Assembly: GCA_016840035.1 (NCBI GenBank) | Contig: JAEOTC010000075.1 | Location: forward strand, 1 to 64,000 | DNA: 64,000 nucleotides | Source: Candidatus Hodarchaeota archaeon | GTDB lineage: Archaea; Asgardarchaeota; Heimdallarchaeia; Hodarchaeales; Hodarchaeaceae | Direction of reading: 5' to 3' | Shown here: piece after piece, positions 1 to 64,000 of the stretch | Layout: the number at the start of each line of letters is the position of its first letter | How positions within the stretch are numbered: position 1 is the first letter of the stretch | Made by a program: the position numbers and the translations under genes | Notes under the pieces: generated by a model | The model's database searches: none | Seen by the model: only the letters and a program-made list of their open reading frames with translations | What the model was told of the DNA's origin: nothing

Positions 1-1
1 C

Positions 2-727
2 GAGCTAGATGTTGATGTAGGAGATAATCTTGTCCTCGAGCATTTATTTCGTGAATCGGCATACCAATATTCAATGTTAAATACTACCGTTGAGGTTATA
101 GGCATATATGGGAGTCAAGTACGGTTTTGGGCATTCATGGATTTGGTTTCTGCTGACATCTTGAATTGCACAGGACTTGTTAATTCATTAATTCTTCTAC
201 CAAAACCAGGTTTCTCTCATGAATCCATTCAGGAGGACCTATTCGAAGCTCCAGGATATAGTGGAGTTCAAACTATCATAAGACTGGTGGAAACATATGA
301 GGAGTTAATAGAACTCTTCACCTCGATTTTAACTGTAATTCAATATGCAGTTATGGCATTAGCCCTTCTGATGGCATTTAACACTGCTTCCATTAATTTT
401 GATGAGCGAATACGTGAGTTTGCAACCATGGGGGCATTTGGTACACCAATTAGAACCTCGGTCTGGATGCTAATGATTGAAAGTATTATCATTGGCCTTT
501 TTGGTACCTTCTTTGGTTTTTATCCTTTAGGACTGATAGTTATGGAAATTTTCCAAGTACAAATTCGTACCTCAATGCCTGAGGTCACCATCAGTGGATA
601 TTTATTCTCTGATAGTCTAGCAATCATCTTATTTATTGGAGTTGTTCTGGTTGCATTGACTCCCCTCCTATCTGTTAGAAAGTTATTGAAAATGGATCTT
701 CCGTCTTCTCTTCGCGTTATTGAATAG
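2..727 (+). CDS. ABC transporter permease, FtsX/MacB-like, C-terminal part (5' truncated by window edge)
   Basis: Frame is open from base 2, upstream of the listed ORF start. C-terminal TM helices and the 'INFDERIREFATMGAFGTP' motif are typical of FtsX-like permeases. Confidence 0.7.
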   Translation, partial: ELDVDVGDNLVLEHLFRESAYQYSMLNTTVEVIGIYGSQVRFWAFMDLVSADILNCTGLVNSLILLPKPGFSHESIQEDLFEAPGYSGVQTIIRLVETYEELIELFTSILTVIQYAVMALALLMAFNTASINFDERIREFATMGAFGTPIRTSVWMLMIESIIIGLFGTFFGFYPLGLIVMEIFQVQIRTSMPEVTISGYLFSDSLAIILFIGVVLVALTPLLSVRKLLKMDLPSSLRVIE

Positions 728-919
728 TAAAATCAATACCAGCATGCGATTATACTTTACTCCCAAAATTGGTTTTTTTCTTTCCCTTCTGATAATTAAA
801 TAACTATTCTCGTTCTCCACTCATTCTACTTGGAAATCAAAATACTAAAATACTGAAAATCTAGTATTAAACAGTAATCTCTAATTCTTAGCATCATTGG
901 AAATTCTGGAAGGAAAAGC

Positions 920-1438
920 ATGAGTTTTCTTCGTCGACGTAAATCGAAGGTTAGCACCATTCGAAGCGAATCAAAACTTGAACTTCAAAAGGGAATGGAT
1001 GCTAGCAGGGAAGATCGTGAGAAATCTGGGGAAACTAGCACTTTACCTATGGAACGGCCTAAATTAAGTTTGGCTGAGAAAATTACACGACTTGAAGAGA
1101 GACTAAATACCGCTGACACTCGAAGTAGTCCCCCTAAGCATATTGCGGTGATTAGAAATCTTGCAAAAGGTTACATGAAGCTTGGGGGAAAAGAAGATGC
1201 GTCTTATTATGTAAAAGCTGAAAATCTATTCAAACAATTCAATGTCCTTTACCCGCTACATATGGAAAAAATCGATTGGGTTGCATGGATTGAAGCGAGC
1301 GCCAAAGCTAGGTTGATACGTGAAGCAAGGAATCTTTTAGCAGAAGCACGATTACTTTTCCCAGGTGATGAAGATCTAGATGTAGTTGAAACTGAAGTGC
1401 TTCATATTGATCATGCTAAAGCTAATGAAAATATTTAG
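920..1438 (+). CDS. hypothetical protein, helical/TPR-like
   Basis: 172 aa ORF with charged N-terminus and helical repeat-like C-terminus. Confidence 0.6.
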   Translation: MSFLRRRKSKVSTIRSESKLELQKGMDASREDREKSGETSTLPMERPKLSLAEKITRLEERLNTADTRSSPPKHIAVIRNLAKGYMKLGGKEDASYYVKAENLFKQFNVLYPLHMEKIDWVAWIEASAKARLIREARNLLAEARLLFPGDEDLDVVETEVLHIDHAKANENI

Positions 1439-1475
1439 TTAGTTAGTTTTTCATAATTCAGTAAGTTTAATCCTT

Positions 1476-2696
1476 CTACCATGGATTTTCGACTATATTA
1501 TCTTTGAAAAATAATATTCCAAGAATGATTCCAGAGAAAGCGATAATTCCAGCAACTAGAAAATTGTAACGTATTGTTTCTAAGCTATCTGCTATGTAAG
1601 CACTGAGTATGGTTCCTAATGCCTGACCACCAAATGAACCTGCTGAATATAGACCCATTGCTAATCCACGAATTTTTTGAGGAGTGTTATCAGAAATAAC
1701 AACTGGTGCTACTACAAAAAGTATGCTATAAGCAGGGATGCAGTACAAGGCGATTACAATGAATGGATTCTCTGCAAAAATATAGGTTAAAGTGGGAAGG
1801 ATAAAATAAATCGAAAGGCCTATTAGGATTAGAAATTTCTTACTGAAACCACCAGTAATCTTTCTACCTACAAAAAAAGAAACCACCATTCCTATGAGAG
1901 TGGCAATCGAATTAGCTACCGCAGCACGACTTACTGGTTGGTAGAGCTCGACTTCAATGAATATTGTGAAAAAACTCGCATAAAGGGAAACTGATGTTTG
2001 TGCGAGTAGAATTAAGAACAATAGGATAGCGATTGGCTTCAGTCCTTCAAGATAAGAGATCTCTATCTCATTTTCAATTCGGATGCTGGCTTCCTCTTGA
2101 TTGTTCAGCTTTGCTAATCTTTTTTCGGAATCGAGAAAGAGAACACCAATAAACGCGATAGCTGAGAATAGTGTTGCCATAAAAAATAGAGGTTGAAAAT
2201 TAGAACTGTCATTATCCAGTAATAAGGATGCTAGGATGCTACCGAGAAAAAATCCAAAGCTAGCCCACATAGTTAACCTACCAAAAACATTTCCTTGTTC
2301 AGTTTGATCTGAAGATTCTGTTGTAACTGATATATATCTATTGTAAGCAGGACTAAATGCTGATATTAATATATTAAACCCTATATACGCAAAGAAGAAA
2401 ATCCATGGTGTAGTGATGTTGTAATAGACGATAAAAGACAAACATTGCATTAAAAGTGCAAATGCAACAAGGTTTTTTGACCCAATTCGGTCACTTAAAC
2501 GGCCAAAAAAGGCAGTAGAGAAAATAAAGATGATGTAGGGAATACTGATAATGAGACCTGCTCCCCAAAAATCTCCTCCAGAAATCGTATAGAAATAATA
2601 ACTGATGAAAGGATTACTCAAAGCCACTGGGAAATGATAGAGTAGATAAACGATCTCAGAGCGATTCATTATTGTCATTCTAGCAAATCCAAGCAT
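1476..2696 (-). CDS. MFS transporter
   Basis: 406 aa, about 12 hydrophobic segments; 'FFGRLSDRIGSKNLVAFAL' resembles the MFS loop 2-3 motif. Confidence 0.85.
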   Translation of the reverse strand: MLGFARMTIMNRSEIVYLLYHFPVALSNPFISYYFYTISGGDFWGAGLIISIPYIIFIFSTAFFGRLSDRIGSKNLVAFALLMQCLSFIVYYNITTPWIFFFAYIGFNILISAFSPAYNRYISVTTESSDQTEQGNVFGRLTMWASFGFFLGSILASLLLDNDSSNFQPLFFMATLFSAIAFIGVLFLDSEKRLAKLNNQEEASIRIENEIEISYLEGLKPIAILLFLILLAQTSVSLYASFFTIFIEVELYQPVSRAAVANSIATLIGMVVSFFVGRKITGGFSKKFLILIGLSIYFILPTLTYIFAENPFIVIALYCIPAYSILFVVAPVVISDNTPQKIRGLAMGLYSAGSFGGQALGTILSAYIADSLETIRYNFLVAGIIAFSGIILGILFFKDNIVENPW

Positions 2697-2809
2697 TGTT
2701 GTGAAATTGTTCCCGAGAGAGAAAGGGAAGAAGAAGATGTTTATATTATTCTACCCTAAAAAAAAATAAAATACTCCCCTCTACTTCCTTAGTTCCACAT
2801 TCAGATTCC

Positions 2810-2816
2810 TTATATA
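2810..2816 (+). promoter_or_regulatory. putative archaeal TATA box (TTATATA) upstream of zinc-ribbon gene
   Basis: TTATATA about 40 nt upstream of the ATG at 2853. Confidence 0.35.
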
Positions 2817-2852
2817 CCAGTTTTCAAGAGGTAAAATCAAATAACTTGAACA

Positions 2853-3197
2853 ATGAAGGAAAAAAAAATGGTTTATTGCGAAACTTGTGGAGCAGAAAAT
2901 TCGGAAAGTGCGAAATTTTGTAAAAGTTGTGGCGGGACATTAAGCCCTGGTTCAGCTGCAGGAGGATCAGTCCAATATGCACCCCAAAAACAATCTATCG
3001 GTTTTGGGGATCGAAGAACGGGAGAAAACCTTGTTTTGAGATGCACTCTCTGTGGAGGCCAAGACTTTGCCAAAGATAAGGGTAGATTAGATTCTAAATG
3101 GGGTTTTACTAGTTTTAAAGTCATAATGATGAGTTGTCGCCATTGTGGACATATTGAATTATTTAACCGTGGACGAAGTATCTTCGATTTCGATTAA
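2853..3197 (+). CDS. small double zinc-ribbon protein
   Basis: CETCGAENSESAKFCKSCG and CTLCGG...CRHCGHIELF motifs. Confidence 0.8.
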   Translation: MKEKKMVYCETCGAENSESAKFCKSCGGTLSPGSAAGGSVQYAPQKQSIGFGDRRTGENLVLRCTLCGGQDFAKDKGRLDSKWGFTSFKVIMMSCRHCGHIELFNRGRSIFDFD

Positions 3198-3298
3198 ACT
3201 AAAGATAGAGGAGTTCTTCCTCTGACAATTTTTCATTTAATTTTCTTTTATATCCAAATCATATAAAATGTCTAAGATTACTTCCATGATTGAAGATC

Positions 3299-3883
3299 AT
3301 GATTGAAGTCAAATTCCTAGGTCGCGGAGGATATGGTTGTGTTTCCTCTGCGCGGATACTAGGAATCGTTGCTGTAAAGCATGGATTATGGGCTTCCTCT
3401 GTTCCACGTTTTGGGGCAGAAAGACGGGGAGCACCAGTTCATGCTGATGTTAAAATCTCTAATAAACTAATTCGTGACAAATCTCTCATCAATCAGGGAG
3501 ATATGACTATAGTGCTGAATCAAGGCGCATTTACAACAGAAGAAATAATTTCTCATACCAAATCTAATGGTTTAATTATTTTAAATGGAAAAGAATACAA
3601 AAACACTGATTCATTAAAGGGGCAAAGAAAGCTTATCCTAATAGATGCTACAATGCTTGCGAAGGATAGATTCAATACTACTTTTGGGAATATAATATTA
3701 CTTGGAGGGGTATTTTCACTGCTAGGATTAAATGATTTGAAGATTATAATACAGGGTGTGCAGGAGGGGCTTCCAACACTTAATTTAGATCAAATCACAG
3801 AAATGATTACACTAGGATCAGAATCCATAGAAGAATTTCGCAGTTTAATGGATATTCTAGGTGATTGGAGAGAAAAGAAATGA
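3299..3883 (+). CDS. 2-oxoacid:ferredoxin oxidoreductase gamma subunit
   Basis: 'EVKFLGRGGYGCVSSARILGIVAVKHGLWASSVPRFGAERRGAPV' is typical of PorG-type subunits. ATG at 3299 preferred over TTG at 3290. Confidence 0.9.
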   Translation: MIEVKFLGRGGYGCVSSARILGIVAVKHGLWASSVPRFGAERRGAPVHADVKISNKLIRDKSLINQGDMTIVLNQGAFTTEEIISHTKSNGLIILNGKEYKNTDSLKGQRKLILIDATMLAKDRFNTTFGNIILLGGVFSLLGLNDLKIIIQGVQEGLPTLNLDQITEMITLGSESIEEFRSLMDILGDWREKK

Positions 3884-4152
3884 CGTATGATCAACATAAG
3901 GAGAATCCAATCTCTCCGTGGTTGCCAAGAAATTCTTCAATGATAAATCAGACAGGTAAATGGGCGCTGAAACAACCGAAAATTGATAAGAAGAAGTGTA
4001 CCGTATGTTTAAAATGCTGGATTTTCTGTCCAGACTCAGCTATAAAGTTTGAAAATTCATCAATTAGTGTAGATACACTGTATTGTAAGGGATGTGGAGT
4101 GTGTGAGGTTGAATGTCCCGTGAACGCGATAAGGATGGTGGAAATAGAGTGA
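3880..4152 (+). CDS. 2-oxoacid:ferredoxin oxidoreductase delta subunit (2[4Fe-4S] ferredoxin)
   Basis: CTVCLKCWIFCPDSAI and CKGCGVCEVECPVNAI ferredoxin motifs. ATG at 3880 preferred. Confidence 0.9.
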   Translation: MTYDQHKENPISPWLPRNSSMINQTGKWALKQPKIDKKKCTVCLKCWIFCPDSAIKFENSSISVDTLYCKGCGVCEVECPVNAIRMVEIE

Positions 4153-5354
4153 CCAAGGAATTCCTTTCAGGCAATCAAGCAATTGGAGAGGCAGTAATGC
4201 TTGCAAGAACTGAATCCATTGCTGCTTATCCCATAACACCTCAAACAGGGATTGTAAATCATCTTGTAAACTTAATTTCTTCAAAAAAATTTGCTGCTAC
4301 AATGGTTCATGCGGAAAGTGAATCTTCTGCCTTGTCAATTGTTGTCGGTAGTACTCTCGGGGGAATCCGCTCATTTACTGCAACGAGTAGTCAGGGACTT
4401 TTAATGATGGCGGAAGCAACGTATTATACTTCCGGAATGCGCGTACCTCTAGTAATGACTGTTGTGAATCGAGGTTTGAGTGCGCCAGTTACGATTTTCA
4501 GTGACCATCAAGACTCAATGACATTACGAGATAATGGGTGGTTACAATTTTACTGTAAAAATGGACAAGAAGCCCTAGATACCATTTTAACTTCTTATGC
4601 GATTGCTGAACACCGAAAAGTCCTCCTTCCTGTAATGGTATGTATTGATGGTTTTGCTATCAGTCATAGATCAGAGCCTATTGTAATACCATCTCAACAG
4701 TCCGTGGATGAATTCTTACCTTCTTTCTCCCCTGAATTTCCATATATGACCCTAGACGAACCAAAGTTCCTAGGTACTGCCGCTTGGCCTGATTATTATG
4801 AAGAATTTGTTTATCTTAGAAACAAAGCCTTGAAGGATTCTCAAGAAGTTATTATTGAGACCTGCAACAAATACTCTGGAGCTATAAGACCAATTGTCCC
4901 CCTTATTAGTACGTATAATGCTGAGGAGGCAGAGATTATTATCATTGGAATCGGATCAATGATGAGTACACTTGAAGTGATTGTCGATCAGCTAAATGAC
5001 TCTAGCTCAGGTTCAGTAGGATTAATTCGTTTAAAATGCTTTAGACCGTTTCCAGCCAAGGAAATTTTATCAAAAATCAAATCGAAATCAAAAATAATTG
5101 TTTTAGATAAAGCTGTGAGTCCGGGTCAAAGTGGGCCATTATTTCTAGAGATTTCTAGTATCCTGCAGACATCAGGAGAAAATATTGATTGTTATGGTTT
5201 TATCCTCGGTTTAGGGGGCCGTGAACTTACCCTAGCTTTAGGAAAACGAATACTCCATGCCATCAAGGAATTAGACCCTCGATCAACTGATTCTCGTCAG
5301 TACTGGATTGATTTAAATCATGAAACGATAAAGAGGTGGACTACCAGTGAGTGA
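4149..5354 (+). CDS. 2-oxoacid:ferredoxin oxidoreductase alpha subunit
   Basis: 'FLSGNQAIGEAVMLARTESIAAYPITPQTGIVNHL' matches PorA. GTG at 4149 overlaps the previous stop; ATG at 4113 is an alternative. Confidence 0.88.
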   Translation: MTKEFLSGNQAIGEAVMLARTESIAAYPITPQTGIVNHLVNLISSKKFAATMVHAESESSALSIVVGSTLGGIRSFTATSSQGLLMMAEATYYTSGMRVPLVMTVVNRGLSAPVTIFSDHQDSMTLRDNGWLQFYCKNGQEALDTILTSYAIAEHRKVLLPVMVCIDGFAISHRSEPIVIPSQQSVDEFLPSFSPEFPYMTLDEPKFLGTAAWPDYYEEFVYLRNKALKDSQEVIIETCNKYSGAIRPIVPLISTYNAEEAEIIIIGIGSMMSTLEVIVDQLNDSSSGSVGLIRLKCFRPFPAKEILSKIKSKSKIIVLDKAVSPGQSGPLFLEISSILQTSGENIDCYGFILGLGGRELTLALGKRILHAIKELDPRSTDSRQYWIDLNHETIKRWTTSE

Positions 5355-6261
5355 GCTTCCACTTAAAAACCTTCGAGATGTCAGTGAGAGATATCTATCA
5401 GAATGGGTAGCTCCTGGAAATGCTGGTTGCCCTGCTTGCGGAGCAGTACTAGCAGTAAGGTTAGCTATGAAAGTACTCGGAGAAAATACATGGGGAGTAA
5501 TGACTACAGGCTGTATGGCGGTCAATTATACCGTACCTGGAACTGGAACGGCTCGAACCCCCTGGATTCATCCATTATTTGGTAATGCACCTGCTCTGGG
5601 GTCAGGACTCGCAATCGCTCTTGATCGTAGAAACTTACAGGATGATATTAACTTACTAATTGTAGGAGGAGATGGCGCTACTGCAGACATAGGATTTCAA
5701 GTCTTAAGTGCAGCCATACAAAGACAACATCGGTTCATCTACTTGTGCTATGACAATCAAGGTTACATGAATACTGGGGGCCAATCCTCAGGGACAACTG
5801 AATTAAATGCCGTAACAAAAACTTCACCGTTTGGATCAATAACTGAGCCCAAAAGATTATCTGAAATCTTTATGAATCATCAGTTGAAATATCTCGCAAC
5901 TGCAAATATAGGATACCCTGTTGATTTTATGAACAAAGTTCTGAAAGCAAAACAAGAAGATGGACCTTCTTATATACAAATTTCAACTCCTTGTATACCC
6001 TCATGGGGGGTTGAGTCAGCTCAAATGATCAAAGTAGCGAAAAAAGCTGTTACAACAGGTTATGAAATACTGTACGAATATAGCCATGAAGACATTACTT
6101 TATCGAATCCCAGTAGAAAATTTCGGAATAAATCAAAGAGAGATCCACTCATTGAGTATTTTGAACTCCAAAAACGCTTTTCACATATAATAAACGATGA
6201 TCAAGCCCTCTCATTGATGGAAAAGCGAGTTGATGATAACTGGGAAAGAATAGGATTCTAA
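5347..6261 (+). CDS. 2-oxoacid:ferredoxin oxidoreductase beta subunit (ThDP-binding)
   Basis: 'GCPACGAVLAVR' and ThDP motif 'GGDGATADIGFQ...CYDNQGYMNTGGQSSGTT'. Confidence 0.9.
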   Translation: MSELPLKNLRDVSERYLSEWVAPGNAGCPACGAVLAVRLAMKVLGENTWGVMTTGCMAVNYTVPGTGTARTPWIHPLFGNAPALGSGLAIALDRRNLQDDINLLIVGGDGATADIGFQVLSAAIQRQHRFIYLCYDNQGYMNTGGQSSGTTELNAVTKTSPFGSITEPKRLSEIFMNHQLKYLATANIGYPVDFMNKVLKAKQEDGPSYIQISTPCIPSWGVESAQMIKVAKKAVTTGYEILYEYSHEDITLSNPSRKFRNKSKRDPLIEYFELQKRFSHIINDDQALSLMEKRVDDNWERIGF

Positions 6262-6285
6262 TTCCTCTTTCTTACAGGTCAGATA

Positions 6286-7251
6286 TTATTTCCAGATCTT
6301 GCGGAAAACACGTTCATAGTTACCACCCATTATTTTCTGCACATCTTTTTTACTAAACCCTTCTTTTTCAAGTAATGGGACAATTTCCTTCATTTTACTA
6401 GCATTCTCCAATCCTAAGGGAGTAGTAGCTATACCATCGAAATCAGAACCGAGACCAACGTGATCTGTTCCTATAAGCTCCGTCATATATTTGATATGCT
6501 TGATTACGTCCTCTATTGAAGCTTTTTCTGGCTTATCAGCTAAAAATCGGGGGTAAAAATTAATTCCCACTACTCCATTAGCAGAAGCAATCATTTCTAA
6601 TTGTTCATCTGTTAAGTTTCTAGAAACAGAGCAGACTGAATGGGCATTTGAGTGTGAATCAATAAATGGTCCGTTAACATGTTTAACTACATCCTTATAC
6701 CCTTCATAATTCAAATGGGCAACATCAACAAGCATACCTAGAGTTTCCATTTCCTCTAATAAGAGAATTCCGTCTTTAGATAAGCCTCTTCCTCCCTGTT
6801 TATCCTTAAAACTAACTCCTTCGCCAAAAAGGTTATGTCTACTCCAAGTCAAACCAATATTCCTGACTCCCAATTCATAGAGTAATGGCAAGATCCTAAG
6901 ATTTCTTTCTATCGCAATAGCTCCCTCTAAACTTAGAACCATTCCTGTGGAAGATTCCTTATTCTGAGAAAGAAAATCGAGATCTGTAGGAGAAGTAATA
7001 ATCGTATAACCTTCTTCTTGTGCGAGGTTATTAGCTAAAGATATCATTTCAAGTGTTACATCTAAACCGATTTTTTCAAGTTTGGGGGGTACAAACATTG
7101 CAAAAACTTGCACGTCTACCTTTCCTTCCTCTAAATATTCTTTTGTGATGTGAAGAGGGTCTGCTTCTTGGGAAGAAAAGCGCATAAGTGTACTAAAATA
7201 TAGTTTCAGTAATGTGTCCGCGTGGGCATCAATAACTAAGTTTCGTGTCAT
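6286..7251 (-). CDS. membrane dipeptidase (peptidase M19 family)
   Basis: 'VIDAHADTLLKL', 'GVRNIGLTWSRHN', 'DVAHLNYEGYKDV', 'DSHSNAHSVCSVSRNLTDEQL', 'VGLGSDFDGI' motifs. Confidence 0.9.
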   Translation of the reverse strand: MTRNLVIDAHADTLLKLYFSTLMRFSSQEADPLHITKEYLEEGKVDVQVFAMFVPPKLEKIGLDVTLEMISLANNLAQEEGYTIITSPTDLDFLSQNKESSTGMVLSLEGAIAIERNLRILPLLYELGVRNIGLTWSRHNLFGEGVSFKDKQGGRGLSKDGILLLEEMETLGMLVDVAHLNYEGYKDVVKHVNGPFIDSHSNAHSVCSVSRNLTDEQLEMIASANGVVGINFYPRFLADKPEKASIEDVIKHIKYMTELIGTDHVGLGSDFDGIATTPLGLENASKMKEIVPLLEKEGFSKKDVQKIMGGNYERVFRKIWK

Positions 7252-7255
7252 AAAA

Positions 7256-8041
7256 TCAACTCAAAAAATCATCTAGCTGTTTAGTCCGAACAGTATTGGT
7301 GGGACGTTTGAGAGTAGGAAAAATCTCTTGCCAAGGGATGCTTACATGTTCCAGATTGTGTGTTTTCAAATAAGCAATAACCTTTTTGGGAATATGATTC
7401 GCTACTAAAATTCCTCGGACTGCTTCCCCTTTTTTTTGGAAAAATTCAATGTATCTATGCAATTGATAAGCATCGGTAAGTGTAGCTGCTTGTTTTTTAA
7501 CTTCGATGACTGTAAACGTACCATTGGAATCTTGACAGTATAAATCGATAAATCCAAAAGCAATTTCCTTCTCACGTTCAATGATTTTTAGATTAGACTC
7601 GATAAGTTCAGGATGGAGGACGAGCTGGTCAACAAAATCCTTCTCATCGCCAAAAGTTTGACTTCCCTTAGAAAGTCGCTCCTTAATCTGAAGAAAAGCA
7701 GCAAACCAGACTTCATAGAAAGTAATAAAAAACGATTCATCAGTTTTTGGCCTATAAGATTCCATAATTAGAGTGGAATTCTCAATGTTATAAGTAAAAT
7801 TGATTTTCCCTGCCCTAGCCTTTTGCCATTGAACAGGACGTGTTCCAGTTGCATTATGTAAAAGGATACTTCCATCCTTCTTAAGTATTAAGGTACGATC
7901 TCCTTTATCAAGAGTGGATTTTATGCGACCGTCAAAAATAGAATCACAAACCCCTACTATGAGGATCATGTCATTATCAAGATGGGAAGGGAGACTATCA
8001 GCAAGTTTGGACATGTCAGTCGGAAGTAACTCCAATTTCAA
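7256..8041 (-). CDS. nucS: endonuclease NucS/EndoMS
   Basis: 'GVCDSIFDGRIKSTLDKGDRTLILKKDGSILLHNATGTRPVQWQ' N-terminal domain; 'GFIDLYCQDSNGTFTVIEVKKQ' nuclease motif. Confidence 0.9.
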   Translation of the reverse strand: MKLELLPTDMSKLADSLPSHLDNDMILIVGVCDSIFDGRIKSTLDKGDRTLILKKDGSILLHNATGTRPVQWQKARAGKINFTYNIENSTLIMESYRPKTDESFFITFYEVWFAAFLQIKERLSKGSQTFGDEKDFVDQLVLHPELIESNLKIIEREKEIAFGFIDLYCQDSNGTFTVIEVKKQAATLTDAYQLHRYIEFFQKKGEAVRGILVANHIPKKVIAYLKTHNLEHVSIPWQEIFPTLKRPTNTVRTKQLDDFLS

Positions 8042-8054
8042 CCCATATCTCTAA

Positions 8055-8558
8055 CTATATTTCATCAAGAGCTTGATCGAGAAGACTCTTTGAGAAAGTC
8101 GCTTCAACAGATTGAGCAGCTTTGAGAAGATTGATTTGATCACCAATCTCTTGGGAAAATCTCTTAATTGAGTGTTTTATCCTCTGGATATTTGCATTTG
8201 CTGAAATAACGCCAACAAGGATACAATCATCAGTTATAGATTGTAAAATCAGCTTGCCCTCACTAAACTCAGAGAACACAAATCCGAGAGGACCCAATTC
8301 CACCTCATTTCCCTGCTGCCGCATTCCTATGAATAATGCCATAGACAATGCACCTATTCCTTCTAATTCAAGTGTTGATGTGGAACGTGTGACATTAGCT
8401 AGTGTAAGTCCAGTAGAGTCCGTAAGCATTGCATGTTGAAGTCCAGGAGTGTTTTTCAAGATCTTCACAAGAACATTATGAATGCTAACTGAAATATCCA
8501 TGACTAACTTTGTCAGACAACTCTTACATAAAAGTTCTGGACTGGATGAGTCACACAT
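8055..8558 (-). CDS. Roadblock/LC7 domain protein with Cys-containing N-terminal extension
   Basis: 'GLQHAMLTDSTGLTLANV...LSMALFIGMRQQGNEVELGPLGFVFSEFSEGKLILQSITDDCILVGVIS' matches the Roadblock/LC7 pattern. Confidence 0.8.
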   Translation of the reverse strand: MCDSSSPELLCKSCLTKLVMDISVSIHNVLVKILKNTPGLQHAMLTDSTGLTLANVTRSTSTLELEGIGALSMALFIGMRQQGNEVELGPLGFVFSEFSEGKLILQSITDDCILVGVISANANIQRIKHSIKRFSQEIGDQINLLKAAQSVEATFSKSLLDQALDEI

Positions 8559-8670
8559 CCTCTATCCGGCAGATCGGCACTCTGCTAAGAAATGCGCTCC
8601 ATTAGGATTACTTTACTAGGAAAATTCGCTTATAACCTCACACTTCAGCCAATGCCACTTCGTTCAGGTA

Positions 8671-8725
8671 TTGATCCCTTCGCCTTTGACGAGTATCTCG
8701 TCTAACGTAGTTACAAAGGGATCAA
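8671..8725. other. intergenic nested inverted repeat, potential three-way-junction RNA or cruciform
   Basis: Outer arms TTGATCCCTT (8671-8680) / AAGGGATCAA (8716-8725). Inner hairpins GACGAG-TAT-CTCGTC (8688-8702) and TAAC-GTA-GTTA (8703-8713). Confidence 0.55.
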
Positions 8726-8994
8726 CCAAAAGATTATTGCTTCTATTTCGTTCATCACCTCTCTTTAAAGGAGTTTAGAGGGAATTTTTATTTAAATTTG
8801 ATAGAGAGAAAGAGAAAGTCAATAGTATCGAAAATGGAAATTTCGGACGAAAATGACCATGTAAAATATATCTCCATTAAGATCGAGGAGAAAGTTATTG
8901 CTTTTTCTACCGACAAAAGATTTTTTAATAAATTCTACTCACACACTCCAATTAAGTTTGAAAAGATTGTTAAATAGGTTAAAGGTGATGGTAA

Positions 8995-10359
8995 ATGGCA
9001 GAAACAGCTTCAACGAATAAATTGCCTGTATTAATTGCAGGTGTAATAGGATGGGCCCATGATGGTTTTGCTCTAGTCTTGGTGTCCTTATTAGCGACAA
9101 CAATTGCAGCAGAATTTGCAGTATCAAAAGCGGAACTCGGTTTAGTCTTTTCTCTCCAGTACGTTATGACAGTATTTGGTGCAGCTTTCTTTGGATATAT
9201 GGCTGATAAATTTGGTCGGAAACAAGTGCTTCTAATATCAGTTCTATGGGACTCTATCTTCACTGCTCTCTCAGCCTTTGCCCCTACGTTTCTAATATTT
9301 GCAATCTTGCGTTTGATTAGTGGTTTAGGTGTTTCTTGGGGGATTTCATTCTCACTTCTTTCTGAGACATTCTCATCTGATAAACGAGGTAAAGCTGGGG
9401 GTCTTGTTCATGGCACATTTGTGGTGGGATATATTGCGGCAGTTATTGTAACTCTGATCTTTGGGGACATGGCTCCGATCACTCTTGGCCCTCTTGTTCT
9501 TGAAGGTTGGAGAATTTGCTTCTTATCCGCTTTGTTTCCAATTCCGTTTTTAATTTACTTAGAGTATAGATTGGATGAATCACAGGTTTGGGTTGAACAA
9601 AAAGAAATCTTGGATAGAAGTACAAGTGAGATTGACCTTGTTGAAGAAAAGACAACAGGAATTTCGGATATTCTCCGTAGTCAATGGTTAAAATTTATGG
9701 TTCTTCTAACGGTCTTATTTTGGCTATCAGAATTCGCTTATCACGCTTTAGCTGATTGGGCGCCTACATACTTTGAATATATGTTTATCCATGAGTTACA
9801 ACAGAGCGGTGGAAATGTAGATTCCGCTCAAACTCTGGCTAGGGTACTTATGCTAGGAATAATGGTTGTAGCTGGATTTGCTTTGTATTTAACAGGTTGG
9901 GCGAGTGACAGTATAGGTAGAAAACGTGCATTTTTCTATAGCTGTGTAATTGGATTAGTAGGTGTGGTTTTCTTTGTAACCTTCAACTTTGTCACGTACA
10001 TATTTCCTTTAATAATTGTGGGATGCCTTGTATTGACCTTTTCTTTTGGAATGCATGGTGTATTTGGTGTTTGGAGCGCAGAAGTCTTCCCTACAAGATT
10101 TCGTGCGACCGCTACCTCGTTCATCTTTTCTGTTGCGAGGGCATTAGCACTTGGCGCATTTATCATTGGTCTCATTACTGATGCATTAGAACCCACAGTT
10201 GGATCAGGTCTTCCTATCGAGGAACGAGTCTTACTCGACCCGTTGGGCTTTGCTCAAGCTCTCGCCGTCGGAATGACACTATGTGTATTTGCTTATGTGG
10301 CAATGTTTTTCGTCCTACGTCTCATACCTGAAACAAGAGGTAAAGATATTACTACATAA
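8995..10359 (+). CDS. MFS transporter, metabolite:H+ symporter type
   Basis: 454 aa, 12 TM-like; 'GYMADKFGRKQVLLISVL', 'GWASDSIGRKRAFF', 'AEVFPTRFRATATSF'. Confidence 0.88.
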   Translation: MAETASTNKLPVLIAGVIGWAHDGFALVLVSLLATTIAAEFAVSKAELGLVFSLQYVMTVFGAAFFGYMADKFGRKQVLLISVLWDSIFTALSAFAPTFLIFAILRLISGLGVSWGISFSLLSETFSSDKRGKAGGLVHGTFVVGYIAAVIVTLIFGDMAPITLGPLVLEGWRICFLSALFPIPFLIYLEYRLDESQVWVEQKEILDRSTSEIDLVEEKTTGISDILRSQWLKFMVLLTVLFWLSEFAYHALADWAPTYFEYMFIHELQQSGGNVDSAQTLARVLMLGIMVVAGFALYLTGWASDSIGRKRAFFYSCVIGLVGVVFFVTFNFVTYIFPLIIVGCLVLTFSFGMHGVFGVWSAEVFPTRFRATATSFIFSVARALALGAFIIGLITDALEPTVGSGLPIEERVLLDPLGFAQALAVGMTLCVFAYVAMFFVLRLIPETRGKDITT

Positions 10360-10402
10360 CTGATGGAGAATCATCGGATTCTCCCTCTCCAACTTTTCTT
10401 TT

Positions 10403-11377
10403 CTAATCATATTGTTGCATCATCATCAGTAACTGGAATGTAGCAGCTTCCTTTTCTCGCATTGATTCAGTCATATCTTTAGTAGTATAGTCATGAAAAC
10501 CTTTTCCAGACTTTACTCCAAGGGTTTCTTCCTTGATCATCTTTTCTAAAAATTCAGGCGGTTGTATGGACCGATCTAATGCAGGATAAAGATACGAAAG
10601 GACATTTTTTATCGTGTCAATCCCCATCAGATCTACCATTTCAAAAACTTTCATTACAGGTAACCTTAATCCTAATCCGTACCTTACCGTGGTTTCTAGA
10701 TCATTAACATCCATGACTTCATTATCTACTAAGTACATCAGTTCTCTAAATACTGCTGCTTGTAAACGATTATGCACATACCCAGGAATATCCTTTTTCA
10801 CTAAAACTGGACGTTTATTGACATTTGTTAGTAAATCTGTGATTACAGCAATAGTCTCATCAGAAGTTTGAGCTCCTTTTACTATTTCAACTAAAGGCAT
10901 AAGGAGTGGAGGATTCATGAAATGTGTACCAATTACTCTTTCAGGATTTTGAGTTACCTTGGCAATTTCAGAAATACTTAGGCCTGAGGAATTTGTTGCT
11001 AGGATCGTATCGGATGATACTATTCCCTCTATCTCTTTGAAGAATTTCTGTTTGAGTTCGATCTTCTCTGGAATTACTTCAATAATTAGTTGGGATTCAC
11101 TCAGATCATTTAATTCAGAAACGAATTGAATTCGATCCCTTGCAACTTTAAGATCATCACTACTAAAAATTCCCACGCTCTCTACTTTAGTAAAATCTTC
11201 TTCCATCCGTTTTTGAGCATTCTCAATTGCTTCGCTAGATATATCAAATAATTTTATAGAAAAATCAAAAGAAGATCCAAATATTGCGAGAATTTCTGCT
11301 ATTCCAGGTCCCATTACCCCAACTCCAACAATTCCTATGTTTTTGATAGAATTTAAGTCCATTTTAGTCACCAACAT
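10403..11377 (-). CDS. 3-hydroxyacyl-CoA dehydrogenase family protein
   Basis: 'NIGIVGVGVMGPGIAEI' Rossmann; 'IEVIPEKIELKQKFFKEIE', 'ATNSSGLSISEIA', 'GTHFMNPPLLMPLVEIVKG', 'DIPGYVHNRL'. Confidence 0.92.
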   Translation of the reverse strand: MLVTKMDLNSIKNIGIVGVGVMGPGIAEILAIFGSSFDFSIKLFDISSEAIENAQKRMEEDFTKVESVGIFSSDDLKVARDRIQFVSELNDLSESQLIIEVIPEKIELKQKFFKEIEGIVSSDTILATNSSGLSISEIAKVTQNPERVIGTHFMNPPLLMPLVEIVKGAQTSDETIAVITDLLTNVNKRPVLVKKDIPGYVHNRLQAAVFRELMYLVDNEVMDVNDLETTVRYGLGLRLPVMKVFEMVDLMGIDTIKNVLSYLYPALDRSIQPPEFLEKMIKEETLGVKSGKGFHDYTTKDMTESMREKEAATFQLLMMMQQYD

Positions 11378-11392
11378 ATTAATATCATAATA

Positions 11393-12361
11393 CTAAATTA
11401 TATATTCGGGGTTCGCTCTTACTTCGGCAATAAAATCTTTAACCATCTCCTCTGGTGAGAAAGATGGTGAGTAGTTAAGATCATTAAAAACAGCATCACT
11501 TTCTCCTTTCATCATGGACCAGCTCCGAAGCATGAAGGTCAATTCTGGATCAGGGTCATATTCAATAATCACATCTGGAATCTCATTTCGGACGAGTTCC
11601 GCTAGTTCCTCTGCTTTCATCCATACACCATCAATATTATATGTATTTTCAGGAATATGTTCGTGATTATGGAGACTTACAAGAAATTTGGTTGAATCCT
11701 TAATATATATTACTGGAACAGCAATATCTTCCTCCACATTGCAAATTGCTTTCTCTCCTTGGGCAGGATATTGAATAATATTATTGGCAAAAATGGTCAT
11801 CCCTTTTCCAGTACGACCAGGGCCAATTAATGCAGGAAATCGAATTGAAGTGAATTTAACTCCCTTTCTACGATGATAAAAAGTCCCCAGTACTTCCGAG
11901 CAGACTTTTCCCACACCGTACATTGTCCATGGATCACGATACGATCGTTCTGTTACTGGGAGCTCAACCCCAGGACCATAGATAGCTCCAGAACTGGAAT
12001 AAATGACATGAGAAATGTTAAACTCACGAGCACATTCCAGAATGTTAAAAGTTCCTTGAATATTTATATTAAAAGCATTGGTTAATTCAGATTCCGTTAA
12101 TGGTGGCATTAAACTACCAAAGTGATAAAGAGTCGAAATATTCTCAGCTTTACCAACATGGGAAAATACTTCCGCTCGATTTGAAACATCACTTTTAATT
12201 ATTGATACACGAGGGTTACCTTTCAGTGATTTTACTCGTTTCTCATTGATATAGTAGTCCATCAATAATAAATTTTCATCTGTTGCTTCTAAAAGAGCTT
12301 TAGCTAGAAAAGAGCCGATAAATCCTGTTCCGCCTATGATAGCTATCGTCACATTCCTCAC
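11393..12361 (-). CDS. NAD-dependent epimerase/dehydratase (extended SDR)
   Basis: 'IAIIGGTGFIGSFLAKAL', 'VIYSSSGAIYGPG', 'YGVGKVCSE'. Confidence 0.9.
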   Translation of the reverse strand: MRNVTIAIIGGTGFIGSFLAKALLEATDENLLLMDYYINEKRVKSLKGNPRVSIIKSDVSNRAEVFSHVGKAENISTLYHFGSLMPPLTESELTNAFNINIQGTFNILECAREFNISHVIYSSSGAIYGPGVELPVTERSYRDPWTMYGVGKVCSEVLGTFYHRRKGVKFTSIRFPALIGPGRTGKGMTIFANNIIQYPAQGEKAICNVEEDIAVPVIYIKDSTKFLVSLHNHEHIPENTYNIDGVWMKAEELAELVRNEIPDVIIEYDPDPELTFMLRSWSMMKGESDAVFNDLNYSPSFSPEEMVKDFIAEVRANPEYII

Positions 12362-12370
12362 TCCAAATAA

Positions 12371-14080
12371 TTATTCCCAAAATGATGGATCCGCTTTTGC
12401 TGCTGCACTTTGGTTTAAAATGTTTGTAACAGAACCATCCACCCTCACATCTACAACCGAGACTCCGTCGCTATTAATTGCACGTTTAATCGCAGAAGGT
12501 ACATCTTCTGGACGAGTAACTAGTTCCCCTTGGCCTCCAAGACTTTCAGCAAATTTAACGTAATCAATATGCTTTTTTTCATCTAAGGTGGTTCCAATGC
12601 GTTCTCCCCAAGATAAATCTTGATTATGTGCAATCATTCCCCATAAGGAATCATTTTCAATGATTATTGTCAAAGGTAAGTCATATCGGACTGCTGTATC
12701 GATCTCTGCTCCATTGAATAAGAAAGATCCATCTCCTGAAAGCACGATGATATTCTTATCAGGTTCGGCTAGTTTTCCAGCAATTCCCATTGGTAAACCT
12801 GCACCGAGATGCCCAGTTGGACCATGAGATCCGATTATCTGGCCTGGATACGTTGCTTTCAAAATAATATTTGCCCAAACCGTAGTATCTCCTCCATCTA
12901 GGTATAACCTAGTATTTTCGTCGAGAAATTGTTGAATATCTTTAGTCAGTTTTTGGGGTTTGATTGGTACTTCGCTTGAATCCACTGGTCCACTTATCAT
13001 TTCTTCAAGCTGGTTACGATCTCCTTTTATCGTCTTTGCCCATTCATTATGTAGATTTACCTTAGCTTTTAATTTTATTACTGTGCCTAAGAGTTGTTCC
13101 AAGAAAGGATTTATTGAGCAGGCTATTCCAAGTTCTAGTGGGCGATTCTTTCCTACTGCGGTTGCTTCTGGATCAACATGTACTAATTTTACATCTTCAG
13201 AATAAAATGCTGGATTTGTTCCATACCCCTGGTATTCTCCGAATATGACACCTAAAGCAAGAATAAAATCAGCTTGGTTTAGTAAGATGTTCTGAATTGC
13301 ACTCCCGATAGCCAAAGGATGAAGTTCTGGAATCGATCCTTTACCTAAATCATCATATGCAACTGGGATGGACAAATATTCCGCTAAAGTTAAAAGATTG
13401 GCCGAAGCCGATCCCCAATAGACTCCACTTCCCGCAATTATAACTGGGTTTTTTGCCTCTAATAACTGATCAGCCACTTTCTTTACAAGTAATGGATCAG
13501 GATATCTATATCCCTGAGGACGATATTGTTCTGGATTTAATCCATAGAATGGTTTTGCACGATCAATCTCTGTCTCGAGAGTGAGGATGTCAACTGGAAT
13601 ATCAAGTAAGACTGGCCCCATATTTTCTGCCATGCTTGCTCTAAAAGCTTCTTGCATGTATTCGGGTATCCGATGAGTATCATATACCATTCGTGCATAT
13701 TTTGTCGTCGGTGTAGCCAGTGGTAGATGTTCTACTTCCTGAGCTGCATGTTTATTGAGATCTCTTAAAGCAGTATGTCCTGTAATGGCGATTACAGGAC
13801 TATGAGCATAATAAGCACTAATTAACGCTGGAAGTACATTTGAAAAACCTGGACCAGCAGTTACTAAACAGACTCCGGGAGTTCGAGTTGTTTTAGCCCA
13901 GCCTTCTGCTGCATTTCCAGCAGCTTGTTCATGTCTAGTCGTGATGATAGGTATACCCTCTTCTACCAGTCCTTTATAGATTGGGTTGATATGTCCTCCC
14001 GATAATGTGAAGACATACTGCACATCCTCTAGTTTCAAACTTTTTGCTACGAAAGAGCCACCTGATAACCGTTCTGTCAC
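12371..14080 (-). CDS. ThDP-dependent enzyme, acetolactate synthase / 2-hydroxyacyl-CoA lyase-like
   Basis: 'TRHEQAAGNAAEGWAKTTRTPGVCLVTAGPGFSN' and 'LSGDGSFLFNGAEIDTAVRYDLPLTIIIENDSLWGM' ThDP motif. Confidence 0.88.
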   Translation of the reverse strand: MTERLSGGSFVAKSLKLEDVQYVFTLSGGHINPIYKGLVEEGIPIITTRHEQAAGNAAEGWAKTTRTPGVCLVTAGPGFSNVLPALISAYYAHSPVIAITGHTALRDLNKHAAQEVEHLPLATPTTKYARMVYDTHRIPEYMQEAFRASMAENMGPVLLDIPVDILTLETEIDRAKPFYGLNPEQYRPQGYRYPDPLLVKKVADQLLEAKNPVIIAGSGVYWGSASANLLTLAEYLSIPVAYDDLGKGSIPELHPLAIGSAIQNILLNQADFILALGVIFGEYQGYGTNPAFYSEDVKLVHVDPEATAVGKNRPLELGIACSINPFLEQLLGTVIKLKAKVNLHNEWAKTIKGDRNQLEEMISGPVDSSEVPIKPQKLTKDIQQFLDENTRLYLDGGDTTVWANIILKATYPGQIIGSHGPTGHLGAGLPMGIAGKLAEPDKNIIVLSGDGSFLFNGAEIDTAVRYDLPLTIIIENDSLWGMIAHNQDLSWGERIGTTLDEKKHIDYVKFAESLGGQGELVTRPEDVPSAIKRAINSDGVSVVDVRVDGSVTNILNQSAAAKADPSFWE

Positions 14081-14119
14081 TTTATTCCACCAAGACTATA
14101 CACTAATTCTGCCCAGTTA

Positions 14120-14146
14120 AAGTACTTCAGCAGAGGGAGTACTCCC
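14120..14146. promoter_or_regulatory. paired AGTACT-centred palindromes in a divergent promoter (candidate operators)
   Basis: AAGTACTT at 14120-14127 and GGGAGTACTCCC (perfect 12 bp palindrome) at 14135-14146, in the 115 bp between divergent genes. Confidence 0.5.
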
Positions 14147-14195
14147 ATATTTTTGAGAGAGATTTTTATTAATTTCGAATTTCAAATTTTATTCG

Positions 14196-16049
14196 ATGAA
14201 AATGTCCAATGGGTTTTATAATCGACTTGTACGAATCAATCTTTCCACAAATGAAATAAAAAAGGAAAAATTACCGGAAAATGCTGTAGAAAACTTCATG
14301 GGTGGGAAAGGTTTGGGAGCGTTTATTTTAACAAAAGAATTGAAGCCAGGGATTGATCCGTTAGGATCTGAAAATAAGATCATACTATCCACTGGTCCTC
14401 TACAGGGTTCAGTAGTACCGATATGTGGTCGTTACTGTATTGTGACCAAATCACCTCTTACTGGATTATTTTTAGATTCTCATGCCGGAGGATTTATAGG
14501 CCCAGAATTAAAGTTCGCTGGTTATGATGCGATTATTGTTGAAGGTAGAGCGAGTTCTCCTTGCTTTATTTCAATTATTAATGAAGAGGTTAAGATAAAC
14601 AAAGCAGAAAAACTCAAGGGTCTGACAACCTTGGCAAAAGAGATCAAGTTCAAAGAAATTATCAAGGAACCCAAGGCAAAAATTATGTCGATTGGTCCCG
14701 CAGGTGAAAATTTAGTTAAGTACGCTTGTGTTACAAGTGATAGTTTCCGAAATACTGGCCGAGGTGGTGTAGGAGCTGTATTTGGAAGTAAAAATCTTCT
14801 TGGAATAGCAATAAGAGGGAGTAATCGTGATATTTCCGTATTCAATTTAACTGATTTAAAACAAAAGGCATTAGATCTTCGAAAACGAGCATCAAAAGGA
14901 AAAGAAATTGATCATTGGATTTATAGAATTGGAACACCCGCTCTCTTCAATTTATCCTCTGACCGTGATCAGTTACCTGTCCGTAATTTTCAATTTGGGA
15001 CTTTAAACGATGAAGCTTCGACTCTGGGAGAAGATGCCCTTAAAAAATATAGTACCAGGAAGAAACCCTGTTATAAATGTGTAATCCAGTGTGCACATAT
15101 CTTTGGTGGAGATTTATCATTTAAAGATGACGATAAACATATTGCAGCTGTTCCTGAATATGAAACTTTGGGATTAATTGGTTCTAGCTGCGCAGTAAAA
15201 TATGAAACTGTAGTAGAAGCGAACTACCTTTTAAATAAGTATGGACTTGATTCGATTAGTACAGGTAGCACGATTGCATTTTTTATGGAGTGTAGTGAAC
15301 GGGGAATAGTGCCAAAAGAATATCAGTCTGAACAGATAAATTTTGGAGATGATCAAGGACTACTAGATCTAATACCTAAGATTGCATACAGACAAGGTGT
15401 CGGGAAAATCTTAGCTGAAGGAACTAAGAGAGTGTCAGAACTATTTGGTCAAGAATCAGATAAGTTTGCAATACATGTAAAAGGTCTTGAGATGGCAGCT
15501 TGGGATCCTAGAGGACGATTAGCATTGGGATTGAGTTATGCAACAGCAGCCGTGGGAGCTTCGCACCTCCGAGGTTGGCCAACTACAATGAAAATTCCCA
15601 AAGATGAGGATGTTACACCAGAAGTAGTACAAACATTAGTTTCGGAACAAGATCTAAAACTGATTAAAGATAGTCTGATCATATGTCACTTCACTCACTC
15701 CATTATCCCCGCTTTAAATCTTCAAGATGTACAAACACTTTATGAAGCATCTATGGGAGGTTCTCAAAGCATTCGTGATATCGCGCAAAATATTTGGAGT
15801 TTAACCCGATATTTCAATATGCGAGAATTCCAATTACATAATTCTACTGCAGGGGACTTTGATACTTTACCTCATCGTATTCTTCAGGAACCACTACCTT
15901 CTGGAACTGCTGAAGGGTCCAAAGCATTTAATTCTACCAAAGATTTCCAACAAGGTCTGAAGTATTTGTATCAAATGAGACGTTGTGACGAGAACGGTGA
16001 ATTAATAGATTCAGAAGCGGAAAGAATGAAAAATTTTGTTGGAATTTAA
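14196..16049 (+). CDS. aldehyde:ferredoxin oxidoreductase (tungstopterin AOR family)
   Basis: 'NRLVRINLSTNEIKKEKLPENAVENFMGGKGLGAFIL', 'SKSPLTG'-like region, 'RNTGRGGVGAVFGSKNL', 'CYKCVIQCAH' Fe-S motif. Confidence 0.93.
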   Translation: MKMSNGFYNRLVRINLSTNEIKKEKLPENAVENFMGGKGLGAFILTKELKPGIDPLGSENKIILSTGPLQGSVVPICGRYCIVTKSPLTGLFLDSHAGGFIGPELKFAGYDAIIVEGRASSPCFISIINEEVKINKAEKLKGLTTLAKEIKFKEIIKEPKAKIMSIGPAGENLVKYACVTSDSFRNTGRGGVGAVFGSKNLLGIAIRGSNRDISVFNLTDLKQKALDLRKRASKGKEIDHWIYRIGTPALFNLSSDRDQLPVRNFQFGTLNDEASTLGEDALKKYSTRKKPCYKCVIQCAHIFGGDLSFKDDDKHIAAVPEYETLGLIGSSCAVKYETVVEANYLLNKYGLDSISTGSTIAFFMECSERGIVPKEYQSEQINFGDDQGLLDLIPKIAYRQGVGKILAEGTKRVSELFGQESDKFAIHVKGLEMAAWDPRGRLALGLSYATAAVGASHLRGWPTTMKIPKDEDVTPEVVQTLVSEQDLKLIKDSLIICHFTHSIIPALNLQDVQTLYEASMGGSQSIRDIAQNIWSLTRYFNMREFQLHNSTAGDFDTLPHRILQEPLPSGTAEGSKAFNSTKDFQQGLKYLYQMRRCDENGELIDSEAERMKNFVGI

Positions 16050-16051
16050 GA

Positions 16052-18436
16052 TTGATATTCGAACAAACCCAGGTGGACAATACAAAAAGAGATTTTCTTG
16101 ACAAATGTCTACCCTTACTATCAAAAGAGAATGATCAGGATAAAGACACGCTATTCAAGATTATTGCTAATATAATTTTTTTAGTGCTTCTATCTGAGAA
16201 TTTTATTGAAGATAATTTGTTTTTGAATAGAATGAAGGAGAAATCAAACAAATTAAGGATAGAAGTATTAATAGAACATATATTGAGTGCATCTCGAAGC
16301 AAAGAACCATCCCAAGTAATAATTCATGAACTCTTGGAGGAGCTATCAAGGATTGATGATCTTGGGAATGCGGAAATAGATGTTGAAACATTCTTTTCGA
16401 TACTTGATTTAGTCCCTCTTGATTTGAATTCGGGATCTCAGGTCCTTTCACTTGTAGTAGAACATTATTCTGGATCTATAATTGCGAGGAAGAAGCGTGG
16501 TTCATATTACACTCTTCAAGAAGACGCAGAATTGATTTCATTTATTTCTGGTTTTCGATTTCTACAACATGTGACTAAAGGAGATTCTAATGAAGATCTT
16601 TTCAATATGTTAACTTCAAAATCTACGAAACAAGAACAAGTAACACTTTTTGCTGATTTACCTTCTGAGATTTCTATATTGGATCCGAGCTGTGGAACAG
16701 GGTCATTTTTAGTTGAAATTATCCACTTTCTTGCACGCTTAGGATCTAGATTGGCAAATAAAAAGTTGAAAGTTTCAGTTTATGGATATGATCTCAATTC
16801 CGAGGCTTTAATTGGAGCTAAATTCCGAATATTGCTCCTTAAACTTTCACTTATAAAAAAATACGGATTTATGCCAATAGAAATAGAATTTAGATTTTCG
16901 ACCAATGATTTTTTGTTGAATGACATTAATAACAAATTTGATATCATCATCGGAAATCCTCCTTATATACGACATGAAGATATTGGAATGTACCAAGATC
17001 CCGGTTACAAAGAGAGTCTCCAAGAGAAATATTTATCACTCTTAGAACCAAATGTTAAACTAGATCGAAAAAGCGATTATCTGATTTACTTTTGCATTAA
17101 ATGCTTAGACCAGCTAAAATCAAGTGGGGTGTTAGTTTTCCTAACTTCTAACGCATGGTTAGAAGTGAAATATGGCAAAACCTTACAGAATCAATTAATA
17201 TCCTTGTTAAGCAGACAAAAATTAACCAACTGTGAAATCATTCACCAATCACGCTCTAGATTATGGGAACATCTCGGAATTAATTCAGTAATCTTTCTAG
17301 CTGTAAAATCAGAGAAAAAAAGCGTAATTAGGGCAAAAATCTTCTTTACTGAAACCTTCATAGATTTAAGAGAAATTCCTCCATCTTTATTAAAACAAGG
17401 GCTAATTTTTGGGAAAGAATTCTCATCTAAAGAGTATAGAACTGAATTTATTTCTATTGCTGATCTAAAATCTACCCATAAGTGGGCTGGTACGTTTTTA
17501 CGAGCAACTAGGAATGAGCGTCAAGTTTTGCACAAGTTGAAAATACGAGGTAAACCTCTTTCAGATCTAGCAGATGTGCAATTTGGGCTTAAGACAGGGG
17601 CTAATGATTTCTTCCATTTATCAGTAATATTTCAAGATGAGAAATCAAATCTTGTCAAAATTACCAATGCTCTAGGTTATCACGGTGAAATTGAGAACAG
17701 ATTTCTCCTCCCATTGATTAAAAGTCCTCTAGAATGCGAGGGGTTCGAAATACCATCTTCATTCATCCCTAAGGTTTGGTTATTCAACTGTCAAGAACCT
17801 CTGGGTAATATAAAAAGTGAAAACGCTACCAAATATATTCAATGGGGTGCAAATAGTCAAGTATCTGTTAAACAAGGAAAAAAAATGGGAACTAGTATAA
17901 ATGGATTCCATCAGCTTAAAAGCTTAAGTCATAGAGATCCATGGTTTAGTTTACCGAAATGTAAGTCACCCCATCTTCTCTGGACAAAGAGTATTCATGA
18001 TAAACCTGGATGTTTGTTAAATCGTTCGAATTTAATCCCAGATCAACGATTTTATGGAATATCTGTACACGATTCCAAATATATTCCGTTAATATTCGCA
18101 TATCTTAACAGCAGTCTCATTTGGGCGCAGATGGAGCTTTCAGGAAATACGAACATGGGATTTGGAGTATTAGATACTAATGTTTACTGGTTAAAATCTG
18201 TGAGAATTCCAACCAATTTAACAGAAGACCAGGAAGTTTCCTTGTTTAAATTCTGTACTGAATTAAGAAAAGAGACCTCTAGGAAGCCGATTACATCAGA
18301 ATCCCCTCTACGTAGACAAATTGACTCTTTCTTCTGCAATCTTCTTGAAATTTCGGAAAAAGAGTATATTTTGTTAAACCAATTTATCAAAAGAAGCGTA
18401 ATCAACCGGCTTAAAGAAAATACGAAAGGTAATTAA
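16052..18436 (+). CDS. N6-adenine DNA methyltransferase, Eco57I/TaqI-like (orphan, with specificity-like C-terminus)
   Basis: Motif I 'DPSCGTGSFLVEI' and motif IV 'IIGNPPYIRHEDI'; C-terminal 'DLADVQFGLKTGANDFF' and 'YISVH..'-type target-recognition-like segment. TTG start. Confidence 0.88.
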   Translation: MIFEQTQVDNTKRDFLDKCLPLLSKENDQDKDTLFKIIANIIFLVLLSENFIEDNLFLNRMKEKSNKLRIEVLIEHILSASRSKEPSQVIIHELLEELSRIDDLGNAEIDVETFFSILDLVPLDLNSGSQVLSLVVEHYSGSIIARKKRGSYYTLQEDAELISFISGFRFLQHVTKGDSNEDLFNMLTSKSTKQEQVTLFADLPSEISILDPSCGTGSFLVEIIHFLARLGSRLANKKLKVSVYGYDLNSEALIGAKFRILLLKLSLIKKYGFMPIEIEFRFSTNDFLLNDINNKFDIIIGNPPYIRHEDIGMYQDPGYKESLQEKYLSLLEPNVKLDRKSDYLIYFCIKCLDQLKSSGVLVFLTSNAWLEVKYGKTLQNQLISLLSRQKLTNCEIIHQSRSRLWEHLGINSVIFLAVKSEKKSVIRAKIFFTETFIDLREIPPSLLKQGLIFGKEFSSKEYRTEFISIADLKSTHKWAGTFLRATRNERQVLHKLKIRGKPLSDLADVQFGLKTGANDFFHLSVIFQDEKSNLVKITNALGYHGEIENRFLLPLIKSPLECEGFEIPSSFIPKVWLFNCQEPLGNIKSENATKYIQWGANSQVSVKQGKKMGTSINGFHQLKSLSHRDPWFSLPKCKSPHLLWTKSIHDKPGCLLNRSNLIPDQRFYGISVHDSKYIPLIFAYLNSSLIWAQMELSGNTNMGFGVLDTNVYWLKSVRIPTNLTEDQEVSLFKFCTELRKETSRKPITSESPLRRQIDSFFCNLLEISEKEYILLNQFIKRSVINRLKENTKGN

Positions 18437-18483
18437 ATAGACATCTCAGTTCGAATCATGTAGAGTAAGGGTGAAATCTACTC

Positions 18484-19134
18484 GTGAATGTTGCTACCTT
18501 ATCCTTTCGTGAAGTGATTGATCAGCTGGTTCGCCAGCAGTTTTTTATTTCTCCAAACATTATTACAGATAGAACCTACACACTCCAATTCGAAGTGGAA
18601 GGATCCAATAAGATATTAGATCATTTTGCGGACTTTCTTTTTAATCACTGCAAGGATCTTTATGGAACTGATCCCGTTCCCTATCTTGATACTCTACTTC
18701 GTACAGGAAAGAAATTGTCGATAAACCCATTGGATAAACTTGAAATTCGATTTGATGAAAAAATTGGCAGTTTTATTAAAGAAGGACTGGCAACAGAAAC
18801 TATTCTCTTTATTGCTACAATATCTTCGATATTAGAAGTATTGGATTATTCTCATTACCAAACATTGCTTAAGGAATTATCAGGTCTTTATTATCATCAA
18901 TGTATTAGCTTACTCGCGACTCAAGAGTATGAAGATCAAGAAAAAAATCTGAATGATGGATTAAAGCGTCTAAGTGAAGCTGCAGAACCTAAATTGTCTC
19001 TTATTCAAAATATAATTAAGTTGAAGAGCTTGGCATCAATTTTTGACATTACTGAACTGATCTCTTACGATAAACGTCAGCTCATGGATATTCAATCAGA
19101 TATCATCCGCAAAGTAATCTCGGGGAGTTATTAA
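18484..19134 (+). CDS. hypothetical protein
   Basis: 216 aa helical ORF; no motif recognised. Confidence 0.6.
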   Translation: MNVATLSFREVIDQLVRQQFFISPNIITDRTYTLQFEVEGSNKILDHFADFLFNHCKDLYGTDPVPYLDTLLRTGKKLSINPLDKLEIRFDEKIGSFIKEGLATETILFIATISSILEVLDYSHYQTLLKELSGLYYHQCISLLATQEYEDQEKNLNDGLKRLSEAAEPKLSLIQNIIKLKSLASIFDITELISYDKRQLMDIQSDIIRKVISGSY

Positions 19135-19219
19135 TCACTTTAATTTTTCAAAAAGGTTAAAAACTCGATTACTGCAATTAAAATCTAACCTTTAAACTCG
19201 ACATTCAAGGGTTTTAACC

Positions 19220-19828
19220 ATGTTAGAAATTGTAGTAGATTTACTCGGAATTATTATATTGGTAGCTGGACTAATTGGCCTCGCATACGGAGTTAATAAG
19301 TTCATGAAGTCAAGACGACATGAATCTAGTTTTTTAAAGTTTCTTGCTTTAGCTACCTCAATTGTTATTGGAATTGTGAATATTATAGCGATTTATGAGG
19401 GTTATGTTGATACTGTTGAACCCGATGTAGTTGTACACTGGTTAACGGTTGTACTCATATTCTTAGCAGGTATGTCCATGTTAGCTGACCCATTAAAAGA
19501 AACTCCATTAGCAGCTATGATATCCATGATTACATTAGGAGCATTAGCGGGATTACTATTACTCTTTGCTGATTTAGAAGGCGGAACAAGTGATATAGAT
19601 TTATTTGGAATAATACTTCCACTTTGGGTAGTAATTCTTGGGATAGTAATTATCGTTGGAATCGTCTTTGTTGCTAGTTTCTTCACTGAATTTACTGTAG
19701 ATAAGATCCTGCAATTAATAAGTTGGAGTCCAGTTGTAATTGTCTTTAATGCCCTTCTCTTACTCCAAGGAATCTTAATGCTTCTTCTTGGTGAACCTGC
19801 GGGGATCTGGCATTTATTAAGCCCTTAA
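19220..19828 (+). CDS. hypothetical membrane protein
   Basis: 202 aa with about 6 hydrophobic segments. Confidence 0.65.
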   Translation: MLEIVVDLLGIIILVAGLIGLAYGVNKFMKSRRHESSFLKFLALATSIVIGIVNIIAIYEGYVDTVEPDVVVHWLTVVLIFLAGMSMLADPLKETPLAAMISMITLGALAGLLLLFADLEGGTSDIDLFGIILPLWVVILGIVIIVGIVFVASFFTEFTVDKILQLISWSPVVIVFNALLLLQGILMLLLGEPAGIWHLLSP

Positions 19829-19866
19829 TAATTGATTTTCAAAGCGGATATTCTCCGCTCTCCCTT

Positions 19867-20412
19867 TTATTTTTTAATATCAGCTTTATCCATAATAGCG
19901 CGAGCTAGTGTTGAGAATGCCTCTTCAATCGCTTCCCCAGTTTTTGCTGATGTTTCAACAAATCCTGCATTGAGTGATTTTGATTTAACAAAACCTTGTA
20001 TAGTTTTTAGATTCGAAGGAACTTCGTCTCGTAGATCGATTTTGTTCCCCACTAGAACTACTGGGAGTTCATCATAGGTACCAGCCCGTTCTCTCACTTC
20101 CTGAACCCAAATATCGAGCGATTCTAAGGATTTAGGTTGAGTAACATCATAGACAGCTAACGCACCCATTGCTCCCTTATAATATGATTTCATAACATTT
20201 CTAAATGCTGGTTGTCCTGCTAGATCCCAAATTTGAAACTCGACATTTATTCCATCGATTTTAGTTTTTAAAAATGCGAAGTCAGCTCCCATGGTAGCTA
20301 GGAAGTCTGCACGGAATCCTTCTCCCATATATCGACGCCGTATAGATGTTTTCCCTACAGCTCCGTCACCTAAAAGTATAATCTTGAATAGTAGGGTTGT
20401 CATCAGTATCAT
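19867..20412 (-). CDS. Ras/Rab-like small GTPase
   Basis: G1 GDGAVGKTS, switch I ATMGADF, G3 WDLAGQ, G4 NKID, G5 ETSAK. Confidence 0.95.
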   Translation of the reverse strand: MILMTTLLFKIILLGDGAVGKTSIRRRYMGEGFRADFLATMGADFAFLKTKIDGINVEFQIWDLAGQPAFRNVMKSYYKGAMGALAVYDVTQPKSLESLDIWVQEVRERAGTYDELPVVLVGNKIDLRDEVPSNLKTIQGFVKSKSLNAGFVETSAKTGEAIEEAFSTLARAIMDKADIKK

Positions 20413-20480
20413 TTTCTACTCACCTCTTGATTTTTTAAGCTCTTTCTAATAAAGCGTTTTGTCCTCCTCGAGATGGTAGT

Positions 20481-21071
20481 GTGAATCTTGTGTCAATCTC
20501 AAACTCAGATTTACTGATATTTGTCGTAGGTACTTCTGGAAGTGGAAAAGATAGTGTAATGCGAGAAACAGTCACTTATTTGGACACTATTGACATACCA
20601 GCATCGATATTGAGGAGAGTAATTACTAGACCTTCTGATAAAAATGAGGAATCAACTTTTATGACAGTTGAAGAATTCTCGTTGCACAAAGCTGAAGATG
20701 AATTTGCTCTTTATTGGAATATTTATGATAATTGGTATGGGTGCGGATGGAGACAAATAAAGGAAGCAATAAATCGAAAAGAGTTTTTACTAATTAATAT
20801 ATCAAGAGGGATGCTTTTCAAAGCAAGAGAAGTTTTCCCAAAATGTCTAATCATTTTAGTTACAGTTCCTCAAGAAATAGCAGAGTCAAGAATCAAGAAA
20901 CGAGGGAGAGAAGATGAGGAAGGGTTACAAACTCGTTTAACAAGGATGAAGAAAAAAATCGACATGCCCACTCCGAATCTAGTCATTGAGAACATAGGTG
21001 ATCTTCCCAAAACTGCTGAAGTCCTTGGAAACTTTTTAAATATTCGGTACAAAGAAAGGAAAGATGAATAA
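20481..21071 (+). CDS. P-loop kinase, PhnN (ribose 1,5-bisphosphokinase) / guanylate-kinase-like
   Basis: 'LIFVVGTSGSGKDSVMRET', 'RRVITRPSDKNEESTFMTVEEF', 'LINISRGMLFKAREVFPKCLIILVTVPQEIAESRIKKRGRED'. GTG start. Confidence 0.75.
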   Translation: MNLVSISNSDLLIFVVGTSGSGKDSVMRETVTYLDTIDIPASILRRVITRPSDKNEESTFMTVEEFSLHKAEDEFALYWNIYDNWYGCGWRQIKEAINRKEFLLINISRGMLFKAREVFPKCLIILVTVPQEIAESRIKKRGREDEEGLQTRLTRMKKKIDMPTPNLVIENIGDLPKTAEVLGNFLNIRYKERKDE

Positions 21072-21630
21072 AATGACCTTAATCATGAGTAAATTGAAAG
21101 AATTTTCTGAATCACGGCTGCTACCTATACTCACAGTAATCTCGTTAGTTTTTACAGTTCTAGTCTATCTCTTAATGAGACCAATAGAGGTTGAATTAAC
21201 TACTCAAACCGCATACGGGGTTATAGATTTAGAATTTGCTTGGAATGTAGAACAAATGGAAACCATTTTATCTTCTTGGGGAGATGAATTAATAGCTAAG
21301 GAAATTAATGCTGTATTACTTGATTTTGGTTTTCTTGTAGTTTATTCACTATCTCTTACCGGAGTCACTTTATTACTAACGAAATTAGGCGCTTTTACTA
21401 GTTTAACTAATCTTGGATATTACTTTGCAATTCTTCCCTTCATCGCAGCTGGATTCGATTTCATTGAAAATGTCAATCTTCTTTTAGTTCTCAGCTCCCC
21501 ATCTTCCTTCCCCTCGTTCGCACCATTGTTAGCTTCCATCTGTGCAGCACTGAAGTTTGGTTTGATAATCATAACCATAATTTTCTGGTTTGGCGGAATA
21601 CTTTACTCATTAGTTCAAAGAATTGTATAA
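21064..21630 (+). CDS. hypothetical membrane protein
   Basis: 188 aa, about 4 TM; overlaps the previous gene by 8 bp. Confidence 0.65.
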   Translation: MNKMTLIMSKLKEFSESRLLPILTVISLVFTVLVYLLMRPIEVELTTQTAYGVIDLEFAWNVEQMETILSSWGDELIAKEINAVLLDFGFLVVYSLSLTGVTLLLTKLGAFTSLTNLGYYFAILPFIAAGFDFIENVNLLLVLSSPSSFPSFAPLLASICAALKFGLIIITIIFWFGGILYSLVQRIV

Positions 21631-21672
21631 CCGTGGGATAAACAAAGATCATTTGTTATATAACAGTAACTT

Positions 21673-22128
21673 TCAAACAATTTCCACAAATCTGGAGAGA
21701 ATATACCATGTGGCCTGAAATGCATCATTTTCAAGTGTTGCTTCAATGGTATAACCATTTTTTTGATAAAATTTTATGTTTTGATGTTTTTCACTTGTAC
21801 TAAGTCGTATTTTATGCCATTTCTTTTCTTTTGCCAGATTCTCCAATTTTTGTAAAATTAGACTACCAATTCCTTGAGATTTCCGGTATTCCTCCTTTAC
21901 AAGTAATGTTGATACTCGTAGTGTGTTTCCCATTATCAAACATTGGGCTGCACCAAGTATCTGTCTAGATGAAGAGTTGTCAGTCACGATTACGGTTAGG
22001 GGCTGATTGATTTCGTCTGAAATATCTCTACCAAAGTGTTGTGAATTCGCAGAGAGCCATTCATGCCTGAAAAAGGATTTAATATCTTCATCTGCCTTAT
22101 CAAAGATGAATTCAACATTTAGTTCCAT
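21673..22128 (-). CDS. GNAT family N-acetyltransferase
   Basis: 'LRVSTLLVKEEYRKSQGIGSLILQKLENLAKEKKWHKIRLSTSEKHQNIKFYQKNGYTIEATL'. Confidence 0.85.
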   Translation of the reverse strand: MELNVEFIFDKADEDIKSFFRHEWLSANSQHFGRDISDEINQPLTVIVTDNSSSRQILGAAQCLIMGNTLRVSTLLVKEEYRKSQGIGSLILQKLENLAKEKKWHKIRLSTSEKHQNIKFYQKNGYTIEATLENDAFQATWYILSRFVEIV

Positions 22129-22261
22129 TTTTCCATCTCAAATTACGTTAATTTCATCATTTAAGGAATTTGGGATGGTGGATTCTAATAAGCAATGACA
22201 ATTTATTCCCCCTAAACTTTTTAGACTACGTTCCAAATAAGGGTACTTGGTGGATTGTTCG

Positions 22262-22754
22262 AATGCAACTTCCTACTCATGTCCTCGTGGCTGTTTTTAC
22301 TCAATATTTAATCACGAAATTTCTAACATTCCCAACATGTGTAGAAATATGTTTAATTATTCTCCTTTGTGGATTTTCACATTTCTTCATCGATGCGCTA
22401 GGGAAAATCACCTATCACCCCCCAATCCGTGAACTAGGAAATTTTTGGTTATATTGGCATATTTTCCTTTATGCATTCGGTTTTTTCTTGATTTTCCTAT
22501 ATTTTCAAGTTTATTGGCTAGGAATTCTCTCAGGTCTCCTTGTTGATATCTGGGATTGGATTATCCTAAGAAATTATGCGAAATATACATCACAACCTGA
22601 TTGGGGAAAAAAATATTATCTCCATCCAATTGCAGATAAAATTCGTGGGATTTTTTTCTCTAGATTTCCCAACCTGAACCATTCAAAGGTTGGTATTCTG
22701 CCAGAAATAATACTCTATATTGGATGGTTAATCCTCTATTTGTCTACAAGTTAA
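22262..22754 (+). CDS. membrane protein with conserved-looking His/Asp residues
   Basis: Internal ATG at 22262 starts MQLPTHVLVAVF...; several TM segments; 'GFSHFFIDALGKITYHPP'. ORF may instead start upstream at 22170. Confidence 0.6.
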
Positions 22755-22766
22755 TCAGTATTTTGA

Positions 22767-24017
22767 CTAATAGAATCGTTCTTGTGTATATTTTGTTTGG
22801 GATATGATTTTTCCATTTCGTATTGTTGTTCTTGCTGGGGGAGTGGTTCGGATTGCCTCGTGTACATTCTTAACTCCATGCAGAATCAATAGATCCGCTG
22901 ACGTACCTACTTCGAATTGATGAGTAATATCCATAGTTTTCGCTGCATTGATAGTTATGGTATCGTATAATGTATTAATAGCAGATGCAGTCGTCATCTT
23001 TGCCGCATGGCCTAGTAAATTAGCCACCTCAAGCATATCACCCTTTCCAAATGGATAGTATGGATCGTGTATACAATCCTGACCAATAGTTACGTTTACA
23101 CCAGCTTCTAGAAGTTCTTTTACTCTGGTAATACCAACTCTCTGTGCTCTGGTATCTAACCGTCCTTGAAGAACCATATTGGTTGGTGGGTTAGTAACAA
23201 CATTAATTCCTGCTTTTTTCACTAATTCAATAACTCGAGCAGCATGATAATCATCATAGGAAGAGAGTGCACATATATGATCGACAGTAATTGAATTCCT
23301 AAATTTTTCCTCTATGGCACGTGAAGCCAGATATTGTAGGGTACGGGAATTAGGATCGTCTGTTTCGTCTGTATGACTATCGATTGGAACATTATACTTT
23401 TTAGCTAGGGAAAGAAGAATATTTACATGTTTTTTAGAATTCTCGTCATTGAATTCATTGTGTGGCATCCCTCCTAAAATCATCTCTTTTCCTCCCAATT
23501 CTAGTGCCTTTTCTAACAGTTCTTCTGTCCCTTCATCCTTTAAGATGCCTTCTTGGGGGAAAGCAACGATTTGTAGGTCGATGACATTTTTAAACTCCTC
23601 TTTGGTTGCAAGAAGCCCTTTTAATGGCATTAATCCTCCAATCGAATCGACATCAATATGAGTACGAATATGAGTTACTCCAAATTTTATCTGATTGTTG
23701 ATCACTTCAGACGCTCTTTTTTTAATATTATCCACTGTATAGTTTCTTTTTACTTCCCAAGTTTGTTGGATAGCTTCCCATAGAGTACCTGAAATATTAG
23801 GCTCAATAATATCGCCAATAAGTACTTTGTCAAGATGGATGTGAGGGGAAATCAGACTCTCAGTAACCAAAGATTGTTCTGCATTTATTATATGATCAAA
23901 TTGATTCTCACTAAATTTTGTGTCAATATCTGATATATTTGTTATCAATCCGCCATCGATTGTGATATTGACTAAATTTCCTTCCCTTGTAAGTGCATTT
24001 TTAATACCTAAACTCAT
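22767..24017 (-). CDS. amidohydrolase, cytosine deaminase-like
   Basis: 'SPHIHLDK', 'GGMPHNE', 'DSHTDETDDPNSRTL', 'VTIGQDCIHDPYYPFGKGDML'. Confidence 0.85.
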   Translation of the reverse strand: MSLGIKNALTREGNLVNITIDGGLITNISDIDTKFSENQFDHIINAEQSLVTESLISPHIHLDKVLIGDIIEPNISGTLWEAIQQTWEVKRNYTVDNIKKRASEVINNQIKFGVTHIRTHIDVDSIGGLMPLKGLLATKEEFKNVIDLQIVAFPQEGILKDEGTEELLEKALELGGKEMILGGMPHNEFNDENSKKHVNILLSLAKKYNVPIDSHTDETDDPNSRTLQYLASRAIEEKFRNSITVDHICALSSYDDYHAARVIELVKKAGINVVTNPPTNMVLQGRLDTRAQRVGITRVKELLEAGVNVTIGQDCIHDPYYPFGKGDMLEVANLLGHAAKMTTASAINTLYDTITINAAKTMDITHQFEVGTSADLLILHGVKNVHEAIRTTPPARTTIRNGKIISQTKYTQERFY

Positions 24018-24137
24018 TTCTCTCAGCCTTTATTTCACATGGTTTTGAATCAGCGATTTATAATGATTATTCGATTTTTTCAAATTCTTTTCTGATAGAT
24101 CCATTCCTCTGGAGACAGATTCTCTCTTGATAACTCT

Positions 24138-24998
24138 TTATTTTCGCTTAATTATTATAAAGGATGTTGCAATTAGGAAGAGGAGTGGAATACCAAAGAT
24201 AATATTTAGAGGAATGCCGAGTTGTCTATTGAGACTCCTATAGTCATCACGTATCTCATTATTTGTTAGTACTCTATTATACATTCGAACTTCATCAATT
24301 CGACCATTAAAATCCCTATTATCCATGAAATGATTACCGATGATAACAGGTGCAGATGTTTTGTGAACTCCTATTGAAGCTCTTCGTATTCCTACTAAGG
24401 TTCCATTGATGTAGAGCTGCATTAATGTCCCATCATACGTACTAGTAACAAAAGTCCATTCTGTGAAACTGATATTTTTGAATGCGTGACACTCTGTCCA
24501 CGGAGGGTCTCCAGACGGTGTTATAGTAAGAATAGGCCTCTGTGAATTAGACCAAAGCTCAAAAATATATGCAGCCTCTACAGTTAGAGTTTCTGTAAAA
24601 TATTTAGAAACTATTTGATGCCTGGCTCCTGTAGGACCATAGATAAAAATCCATGCTTCAATTGTGAAAGCTTCCACATCAAAGATTGGATTGATACCAC
24701 AATTAACCCAATCTCCGCGATCAAAATCCAAGGCTGTACCTCTATATCCCTCAGTCCAACTAGCTCCATTTATGATTCCAGTATTTCCTTCACCTGAAAG
24801 ATCGTACGCTATATTGCCCGATCCCTCATCGAAGGTGAGATTGAGAATCAATCCCTCTGATGAATAACCAATAGTCATATCAAAAGGTAAGAATATACTG
24901 GATATAATAATAAATGAAATAACTAACGATTTATAGATTTTTAGAGCTTTCACTACATTTCCCGTTAACTCAGACTTCAGAGTATTCATTGTTATCAA
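24138..24998 (-). CDS. membrane-anchored LamG/concanavalin-like domain protein
   Basis: 'GLILNLTFDEGSGNIAYDLSGEGNTGIINGASWTEGYRGTALDF' and 'GRIDEVRMYNRVLTNNEI' are LamG-like; N-terminal hydrophobic segment and C-terminal TM anchor. Confidence 0.85.
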   Translation of the reverse strand: MITMNTLKSELTGNVVKALKIYKSLVISFIIISSIFLPFDMTIGYSSEGLILNLTFDEGSGNIAYDLSGEGNTGIINGASWTEGYRGTALDFDRGDWVNCGINPIFDVEAFTIEAWIFIYGPTGARHQIVSKYFTETLTVEAAYIFELWSNSQRPILTITPSGDPPWTECHAFKNISFTEWTFVTSTYDGTLMQLYINGTLVGIRRASIGVHKTSAPVIIGNHFMDNRDFNGRIDEVRMYNRVLTNNEIRDDYRSLNRQLGIPLNIIFGIPLLFLIATSFIIIKRK

Positions 24999-26244
24999 TG
25001 ATTTTCTTCAAGTATTGCACAACTAACCAAATTTCATGATATGTATTATACAATGCAATTGGTGCTAGTCTAACAACACTCGGCGGTCTAAAATCACTAA
25101 TAACATTATATTTAATATTGAGGCAGTCAACTATCCGTTGTGCCTCAGTATCATGTTCAATAGCTATATGTCCCGACCTTTTCTCAGGATTTCGTGGTGT
25201 ACCAATTTTAAAATTATATGGTTCAATACTGAGAACTTCATCAACAAGATAGATTAGATATGATGTTAATTTCACTGATTTTCGTCTAATATTATCTATT
25301 CCAGCTTCCAACGTCAGATTTAATGATCCCTCGATTGGTGCAGAGCAAAGGATATTTGAGCTGGAAATTTGCCAACCACCTGCTGATTTTGCATGACGAA
25401 AATCTAATGACATATCAAATTGCTTATCTTTTTCGTAACCAAACCAGCCAGCTAATCCTGGTTCTTTCTCAAAATGTTTCTTATTGAGGTAAAGAAATCC
25501 AGTTCCACCAGGTCCTGAATTGAGATATTTATAACTACACCAGAAAGCAAAATCTACTCCCCACTCATCGAACCTATGGGGTACAACACCGACAGAATGA
25601 CTACAATCCCATCCAATGGGAATTCTTCTTTCATTTGCTGCTTTAGTAATCAGCTCCATGTCGAATAATTGCCCACTTCTGTATAAAGCCGAAGGTAAAA
25701 GGATTAAGGCCACATCATCTTTCATTCGTTCGATTACTCGCTCTTCATCAATTGTACGACCATCCTCACTTGGTATTAGTACAAGGTGATCTTTTGGATT
25801 TAACCCTCGTAATTTTATTTGACTTTCTAGCGCATAAATATCTGTGGGAAAATCCAACTCATCTGCAATGATTTTAGTGCGCTTATCATCCTTAGGATTA
25901 TAGAAAGTACTTACAAGCGAATGTAGGTTAACCGTAGTTGTACCTGTGGCAATTACTTCAGTTGGTTCCGCACCCACTAGGGGAGCAGCTAATGCTCCTA
26001 GATCTTCACCAAAATAAAACCACGATTTATCGGATTTAAACCATCCCAGTATCCCTAGTTCTTTCCATTCATCAATCACTCTCAGAAGAGAATGTTCAGC
26101 TTCTTTAGAAAGTAATCCTAATGAGTTACCATCAAGATAGATTGTATCTTGAGGAATATAAAATCTCTTACGAAATTTTGCAAGGGAATCCTTGGAATCT
26201 AGGTCTAAAGCACACTGTTCACTGGTATTAAATGTAGTAATCAC
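24970..26244 (-). CDS. kynU: kynureninase
   Basis: 'IYLDGNSLGLL', 'GWFKSDKSWFYFGEDLGALAAPLVGAEPTEVIATGTTTVNLH', 'WCSYKYLNSGPGGTGFLYLNKKH' PLP-lysine region. Confidence 0.92.
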   Translation of the reverse strand: MITTFNTSEQCALDLDSKDSLAKFRKRFYIPQDTIYLDGNSLGLLSKEAEHSLLRVIDEWKELGILGWFKSDKSWFYFGEDLGALAAPLVGAEPTEVIATGTTTVNLHSLVSTFYNPKDDKRTKIIADELDFPTDIYALESQIKLRGLNPKDHLVLIPSEDGRTIDEERVIERMKDDVALILLPSALYRSGQLFDMELITKAANERRIPIGWDCSHSVGVVPHRFDEWGVDFAFWCSYKYLNSGPGGTGFLYLNKKHFEKEPGLAGWFGYEKDKQFDMSLDFRHAKSAGGWQISSSNILCSAPIEGSLNLTLEAGIDNIRRKSVKLTSYLIYLVDEVLSIEPYNFKIGTPRNPEKRSGHIAIEHDTEAQRIVDCLNIKYNVISDFRPPSVVRLAPIALYNTYHEIWLVVQYLKKIIDNNEYSEV

Positions 26245-26435
26245 TTATACTCCTCCTTTAAGATCAAATGTCTCCATGGATTTTTATGAAAGAGTTATTG
26301 TAACAGAAACTAATGTATTTACTGTATCTCATATGACGAGAAAGAATTTTTAGTTTACTCTCCTCCATCTTAGATACCGAATCAAAAACCCATTTGTATT
26401 TCGACTGGAGATTAATTTAACAAAAAGTATCAAAG

Positions 26436-27173
26436 TTGATAATTATGTCAGTAGATGAAGATATTCTAAGACCGAAACCGAATAAAATTTGCCCTGATAA
26501 TACACCTTATCCTGCTAAATTTATTAATCTTGTAGACGGCTCCAAGATGGTCGTTCGTCAAATCACGCGAGAAGAAACAAAAAAAATTATTCCGCTCTTT
26601 TATGATATTGTAAAAATAAACAAAGACTTTTATGATCTTGTGGGGGCAAGAATACTAGGGGAATTACTTGCATACGTGCAATATCGTGTACAGGATGAAT
26701 ATGTACTCCTTGGTCAAGTACACGAAACTGGAGAAGTCCTCGGATTGGTTAATGGTTATTTAAGCTTTAATGATCCGAAAATTGGTCTCAGCTATCATAC
26801 AATGACTTTCAAGAGAGGCTTACGTGTTGGTGCACATCTTTTTGTGGCTAAAATGGAATACCATCTTGACTACCTTCAAAACGATGAAGTAAAAATCGTT
26901 GCAGAATCTCATCACGGATTTCGTCGATGGATGGAGGAATTACGTTTAGGTGAGGACTTCGGTTTTGAACATCCCCTGGGTGGAGTGCCTTCTTATGTTC
27001 TTTCCAGAAAGAACTGGGAATCCTATGTCAAACCAGAGCGATGTTTCGGTACAGAAAATCGTCCTGTCCCTGACGAATATATTAAAACTGTCTCTGCGAA
27101 TATCCTTTTACCAGATGATGTCACATTCCAAATTACTGGAACCACAAAAGAAGAATTTTTGAAGGGACTATAA
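26436..27173 (+). CDS. GNAT-like acyltransferase-fold protein, upstream of thiolase
   Basis: 245 aa; 'MVVRQITREETKKIIPLFYDI...GEVLGLVNGYLSFNDPKIGLSYHTMTFKRGLRVGAHLF' is weakly GNAT-like. Abuts the next gene. Confidence 0.5.
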   Translation: MIIMSVDEDILRPKPNKICPDNTPYPAKFINLVDGSKMVVRQITREETKKIIPLFYDIVKINKDFYDLVGARILGELLAYVQYRVQDEYVLLGQVHETGEVLGLVNGYLSFNDPKIGLSYHTMTFKRGLRVGAHLFVAKMEYHLDYLQNDEVKIVAESHHGFRRWMEELRLGEDFGFEHPLGGVPSYVLSRKNWESYVKPERCFGTENRPVPDEYIKTVSANILLPDDVTFQITGTTKEEFLKGL

Positions 27174-28361
27174 ATGCGTGAAGTAGCCATAATTGGCGTT
27201 GGAATGGGCAATCGCTGGGGAAAATACAGCGGTACTCTCATTGAAATGATGGCCGAAGCTTCTCTTTCAGCAATTGATGACGCAGGAACTGACGAAATTG
27301 ATGCGTTATTTGTTGCAAATATGGGAGCGGGGAGGATTAATAATCAAACTGCGTTGGGTTCGGCTTTAATCGACTATCTCAATTTATTCCCTGCTGTCGG
27401 AGCATCCATCGAGAATGGACCTGCTTCTGGGGCTACTGCCGCAAGAATTGGCTATATGGCAATTGCCTCTGGACTTCATGATGTGGTCATGATCACAGGT
27501 GGAGAAAAAATGCGTGTGGCTCCAGGACCAGTCGTTACCGATTTTGTTGCGACTATGGCACACCCAGAAGCAGAATATATTTACGGGATCACTTTTCCGA
27601 GTCTTGGTGCGCTTCTAGCTCGCCTATACTTTGAACAATATGGTGTTACATCAGAAGATCTCGCACGAGTAGCCATAAAAAATCATCAAAATGGATTGAA
27701 AAATCCTCATGCCCACATTCAGCAAAATATTACAATGGAAGGAATTTTGACCAGTCGGGAAGCGAGTCTAAATAATCCAATGATTGCTGACCCTTTACAC
27801 CTTTATGATATGTGTCCAGTCACAGATGGTGCTGCTTCGCTAATCATGTGCTCTATGGAAAAAGCCCAAGAATTTCAGAAAAAACCTCTTATTAAATTTG
27901 CTGGAACAGGACAGGGTATGGATACCATGGCTGTTCATGAGCGAGAAGACCCAACTTTCCTAAAAGCTGTAAAAATTGCCTCTGATCAAGCCTTCAGTAT
28001 GGCAGGGTTAACTCGAGCAGATATTGATTTTGCGGAAATTCATGACGCCTTTGAAATCCTGGAACTTGCTGAATTGGAATCAGCAGGGTTCTATGAACGT
28101 GGTAAATCTCACCTTGCCATACGAAATGGAGAAACTGAGATTTCTGGAAAGTTTCCTGTAAATACTTCTGGTGGACTTAAAGCTAGAGGCCATCCTGTTG
28201 GAGCAACTGGAGTGGCACAACTTTGTGAGCTGGTGTGGCAATTACGTGGTGAAGCGGGTGAGCGTCAGATTCCTAGTACACCCAAACATGGTTATGCTGT
28301 CAACTTTGGTGGATTTGGAAATAATGTGGTATCTACAATTCTTTCTCGTGTTATGGAGTGA
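27174..28361 (+). CDS. thiolase family protein (archaeal acetyl-CoA C-acetyltransferase type)
   Basis: 'GASIENGPASGATAARIGYMAIASGLHDVVMITGGEKM', 'DFAEIHDAFEI', 'NTSGGLKARGHPVGATGVAQLCEL'. Confidence 0.92.
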   Translation: MREVAIIGVGMGNRWGKYSGTLIEMMAEASLSAIDDAGTDEIDALFVANMGAGRINNQTALGSALIDYLNLFPAVGASIENGPASGATAARIGYMAIASGLHDVVMITGGEKMRVAPGPVVTDFVATMAHPEAEYIYGITFPSLGALLARLYFEQYGVTSEDLARVAIKNHQNGLKNPHAHIQQNITMEGILTSREASLNNPMIADPLHLYDMCPVTDGAASLIMCSMEKAQEFQKKPLIKFAGTGQGMDTMAVHEREDPTFLKAVKIASDQAFSMAGLTRADIDFAEIHDAFEILELAELESAGFYERGKSHLAIRNGETEISGKFPVNTSGGLKARGHPVGATGVAQLCELVWQLRGEAGERQIPSTPKHGYAVNFGGFGNNVVSTILSRVME

Positions 28362-28366
28362 AAAAA

Positions 28367-28714
28367 ATGACAGAACGTACACCTACTGGATTTAAATGTC
28401 TCAATTGTGGAAAAATCCATTATCCACGGCATGGCCGCTGTTTAGAATGTAAGCAACGAGAATTTGAGGAAGTTAACCTTCCATCTGAGGGGACATTGAT
28501 CACCTTTACTCAGTTAAAAGCACCTCCTTCTGGAATAGATTCAAGATCTTTGTTTTTAGGTATTATTGATCTTGGAGAAGTTCGTTACACAGGGCAGATT
28601 GAAGTTGAGGATATTGGAAAATTACATACTGGGATGAAGTTGACTCCACATTGGAAACATGTGAGAACGATTGATAATCGTTCCGTAAGTGGATTTGTGT
28701 GGCTCCCTTCGTAA
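28367..28714 (+). CDS. DUF35 OB-fold/zinc-ribbon protein, thiolase partner
   Basis: 'FKCLNCGKIHYPRHGRCLECKQREFEEVNLPSEGTLITFTQLKAPP'. ATG at 28367; GTG at 28358 is an alternative. Confidence 0.88.
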   Translation: MTERTPTGFKCLNCGKIHYPRHGRCLECKQREFEEVNLPSEGTLITFTQLKAPPSGIDSRSLFLGIIDLGEVRYTGQIEVEDIGKLHTGMKLTPHWKHVRTIDNRSVSGFVWLPS

Positions 28715-28813
28715 TATAATCCAATTCAATTTTTTATACATTCAACGTAAAATGGCCGTAATAGATAATGAAAGATGGGGTGAGGGGAGTTAATTAAAAT
28801 CTCAAATTAATCG

Positions 28814-28862
28814 ACTTAGCTCTTACAGAAGTTAATAGGTCATATGAAGAAGTAAGCTAAGT
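28814..28862. other. intergenic imperfect inverted repeat
   Basis: ACTTAGCtCTTAC (28814-28826) versus GTAAGCTAAGT (28852-28862). Confidence 0.4.
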
Positions 28863-28939
28863 AATCCTAAGCTTTATAATCTTAAGATCCTAGTGTTTCC
28901 AACATTATTGTATTTGATGGAAATCAAGTTGATGAAGAA

Positions 28940-29452
28940 ATGGTAAAATTCTGTCCTTCTTGTGGTCAAGAAACTGATCCAGACTCACTTTATTGTTTGA
29001 AATGTGGTAAAAAACTTCCCGAATCTGATTTCGCTCCAGCAGATAAAGGCAAGGCCGAACAAAGAGTGCCTCCCCAAGCACCTACCTATCAACCGTCAAG
29101 TTATCAACAAGAATTTCAACCCCGTCCCTACCATCCCTCAATGAAAGCACCCTTAGGTGAGCGTTGTGTCGCTTATTTAGTTGATTATTTTATCAATCAG
29201 TTCACTTGTGGAATCTATGGTTGTGTTAAGGATGGTATCCGTGATGGTCAATCCATAGGAAAAGGATTAATGAACTTGCGTGTTGTTGATTATAATACTG
29301 GTCAACCCGCAACCATTGGCCAATCTTTTCTCCGCAATTGTCTCTGTGGATTTGTGGACGGATGCGTATGTTATTGTCCAATGTTTGTCTCGGAAGATGG
29401 TAGACGAATCGGTGATCATGGAGCTGGCACTATCGTGATCTTGGATAAATAA
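28940..29452 (+). CDS. zinc-ribbon plus RDD-family membrane protein
   Basis: CPSCGQETDPDSLYCLKCG ribbon; RDD-like 'APLGERCVAYLVDYFIN...GQSIGKGLMNLRVVDYNTGQPATIGQSFLRN'. Confidence 0.8.
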   Translation: MVKFCPSCGQETDPDSLYCLKCGKKLPESDFAPADKGKAEQRVPPQAPTYQPSSYQQEFQPRPYHPSMKAPLGERCVAYLVDYFINQFTCGIYGCVKDGIRDGQSIGKGLMNLRVVDYNTGQPATIGQSFLRNCLCGFVDGCVCYCPMFVSEDGRRIGDHGAGTIVILDK

Positions 29453-29589
29453 AGGAAGTTTCCTTCTCAAAGGAAAAACCCATGAGATTATTTTACTCCT
29501 TAAGAAAAAGTTTATCACGGAATAAACTGATTCGATCGGTTCACAACACCAAAAAGGATCCTTAAGACTTATAGGATAGGTTGTATTAA

Positions 29590-31152
29590 ATGCGATGTAG
29601 AGAGTGTGGAGCTGAGAATCCACCTGAAGCCCGTTTTTGTTACCAATGTGGGAAAGAGATATCAAGACTGCCTCAAGATGCAAGCAGTTTTCAGTCACAA
29701 TCTGCATTCTGTCAGAAATGCGGCGTTCAAAATCCTCCAAGTTCTAAATTTTGTATGGAATGTGGCACAACCTTAAAGCAAATTGAAGCTAAAAGCCCAA
29801 ATGTTTGTCCTACATGCAATTCTCCAATAGAATCTTCTTATTCTCTATGTCCTAATTGTGGGCATTCACTTGGGGGCATGAGCAAGACTTCTTGGAGTAC
29901 ACCAGATGTAGATGATAGAGAATTAGAGATTTGCCCTTCTTGCGGGAAACAAACAAGTGGTGAATATTGTCAAGACTGTGGGTTTCGTCTGAGGACGCGT
30001 CAGTCTCCCGTCGATTGGTGGTATTGTACTCGTGAATCAGCAATTATGCAGGAAATAGATCCCAAAAGTCAATTTTTAATTCCGAAAGAATCATTAGAAG
30101 AATCTATTGCATCATTTCAACAAGAAGAAAAATTTCCCAATTATCAGAGTGATTCAATTAGACAATTGAGTAATTTAGTATTTTCCCGCGATCACACCAG
30201 CAATTTTTGTTCAATAACGAAAGTAAAATGTCCAATTTGTGGTCAAACATCCTATGCGTCTATTAATGTAAGACCTAAGACCTCTCAGTTGATTGGTTCA
30301 GGGACAAAGAAATTAAACGGAAGTGCTCTAATAAAAAGCGGCATTTTTTACATGCGGAACTTCAAGGAATTTTACTTAATTATCGCAGTAGGAGTTATGA
30401 TCGATTTAATTGTGACAATATTAGGAGGAAATTTATCTACCGTTGATGCTCTTACGAATTTCTTCTCTGATTTTGATACGGCTGCATTAAATGAGAGTCT
30501 CTATACCATGAATATAGGTACATTAGCTATAGACTTCGTATTGTCATCCTTTTTGCTAAGTTGGACCCTTATTTCGCTAAAGCAAATTAAAAATCAAGGG
30601 TATTCCTCAATTGATCTGATTTCAGGTGCTGGAACTTCAGTTCGAACTATTGTGAGTGTATTGATATTAATGCTTGTTCCTTTTATGGTATCGATAATTT
30701 CTCTCATTGGTTTGGGTTCTATAAATCTCTCTTATACCGATTCGTTATATGGCTATTCAGAATATCCCTACTCCGGCACAGATTCAGTAATAGGTTCGTT
30801 ATTAGGAATATTGGCTTTTACTCTTGGAATTGCGCTTCTCGAGATTGTGGTGATGATATTAACAACATATTTTCTTCCTGCTTTCATTTTCAATCCTGAT
30901 CGGTCAATCAAAAATAGTATAGAGCGAGGATATGTGTTTGCGAGAAAATATTTCTGGTTAACTTTGGGAATAACTATACTATTCAATTTGATAGGCAATA
31001 TTGGCTCATTTTTTACTTTACCATCATACTTTTTAGGGACAGCACTAATTCCAGTTCTCATTACTTCGATCATTATACGAACGATAGCAGTGTATCGAAT
31101 TCTGTCTTTCGGTTGGGCATATGACGAATTTAAAGATGAAGTGCATAAATGA
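29590..31152 (+). CDS. multi-zinc-ribbon membrane protein
   Basis: Five CxxC-rich ribbons (CRECG..CYQCG; CQKCG..CMECG; CPTCN..CPNCG; CPSCG..CQDCG; CPICG) followed by about 6 TM. Confidence 0.82.
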   Translation: MRCRECGAENPPEARFCYQCGKEISRLPQDASSFQSQSAFCQKCGVQNPPSSKFCMECGTTLKQIEAKSPNVCPTCNSPIESSYSLCPNCGHSLGGMSKTSWSTPDVDDRELEICPSCGKQTSGEYCQDCGFRLRTRQSPVDWWYCTRESAIMQEIDPKSQFLIPKESLEESIASFQQEEKFPNYQSDSIRQLSNLVFSRDHTSNFCSITKVKCPICGQTSYASINVRPKTSQLIGSGTKKLNGSALIKSGIFYMRNFKEFYLIIAVGVMIDLIVTILGGNLSTVDALTNFFSDFDTAALNESLYTMNIGTLAIDFVLSSFLLSWTLISLKQIKNQGYSSIDLISGAGTSVRTIVSVLILMLVPFMVSIISLIGLGSINLSYTDSLYGYSEYPYSGTDSVIGSLLGILAFTLGIALLEIVVMILTTYFLPAFIFNPDRSIKNSIERGYVFARKYFWLTLGITILFNLIGNIGSFFTLPSYFLGTALIPVLITSIIIRTIAVYRILSFGWAYDEFKDEVHK

Positions 31153-32870
31153 GATCAAAATTTTTTCGAAAATCCCTTCTTCGAGGTTTGTCAATAACTT
31201 GTTTCCTTCTACTAATTATTTTACTCCTTTTATCCAGAAATTCAGGACAATCTAGTCTTCTATTTTGGCAAATTACCCAATTTTGTGGCCCTCTCTTATT
31301 TTTGGGTATATGGTTCCCTTTTGCCTTATCATTTCTACTAGATTCATCAGTAGAGATGAGATCGCTTTCTCGATCCGCAACGGTGATGATTTTTGGAAGT
31401 ATCATTATAGTATTAGGAGCCTTGATGCTGAATACCCGAATGTTATTCATTATTATGGGATCGATCTCAAATTTGTTTGAGATCAGAGTCGATGATCTTG
31501 TAGGTCAATTTTTTCTTTGGGAAATGACTACTGGCCTATTATTACCCCTAAATGAAGAAATAATTAAGATTTTACCAATTTTAGTACTTTCTCATGCAGC
31601 TGTAGTATCATTTGACCCTGAGGATGAAAAAATCGTGGTGAGGACACCTCAAATAAAACAAATCCTAATCTCACGAAGACAATATGTTCTATACGCTATT
31701 ATTAGTGGAACTGTTTTTACTTTCTTTGAATTATTTTTATATCAATGGGAGTCGATTCAACCTAGTCTAGATCCTTTTTCAGATGTCTACTTCCAAATTA
31801 CCTTACGAACACTTGCACCTTTACATATCCTCTCAACAATTTTCTTTGCACTCGGAATATATACTTTGAATGGTCGACTCACGGGAACAATTTCAAAAAG
31901 AATGGCAATACTTTCGTCAATTAAGTATTTTCTTCTTGGCTGGGGTCTTCATTCATTCTGGAATTCATTGAACGTATATTTTGCAGTATTCCTTCCAGAG
32001 ATGCAGGATTTATTGTATCTATTACTTTTCGGAATCGGAATCATCATCAATATTTCATTAATTCTGATAATCTGGCGGATTTTTCGAATAACCCCACGAT
32101 TCTGTGTTAAGTGCGGATTTGAAGGGATAAACCACTTTCATCCAGAAAAAGTTATTACATCTGAGAACGTAGCCCCCTCTCGCGGATTCAGTTTTCTTCC
32201 TCCTAGAATCAGCAGATTCAGGCTCGCTTCTAGATATATCTGTCCCAATTGCTTTAATAAAATCCGTACAGAGGGAACATGTGCGCATTGTGGTTCACGA
32301 ATTTATCAAACCTGTCCAAACTGTAACACTTTCCTATCAGAAACAACAACAATCTGCCCTAATTGTCGTAAACGGATAATCTCCCTCGATGAGATGAGTT
32401 TTCGTTCACTCTCGATGGTTGAAACATGGATAATCGGAGTAAGTGTGCTAACTTCCTTAGTTTTTACTCTCACTCCTCTTTCTATACTCTTTTGGTTACG
32501 TCAAGAAGCTATCTTGATTCCGTTGCCAATATATCTTTTTTACTTCATAATGGGGTTAATTATTGTCATAAGCACACTTATCACATTGTTTTTTAATCGG
32601 ACTATGGGAATATTAGTATTGTACTGCCATATCCTTAATCTGTTTTTACTGGGAATAATCAGTCTTTTCGGCTCATCATTTATTGGAATATTACTTTCGA
32701 TACGTCTAACTGATCCTATTGGAGGAATCCTAATTCTTGGAATAAGTATTATTCTGTATTCCTTATTTAAACGGATTTTCAACCTTTTTTATCATAGCTA
32801 TCACCCAATTTTTCCTGAATTTTTGGATTCTGTAAGCGAAACAGTGAAAGGAGGTAGGGGTTATGAGTAA
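31149..32870 (+). CDS. PrsW-like putative intramembrane protease fused to zinc ribbons
   Basis: TM motifs 'LLLPLNEEIIKILP', 'TVFTFFELFLYQW', 'APLHILSTIFFALGIY', 'LGWGLHSFWNSL' in PrsW order, then CPNC..CAHC..CPNC..CPNC ribbons and C-terminal TMs. Confidence 0.7.
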   Translation: MRSKFFRKSLLRGLSITCFLLLIILLLLSRNSGQSSLLFWQITQFCGPLLFLGIWFPFALSFLLDSSVEMRSLSRSATVMIFGSIIIVLGALMLNTRMLFIIMGSISNLFEIRVDDLVGQFFLWEMTTGLLLPLNEEIIKILPILVLSHAAVVSFDPEDEKIVVRTPQIKQILISRRQYVLYAIISGTVFTFFELFLYQWESIQPSLDPFSDVYFQITLRTLAPLHILSTIFFALGIYTLNGRLTGTISKRMAILSSIKYFLLGWGLHSFWNSLNVYFAVFLPEMQDLLYLLLFGIGIIINISLILIIWRIFRITPRFCVKCGFEGINHFHPEKVITSENVAPSRGFSFLPPRISRFRLASRYICPNCFNKIRTEGTCAHCGSRIYQTCPNCNTFLSETTTICPNCRKRIISLDEMSFRSLSMVETWIIGVSVLTSLVFTLTPLSILFWLRQEAILIPLPIYLFYFIMGLIIVISTLITLFFNRTMGILVLYCHILNLFLLGIISLFGSSFIGILLSIRLTDPIGGILILGISIILYSLFKRIFNLFYHSYHPIFPEFLDSVSETVKGGRGYE

Positions 32871-33672
32871 TTTACTATTTAGAAAAAAATCTAAGCCTAG
32901 AAGCGCTAATCCTCATGCGGGATTAAAAGCGGGTTTTCTTCTCCTATCTATTGGATTTTTCCTTCAGTTTTTGTTCCTCAACTTATTATCACTCATCTTA
33001 GGGATAGGAACCGAGTTTGCAGAAATGACAATCCTAATTAGCGGATTACCCGAACTTGATATTGTACTTCCGTTTTTAGTCCTTATTCTACTTCCCATGA
33101 CTGCTATTACTACAAATTTATGGGTTACATTACTTTCAGTCATTCCTTGGATAATTGCAGGATGTATTACTGGATACTTTTGTGGGCCCGATCTTGAAAA
33201 AGCAATATTCCTAAGTTTTCCTTCATTTTTTGGATCGATAGCAGTTTTGATTATTCTAGCGCTTTTTACTTTATTTGGCGTTCTTCTTCCAGTTTTCCCT
33301 TCCCTTCAGATAGTTTTCTTGTTTGCAACAATACTCACACTAGCCATGTACGGAATGGTACTGATAGGAGGAATCAGTCTATATTTCTTTCTACCATCCT
33401 ATATTGGTTATTATATTGGAAAAAAATATACTCCTCAATTATATCCTCAAATATTTTATGCTCAACCAAATAGAATTGATCCTAGGAGCGTATATTGTAG
33501 ATTCTTAACTCGTGATAATAGGTGTGGAGTTGGTCGAAGTTCTTTTATTCCAGGTACGTGTGATAATCGATTTAACCAAGTAACGTGTCCTATATATGTA
33601 CGGGTAACCAAAGCAACACGAAAGAAAATTCAACCAGGAGGTCTTTTTTCTGAAATTAAGAAGTCTCTTTAA
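32863..33672 (+). CDS. membrane protein with C-terminal four-Cys motif
   Basis: Several TM; C-terminal CX8CX11CX8C (CRFLTRDNRCGVGRSSFIPGTCDNRFNQVTC). Overlaps the previous gene by 8 bp; GGAGGT upstream of the ATG. Confidence 0.72.
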   Translation: MSNLLFRKKSKPRSANPHAGLKAGFLLLSIGFFLQFLFLNLLSLILGIGTEFAEMTILISGLPELDIVLPFLVLILLPMTAITTNLWVTLLSVIPWIIAGCITGYFCGPDLEKAIFLSFPSFFGSIAVLIILALFTLFGVLLPVFPSLQIVFLFATILTLAMYGMVLIGGISLYFFLPSYIGYYIGKKYTPQLYPQIFYAQPNRIDPRSVYCRFLTRDNRCGVGRSSFIPGTCDNRFNQVTCPIYVRVTKATRKKIQPGGLFSEIKKSL

Positions 33673-33700
33673 AAATAGGTATACCCTGATAATTCTGATA

Positions 33701-34405
33701 TTGAGTGCTAGTATATGGGTTATTGTGGATGGTGGAACACATAACTCACCATATCGAAAACAAGGAATATACAGTGATGTTCCTTTAGTTAAGGATTCTG
33801 ATAGATCTGGGTTTAACCTTTGGGATTTATTGGATTTCCTTGATTTTACATTACCTGAGTTACCTATGCCTCAAATTGCGCCCCTTCTTGGGTTATCAGC
33901 AGGCGGATTGATGTTTTTATTCGTGATATTGTTAATTATGGTTGTTTTATTCGGAATATCACTCATAATTTCATCAAAATTCAGATCAAAGAGTAAAGAA
34001 GAAATTTTTGTCGAGGAAGAAGATCAACCTGATATTAAAGAGTTGATAAAGCGTCGAGAAACTCTCGGAAAGCGTATTGATGAAATTATCACATTCTTGG
34101 AGACTTCAGGAAATAAAGAGTCTTTCAGTGAGGCAATAACTTTAGGATTCGAAAAATTGGATTTAGCGTTAAAAGAATTTTCAAAGATATCTCGCCCAGG
34201 ATGGTTAACTCCACGTGAATATGCTGAAATGCGGATTCCATACTTCGATCATAAATCTCTATCCGTAGCTGTTGAGATCTTCTACGAAATAACGTATGGT
34301 GAACGAACTGCGACTTTAAGAGAGTTTAATTTGTTTTTATCAAGTATCAAATCGATGATAAGTGATCAAACAATACTTCGTTGGAAATCTGATCAAGACT
34401 TATGA
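33701..34405 (+). CDS. DUF4129-like membrane protein (start uncertain; possible CTG start at 33650)
   Basis: C-terminal 'RPGWLTPREYAEM...LSVAVEIFYEITYGERTATLREFNLFLSSIK' resembles DUF4129. The frame continues open upstream to 33608. Confidence 0.7.
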   Translation: MSASIWVIVDGGTHNSPYRKQGIYSDVPLVKDSDRSGFNLWDLLDFLDFTLPELPMPQIAPLLGLSAGGLMFLFVILLIMVVLFGISLIISSKFRSKSKEEIFVEEEDQPDIKELIKRRETLGKRIDEIITFLETSGNKESFSEAITLGFEKLDLALKEFSKISRPGWLTPREYAEMRIPYFDHKSLSVAVEIFYEITYGERTATLREFNLFLSSIKSMISDQTILRWKSDQDL

Positions 34406-34422
34406 TTAAGGAGTTACATGAC

Positions 34423-35661
34423 ATGAATATACACATGAGAAAGTATCTGTATGTTTTTAGTGTCCTGATAGGTCTTCTTCTTATTCTGATCCCTCCACTT
34501 CAACCTGCTGCATATACAATTTCTAATACTCATTGGTCTGGAGCTTCAAGTTTTCAGTCCTCTTTCGAAGGAAACCATAAAATTACCTCTACAAATATTC
34601 CTCTAAGTTTACTAGGTGATCTAAATCAGCTCACTGACATTATCATCATAATTGGAGGAAGCTTACCTTATTATCCTGAAGAATCACAAAAACTCCTAAC
34701 TTTCGTTTCAAATGGAGGAATTCTCATCCTTTTTGAAGATACAGGATATGGTCGAATTTTAACAGAGGCATTTGGATTGAGATTAGGTGGAACCCTTATT
34801 GACCAAGATAATCATGGGCCTAATCCATATTTACCCAAATCTGTGCAACCTGAACTTCAAATCCAAAATACAGTAATAAATCAACATAATGTGATTTTCA
34901 ATCATGGAGTAAGAGTTAAGCAATTTTACCGCCTTCCAAATACACTTTATCGTCCGCTGTTCCCGCTTGAAGGGTTCGTTTGGGAAGACAAAGATGGGGA
35001 TGGAAAATTTCATGAGGAAGAAGAGAGAGTTACAGATGATGCTTATCTAGGAGGAATCCTTGAATTTCCAAATACTAATGGATTATGCATTGTGATAGGT
35101 GATTCCGCCTTTCCCACTAATGATATGATCTCACGAGAGCAGAATCGTGAATGGCTCTTGGAACTTGTACGTCTGATCACTCAAAATGACAATAAAAATG
35201 TTCTTTTTGATGAGAGTCGAAAGTTATGGATTCCACCATCTGGGATCGCATTGATCTCTTACGTTTCAATCATAATTTTAGGGATATTTCATTCTCCGTT
35301 AATTGCTTTCACTGCTTTGATTATTTTAGTAGGAATACTAGCAATTAGGAAAAATCGGGAGATAATGGAATTCACACACCGTTTAAAAGAGCCATTTGAT
35401 AGAAAGGCAAGAATTCCAACGCAAGCCTATCTACAATCAGCGGAGGAGGAAGTTTTCAGTAGCTACGGTAAGAAATCTTCAAGATCCAACCTTTATCGAG
35501 ATTTAATAGTTGAAGAATTACTGGAAATAGAAGAAAGGCTTACACATGAGGAAAAGAGGTATTTTGAGGATTCATTACGCCAACGGATATTCACTTTTGC
35601 TGATTATGAGAAACACAAATATCAAATTGAACAATTTAAGAAAAACCTAAATGAGGAGTAA
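34423..35661 (+). CDS. DUF4350-like membrane protein
   Basis: N-terminal TM, 'IIIIIGGSLPYYPEESQKLLTFVSNGGILILFEDTGYG' glutamine-amidotransferase-like fold, TM near C-terminus. ATG at 34423 preferred (AAGGAG upstream); listed ORF starts at 34402. Confidence 0.72.
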   Translation: MNIHMRKYLYVFSVLIGLLLILIPPLQPAAYTISNTHWSGASSFQSSFEGNHKITSTNIPLSLLGDLNQLTDIIIIIGGSLPYYPEESQKLLTFVSNGGILILFEDTGYGRILTEAFGLRLGGTLIDQDNHGPNPYLPKSVQPELQIQNTVINQHNVIFNHGVRVKQFYRLPNTLYRPLFPLEGFVWEDKDGDGKFHEEEERVTDDAYLGGILEFPNTNGLCIVIGDSAFPTNDMISREQNREWLLELVRLITQNDNKNVLFDESRKLWIPPSGIALISYVSIIILGIFHSPLIAFTALIILVGILAIRKNREIMEFTHRLKEPFDRKARIPTQAYLQSAEEEVFSSYGKKSSRSNLYRDLIVEELLEIEERLTHEEKRYFEDSLRQRIFTFADYEKHKYQIEQFKKNLNEE

Positions 35662-35665
35662 AATA

Positions 35666-36607
35666 ATGGATGCTTTAGAGATAAAGACAATTGTCGAACA
35701 GATCATAGAAGAAATGCAGAATCGAGTTGTAGGATTGGATTTTGCGATCGAAAATGTTTTAACAAGTTATTTTGCCAATGGGCATGTCCTACTAGAGGGG
35801 GTTCCAGGTATTGCGAAGTCTATGATGGCATTTTCTCTTGCAGAGGTATTAGGACTTGATTTTACCCGTATTCAATTCACACCTGATTTGATGCCTGGTG
35901 ATATCACAGGCGTATCTGTATATAATATGAAAACTCAGGAGTTTAATTTCATCAAAGGACCCGTTTTTTCTAACATTGTCCTTTGTGACGAAATTAGTCG
36001 TGCCCCTCCAAAAACTCATTCAGCTCTTTTAGAGGCAATGCAAGAAAGACAAATTAGCCATGAAGGTATTACCTATAAGCTTCCAGAACCTTTTCTGGTA
36101 ATTGCTACACAAAACCCTATAGAACAGGCCGGTGTATACCCACTACCAGAAGCTCAGCTCGATCGATTCCTTATTCGACAAATTATACCCTATCCCTCTG
36201 TTGAGGCTGAATTAAAAATTCTCAAGCTGAAACAACGGCAAGATATGCTACCTGTAAATGTTCTGACAGATAGAACGACTATACTAAAGATTCAGCAATT
36301 CGTTCGTGAAGAAGTACTTGTATCCGAGAAAATTATGGAGTATATCGTTAATCTGATAAGAAAGACTCGAGAACATTACGGTCTAACTCTAGGTGGTTCT
36401 CCACGTGCATCTATATCTTTACTTACGATAGCTCAATCTAGAGCTGCGATTTCTGGTAGAGATTATGTTGAACCGGATGATATCAAACGTTTATTCTTCC
36501 CTGTTGTCAATCATCGGTTGATTTTAACCCCCGAATCAGAAATGGAACGAGTTCCAGTAATACAAATCGTTGATAATATTTTAAAGAATACAGAAGTGGT
36601 ATTGTAA
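35666..36607 (+). CDS. MoxR-family AAA+ ATPase
   Basis: 'NGHVLLEGVPGIAKSMMAFSLAEVLGLDFTRIQFTPDLMPGDITG', 'LCDEISRAPPKTHSALLEAMQERQ', 'IATQNPIEQAGVYPLPEAQLDRFLI'. ATG at 35666 (MDALEIK). Confidence 0.95.
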   Translation: MDALEIKTIVEQIIEEMQNRVVGLDFAIENVLTSYFANGHVLLEGVPGIAKSMMAFSLAEVLGLDFTRIQFTPDLMPGDITGVSVYNMKTQEFNFIKGPVFSNIVLCDEISRAPPKTHSALLEAMQERQISHEGITYKLPEPFLVIATQNPIEQAGVYPLPEAQLDRFLIRQIIPYPSVEAELKILKLKQRQDMLPVNVLTDRTTILKIQQFVREEVLVSEKIMEYIVNLIRKTREHYGLTLGGSPRASISLLTIAQSRAAISGRDYVEPDDIKRLFFPVVNHRLILTPESEMERVPVIQIVDNILKNTEVVL

Positions 36608-36626
36608 AAGTAGAGGTCTATAGATT

Positions 36627-37979
36627 TTGAAACGCTATCGTGAAATTTCGCCAAGTGGAATTTTGGTTCTACTCCTAAGTTCTTTTGGGGGGATAATTGG
36701 GATGAACTTAAATTTCCCAATTCTCTGGTTCCCAAGTTTTGTTTTTATTTTCTATTTTCTTCCATTCATCACATATTTCTATAGAGAATGGAACATATCA
36801 GCTCGACACTATGTTTCTTCATCAATTGTGACTCTTGGTGACTTCTTTTACTTGAAAATAATACTGAAGAATGTCAATCGGAGAAAAATTCGGTTTATTC
36901 TTGACATGAAGAATACCGATCACATTATCCTTGTAAAGGGCTGGTCATTCAAAAAAATGACTTTATTTCCTGGAGAGTCAAACTCTTGTTCCTTTATATT
37001 TGCCGTATCCAAACGAGGAATTCATAAGATCCAATCCTTCTCAGTAATTAGGAGTGATCCGTTAGGATTATATCGTGATGTAATTGAGTTTTCAGAACCA
37101 ATATCAATTCAAGTAATTCCCGCTAGACCCCAGATTAGACTTGATAAAAAACAAAAGCAAGAAGTTCGTCATACATTAGTTGGTCAATACGCATATAGAA
37201 GAAAAGGACAGGGTGATGAATTCTTCTCCTTAAATGATTATCAACGTGGAGATGAACCACGTAAGATTTACTGGAAGAAAAGTGCTCATCTTGGGAAATT
37301 AATATCTAAAGAGTTTGAGGATGAAATTGTATTTCGACTCTTTGTTGCTGTGGATACCAGTTACACGATGCGATCAAGGAAATTAGAATATTCTCTTACA
37401 AGTCTATTGGAACTAGCCGAAATGTGTTCCTATACTCATGATACTTTCGGATTCATTACCTTTGCAGATCATCCAAACCGTTATCTCAAACCAACTACTA
37501 GTCCACGTCTATACGAAAAGGTTTCAAGATTAATTTATGATTTAAATTCACATGACGAACCTGCGCGATTTGATACAATATTACCGTATATTTTTTCCTT
37601 GAAAGGAACCAGAAGTGTATTAGTTATACTTAGTGATTCAGAAGGGGTATTAGAAGACAAATTAAAAGCAATAGTAAAGTTAAGCAAGTTTGGACATCAT
37701 CTAATATTCTGCGAATTACGTGCAGACAAATTTGGTATTTCTGATTCTAAGATCAACCCTTATAATCTCGATACATATGAAAAATTAACAAATTTACAAT
37801 TGATTCATGATAAAGTTTCTGAAAACTATCGTATAAGAGAAGCTCGAATCCGTCAATTATTAGAAGAAGTGAGAGGGACATATATTCAGATAGGATCCTA
37901 TTCAGACAATCTGATGCTTCTAATAAAACATGAGATTGCTCAAATTCAACCATTGTTATCTCCTGTGATGTTAAAATGA
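36627..37979 (+). CDS. DUF58 domain protein (vWA-like)
   Basis: 'YRRKGQGDEFFSLNDYQRGDEPRKIYWKKSAHLGKLISKEFEDE' is DUF58-like; 'FVAVDTSYTM' metal-site-like motif; two N-terminal TM. Confidence 0.88.
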   Translation: MKRYREISPSGILVLLLSSFGGIIGMNLNFPILWFPSFVFIFYFLPFITYFYREWNISARHYVSSSIVTLGDFFYLKIILKNVNRRKIRFILDMKNTDHIILVKGWSFKKMTLFPGESNSCSFIFAVSKRGIHKIQSFSVIRSDPLGLYRDVIEFSEPISIQVIPARPQIRLDKKQKQEVRHTLVGQYAYRRKGQGDEFFSLNDYQRGDEPRKIYWKKSAHLGKLISKEFEDEIVFRLFVAVDTSYTMRSRKLEYSLTSLLELAEMCSYTHDTFGFITFADHPNRYLKPTTSPRLYEKVSRLIYDLNSHDEPARFDTILPYIFSLKGTRSVLVILSDSEGVLEDKLKAIVKLSKFGHHLIFCELRADKFGISDSKINPYNLDTYEKLTNLQLIHDKVSENYRIREARIRQLLEEVRGTYIQIGSYSDNLMLLIKHEIAQIQPLLSPVMLK

Positions 37980-38677
37980 GTAAAAATTTTAAATTTTTAG
38001 ATACGGGATTATCAGGATACTGGGTGAAACGTCAGAATCCAAAATTGGTTGATCAGGTTCTTAAACTTGATTATATATTGACTACCTTAATCATTGGTTT
38101 ACTTGGATTTTATATATTAACTAATTTATCATTACTTACCTTTTCGTTATTATTAATAGCAATAACTAGTTTATTTTTCTTGGAATTGAATTTAAGTAAA
38201 TATCCGCAGTATGTTATTCCATTTTCTCATCTAACTCTGATCCTCCTGATCGCATATTTGCAGCTAATCGTGTCAGAAACAAGCGTTTATTCTTTATATC
38301 CATCAATCTTAGATCTATTCCTTAGTTTATTTGTAAGCATCAAATTATTTCTTCAACTGTTTCATTTTCGAAGATATTTATCTGATTCTAAAGCTCTAAT
38401 CCCGAAAACAGAAATAAATAGACGGCACTTAAAATCATTTATGGATCAATTAAGAATTGGAGAACCACTACTGGATTATGAGTTTGAAGAACCGACTAGA
38501 TCAGAATTAACTGATTTTCTTCTGCAAATTTTACGCGTGATAGTATTTATGGTTTTAATGTTATCCCCACTTGGTCTTTTCCTGTTCTCAGGAGTACTTA
38601 TCTATCCATATGTTGCCTTGGTACCAAGTGTCTTGATTTCATTATTTCTGCTAGTTATTCACACCCAACGAGAATAG
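37976..38677 (+). CDS. hypothetical membrane protein, last gene of MoxR/DUF58 operon
   Basis: 233 aa with about 6 hydrophobic segments; 4 bp overlap with the DUF58 gene. Confidence 0.7.
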   Translation: MSKNFKFLDTGLSGYWVKRQNPKLVDQVLKLDYILTTLIIGLLGFYILTNLSLLTFSLLLIAITSLFFLELNLSKYPQYVIPFSHLTLILLIAYLQLIVSETSVYSLYPSILDLFLSLFVSIKLFLQLFHFRRYLSDSKALIPKTEINRRHLKSFMDQLRIGEPLLDYEFEEPTRSELTDFLLQILRVIVFMVLMLSPLGLFLFSGVLIYPYVALVPSVLISLFLLVIHTQRE

Positions 38678-38698
38678 TTTTGAGATATTAGCGACTGA

Positions 38699-40066
38699 TC
38701 AAGAAAATTGAGGGAGATATTTCTTGTGAGTAGTCAGATAATCATCTAACATTTGTTCAGCAAGGGATAGATCTGGAAGCATTAATGCAAATGCCTGAAG
38801 AGCGGCCTCTCGGTCTCCCTCAATGGAGCTTTTGGTTATTAACTTCGCAATAGAAATCTCTCGCTGACAAAGAGCAGCAATAGCTTCAGGGAGTGGACCT
38901 ACTTTCATTCCTGAAATCCCATAAGCGTTTACAAGCGCTGGAACTTCAACAATTGCATCATCTGGAAGGTTTGAGATTGTTCCATTGTTCAATAGATTGA
39001 CAGATTGTTCATAGGAGTTTGAATTAGAGATCATTTCACCTATTATAGCATCCGCTCTTTCAGCGGGATTAGGATGGATATCTAAGGCTCTCTTGCCAGT
39101 AATAATGTCGTTAATTCGTGTCCACATGGTTTCTCTCTGTAATTTCCCGCGATCAAAATCGTAAAGCTGGATACGATATTTTTCCCAATTCTCCTTGGTA
39201 AATGTATAAGGAAGATACTCGACAAGATGGCAATCCCCAACAATGGGTAATAATCCGAAGATATCAAACATATGCTTAGTTAATGGCTCAAATTCTGGAT
39301 TTACATTCTTCGCTTCTTGTCGTACTAATGGATAAACGTCTTCATTTGTATCGAGTCTCCTAACATCCAGCATCCAAGTAAAATGGTTCAGACCTGCTGC
39401 TTTGATATCATATTCTCCAGCTGCTTCAACAACAAACTCATTGAAGATACTCTGGCTTTCATCTGTCCATTTGTACTCAAGGTCCAAATTGTCAGTAATT
39501 CCCAAATCATTTGCTAAATATCTTCCTACGATACCATAGCCATGCCAAATTTGGTGACAAAGCCCAACAGACTTAATTTTGGCATGTTCAGCTGCATAAC
39601 CAATTCTGGGGACTGGGTTTGTGAAATTAACCAGCCAACTATCAGGAGCAAGATCGTGGATGTCGTACAAGATAGGCATAATAATTGCTAAGCCACGTGC
39701 GGTATGACCGAAACTACCCATAAGGCCATTCTCTGCATAATGGTAATAACCATATTTCTTCGCAATTTGATAATCCTTCAGCCAGGTTTCTTCACGATCT
39801 ATCGCAACAGATAATATGACAAAGTCAGCATCAATTAAAGCCTCTTTACGGTCGAGAAAGGAACTGATTTTAATTTTAGAATCCCATTCTTTTTTCATAA
39901 CTTCCCCTAGGGCATAGATTGCACTTAAATTTTCTTTATTAATGTCTACTAACTTCAATGTTGTGTTTTGTAAATCTTCGTGGGCAATAATACCACTCAA
40001 ATTATCTAAACCAAAACTTGCACTACCAGCGCCTATTATTACAATATTTGCGTCTGAATCCATCAA
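38699..40066 (-). CDS. family 4 glycosyl hydrolase (alpha-galactosidase/6-phospho-glucosidase-like)
   Basis: 'NIVIIGAGSASFG', 'LVDINKENLSAIYALGEVM', 'WLVNFTNPVPRIGYA', 'VGLCHQIWHG'. Confidence 0.88.
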   Translation of the reverse strand: MMDSDANIVIIGAGSASFGLDNLSGIIAHEDLQNTTLKLVDINKENLSAIYALGEVMKKEWDSKIKISSFLDRKEALIDADFVILSVAIDREETWLKDYQIAKKYGYYHYAENGLMGSFGHTARGLAIIMPILYDIHDLAPDSWLVNFTNPVPRIGYAAEHAKIKSVGLCHQIWHGYGIVGRYLANDLGITDNLDLEYKWTDESQSIFNEFVVEAAGEYDIKAAGLNHFTWMLDVRRLDTNEDVYPLVRQEAKNVNPEFEPLTKHMFDIFGLLPIVGDCHLVEYLPYTFTKENWEKYRIQLYDFDRGKLQRETMWTRINDIITGKRALDIHPNPAERADAIIGEMISNSNSYEQSVNLLNNGTISNLPDDAIVEVPALVNAYGISGMKVGPLPEAIAALCQREISIAKLITKSSIEGDREAALQAFALMLPDLSLAEQMLDDYLTTHKKYLPQFS

Positions 40067-40206
40067 ATTTTCTCCTATCGAACTAAATCTTACCTATCAA
40101 TTTCTGGATGGGATTTATTTTTTTTACATTTGGAACCCTTACTCGCAAAATACGTTTCATTATCTCACAAAATATATCTGTCTGGTTGACAAGTATAATT
40201 ATTCTC

Positions 40207-42933
40207 CTATTCATTAAGAATAGAAACAATCCCTTCGGTTCCATTAACCTTTACAATCATTCCTGTCTTAAGTATTTTACAGGCATTAATAATATTTGTA
40301 ACACTTGGAATTCCATATTCACGACTTACAACAGCACCGTGAGATAGAATTCCACCAGTCTCTGTAATTAAGCCACCGATTTTTGCGAACACAGGAGTCC
40401 ATCCAGGATCAGTTTTCGGAACTACAAGAATTTCTCCAGCTCTAACTGTAAATACCTGCTTGATGTCTGTTAGTATTCGCGTTTTTGCAGTTATAATCCC
40501 GTTGCTTGCAGGAATGCCTCTGAAATTTGAATTGTCATAAGATTTAGGAATAGGGTCGTCGAATTCCCGCGAACCATGCAAGAACTTCGGTGGAATAGCA
40601 TATTCATATTTATTAAAGTCGTTTTTTCTATTTTTGATTAAATTCAAAGTCTTTGGTATTGAGAATTGCTTGGGGGCTCTCAAGAGATTGCGAACTTCAT
40701 GTTTGTATAAGAAAAATATATCTTCAGAATCCCTCAAGTATCTTTTAGATACAAAGAAATTCCCAATTTCTAGATATAACTGGCGATTTCGAGCAATCCA
40801 TTTATCGAGATTAAACCTTTGATTTTCTCTAAAACTAATATACTTGCGAGCTAAATTTAAGATTGTAGCAAAAAGCTTAAACTTTAAAAGACCGAATCGA
40901 GTTGATCGAATCCTAAAAGCAACGTAATTTTCTACATTTTTCCTTCGTTTAAGGTTTTGCTTCTTTAGTTCCGCCATATCAACTTTCTGATCGATTACCA
41001 ATGCTTTAAGCTGATCAAAGAGATAAGATGGGTCGTCACGCCAACGAGGGAAATATATTTCTCTGGAGAATCCTCTATCGCCAAAGGTCCCAAGGAAATT
41101 CTTTAACTCCTCCAAAAACTTGGAGATATCTTTGTCTTCTTTCTTATTTTCAAGAATATCGTATAATTCGGAAGACTCGGTCTCAAGTATTAGATCTTTC
41201 AGGTTTGAATTACCATGAATTTTAGCTGCAAGATTTTGGACTTCTTCATTTGTTTCTGCCGTTTTATGCCATAATCCCGAAATCAAGATTGGATATAGGG
41301 CAGTAGATAATCTCTTACCTATGAAACGAGTTAGAAGATAATTGGATAGGAGATTCATCCCTATATTATGAACTGGGATTCCATATCTAACCATTCGGAA
41401 GTGTTCCGCCATCTGATGTTCTAAGGAATCACTTAATTGAATAATTGAATTAATTTGGTTCATTTCAGCAGATTCAGAGAGAAGACTGTCAAATTTCTCA
41501 CAGAAGGGCCAAAATTCTTCCTTTGTCCACCGTTGGTAGGTTTCTGCGGTTTTTAGGATAGAACCATGGATATTATCATGAAGCATTATCCTGAGTTCAG
41601 AGATAATTCGTTTTCCCAACCTGAAAGGCATCTTTCGTACGGTTTTCTTACAAAAAGGCCCTTCTCCTTCCGGAAAATAGTTTAAAACATCATCTGTACG
41701 AATGAAAGGAGGGATTTCATATTCCACTTTACGTAGCAAAGTTTCCAGATTGAAATAAACATGACCATGATGCAGGTAAAGAAGCTGATCACTAATTTTC
41801 GGGTAACCCATAATACTATTCAATTCGGTATTAACAATAAGTGTTAGCGGTATTCCCAGAAGATCATAAAATAAGGGTGTTGTAGTATCATTCCAATAGT
41901 CATCGGCATATCCTCTAGTCCAAAAGACCTCGTGGATCCCCTTATCTGGGGTTTGGATAGTTGTAATAGGACGAGATTGTGTAATATAGAGTTTATTCTC
42001 CTTATCATACACCCATTCAATATCTTGAGGGGATTTGAAAGTTCGTTCGATTTTTATACTCATTGATGCTAATTGAAGCACTTGGTCATCAGTTATAGAT
42101 TGTTTATCCTGATCATTGGGTGAGAGAGGAACTTTGGTTATCCCCACTTTGGCACTTTCTATTTTAAATTCCTTATGAGAGATTTCTCTAGATATGATTT
42201 GCAGATCATTCTCTAGGGAAGACTCACTACGTGTAATAATGAATTGGTCTGGGAATAATTGACCAGAAACAAGGGATTCTCCAAGTCCAAAGGTTGCTTC
42301 AATTAGAATTTCATTCTTATTGAGAGAGACTGGACTTTCTGTGAATATCACTCCAGCACTCGAAGCTGAAATCATTGATTGGATGATTACTGCGAGCTTA
42401 ACATTCTTTTGAGGGATATTATGTTGATTTCGATAGGCAATTGTACGAGAACTCCAGAGAGATGCATAACATTCTTTCAAAGAATGAAGAATTTCGTTTT
42501 TTCCCCGAACATTAAGATAAGACTCTTGTTGTCCTGCAAAAGAGGCGGTGGGAAGGTCCTCTGCTGTTGCTGAAGATCTAATAGCAACTTGTAGTAAATT
42601 GGATAACAGATAATTCGTATCTATCAAGTGGATGAGCTCTTGAGGTAATGAGGACTCTTTGATGGCCTTTTGGATGATTGATGCCGCAGCCTCAATCGAC
42701 CTCATCTCAGTAAAATCAATTAACCCTAGTTCTTTATTAATTAATGTTCCTAGGTTATTTTGATCAATAAATCGATTGTACGCTTGTGTTGTTATAACCA
42801 ATCCATCAGGCACTTGAAAACCATGTTTAACAAGTATTCCCAAATTTGCTGCCTTTCCCCCAACCAATGATAAAGGTTGATCGCTTTTAGCTAACTCTGA
42901 GAGGGTCAGGACAAATTTATTCAAAAAAATCAC
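40207..42933 (-). CDS. PEP synthase / rifampicin phosphotransferase-like dikinase
   Basis: N-terminal '[26 protein letters not shown]', '[27 protein letters not shown]', '[20 protein letters not shown]'; C-terminal swivel '[26 protein letters not shown]'. No PEP-binding TIM barrel after the His domain. Confidence 0.85.
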   Translation of the reverse strand: [908 protein letters not shown]

Positions 42934-43006
42934 TCGTTTTCATCATTTGATCGACATTGCAGCTTCAGGACAGATATCAATACACTTTAATTTACTAAAT
43001 CAAACC

Positions 43007-43981
43007 TTAGGGAAGTTTTCTTAAAGTTTCAAATGTACCATATCCCCCTGTTATCCCGTTAAGTTCATATTCTCCAAATGCCTGAATTAAAACGGATTTC
43101 TTTCCTTCTGGATCTTTGAAAGGTATTGGAAGGATTGAACCTACACGACCAGTAAGACTGTGCCTGTCATCATTCCAATCAGTTATTTCTAGTAGTGATG
43201 ATTTTGGATAGATTCCATCTTTTTCAAAGGACTGTTCGACAATATTGATTGTTTTGATTGGAATATTAACTCCATCTTTGAATATGAATCCCCCTATGGA
43301 TAATCTACCATCATCAGCGATGATTGCAGCAGGATTGATGGCGAGATTTTTATTAAACCAGACAACATAGTACAACCAATTCCCCACACCTGTCCAATCT
43401 CGAATTCCATGAGTATGATCTCTCTGACCCATGATTTTCTCTAATTTTATTGTTTCAGAGTCAAATTGGAGTTTTCCAGAAATTAGAGCAAGTTGTTCCC
43501 AGTGTTCATCCCCAGATTTTTTTCCAAGTTCTCGTGATTCTTCCGTCATGAATTCGCTATATTCATACACTTCGTTTAATGGTGAGAAATCGAGTTGTAG
43601 TTCAAAATCCTTAATCTCTTTTATGAGTTCAGGTTCATTTAATACCTTAGGGAAGTGTTTCGGATCATCTACAACAATCATTGACCCGTGGAAGGAATAA
43701 TGCCAACTTCCGTCAGGATTACGTTTGTGAGTCATTTCTCCTACTTTGAGGGGATTACCATAGCTTGATAAAGGCTCTGTTGTTTGGTAACCCGCTGCTG
43801 TACCATCAGGAAGAAATAAGAATAGAAATGACATTCCCTCAGACTTATTTGGTTTAAAACCAACCCTAGACATACCTTTTATGTTGGTTTTAGGATCTGC
43901 AAAGCAGAAATAGTAACTTTCATTCCATTCAACATGAGTAGAATTAGTATTATGAGTCAATGGTTCCATTGAGGTTCCCAA
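43007..43981 (-). CDS. AttH/CrtC-like lipocalin-related protein
   Basis: 'WNESYYFCFADPKTNIKGMSRVGFKPN', 'GQRDHTHGIRDWTGVGNWLYYVVWF' resemble hydroxyneurosporene-synthase/AttH-like families. Confidence 0.55.
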   Translation of the reverse strand: MGTSMEPLTHNTNSTHVEWNESYYFCFADPKTNIKGMSRVGFKPNKSEGMSFLFLFLPDGTAAGYQTTEPLSSYGNPLKVGEMTHKRNPDGSWHYSFHGSMIVVDDPKHFPKVLNEPELIKEIKDFELQLDFSPLNEVYEYSEFMTEESRELGKKSGDEHWEQLALISGKLQFDSETIKLEKIMGQRDHTHGIRDWTGVGNWLYYVVWFNKNLAINPAAIIADDGRLSIGGFIFKDGVNIPIKTINIVEQSFEKDGIYPKSSLLEITDWNDDRHSLTGRVGSILPIPFKDPEGKKSVLIQAFGEYELNGITGGYGTFETLRKLP

Positions 43982-44117
43982 AGTGATGTTGTCAATCCAA
44001 GGTTGAGATAGGAAGGTTTTTACTTCTTTTTAGTCTAAAATAAATTTCTTTTGGATTTACAATGAGGCTATTTCCATTAAATAAAAGAGAATGGGAAAAT
44101 TATAATTTTCCACATTA

Positions 44118-45824
44118 TTATTCTTTGAGCGCTCTTTTCAATACCTTACCAACTGTAGTAAGAGGTAATTCTTCTCGGAATTCATAAACTCTAGGTTTTT
44201 CATACTTGGAAAGATTCTCTTCCGCATATTGCTTTATACTTTCTTTTACACCATCCGTGGGTTCAACCCCACTTTTCAGTTGTATATAGGCATGGACAAT
44301 TTCACTTCCAGGACGATCAGGATCGGGAATACCTATGATTGCTACCATTCCAATGTCTGGATGTTTTGTAAGTACATCTTCAACGTGAACAGAGTAAACT
44401 TTGTAACCAGAAACGATCAACATGTCTTTTACCCGATCTACAATCTGTATGTAACCATCTTCGTCCATAACACCGACATCACCAGTATGAAGCCATCCAT
44501 CCGGATCAATAGTATTTTTTGTAGCCTCAGGTTTATTGAAATAGCCCCTAGTAACAATTGGTCCGCGAACTAAAATTTCCCCAGGTTCTCCTGTTTCAAC
44601 AGCATCTCCAGTTTCGATATTTACCAATTTTAGGTCTGTGTCAGGAAGAGGTAATCCTACTTTTCCAACCTTCTTTTTACCAAGAATTGGATTAGAGACA
44701 CATACAGGGGAAGTTTCAGTCATTCCGTATAGTTCCATGACTTTATTGGTCGCCTTCATTTTTGATTCAAATTCTCGAATCATTTCTGCAGGAAAAGGAG
44801 CAGCACCCGAAATATAGACACTAACATTTTCCAATATCTCATCTGGAATAGTTTTTACATCAGGATGATTCATAATCATTCCAAAGAGAGTAGGAACGTT
44901 AGCAACAATAGTTGGTTTATGCTTGACAATTTCTCCAATAACCTGGGCGATATCTCGTGGATTTGGAATTAGCACCTGTGAACCTGAAAGCCAAATAGTT
45001 TCAGAAATTACTGTAAGTCCTGCAGAGTGAAACATTGGAAATGCTGAAAGAGCTGTGACTGTTCCTGGCTCTAAATTTAACCAATTAGCAAAAATAGTAT
45101 ATTGCGCTAATAAATTTGCATGTGTTAACTCGGTACCTTTAGGATGACCTGTTGTTCCTCCCGTATATTGTAAGCAAGCAAGATCGTTATTTACATCTAT
45201 TGTTACAGGTTTTACGTTAGGATTACCTGACATAACGTCTGAGAATTTAGTGACTTTCTTCCCGGGGAAATCGAATATTTTCCCATGAGGAATCTTCCCC
45301 AGTTTTTTTCCGAGAAACACTTTTAGTTTACTCAATCCCATATATTCAGAAATATTGGTGGCGACCACAATTTCGAGTGCAGGTATTTCACTAAGTTTAT
45401 TTGATAAAACTTTTTCATAGATTGCGTCCAATGTAACAATAACTTTTGCCTTACTATCGTTAAGCTGATAGGCGACTTCTTTAGCACTTAAAAGTGGATT
45501 GAGTCCAGAAGCAACACATCCTGCAAGAAGAGTACCGAAATGTGCAATCATATATTGAGGGGAATTTGCAAGGCTGATAGCTACTACATCACCTTTTCCG
45601 ATTCCATTCTCTTGTAAAAAAGTGGCAAATCTTTCGACATTGTTAAGTAATTCACGATAGGTAATTTCTCTATTCATCATCCAGCATGCAATATTGTCAG
45701 GAAATTTTGCCATTTCACGTGCAAAAATTACACCTAGGCTTTCTTTCGGATATGGTTCAACTTTTACATGCTTATCCCATGATTTCATCCATAATTCAGG
45801 GGTTATTTGTGTCATAATTAGCAA
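44118..45824 (-). CDS. long-chain fatty-acid--CoA ligase (AMP-binding)
   Basis: 'LQYTGGTTGHPKGTELTHANL', 'ELYGMTETSPV', 'GWLHTGDVGVMDEDGYIQIVDRVKDMLIVSGYKVYSVHVEDVL'. Confidence 0.95.
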   Translation of the reverse strand: MLIMTQITPELWMKSWDKHVKVEPYPKESLGVIFAREMAKFPDNIACWMMNREITYRELLNNVERFATFLQENGIGKGDVVAISLANSPQYMIAHFGTLLAGCVASGLNPLLSAKEVAYQLNDSKAKVIVTLDAIYEKVLSNKLSEIPALEIVVATNISEYMGLSKLKVFLGKKLGKIPHGKIFDFPGKKVTKFSDVMSGNPNVKPVTIDVNNDLACLQYTGGTTGHPKGTELTHANLLAQYTIFANWLNLEPGTVTALSAFPMFHSAGLTVISETIWLSGSQVLIPNPRDIAQVIGEIVKHKPTIVANVPTLFGMIMNHPDVKTIPDEILENVSVYISGAAPFPAEMIREFESKMKATNKVMELYGMTETSPVCVSNPILGKKKVGKVGLPLPDTDLKLVNIETGDAVETGEPGEILVRGPIVTRGYFNKPEATKNTIDPDGWLHTGDVGVMDEDGYIQIVDRVKDMLIVSGYKVYSVHVEDVLTKHPDIGMVAIIGIPDPDRPGSEIVHAYIQLKSGVEPTDGVKESIKQYAEENLSKYEKPRVYEFREELPLTTVGKVLKRALKE

Positions 45825-45909
45825 TCCTTTCAGTAATATTTGAACAAGTAGTATTCGATTATAATGTAGTTAGATTATAAGAATATGTCCTACAAAAGAG
45901 TACGATTTA

Positions 45910-46605
45910 TTACCAAGGGAGTTCTTTTCCTTGCCAATCAAGAAATCTTCCCGAATCTTTTTGTGTTAAAGAATCGATAACTTGAATCATCCCTGCAATG
46001 GAATCAACTCTTTCAATAGGTGCACTTTTAGTTCCCATTCGAGTCTTTACCCATCCAGGATGCATTGGAATAACTATAATTTCTTTCGTACGTAAAGAAT
46101 TTGCCAATAATTTTGAAAACATGTTTAAAGCAGCTTTACTCGCGCAATAAATAAAATCAGAGGTATTTTCTCGTGCAGAAATTGAGCCCATCTGGCTGGA
46201 GATATTTACTATTTTTGTTCCTTTTTTGAATAACTGAGAAAAACGTTCTGAAACTAAAATGGGTGAAATAGAATTTACATCGAATACTTCAGACATATTG
46301 TCTTCATGTAGATTACCTAGTTTAATTCTGCTTTTTCCTTTCATCCCAGCATTATTGATAAGAATATCTAGATGTGATATTTTTTCTTTCACTTTGGAAA
46401 GTGCTTTATTACGAGAGGCACTAGATGATACATCCATAGGTATTAATGTAAGTGTTGCTTGATACTTTTTTTTCAATTCATTTAGGTTTGATAAATCATT
46501 ATTCTCTCTGTAAGTTGCAATTACTTCCTCTCCCCTGTTTAAGTATTGATTCACAAATTCTAGTCCTAACCCACGATTAGCGCCCGTTATAAGTACATTC
46601 ATCAC
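45910..46605 (-). CDS. short-chain dehydrogenase/reductase
   Basis: 'NVLITGANRGLGLEFV', 'LINNAGMKG', 'VNISSQMGSI', 'YCASKAALN'. Confidence 0.92.
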   Translation of the reverse strand: MMNVLITGANRGLGLEFVNQYLNRGEEVIATYRENNDLSNLNELKKKYQATLTLIPMDVSSSASRNKALSKVKEKISHLDILINNAGMKGKSRIKLGNLHEDNMSEVFDVNSISPILVSERFSQLFKKGTKIVNISSQMGSISARENTSDFIYCASKAALNMFSKLLANSLRTKEIIVIPMHPGWVKTRMGTKSAPIERVDSIAGMIQVIDSLTQKDSGRFLDWQGKELPW

Positions 46606-46735
46606 GAATATTCACCTTTTCTAATGAGGTCTTCTATTTGGGTATTCTTAAGAATTTGATTTTAAATAATCAAACTCAGATTCGTAGCTAGCTTCCGTAC
46701 CCCAAATAATCTTCCTCTTTCGAGATCTGATTTCG

Positions 46736-48988
46736 ATGTCTTTTCCCTCTAATCTGAATGTCTTACTCTCTAGAGATGATATTCCAGATGATGTAAAAGA
46801 ATTAATACGATCTGGGTTTCTTTCCTATCAAGAATCTTTATTTAAACTTGAGAAATCAGAGAAACTCTACCGAAGTTTGGTTGAAAATTCCCGAGACATT
46901 ATTTTTACTGTTGATTTGGAAGGTAACATTACTTCTATCAATCCTGCGGCAGAAAAGCTTACAGGATGGTCACCTGATGAATGGATAGGTAAACCTTTCC
47001 AACCAAAAATTCATCCTGACGATTTAGATGCGGTAATACGAGGGTTTAGTACAATTACTGAAGGAGATACATTTCCAACTCCAGAGGTTAGAATATTGAC
47101 TAAATCAGGTATTTACAAACCTTTTGAAATCAAGGGCTCTCCTCAAAGAGAAAATGGTGAGATTATTGGTATGCTTGGATTTGCCCATAGTACACATGAA
47201 CTTCGTGTTAGCGAGAATAGATATCAAACTTTGATTGAAACAGCTCTAGAAGGCGTATGGATAACAAACCTTGACAATAAAACTCTCTACGTGAACCCAG
47301 CTTTAGAAAAGATGTTAGGATGGTCTTTGAATGAAATGTTGGGAAGAAATGTTGATGAATTTCTTGCAGAGAACTCAGTAGGGATATTCAATGAGAAAGT
47401 AAAAGAGAGATTTACAAATGGGGTACCTTCATCAGTATACGAACTCTCATTAGTTAAGAAAGATCAATCATTAATTCAGGTTAGAGTTGCTGGTACTATA
47501 TTACTTAACGAGGAAGAAGAATTAATTGGTTCTTTCGGATTACTTACGGATATCACCAATGAAAAGGAAGCTCAGGATCGTTATCGGAATTTAATAGAGC
47601 TAAATCCCGATGCAATTATCTTAACAGATTTAGACTTCACTATACTTACTGTGAATGAACAAGCAATGAATTTTTATCATGCTTCTAAGCCTGAAGATCT
47701 AATAGGACTAAACGCTCTTGAGTTACTTGTTCCTGAGGATCAACAATATGCTATTGCCGTTGCTGAGAAAACATTAGCTGAGGGAAGAATTTTCAGATTT
47801 GAGTATACCTCAGTCAGACTGGATGGGAGTACATTTCCCGCAGAGTTTATTATAACAGCAGTAGAAAACTCACAAGGGGAACCCATGTCATTTATGACAA
47901 TTACGAGAGATATTACAGAGCGAAAAATATCACAAGTCAGGTTAGTTGACAGTGAAGAGAAATACCGAACCCTTGTAGAGAATATTAATACGGGAATTTT
48001 TCGTGTTAGCAATCAAGGACGGCTGATACAAGCCAATCTTGCATTTATATCGATGTTTGGTTATACATCTTTCAATGAAATCGCCTCAACAGCACTATCT
48101 GATCTCTATGCCAATCCGGAGGATCGAATTAAATTTTTAGATGATTTATATAGTGAAGGACAATTGAATGTTAAAGATGCATTGATGAAAACACGGGATG
48201 GGATCCTATTTTGGGCCTCGATATCAGCTCGCGTATCTCCAAATGGTCAATGGCATGATGGGATTATTGAAGATATTTCTGAGCGAAAGTATGCAGAAGA
48301 AACTATTAAACAAATTAAACTCGAAGAAGAACGATATCATGCGATGTTGAGTCATTTTCTGAGAAATGACTTACAGAAAATCGTTAGTAATCTTGAATTT
48401 CTTGCAGTTAAGAGTGGATCAGAAAAATTATTACATACTTCAGAGGCACAAGAGATAGTTTCGATAGCGAATCGATCTTCTAAAACAATTGATTTAGTAA
48501 CAATGATATTTGAAGTGCTTCAGCTATCTTCTTTTCCTTCTGAGTCACTATTTTCTCAAGAAATCACCCTAAAAGAGTTTATTGAGGATTTACCAAGGAG
48601 TTCTTTCCGCACTATTAATATTAACACTCCAGAAATAAAGATTGCTCATAGTGGATATCTTCCTTATGCGATAAATGAGCTGATTCTATTCCTACTTCAG
48701 TCTGCGGAACATTCGGCACCTAATTCTCCTCTATTAATTGAAGCTCTTCCCCATGATCATTATCTCTGTTTAACCATTCGAGATTACGTTTCACCTCCAA
48801 TTCCAAAAGATATATGTGAGATTTTAACTTCCAAGATAACAGATCAATGGGAATCTCATGGTTTCTACATTGGAATAACCTTAGCCTCAGTTGTTATGCA
48901 ATATTTGAAAGGGGAACTGAAGATTATTCCTTATTTTCCCTATGGGAATGAATTTCAAATGTGGATTCCCAATTCATTAATACAATAA
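46736..48988 (+). CDS. multi-PAS sensor protein with histidine-kinase-like C-terminus (ATPase appears degenerate)
   Basis: Four PAS repeats and PAC tails; 'YHAMLSHFLRNDLQKIVSNLEFL' HisKA-like; C-terminal HATPase-like region. Confidence 0.85.
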   Translation: MSFPSNLNVLLSRDDIPDDVKELIRSGFLSYQESLFKLEKSEKLYRSLVENSRDIIFTVDLEGNITSINPAAEKLTGWSPDEWIGKPFQPKIHPDDLDAVIRGFSTITEGDTFPTPEVRILTKSGIYKPFEIKGSPQRENGEIIGMLGFAHSTHELRVSENRYQTLIETALEGVWITNLDNKTLYVNPALEKMLGWSLNEMLGRNVDEFLAENSVGIFNEKVKERFTNGVPSSVYELSLVKKDQSLIQVRVAGTILLNEEEELIGSFGLLTDITNEKEAQDRYRNLIELNPDAIILTDLDFTILTVNEQAMNFYHASKPEDLIGLNALELLVPEDQQYAIAVAEKTLAEGRIFRFEYTSVRLDGSTFPAEFIITAVENSQGEPMSFMTITRDITERKISQVRLVDSEEKYRTLVENINTGIFRVSNQGRLIQANLAFISMFGYTSFNEIASTALSDLYANPEDRIKFLDDLYSEGQLNVKDALMKTRDGILFWASISARVSPNGQWHDGIIEDISERKYAEETIKQIKLEEERYHAMLSHFLRNDLQKIVSNLEFLAVKSGSEKLLHTSEAQEIVSIANRSSKTIDLVTMIFEVLQLSSFPSESLFSQEITLKEFIEDLPRSSFRTININTPEIKIAHSGYLPYAINELILFLLQSAEHSAPNSPLLIEALPHDHYLCLTIRDYVSPPIPKDICEILTSKITDQWESHGFYIGITLASVVMQYLKGELKIIPYFPYGNEFQMWIPNSLIQ

Positions 48989-49120
48989 GAATAATCATCT
49001 TGGTTAGTACATCGTATTTACCCGATATTCCCCCGTTTCTCCTTATTCAAAGCGAAAAAAGATAAGTTAGGAATTAAATCTAGATCTGTCTTTTACATCC
49101 TATTTATTGGAGATTTATAT

Positions 49121-49729
49121 TTGAATGATGAAAAAGAAATGACCTATACTGCTCCTAGCTGGGATCATATACAGAACTTAAGTTTTGACCTCTATATGGA
49201 TATAAAGAAGAGCAATTACAAGCCAGATATAATGGCTGGAGTATCTCGTGGTGGACTGGTCCCTGCTAGAATTCTTTCCGATCTGTATCTATCGGATAAA
49301 ATGAAAGTAACACTAGCAATTATGCAAATTGGATTTTATTCGGGAATTGATAAAACCAATAAGGAGCCCATAATCTATCAAGACCTTCCTGGACATATTT
49401 ACGGGAAACGAATCCTCTTGATAGACGACGTGTCTGATAGTGGTGTATCATTAGATTTTGCATTAAAGTACCTCCATATGAAGAAACCTCTCGAAGTAGT
49501 GGTAGGGACGCTCTATTACAAGCCATGGAGTATCTTAAAACCTCATTTCTACGTTGAGGAGACTTCATCGTGGATCGTTTTTCCCCATGAGAGATTTGAA
49601 TTCATGAATGATATTTTAAAGGACCGAGATATGGATAGTAATGAATGTAGAAAATTTTTCATTCAAGAGGTTGGAATAGAAAAACAGGCTGTTGAGAATT
49701 TTTTGAAACTTAAGGAGATCACTGAATGA
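49121..49729 (+). CDS. phosphoribosyltransferase
   Basis: 'MAGVSRGGLVPARILSDLY' and PRPP motif 'RILLIDDVSDSGVSLDFAL'. Confidence 0.88.
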   Translation: MNDEKEMTYTAPSWDHIQNLSFDLYMDIKKSNYKPDIMAGVSRGGLVPARILSDLYLSDKMKVTLAIMQIGFYSGIDKTNKEPIIYQDLPGHIYGKRILLIDDVSDSGVSLDFALKYLHMKKPLEVVVGTLYYKPWSILKPHFYVEETSSWIVFPHERFEFMNDILKDRDMDSNECRKFFIQEVGIEKQAVENFLKLKEITE

Positions 49730-50733
49730 GCGTTGATGTGGTTGTCGGGGGATTTTGGGGAGATGAAGGAAAGGGAAAAATTATTAGCCATCTTGTAAAT
49801 AAACGTCAAGCAACTATTGTAGCCAGAGGTGGTGTAGGACCAAATGCAGGTCATACAATCGTTGTTGATGGGGTTGAATACAAGTTACGGATGATCCCTT
49901 CTGGTATCGGAGGGAAAAATGTCAGAAAATTATTGATTGGTCCAGGAGTACTTGTTAATCCAGATGTATTCGTAGAGGAAATCGAGAGAACAGGTGTTAA
50001 AGGAAAAGCTTTTCTCGATAATCAATGCGGAATCATCGAAGCTTCCCATCGGAAAACCGATAGTAGTGACCCTCACTTAGTAAAAACGGTTGGAACAACT
50101 GGATCAGGGTCAGGTCCAGCAAATGAGGATCGAATCAAAAGAACATTAAAACTAGCGAAAGATATAGACAAACTCAAACCATACATAATAGATGTACCAA
50201 GTGAAATACACCAAGCATTGGCTAATAAAGAACCAATCCTATTGGAAGGTACACAGGCTACGTACCTATCATTATTTCATGGAACTTATCCATATGTAAC
50301 AACTAAAGATGTAACAGCCTCATCAATCTGTGCAGATGTTGGTATAGGGCCAACAGTTGTTACTGATGTTACTCTTGTCTTTAAAGCTTATGTTACCAGA
50401 GTTGGCAAAGGATTTTTACCAGGAGAACTAACTGAAGAAGAAACAATAAAACGAGGTTGGACAGAGTATGGTACAGTCACCAAACGCCTTCGAAGAGCTG
50501 CACCATTCAATGTAGATTTAGCCAAAAGAAGCATTCAATTAAATTCTGCCACAAAAATAGCGTTAACAAAAGTGGATATTCTTTTTCCACCAGATCAAGG
50601 AAAAACTAGCTTCACGGAGTTATCTCAGCAAGCAAAAGACTGGATATTTAATTTAGAAAAGAAAATAGGAATGCCGTTTACCTTTATTGGAACGGGACCC
50701 GCAGATATAGATATCATTGATAGAGAGGGATAA
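49726..50733 (+). CDS. purA: adenylosuccinate synthase (short archaeal type)
   Basis: 'VVVGGFWGDEGKGKIISHL', 'GGVGPNAGHTIVVDGVEYKLRMIPSGI', 'ILLEGTQATYLSLFHGTYPYVTTKDVT'. Confidence 0.93.
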   Translation: MSVDVVVGGFWGDEGKGKIISHLVNKRQATIVARGGVGPNAGHTIVVDGVEYKLRMIPSGIGGKNVRKLLIGPGVLVNPDVFVEEIERTGVKGKAFLDNQCGIIEASHRKTDSSDPHLVKTVGTTGSGSGPANEDRIKRTLKLAKDIDKLKPYIIDVPSEIHQALANKEPILLEGTQATYLSLFHGTYPYVTTKDVTASSICADVGIGPTVVTDVTLVFKAYVTRVGKGFLPGELTEEETIKRGWTEYGTVTKRLRRAAPFNVDLAKRSIQLNSATKIALTKVDILFPPDQGKTSFTELSQQAKDWIFNLEKKIGMPFTFIGTGPADIDIIDREG

Positions 50734-50734
50734 T

Positions 50735-51967
50735 ATGATTCACCCAATTGAGAATAGATATAGAACTGAAATTTCTAGTATTTTTGAAGAATCTTCTAGA
50801 ATTAACAAAATGATTCAAGTAGAATTGGCCCTTGCACAAGCCCATGTTGATCAAGGGATGCTGACAAAAAGCGAGTTTGACAAATTATTTAGAGCCAAAA
50901 CTAAGGTTACCGCTGAATTAATAAAGGAAATTGAAAAAGAAACTCGTCACGATACTATGGCTTTAGTTGAAGCCTTCACACGTGTCTCAGGTTGTGATAA
51001 AGTTCATATAGGAGCTACAAGTTCTGATATCGTTGATACAACATGGGCATTACAAATGAGAGAGGCAAATCAGGTTATTCTGGCAGATTTACGTATTTTA
51101 AAGAATTTGCTACTAAGAAAAGCTGATGAAACAAAGAATCTTGTTTGTATTGGCAGAACTCATGGTCAACGGGCAATACCAATGACTTACGGGATGAAAT
51201 TTGCCTTATGGGCATATGAAATATCTGAATGTCTCGAGGAGCTCAAACGGATCAAATTTTATGGTAAAATGAGCGGAGCTGTGGGGACATTTGCTAGTTT
51301 TGGGGAAAAAGGAGTACTTATTCAAGCAAAAGTCCTTCAAGATCTCGGTCTTTCAATCCCACTAGTAACAAATCAAGTCGTAAGTCGTATCTTTGTAGCA
51401 AAATACCTCTATAATCTTATTGCACTCACATCAGTTATTGAAAAAATGGCTACTGAAATCAGAAATCTACAGCGATCTGAAATCGGAGAGCTAGCGGAAC
51501 CATTTTTTGAAAGCCAAACAGGTTCCTCGACAATGCCACATAAACGCAATCCTATCCTAAGTGAAAACCTTTGTTCTCTGGCAAAACGTGTCCGAACAAA
51601 TATTCTTCCAGCCTTGGAAAATATTTCTCTAGAGCACGAGAGAGACTTAACAAACAGTGCGAATGAACGGATTATCATCCCTGAAACAATAATCTTAACA
51701 CATTTCATGATAAAAAGAATGACCAGGATTTTTGTTGGATTGACTTTCTATCACGACAATATTGGAAAAAATGTGCAGCTTGATCCTGCGATATTCATGG
51801 AGAAAAGAATGGTTGAGCTGGTGACTGAACAGGGATTAGGGCGTCAAGAAGCATATTCATTAGCCAAAGATTATGTTTCGGAAGAGAGAATCGCTCCTGA
51901 AAGCTATATAGGGCTTTCTGAACAGATAGTTCTAAAAACGATTGAATCTCTAAGAGCTATTGACTAA
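50735..51967 (+). CDS. purB: adenylosuccinate lyase
   Basis: 'VHIGATSSDIVDTTWALQM', 'GRTHGQRAIPMTYGMKFA', signature 'GSSTMPHKRNPI'. ATG at 50735; listed ORF starts at 50717. Confidence 0.95.
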   Translation: MIHPIENRYRTEISSIFEESSRINKMIQVELALAQAHVDQGMLTKSEFDKLFRAKTKVTAELIKEIEKETRHDTMALVEAFTRVSGCDKVHIGATSSDIVDTTWALQMREANQVILADLRILKNLLLRKADETKNLVCIGRTHGQRAIPMTYGMKFALWAYEISECLEELKRIKFYGKMSGAVGTFASFGEKGVLIQAKVLQDLGLSIPLVTNQVVSRIFVAKYLYNLIALTSVIEKMATEIRNLQRSEIGELAEPFFESQTGSSTMPHKRNPILSENLCSLAKRVRTNILPALENISLEHERDLTNSANERIIIPETIILTHFMIKRMTRIFVGLTFYHDNIGKNVQLDPAIFMEKRMVELVTEQGLGRQEAYSLAKDYVSEERIAPESYIGLSEQIVLKTIESLRAID

Positions 51968-51968
51968 T

Positions 51969-52712
51969 CTACAATAATCGCGTGATCGCTTCTACTGCCA
52001 CTTCTATGGCTTCTTTCTGTCCTTTCATATGATCAATGATTATTTCGCCTGATTCTGTATCCCCAATAGCGGCCATTATACCTCCTGCTCGCCAACCTCG
52101 AATAGAACTAATAACGAAAAGAGTGGAACATTCCATTTCTGTAATCAATGTTTTTGCATTTATCCAGGCCTTCCACTTATTTTTAGCTATTGTTGAAATA
52201 GGGATTAACTCTGGAGTTTCACTATAGAACGCATCTTTAGAGTGTACAATTCCCTCATGAAATATATCTCTTAAGTTAAGATGATCAACTGCTGCACGCA
52301 GGGCGAAGACAACATCAGGATGGGCAACTGCAGGATATGCAGGAAGAATATATTCATGTGTAGTTCCCTCATCTCTTACGGCTCCTGTCGCAGATACAAT
52401 ATCTCCCAACTTTACATCCTTTGAAAGGATTCCAGATGTTCCTACACGTATTATTGTATTAACCCCTAACTTTCCAAACTCCTCAACACCGATTGCGGTT
52501 GATGGTGCACCAATTCCACAAGAGGACACCATAATTGGAATATCATTAATGTATCCCCGGTGTATTCGATATTCACGATTAAAAGAGACTTCTTGTGAAT
52601 CCTCTAATAGAGCACTGATTCGTGGAACGCGTTCAGGAGATCCACAAATGATGAGATGCTTACTATCTTCAGTTTCTTTGTTAGAGATATTAATATGATA
52701 CTGTTTCTCCAT
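51969..52712 (-). CDS. nucleoside phosphorylase (uridine phosphorylase-like)
   Basis: 'HLIICGSPERVPRISALLED', 'SSCGIGAPSTAIGVEEFGKLGVNTIIRVGTSGIL', 'TEMECSTLFVISSIRG'. Confidence 0.9.
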   Translation of the reverse strand: MEKQYHINISNKETEDSKHLIICGSPERVPRISALLEDSQEVSFNREYRIHRGYINDIPIMVSSCGIGAPSTAIGVEEFGKLGVNTIIRVGTSGILSKDVKLGDIVSATGAVRDEGTTHEYILPAYPAVAHPDVVFALRAAVDHLNLRDIFHEGIVHSKDAFYSETPELIPISTIAKNKWKAWINAKTLITEMECSTLFVISSIRGWRAGGIMAAIGDTESGEIIIDHMKGQKEAIEVAVEAITRLL

Positions 52713-52765
52713 TTAGAATCCAACCTACGAGGGAGAAACAAAATAGAGACCTAGATTCATAATTG

Positions 52766-53254
52766 TTACGTTTGAATTGATGCTAGGATCTCATAATAAT
52801 GTTGACAAGTAATACGAATTTGCTTGAGTTGCTCATTACTTAATCGCTGGTTCGTTAAATGTTGAGATAAAAGAAATTCAAATGTATTGGCAATGTTCTC
52901 CTCTTCTAATAGTAAAAATTGGGTTAAGACTTCAGCCATTTGGTGGTACACTACCAGATAGGCTGTTCCAATACCTGGAATTAGAAAAAACTTGGTTAAT
53001 GCAAATATTTCTACTTCATGGTTTGTATGACGACTCTCCCAAATAAGTGGAAGGAAGTTCCATCCGATGTCCTCCAGATTATTTTTTGCAGCTAGGATCT
53101 TTATTAACAGATCCCAAGAAGAAATTTCTGCATGCCATGTGGAGCCGCTCCAAAGAACCTCTGGCCTTTTATTGTATTCTATCACGGCGAAAACTAATCC
53201 TAGGCCGTTTAGGGCTTTTGTTTCAGTTTTTTTTGAGGACATGGGGTAAATCAT
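52766..53254 (-). CDS. hypothetical protein
   Basis: 162 aa; no firm family. Confidence 0.5.
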   Translation of the reverse strand: MIYPMSSKKTETKALNGLGLVFAVIEYNKRPEVLWSGSTWHAEISSWDLLIKILAAKNNLEDIGWNFLPLIWESRHTNHEVEIFALTKFFLIPGIGTAYLVVYHQMAEVLTQFLLLEEENIANTFEFLLSQHLTNQRLSNEQLKQIRITCQHYYEILASIQT

Positions 53255-53618
53255 TCTACATTAGAGGCTCCTTGTTAAAAAACTCTTTTATTTAAGGTGA
53301 AGGGAAAAATACTCACACTTACGATTAGCGATATCTGTATTCTTAATTTTCAAGAAGATTCTAAAAAAAAAAAAGATTCGAGAGTTGCTTCAGGATTAAG
53401 TATTGTGCTAGAAAAGGCTGAAAATCAGTAAATACTTCCTCATATCTTTTTCTTTCATTTCAAGTTAAAACGTTCAAACAATTAAACCTTCAATTAATTA
53501 CATTCAATACTTTTTTAGGAATCAAAGATAAAGTGACCTTTTTTCATCAAAAGTCTTTTAACTTAGGTTTATTCCTCTTGGTAAACCCACAATTTATGAT
53601 TCTTTGAGGTTCCAAAAG

Positions 53619-56324
53619 ATGGATATATTTGCTGAAACTGAACGTAGTCCACTAGTTAAACTTGGTATGTCACTTATACCCGTTGTACTCATTATAATAG
53701 TGTTTTCAACCCCATTGGGATTAGTTCCACCAATAGGAGGATTGATCAATCCAAATGGAGGGATTTGGGATGTATCAACCTATGCAGAACATGGGAGTAA
53801 GACTTTAACGATTCCAAATGTAGACCAGGAAGTCATATGTTATTACGATGAATGGGGAATTCCCCATATCTTTGCTGAAACTGATTCTGATATGTTTTTC
53901 ACAATTGGATATGTACATGCTCGTGATCGCTTGTTTCAACTCGAAATGGTTAGACGCCTCTACACTGGACGTCTTTCAGAATTAGTTGGAGAAGCAGCAA
54001 TATCAGCTGATATCCGAATGAGGAATTTATGTCTGGATAGGGCAGCTAATATAACTTGGAACCTTATGCGTCAAGATAGTGCGAGTAGTGAAGTGGTTGT
54101 TGCCTTAGAAAGATATGCTGAAGGAATCAATTACTATATTGATCATTTATCACCTCATGAATTGCCTTTAGAGTTTAGACTTCTCAATACGAAACCTAGT
54201 CATTGGTTACCTCATTACACAATAGGTTATGGTAAATATATGTCAATGGGCTTAGCTCATGATGGATTTCGTGATTTTACTGTTGCATTGTTGGCATCAC
54301 ATTTCTCTGAATCAGAGATGCTGGAGCTTTTTCCAATTAATAATACAGTAGGAGTAATTCCAGTTTTACCAAATTATGGATCTTATCCATCACCCCCAAC
54401 TCCACCTGGTAATAGTAGTCCTCAAATAAATTCAAGAAATTCTGATATTGGTTCCTCATTACCAGTTGAGGTAATAAATAGCATGCTAACGATAATTGAG
54501 AGTAGTGAAACTGCGGGGCGAGTCACAATTAACGATGGTTATACTGTCGATGATTACCTGAACATTTTTGATACAATCCTGGGCAGCAATAATTGGGTGA
54601 TAAATGGGAGTATTTCTGAAACAGGTTATCCAATCCTAGCCAACGATATGCATTTACAACTAGTTATGCCAGGAGTTTGGTATGAAATTCAGCATGCATC
54701 AAAAGAATCGGACACAAATGTATATGGATTTTCGTTTGTGGGCGCACCCGGGGTAATAGCTGGTCACAGTAAACATGCTAGTTGGGGATTTACAAATGTG
54801 GGGGCAGATGTAGTCGATTATTTTTATTATACTGTTTCAGCAGACGGTTCACAATATTTAAACGGGAGTACATGGGAAGATTTCCAAATTGTCACTGAGA
54901 AGATCCCTGTTTGGGGAGCAGCGGATCATGAGTTCACATTACGATTTACAGGACACGGTCCCGTTCTTTCTCCTGATATCAGTTCACATGTTGAGGCATT
55001 GGACTTAACTCCTATTGCTATGCGGTGGACGGGTCATGATGATTTAATGTATGGGAAACCCGATTATCTATTCAGAGCTGTATTCAATTTCTGGACATCA
55101 CAAACTTTAGCTGATTTCGCAGAAGCACAGCGAGATTGGGCAATTCCTGGACAGAATTTCGTCGTTGCTACAAGAGACAATCATATAGCTATTCGACCAG
55201 TCGCTAACTATCCCATTCGACCAGAGGGGAATTGGGGAAGACAGCCTGTAAACGGCTCCAATCCCAGTAACGATTGGATTGGATACATTCCATTTGAAGA
55301 ACTAGCTGTATGTGAAGATCCTTCTCAACAGTTCTTAACTTCAACAAATCAGAAAACAACTGGTCCAGACTATCCCTACTTCATGGGAAGCTTTTTTGCT
55401 CCCGGGTACCGTAGTCGAAGCATTACAAGGTTGATTCAAGAAAAAATTGGTGAGAAAGAGGAGATCTCTGTTGAGGATATGCAGAGATTCCAATCAGATA
55501 TTGTGGATACGAGTGTGGAGGCTTTCCAACCTGTATGGGGTAATATCGATACGAAAGGAAATACAACCCTACAAACAGCTCTGGATTATTTGAATGAATG
55601 GGGTGGATCTGAATATCGTTTCGGAGAAATGCATAAGGATTTAGTTGCTCCTACAATATATACAGAATGGTTAGAGTTTTTCCGGTATAATACCTTTGCA
55701 GATGAATTCTCTGATGCCCATGAAAGAGTAAACACAACATTTCCTCAAGATCACACGTTAGAAAATATGACACTTTATAATCAGTCAGTTAAATGGTTTG
55801 ATGACATCTCCACTCCTCAAGTTGAGACAATAGAAGATATTGCTTATCAATCTCTCGTGGATGCAGTGAACTTCTTAGTTACCCCTTATGGTCTTGATAC
55901 TGCAAACATGGACAACTGGTTATATGGATCTTATCATACACTGTTTCCCTTACACTTGACTGAACTAGGACCCTTTAATGCTGGACCTTATCCTTTTCAT
56001 GGGAATGGTTATACACTAGCCGCTGCTAATGGGCGGACAGTACATCATGGAGCCTCTGAGAGAGCTGTGTATGACCTTGATCCAGCTAAAAGTAATTTAC
56101 CTCATGCTTGGACATCGATTCCCTCAGGACAGAACGGAAATCCACTTTCGAGACATTATAAGGATCAACTTGAGACACTTTACATTGTTAGGACTGATGA
56201 TCGCTTTGGATATCACGTTGCGTATTTCTATATGTCTGCTGTAGATTTTAAAGAAGCTGCTACTGAATCTAAATCCGACTTGTTCTATATTGAAAGCACC
56301 TTGACATTTAAACCAGGAGGATAA
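53619..56324 (+). CDS. penicillin acylase family protein (Ntn-hydrolase, S45-like)
   Basis: 'YYDEWGIPHIFAETDSDMFFTIGYVHARDRLFQLEMVRRL' and autoprocessing site 'GSNNWVINGSISETGYPILANDMHLQL'. ATG at 53619. Confidence 0.93.
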   Translation: MDIFAETERSPLVKLGMSLIPVVLIIIVFSTPLGLVPPIGGLINPNGGIWDVSTYAEHGSKTLTIPNVDQEVICYYDEWGIPHIFAETDSDMFFTIGYVHARDRLFQLEMVRRLYTGRLSELVGEAAISADIRMRNLCLDRAANITWNLMRQDSASSEVVVALERYAEGINYYIDHLSPHELPLEFRLLNTKPSHWLPHYTIGYGKYMSMGLAHDGFRDFTVALLASHFSESEMLELFPINNTVGVIPVLPNYGSYPSPPTPPGNSSPQINSRNSDIGSSLPVEVINSMLTIIESSETAGRVTINDGYTVDDYLNIFDTILGSNNWVINGSISETGYPILANDMHLQLVMPGVWYEIQHASKESDTNVYGFSFVGAPGVIAGHSKHASWGFTNVGADVVDYFYYTVSADGSQYLNGSTWEDFQIVTEKIPVWGAADHEFTLRFTGHGPVLSPDISSHVEALDLTPIAMRWTGHDDLMYGKPDYLFRAVFNFWTSQTLADFAEAQRDWAIPGQNFVVATRDNHIAIRPVANYPIRPEGNWGRQPVNGSNPSNDWIGYIPFEELAVCEDPSQQFLTSTNQKTTGPDYPYFMGSFFAPGYRSRSITRLIQEKIGEKEEISVEDMQRFQSDIVDTSVEAFQPVWGNIDTKGNTTLQTALDYLNEWGGSEYRFGEMHKDLVAPTIYTEWLEFFRYNTFADEFSDAHERVNTTFPQDHTLENMTLYNQSVKWFDDISTPQVETIEDIAYQSLVDAVNFLVTPYGLDTANMDNWLYGSYHTLFPLHLTELGPFNAGPYPFHGNGYTLAAANGRTVHHGASERAVYDLDPAKSNLPHAWTSIPSGQNGNPLSRHYKDQLETLYIVRTDDRFGYHVAYFYMSAVDFKEAATESKSDLFYIESTLTFKPGG

Positions 56325-56327
56325 AAA

Positions 56328-56750
56328 ATGAGTATTACAAAAGAATCAATTAAGGAAAATATTACCCAACTACTTCCCTATCGATATTATATTGGAATTG
56401 CAGTAACAACTGTCGGTTTATGGATTGAATTAGTTTTTTTCCCCTTCTGGCAACTCTATTTTCTTCCCGCCGTTTTTGGCGGATTGATTGTTAATGAAAA
56501 AGCCAAACGTGGTTTTTCAGCTGGATTCTTTGGAATGCTGGGAGCTTTATTAATTTACATGAACGTTACTCTAATATCAGGAATAGAGGCTGTCGAAGTA
56601 TTAATGGGAGCAGCAATTGGATTTTCTGGTTTAGGTATAATTGCTCATGTACTATTTCTCTTAATTTTAGCTGCTTTTTCTGGCTTTGGTGGAATAATTG
56701 GTGTATATATCTATCCTTTTGTTCCTTTTTACGAATATTTCGATAAGTGA
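56328..56750 (+). CDS. hypothetical membrane protein
   Basis: 140 aa, about 4 TM, 3 bp downstream of the acylase gene. Confidence 0.65.
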   Translation: MSITKESIKENITQLLPYRYYIGIAVTTVGLWIELVFFPFWQLYFLPAVFGGLIVNEKAKRGFSAGFFGMLGALLIYMNVTLISGIEAVEVLMGAAIGFSGLGIIAHVLFLLILAAFSGFGGIIGVYIYPFVPFYEYFDK

Positions 56751-56868
56751 ATGCTCATCCTTAGAGAGAAGCTCACTTCTCTTATTTTTTCTGCAGTACG
56801 AAAATTATTTACCAACGTTATAAGACTCGGACTTAAACATTAAATTCTGAGATTAATGGTGTGGAATC

Positions 56869-58182
56869 ATGTCAGTCGAGATTCGAGACAGTATCATCAA
56901 AAAGATGGAAAAAATTGGTTCAAAATATCTATTATTACAATTTACAGGGGCCGACGGTAATTTAAAAGGGGTAGAATTATCTAAACGGGCTTTTAGTAAG
57001 ATTGAACAAGTCGGTGTCGATGGATCGTCGATTGGTTTTCTCAGAACCAAACGTTCAGATATGATCATCGTACCAGATCCATCTACCGTAACACGAGTAC
57101 CATGGCAAGAAAAAACCGCTTGCGTCTTCTGTGATTTGCGAAGTACTGGCACTCATGAGAGAATTGCTACCGATCCAAGAGGAATACTTTCAGAAGTTAA
57201 TCGTTCCCTATTTGAAGAATTTAATGCAAACTACTACGCACGACCAGAAATGGAATTTTATGTCTTGGATTCTGAGTATAAACCAGTTGACACTGCAACA
57301 TATATGGCATTACCTCCACGCGATCGTGGCTATTTTGTTCGAAAAATGATTATTGAAACCTTAGAACTTGTTAATTTGCCTTTTAAAACGTTCCATTCCG
57401 AAGTTGGAAAATCCCAGCATGAAATAGAATTTCAGGCCCTACCTGCGGTAGCTGCTGCAGATGGTGTCCAGATGTTTAAGCAAATTTCCAAGATGGTAGC
57501 ATTAAATCAGACAGAAGGTTTTATCATAACATTCATGCCAAAACCCTTCATTGATGATGCAGGTAATGGAATGCATGTCCATCAAATGGTGAAAGGTGAA
57601 AAATCAGATCTTTTTAAAGAAAGTGACGGAGAAATTTCTGAATTTGCTCTTCATTTTATTGCTGGCCAGCTTAAACATGCGAAAGAGATAGCAGCTATCA
57701 CTAACCCTATAGTAAACTCCTATCGCCGACTGGTACCAGGTATAGAGGCCCCTGTTTATATTACGTGGGGGATTGCCAATCGAACAGCACTCATTAGAGT
57801 ACCTGGATACGAATCAGGCCGACTTGAATTTCGTGCTGCGGATGCTGCAAGTAATATTTATTTCTCATTAGCCCTGCTATTAGCGGCTGGTTTAGAGGGA
57901 GTAAGGAAAAAACTGGAACCCCCAGCTCCTGCGGATTTTGATGCTGATTTATTAACGCCTAATGAACTCAAAGAAAAAAATGTCGATCTTCTTCCTCGTA
58001 CGCTTATTGATGCCCTGGAAAAATTCAAACAAAGCAAATTAACTAAATCAGTTCTCGGAAAGGATCTTCATCAAGAATTCTATGAAGCTAGAAAGTTGGA
58101 ATGGGAGCAGTTTACAAGTCAGTACAGTTTTGAGAAGAAAGAGATCACTCCCTGGGAAATTGACCGCTATATCGATTGCTAA
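56869..58182 (+). CDS. glnA: glutamine synthetase family protein
   Basis: 'FTGADGNLKGVELSKRAF', 'ARPEMEFYVLD', 'SEVGKSQHEIEF', 'GNGMHVHQM', 'RTALIRVPGYESGRLEFRAADAASN'. Confidence 0.93.
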   Translation: MSVEIRDSIIKKMEKIGSKYLLLQFTGADGNLKGVELSKRAFSKIEQVGVDGSSIGFLRTKRSDMIIVPDPSTVTRVPWQEKTACVFCDLRSTGTHERIATDPRGILSEVNRSLFEEFNANYYARPEMEFYVLDSEYKPVDTATYMALPPRDRGYFVRKMIIETLELVNLPFKTFHSEVGKSQHEIEFQALPAVAAADGVQMFKQISKMVALNQTEGFIITFMPKPFIDDAGNGMHVHQMVKGEKSDLFKESDGEISEFALHFIAGQLKHAKEIAAITNPIVNSYRRLVPGIEAPVYITWGIANRTALIRVPGYESGRLEFRAADAASNIYFSLALLLAAGLEGVRKKLEPPAPADFDADLLTPNELKEKNVDLLPRTLIDALEKFKQSKLTKSVLGKDLHQEFYEARKLEWEQFTSQYSFEKKEITPWEIDRYIDC

Positions 58183-58222
58183 ATCATTATTACTACTCAT
58201 AACAGTTGATTCTTGATAGTTT

Positions 58223-59515
58223 CTAACTGTTTAGAAGTTCTGGTATCTGCGATTCAATCTCATTCAATATACTCTTCTCGTCCAACGTGAAAACATTTCG
58301 CTCATGCATTAGCAACTGTCCATTCACTATCAGAGAGTGGGTGTCACTTCCATTAGCTGCATAAACAAGAGAAGAAATGATATTGTGAATTGGTTGAAGA
58401 TGAGGTGTGTTGAAATCGACTACAACAAGGTCTGCATAATTTCCCACCTTGATTAATGATTCTGGATGGAAATATTTCCGAAATGACCAGTGAGTATCTT
58501 CTAGTACTTCTTCAGCAGGGTAAATGGCGGGATCCCATCGTGCAAATGAAACCATATTCACAGCCTCCCGCATTTCTCGAAATAGATCCAAAGTATTATT
58601 TGAGGCTGTTCCATCTGTTCCTAATGCTACTACAGCTCCGGCTTTTCTTAATTCAGGGATTGGAGTCACACCGCCATAGGCTAATTTCTGAGCTGAAGCA
58701 GGACACCAAGCAACCATTGCATTATGTTTTCCCAAAATTTCTACTTCTCTTTGGGTAATCCATGCGCAATGAGCTACTACCTCTTTTGTACCTTCTTGGA
58801 AAAATCCTATTTGATCTAGTCGTTCGACTGGTGGCACTCCATGTTTTTCCTCACAATCTAATACTTCTTTTCTTGTTTCTGAGGCATGAATTGAGATCGG
58901 AATATTGTGTTTTGCAGCCAGATCTTTGGATTGCAATAAATACTCTTCTTCTACCGTGGTTGGTGAATGAGGAGCGATAGCAGCGTTTAGTAGCGGGGAG
59001 GATTTTACATCTTTCAGTAATTGTTCAAAATCCTTTAATTGGGATTCTAATCCTCCTTGGTTAACAAATGCACTTGGTAATAATCCTGCCCCTAGCCATC
59101 CACGTAAACCTGCGTGTTTGATTACTTTCCCAATAACGGTTTCTTGAAAATAAAAATCGAAAGCTCCCCCTGATCCTGCTTTTATTGCTTCTAAACAAGC
59201 TAGTTTAGTTCCAAGATCGATCCATTTGGCATCAAATTTCCCTTCAATAGCCCAAATGTCAGCTAACCATTCGTATAGTACTTTATTATCGGAATATCCT
59301 CGTAAAAGAGTCATAGGAAGATGGGTATGGCTATTGACAGCAGGTGGCAATACAACAAGATTTTTTCCTTCAATCACATATTCAGGGGATGGTAATTTAG
59401 CCCCTGGAGATATCTGAGTAATTCGATTATCTTCAATAGTGATATTTGTTTGTTTATGTTTGAACCCTTCCTGTGGATCTGAAATTAAGGTGATTTCTTT
59501 GAGTAGAATTTCCAT
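58223..59515 (-). CDS. amidohydrolase, S-adenosylhomocysteine deaminase/chlorohydrolase-like
   Basis: 'NSHTHLPMTLLRGYSD', 'APHSPTTVEEEYL', 'IHASETRKEV', 'HCAWIT', 'ALGTDGTASNNTLDLFREMR'. Confidence 0.9.
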   Translation of the reverse strand: MEILLKEITLISDPQEGFKHKQTNITIEDNRITQISPGAKLPSPEYVIEGKNLVVLPPAVNSHTHLPMTLLRGYSDNKVLYEWLADIWAIEGKFDAKWIDLGTKLACLEAIKAGSGGAFDFYFQETVIGKVIKHAGLRGWLGAGLLPSAFVNQGGLESQLKDFEQLLKDVKSSPLLNAAIAPHSPTTVEEEYLLQSKDLAAKHNIPISIHASETRKEVLDCEEKHGVPPVERLDQIGFFQEGTKEVVAHCAWITQREVEILGKHNAMVAWCPASAQKLAYGGVTPIPELRKAGAVVALGTDGTASNNTLDLFREMREAVNMVSFARWDPAIYPAEEVLEDTHWSFRKYFHPESLIKVGNYADLVVVDFNTPHLQPIHNIISSLVYAANGSDTHSLIVNGQLLMHERNVFTLDEKSILNEIESQIPELLNS

Positions 59516-59691
59516 AGAAGGCGAATATTAACTTATACTTAAAACTCATTCGTTCTTGCAGAAGAGCATCCTTAGGGACGAAACACAAGCAATTACGTTT
59601 TTTGCGAATAAGCAACTTTAAAAAACGAGAATCATTCATATCCTATCTATCTTGATTCATTAGTAAGCGAAAAATCCAAAGGTGATATCAA

Positions 59692-61122
59692 TTGCAAGAA
59701 GTTCTATTTGGTAAAATTGTTGATCTTAAAAAGGCCGAAAAGGATGCTAAGGATGTTAAGTGGCAAACTAAATCAATGAAAAAACACATTGAAAAAGCAG
59801 GTATTAGAAAAAAGGGATTATTCTTACCTTTAGACGGGGAAGATGTCACAAAGGAGAATACTGACTTAGTTAAGGAATTTATGCCTGAAATAAGATTATC
59901 AGGTTTAGAATTACGATCAGAGAGAAAAAGTAAAGCTTGGGGAGGTTCATACTTTCGTGTGGTTGAGGAAAATAATAATCCAGATCATAAATGTATTCAA
60001 CATGTCTATGTATGGACAAAGCAACGTTTCTTCATCTCATTTTGGGTTACTGTCCTCCCACTGTTTATTCTTGGGATTATGGGTACATTAATTTACTCCT
60101 ACCTCTCATATCAAGCAGCGGTCATAAGCATTATCCTTATTGGTGCTTTATTCTTCATTCTAGGGTCCATCCAATTACTTAAAGCGTTTCGTGGATTGTC
60201 AAAAGGAGTATTCTATTTCAGCAATCAGCATCTATTTGTAGTCTTTGGTCTCGTAATGTGGTCTCTTCTGATTGAGATGTTTATGACGAAACCAACCAAT
60301 GAGGTTATAGAAGGTGCAGAAACATGGCATCCGGAGATTATCGGGTCGGATATCATTGAAGAATTTGTCACAAAAGAATATCCTCTTCGATTCAGTTATG
60401 TAGCGGCAATTTTCATCATTGCGGGTGTTCTTGCGTTATATTTCTGGTGGCGTGAACCTCCTTCGTTTACTCATGCTACCCATGCAATGGATTGGGCTCC
60501 ATTTTTCGTCTATATCAAGAAGGAAGGATCTGAGTGGAAAATTGACAAGGTTAAATATGATTCTTTCCATTATTATGCTGGCACACAAACTCTGAGAGAC
60601 TTGAAGAGGATAAAGGCAGTTAGTAGGGATGGAAAGCATCCAAGGTTTTCGATACCCAACTTTTGGCATTCGTTCGAACCTAAAATTTCAAGAGCTCCTT
60701 GGCTTACAGTTTTGTTGGGTCTTCTTCTGTTCGTTATTGCCCTTTTGTTAGCGTTTCTTTCCTTTACTCGTGGTGATGGAACGATAAATGCGACTACGAT
60801 AAGATTCGTCATAGTTCCTATACTTCTCTTTCTTGGTGCATATCTAGCATTTTCAAAATGGCCCACAACTCTGGTAGATAAGAACATAAATTACTCCGAC
60901 AATATTTACCATATCACTGACACAAAACTAAACATTTTCTGGAACTTGAAAGGTGAAGAGCCCTCTTTCAAAGTAAGATCAAAATTCCAAGATCCTTTTA
61001 TGGAAGATGAACATTTTAGCTCTTTCAGAGATGATCTTGAGCAGATTATGCTCTACTCCGTTCTACCCAAAATCAGAGAGCTGGAACAACTTTCTCAAGA
61101 GGACTTTTTCAGGAAAATCTAA
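59692..61122 (+). CDS. hypothetical polytopic membrane protein
   Basis: 476 aa, about 6-7 TM with soluble insertions; TTG start. Confidence 0.65.
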   Translation: MQEVLFGKIVDLKKAEKDAKDVKWQTKSMKKHIEKAGIRKKGLFLPLDGEDVTKENTDLVKEFMPEIRLSGLELRSERKSKAWGGSYFRVVEENNNPDHKCIQHVYVWTKQRFFISFWVTVLPLFILGIMGTLIYSYLSYQAAVISIILIGALFFILGSIQLLKAFRGLSKGVFYFSNQHLFVVFGLVMWSLLIEMFMTKPTNEVIEGAETWHPEIIGSDIIEEFVTKEYPLRFSYVAAIFIIAGVLALYFWWREPPSFTHATHAMDWAPFFVYIKKEGSEWKIDKVKYDSFHYYAGTQTLRDLKRIKAVSRDGKHPRFSIPNFWHSFEPKISRAPWLTVLLGLLLFVIALLLAFLSFTRGDGTINATTIRFVIVPILLFLGAYLAFSKWPTTLVDKNINYSDNIYHITDTKLNIFWNLKGEEPSFKVRSKFQDPFMEDEHFSSFRDDLEQIMLYSVLPKIRELEQLSQEDFFRKI

Positions 61123-61251
61123 CCTTTCCAGTTTTCATTTTCTTTTCTCCTTTTCTTTTTTCATCTTCCTCTCTGGATTTCTTTTTAACCCAAGGAATAA
61201 AGAGTTAGTTTCGCTGTTGATTAACCTTCTTCTATTCTAGATGTGATCTGT

Positions 61252-62592
61252 ATGTTCTTAAAAGAAGAACTAAACCAATATATTAATTCTCACTCAAAAT
61301 CCAAGAAAATGTGGGATAGGGCGACAAATGTTCTTGCTGGAGGAGTCTCACATAATATAAGAAATCTTAACCTTCCACTTATTGGTGCTTTTCCACCATT
61401 TATAAAAGAAGGACATGGATCGAAAGTAATAGACATAGACTCGAACACTTATGACGATTACTGGGGGGCACATTATGCTATGATAACTGGGTACTCTAAT
61501 CCTACAATCCAGGAAAAAATCGAAGACCAACTGACAAATACTTGGCATTTGGGAACAGTAATGGAACAGCAAGTCCTAATGGCCGAGAAACTAATCCAAG
61601 ATAATAAAAGCGTAGAACATGTAAGATTTTGTACAAGTGGTACAGAAGCAGCTATGTATGCAACACGGTTAGCTCGTGCCTTTACTGGGAAGAAAAAGGT
61701 AGCTAAGGCTAAACTTGGATGGCATGGTGCTGCCGATACTTTATTCTATGATGTACGTGTTCCACTAACAGGAAAAGAGACTCGTGGAATATTAGATGAC
61801 AAAGAAGCGGGAGTGATTTCCATAGATATTAATGATCAGACTGTCGTTGATGTCTTAAATCAACATAGTAACGAATTAGCTGCAGTCATTGTCGAACCGG
61901 TCTTGGGTGGTGGTGGAGGCTTCCCTGTAGAACCTGAGTTTTTAAATTTGTTAAGGGAAGAAACAATGAGACATGATATTATTCTAATCTTTGATGAAAT
62001 CATTACAGGTTATCGTTTTTGTAACTCACTTTATCAAAATGAGTTAAATGTATTTCCTGATCTTACAACAATGGGAAAGATAATTGGAGGAGGATTTCCT
62101 ATTGGTGCTATTGGAGGAAGGCATGATATTGTTGAACAAGCAAATCCTACCATCCCTGATCGTGTATGGATCGGAGGAGGTACCTTCTCTAACTACCCCC
62201 TCTCAATGATCGCTGGTTTGGAGATACTAAAGATCCTAAAAGACTCTACTCAAGAGTATCAAAGAATCAATAAACTTGGAGAGGCGCTTATTGCTGATTT
62301 AAATCAGTTTTTTCGGGAAGAACAGCTATCATATGTTACGATAGGTCATAAATCGCTAATTACTCTTCATTCTCTTTCAAAAAACTTAGAAAAATATGAT
62401 CCTGCAGAAATTGTTCATTATAGTGATAAACAGAAGGAAGCTTGGACACAATTATCATTATTGAATCGACATATTACTGGAATGCATGGGATCGGTGCTT
62501 TATCCTTCGCTCATACAAGTAAGCAGATACATTATTTACGAGAAACTATTGAAACTTTAACACCTAAGGTTTCTAAAGAAATACATCGATAG
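61252..62592 (+). CDS. class III aminotransferase (glutamate-1-semialdehyde 2,1-aminomutase-like)
   Basis: 'GGVSHNIRNLNLPLIGAFPPFIKEGHGSKVIDIDSNTYDDYWGAHYAMITGYSNP', 'VRFCTSGTEAAMYATRLARAFTGKKKVAK', 'LIFDEIITGYRF', 'TTMGKIIGGGFPIGAIGG'. Confidence 0.92.
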   Translation: MFLKEELNQYINSHSKSKKMWDRATNVLAGGVSHNIRNLNLPLIGAFPPFIKEGHGSKVIDIDSNTYDDYWGAHYAMITGYSNPTIQEKIEDQLTNTWHLGTVMEQQVLMAEKLIQDNKSVEHVRFCTSGTEAAMYATRLARAFTGKKKVAKAKLGWHGAADTLFYDVRVPLTGKETRGILDDKEAGVISIDINDQTVVDVLNQHSNELAAVIVEPVLGGGGGFPVEPEFLNLLREETMRHDIILIFDEIITGYRFCNSLYQNELNVFPDLTTMGKIIGGGFPIGAIGGRHDIVEQANPTIPDRVWIGGGTFSNYPLSMIAGLEILKILKDSTQEYQRINKLGEALIADLNQFFREEQLSYVTIGHKSLITLHSLSKNLEKYDPAEIVHYSDKQKEAWTQLSLLNRHITGMHGIGALSFAHTSKQIHYLRETIETLTPKVSKEIHR

Positions 62593-62606
62593 TTTGTTAC
62601 ATAAAT

Positions 62607-62987
62607 CTACGATAGTTCAATGCGATTGATTAGCATTGTGATTAGTTCCTTTTTAGTTACCAAGCTTATACCTAACTCCTCAGCAAGCGATATTGCAGCC
62701 GATGAAAATCCCATAGTCGAAACGATTATCAAACGTGATATTTCTGGACATTTGAGTAATAATTCTTCTACATAACGGATCTGCCTAATTCCTACAACAC
62801 GTTTGAAGTCTTTGATCGCAATTCCGACAAAATCATTGATATTTGGTACTTTCACTACTAGATTTAATCGGGAGTCTGCGAGTGGATGTGGGAAGACTAA
62901 AGCTGGATGATGAGTCGAAAATCCCAGTGATTCAAAAACTGTAACAGTAAGTTCGTGAAGGTTTTCTGATAAGATGTTCATCGTCAT
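62607..62987 (-). CDS. small restriction-endonuclease-fold (Mrr-like) protein
   Basis: 'VGIAIKDFKRVVGIRQIRYVEELLLKCPEISRLIIVSTMGFSSAAISLAEELGISLVTKKEL' resembles the Mrr catalytic-domain layout. Confidence 0.5.
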   Translation of the reverse strand: MTMNILSENLHELTVTVFESLGFSTHHPALVFPHPLADSRLNLVVKVPNINDFVGIAIKDFKRVVGIRQIRYVEELLLKCPEISRLIIVSTMGFSSAAISLAEELGISLVTKKELITMLINRIELS

Positions 62988-63323
62988 GATCTATGTCTCA
63001 CATTAAAGAATGACTTCAGATTATCTACTGATTTCTCATTTATAATATCGTATAATATATCAGTAATCTACACACTACACATTTACTATTCACAGAAGAG
63101 AATAATTCATGTTTTGGCTTAAAAGAATCGACATAAAAGATAAATAAGAAGAAGTTTCCGACATTATCCTCCCTAGTATCAGTCATTGATGATTCTCAGA
63201 AATAATACTGATAGAAAACCTCTCGTAGGATTCTGAAAAATCAGAAAATTCATTTTAAAGTGAGTCATATATTTCAATTTATTACTAAGATTTGCTGATT
63301 CTTCTTGAATAGGTTTATGAGAA

Positions 63324-64000
63324 ATGGTATTGAAAGTTTCTGCACCTGGGAGAATAGTTCTTTTCGGAGAACATCAAGATTATTTAGGTCTACCAGTAAT
63401 TCCAGCTGCTATAGATTTACTTATCGAAGTGAGTGGTCAGAAAGCTCAAGGTTCCACTATTTCAATATTATTAGATGATTTGGGTTTTGTAGAATCCTTC
63501 ACTCCTACCCTAGAAACCCAACTGCCTAAACGTGCTTATCTCCAATCAAGTGTTCGGATTCTTCAGCGGGAAGGGATTATCCCTAACAAGATTGCTATCA
63601 ATGCTCAGATCCAGAGTGAGATTCCTATTCAAGCTGGTCTGTCTTCTTCTAGTGCACTGGTGGTTGTTTGGCTTAAATTCTTATCAGAACTGTATGAGTA
63701 TTCTTTATCTCCGATGGAGTTAACAAATCTTGCGTATCAGGCGGAAGTGGTAGAGTTTAACGAGCCTGGGGGGATGCAAGATCATATGGCAATAGCGCAT
63801 GGTTACGTAAATTATGAGGAATTTGATCCTATTCGGTGTACTAGGCTTCTAGACTCATTTCCTGGCCTTTTGATTGGTGATTCTCGGGAAAAAAAAGATA
63901 CTCTGAGTACTTTAGCAATGATCAAACAGGGTGTTAACACAGGACTAGAAAAAGTCGGTTCCACTAGCGTAAAGGATGTTGACCCTTCAAAATACGATCC
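63324..64000 (+). CDS. GHMP kinase, galactokinase-like (3' truncated by window edge)
   Basis: Translation from ATG at 63324: MVLKVSAPGRIVLFGEHQDYLGLPVIPAAIDLLIEV...; 'SEIPIQAGLSSSSALVV' ATP motif. Absent from the ORF track because it runs off the end. Confidence 0.88.
   Translation, partial: MVLKVSAPGRIVLFGEHQDYLGLPVIPAAIDLLIEVSGQKAQGSTISILLDDLGFVESFTPTLETQLPKRAYLQSSVRILQREGIIPNKIAINAQIQSEIPIQAGLSSSSALVVVWLKFLSELYEYSLSPMELTNLAYQAEVVEFNEPGGMQDHMAIAHGYVNYEEFDPIRCTRLLDSFPGLLIGDSREKKDTLSTLAMIKQGVNTGLEKVGSTSVKDVDPSKYD

What the first reader, a model, noticed from the sequence alone, without database searches (positions are those of the whole stretch)
33608..33730. Likely CUG start codon giving the DUF4129-like protein its signal anchor
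The first canonical start, TTG 33701, would leave only a truncated hydrophobic N-terminus (MSASIWVIVDGG). The same frame is open upstream from 33608 without ATG/GTG/TTG. GGAGG at 33637-33641 lies 8 nt before CTG at 33650, which would give M-KLRSLFKNRYTLIILILSASIWVIVDGG, a textbook basic plus hydrophobic signal anchor. A neighbouring gene in the operon (32863) also has a GGAGGT Shine-Dalgarno sequence.
Basis: seen in the sequence. Interest (0 to 1): 0.6.

Follow-up and report, generated by a model that had tools for sequence, protein, structure and literature searches.

The report
CUG start codon in Hodarchaeal gene
A membrane-protein gene in an Asgard archaeon very probably starts at a rare CUG codon: two relatives begin at the same place, one of them with AUG. 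A few other genes in the same genus also appear to lack a standard start codon, which suggests looser start-codon rules in this lineage.

Summary
The frame is open from 33608, has no ATG/GTG/TTG before TTG 33701, and carries GGAGG 8 nt before CTG 33650. The window belongs to a Hodarchaeal (Asgard) MAG. Only two same-genus orthologues were found. In DNA and codon alignments CTG falls exactly on the ATG of the finished CP070695 chromosome and on the ACG of the third genome, which also has TTG one codon upstream. Both orthologues keep the basic + hydrophobic N-terminus that a TTG 33701 start would cut. The 8-nt spacer is typical: GGAGG-to-ATG spacers here peak at 7-9 nt. In 784 kb of this genome it is the only CTG with this configuration. 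It is not wholly isolated: a ClC channel gene has conserved GGAGG-N9-ACG in three species, a longin-like gene has ATC/ATC/ATT and no canonical start, NurA probably starts at ATT in two. The initiator tRNA keeps anticodon CAU (with an intron); aIF1 and aIF1A are present. Best reading: SD-assisted near-cognate initiation at CTG by ordinary Met-tRNAi. A consensus error or ATG polymorphism at 33650 is the main remaining rival. No paper found describes near-cognate starts in Asgard archaea. No transcript or peptide evidence was available.

The parts
33637..33642 (+). Shine-Dalgarno sequence GGAGGT, 8 nt (from GGAGG) before the CTG
   Evidence: Read directly. GGAGG-to-ATG spacers in the fetched sequence of this genus peak at 7-9 nt. 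SD-like GGAG is kept in both orthologues.
33650..33652 (+). CTG, proposed initiation codon
   Evidence: Aligns without a gap on ATG of G006/CP070695 and on ACG (preceded by TTG) of G003/JAUUVJ. Only CTG of its kind in 784 kb.
33650..34405 (+). DUF4129-like membrane protein, 251 codons from CTG
   Evidence: Orthologues at 44% and 40% identity. DUF4129 hit at 17.1 bits, below the cut-off of 24.8.
33677..33739 (+). N-terminal hydrophobic helix (residues 10-30 from CTG), the signal anchor
   Evidence: Helix 10-30 in a low-confidence AlphaFold2 model. Best 17-aa hydropathy 2.19 from CTG versus 0.26 from TTG 33701.
33701..33703 (+). TTG, first canonical start codon in the frame (probably internal Leu)
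   Evidence: No SD nearby. Lies inside the anchor helix, downstream of the orthologues' starts.
32863..33672 (+). Upstream overlapping membrane-protein gene (ATG, GGAGGT SD); its 3' end carries the SD and CTG
   Evidence: ORF. Its C-terminal codons align codon by codon with orthologues, which fixes CTG against ATG.
31149..32870 (+). PrsW-family intramembrane protease-like protein with double zinc ribbon, same operon
   Evidence: Pfam PF13367 35.4 bits, cut-off 23.5.
34402..37979 (+). DUF4350 protein, MoxR-type AAA ATPase and DUF58/VWA protein, the rest of the operon
   Evidence: Pfam above cut-off: PF14258, PF07726, PF01882.

Best explanation
CTG 33650 is the genuine start codon of the DUF4129-like gene. 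The Shine-Dalgarno GGAGGT, embedded in the end of the upstream gene, places the codon in the P site. The ordinary initiator Met-tRNA (anticodon CAU) then initiates on it with a first-position mismatch, giving a 251-residue protein with a basic + hydrophobic signal anchor. The ancestral codon at this place was probably ATG (or TTG one codon before). Shown: the SD, its spacing, the absence of canonical starts, and exact alignment with the orthologues' start region. Inferred: that ribosomes start there, that the first residue is Met, and that the lower efficiency of CUG adjusts expression in the operon. The genus appears to use near-cognate starts in several other genes (ACG, ATC/ATT, probably ATT).
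For: Exact codon/DNA alignment CTG = ATG (G006) = ACG after TTG (G003). Conserved anchor N-terminus lost with TTG 33701. SD spacer of 8 nt at the optimum. Only CTG case in 536 long frames. No ATG lies between the SD and the CTG, so an indel cannot hide a start. Independent near-cognate starts in the genus: ClC, GGAGG-N9-ACG in three species; longin-like ATC/ATC/ATT, with in-frame TGA just upstream in two species; NurA ATT in two species. Frameshifted genes are rare in this assembly, about 2 against 208 intact matches. Initiator tRNA anticodon arm intact with an intron; aIF1 and aIF1A present.
Against: Only two orthologues exist in the genomes searched, both 40-44% identical. The window is a single MAG consensus and reads were not available. 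SD-centred counts show no genome-wide excess of CTG starts, so use is rare. No transcript or protein data.
Confidence: 0.76

Rival explanations
1. The real codon is ATG (or TTG) and the C at 33650 is a consensus error or a minor-strain variant of the metagenome assembly.
For: One substitution (C to A or C to T) would give a standard start, and the close orthologue has ATG. Read data could not be inspected.
Against: Frameshift errors are rare in this assembly; substitution errors at one given base are improbable. Other near-cognate starts in the genus are conserved over two or three independent assemblies.
Confidence: 0.14
2. Translation starts at TTG 33701 by re-initiation after the upstream stop (33672), giving a protein with a truncated anchor.
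For: It is the first canonical start, 28 nt after the upstream stop.
Against: No SD; it removes the basic residues and half the hydrophobic helix. Both orthologues start about 17 codons earlier, and homology extends upstream of it (10 residues in the G006 BLAST alignment).
Confidence: 0.06
3. The two genes are joined by ribosomal frameshifting in the T6 run 33644-33649 instead of a new start.
For: A T6 homopolymer lies in the overlap.
Against: The downstream frame is +1 relative to the upstream gene, the T6 run is not kept in the orthologues, and G006 has its own ATG.
Confidence: 0.03

Closest known systems
Rare CUG/AUU starts in bacteria and archaea (Belinky et al. 2017, PMC5622118)
   Same: AUG replaced by CUG at the same site in a relative.
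   Different: There, only 2 of 61,358 ancestral AUG starts became CUG and 1 became AUU. Here one clear AUG/CUG difference appears in about 170 orthologue pairs, plus ACG and AUC/AUU starts not counted in the passage read. Our set is small and was partly found by looking for it.
Near-cognate initiation in eukaryotes (CUG, ACG, AUU, AUC, AUA; own knowledge)
   Same: The same spectrum of single-mismatch codons read by Met-tRNAi; AAG and AGG not seen.
   Different: Here guided by Shine-Dalgarno pairing, not scanning; no experiment.
Archaeal start codons AUG, GUG, UUG (review, PMC7531240)
   Same: SD-led distal cistron in an operon.
   Different: The review names only AUG, GUG and UUG as archaeal starts in the passages read.
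DUF4129 (PF13559) proteins in MoxR/DUF58 operons
   Same: C-terminal region and neighbours (MoxR, DUF58, DUF4350).
   Different: Score below the gathering cut-off in all members tested.

Membership tests
Near-cognate (CUG) translation start | No ATG/GTG/TTG at the N-terminus required by homology | tested here: met
Near-cognate (CUG) translation start | Initiation signal (SD) at proper spacing | tested here: met
   8 nt; ATG optimum 7-9 nt
Near-cognate (CUG) translation start | Orthologue has a recognised start codon in the same column | tested here: met
   ATG in CP070695; TTG one codon earlier in JAUUVJ
Near-cognate (CUG) translation start | Ribosome initiation and N-terminal Met shown experimentally | not testable with these tools
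   No proteome or Ribo-seq available
Near-cognate (CUG) translation start | Base call supported by reads | not testable with these tools
   Only the consensus is held
DUF4129 (PF13559) | Score above Pfam gathering cut-off (24.8 bits) | tested here: not met
   17.1 bits for the window protein; 14.6-16.8 for relatives that hit
DUF4129 (PF13559) | Neighbourhood of MoxR ATPase, DUF58 and DUF4350 genes | tested here: met

The most novel reading that the evidence does not exclude
Hodarchaeales of this genus, among the closest archaeal relatives of eukaryotes, have relaxed start-codon selection: a few per cent of genes start at CUG, ACG, AUU/AUC or AUA, read by a normal CAU initiator tRNA and helped by strong SD sequences. 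That is a eukaryote-like near-cognate spectrum in an SD-using archaeon.
Probability: 0.42. Interest if true: 0.75.

Novelty: new member of a known kind. Interest (0 to 1): 0.52.

Why it matters
Gene callers normally accept only ATG/GTG/TTG, so Asgard proteins with near-cognate starts are truncated or missed, including their signal anchors. If several genes per genome truly start at CUG, ACG or AUU, the stringency of start selection in the archaeal lineage nearest to eukaryotes becomes a testable question, for example with aIF1, aIF1A and initiator tRNA from these genomes.

Tried and rejected
SD-centred codon enrichment over 784 kb of the genome and 400 kb of G006: no CTG or ACG excess; SD use is too sparse for power. 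Changed initiator-tRNA anticodon: the plain anticodon-arm pattern was missing, but an intron-bearing CAU arm was found in G000, G001, G002 and G005. Loss of aIF1 or aIF1A: both present. RNA gene upstream of the longin gene: no Rfam match. C-to-U editing as a common cause: would fit CTG and ACG but not ATC/ATT. MoxR-vWA pair as evidence for an ATA start: withdrawn as ambiguous, because a slippery T TTT TTA is kept in all six species. CTG in the HD-domain gene (L101) and PadR gene (L075), ATC/ATT in a GNAT gene (L078), and the NurA start in this genome taken alone (L062): a 1-nt indel would restore an ATG there, so counted as weak. Viral contigs: no relative. PDB sequence search: only weak POU-domain hits.

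Full report
**What is in the sequence.** The frame of the DUF4129-like gene is open from 33608 to 34405 (after TAA 33605-33607). It holds no ATG, GTG or TTG before TTG 33701. GGAGGT lies at 33637-33642 and CTG at 33650-33652, 8 nt after GGAGG. The CTG is inside the last 23 nt of the upstream gene (32863-33672), so this is an overlapping distal cistron. The operon holds a PrsW-like protease with zinc ribbon (31149), the membrane protein (32863), this gene, DUF4350 (34402), a MoxR ATPase (35651) and DUF58 (36627).

**Origin.** The window is contig C9 of a 4.3 Mb, 293-contig assembly. Its nearest named relatives are Candidatus Heimdallarchaeota bin6 (CP070695, finished) and Hodarchaeota CSMAG_10. 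It is therefore a Hodarchaeal Asgard MAG.

**Orthologues.** Only two clear orthologues exist in the genomes searched, both in the same genus. The overlap with the upstream gene fixes the alignment codon by codon. The window reads GGA GGT CTT TTT TCT GAA ATT, G006 GGA GAT TTA ATT GAT GAA ATT, and G003 GGA GGT TTT ATT GAC GAG ATT. In the downstream frame these give CTG, ATG and ACG in the same column. MAFFT places them the same way. G003 also has TTG one codon before, G006 has TTG-ATG, and the window has TTT-CTG. All three proteins begin with a basic stretch and a hydrophobic helix. From CTG the best 17-residue hydropathy is 2.19; from TTG 33701 it is 0.26. AlphaFold2 (mean pLDDT 67, three sequences) puts a helix at residues 10-30. 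Starting at 33701 would cut it.

**Is the site typical?** Spacers between GGAGG and ATG in the fetched sequence of this genus peak at 7-9 nt, so 8 is at the optimum. In 784 kb of this genome, 536 long frames contain one case of a strong SD before an in-frame CTG upstream of any canonical start: this one. CTG is 0.67% of codons.

**Not wholly isolated.** Looking for other long frames with an SD but no canonical start, I compared them with relatives. The strongest is a ClC channel gene with TTTGGAGGC-N8-ACG in G000, G002 and G006. The spacer differs, its length and the ACG do not, and no canonical start precedes the conserved region. A pattern open to ATG or ACG gave ACG at all three loci. Second, a longin-like gene has ATC, ATC and ATT in G000, G002 and G001, with an in-frame TGA just before it in two of them. 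Third, NurA has AGGAGAGTA then ATT in G000 and G006, and the first canonical start lies 51-71 codons into the frame. A G002 gene (L210 +5698) has AAGGAG then ACG-ATA where G006 has ATG. Weaker cases are an HD-domain gene (CTG against ATG), a MarR-like gene (ATA), a GNAT gene (ATC/ATT) and a PadR gene (CTG). For the HD, GNAT and PadR genes a 1-nt indel would restore ATG, so they are not relied on.

**Assembly error as a cause.** Genes split by frameshift are rare: about 2 in this assembly against 208 intact matches, 1 in G006. Indels therefore cannot produce the set. For the window gene no ATG lies between SD and CTG, so only a substitution at 33650 could hide a normal start. Reads would settle it.

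**Mechanism.** The initiator tRNA anticodon arm is GGGCTCATAA plus intron plus ACCC in G000, G001, G002 and G005, so the anticodon is normal. aIF1 and aIF1A are present. The simplest mechanism is SD-anchored initiation by ordinary Met-tRNAi on codons with one mismatch (inferred). The well-supported codons are CTG, ACG and ATT/ATC; AAG and AGG did not appear.

**Compared with what is known.** In 36 triplets of related prokaryotes, 2 of 61,358 ancestral AUG starts became CUG and 1 became AUU (PMC5622118). Archaeal starts are described as AUG, GUG and UUG (PMC7531240). Paper searches found no report of near-cognate starts in Asgard archaea. One AUG/CUG difference in about 170 orthologue pairs is high, but the set is small and was examined because of this finding. 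I ran no control genome through the same steps.

**Limits.** Only about 18% of the genome was scanned and reads, transcripts and peptides are missing. The lineage-wide claim is a proposal. The claim for CTG 33650 itself rests on orthologue alignment, the SD and the conserved anchor, and I hold it at about three in four.

Noticed in passing
L058 (G000:C14) 8739-9851 +; G006:C1:2713934-2713957: MoxR gene end and vWA gene overlap at CGT TTT TTA followed by a stop (TAA, TAG or TGA) in six species of the genus. The heptamer T TTT TTA is kept in all six, so a programmed -1 frameshift making a MoxR-vWA fusion is possible; the alternative is an ATA start (ATG in one species) overlapping the stop.
   Followed up: partly
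L051/L140 (G000:C6) 6337-8265, L141, L142: ClC channel gene with conserved GGAGG-N9-ACG and no canonical start in three species.
   Followed up: yes
L126, L127, L128: Longin-like small protein gene with ATC/ATC/ATT at the N-terminus and a conserved short hairpin (GGTTG...CAACC type) just before it.
   Followed up: partly
G000:C184:98891-98922 (-) and G001, G002, G005: Initiator tRNA anticodon arm interrupted by a short intron after CAT; the uninterrupted arm is found in G003, G012, G013 and G014.
   Followed up: partly
L043 5974-6702 (orthologue in CP070695): Pfam POU domain hit (27.8 bits, just above cut-off) in the cytoplasmic part of the orthologue; weak in the others, probably a chance helix-turn-helix likeness.
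   Followed up: no
L053 (G000:C8) 10116-10793: A gene split into two frames relative to its intact G006 counterpart: a frameshift, real or assembly error.
   Followed up: no
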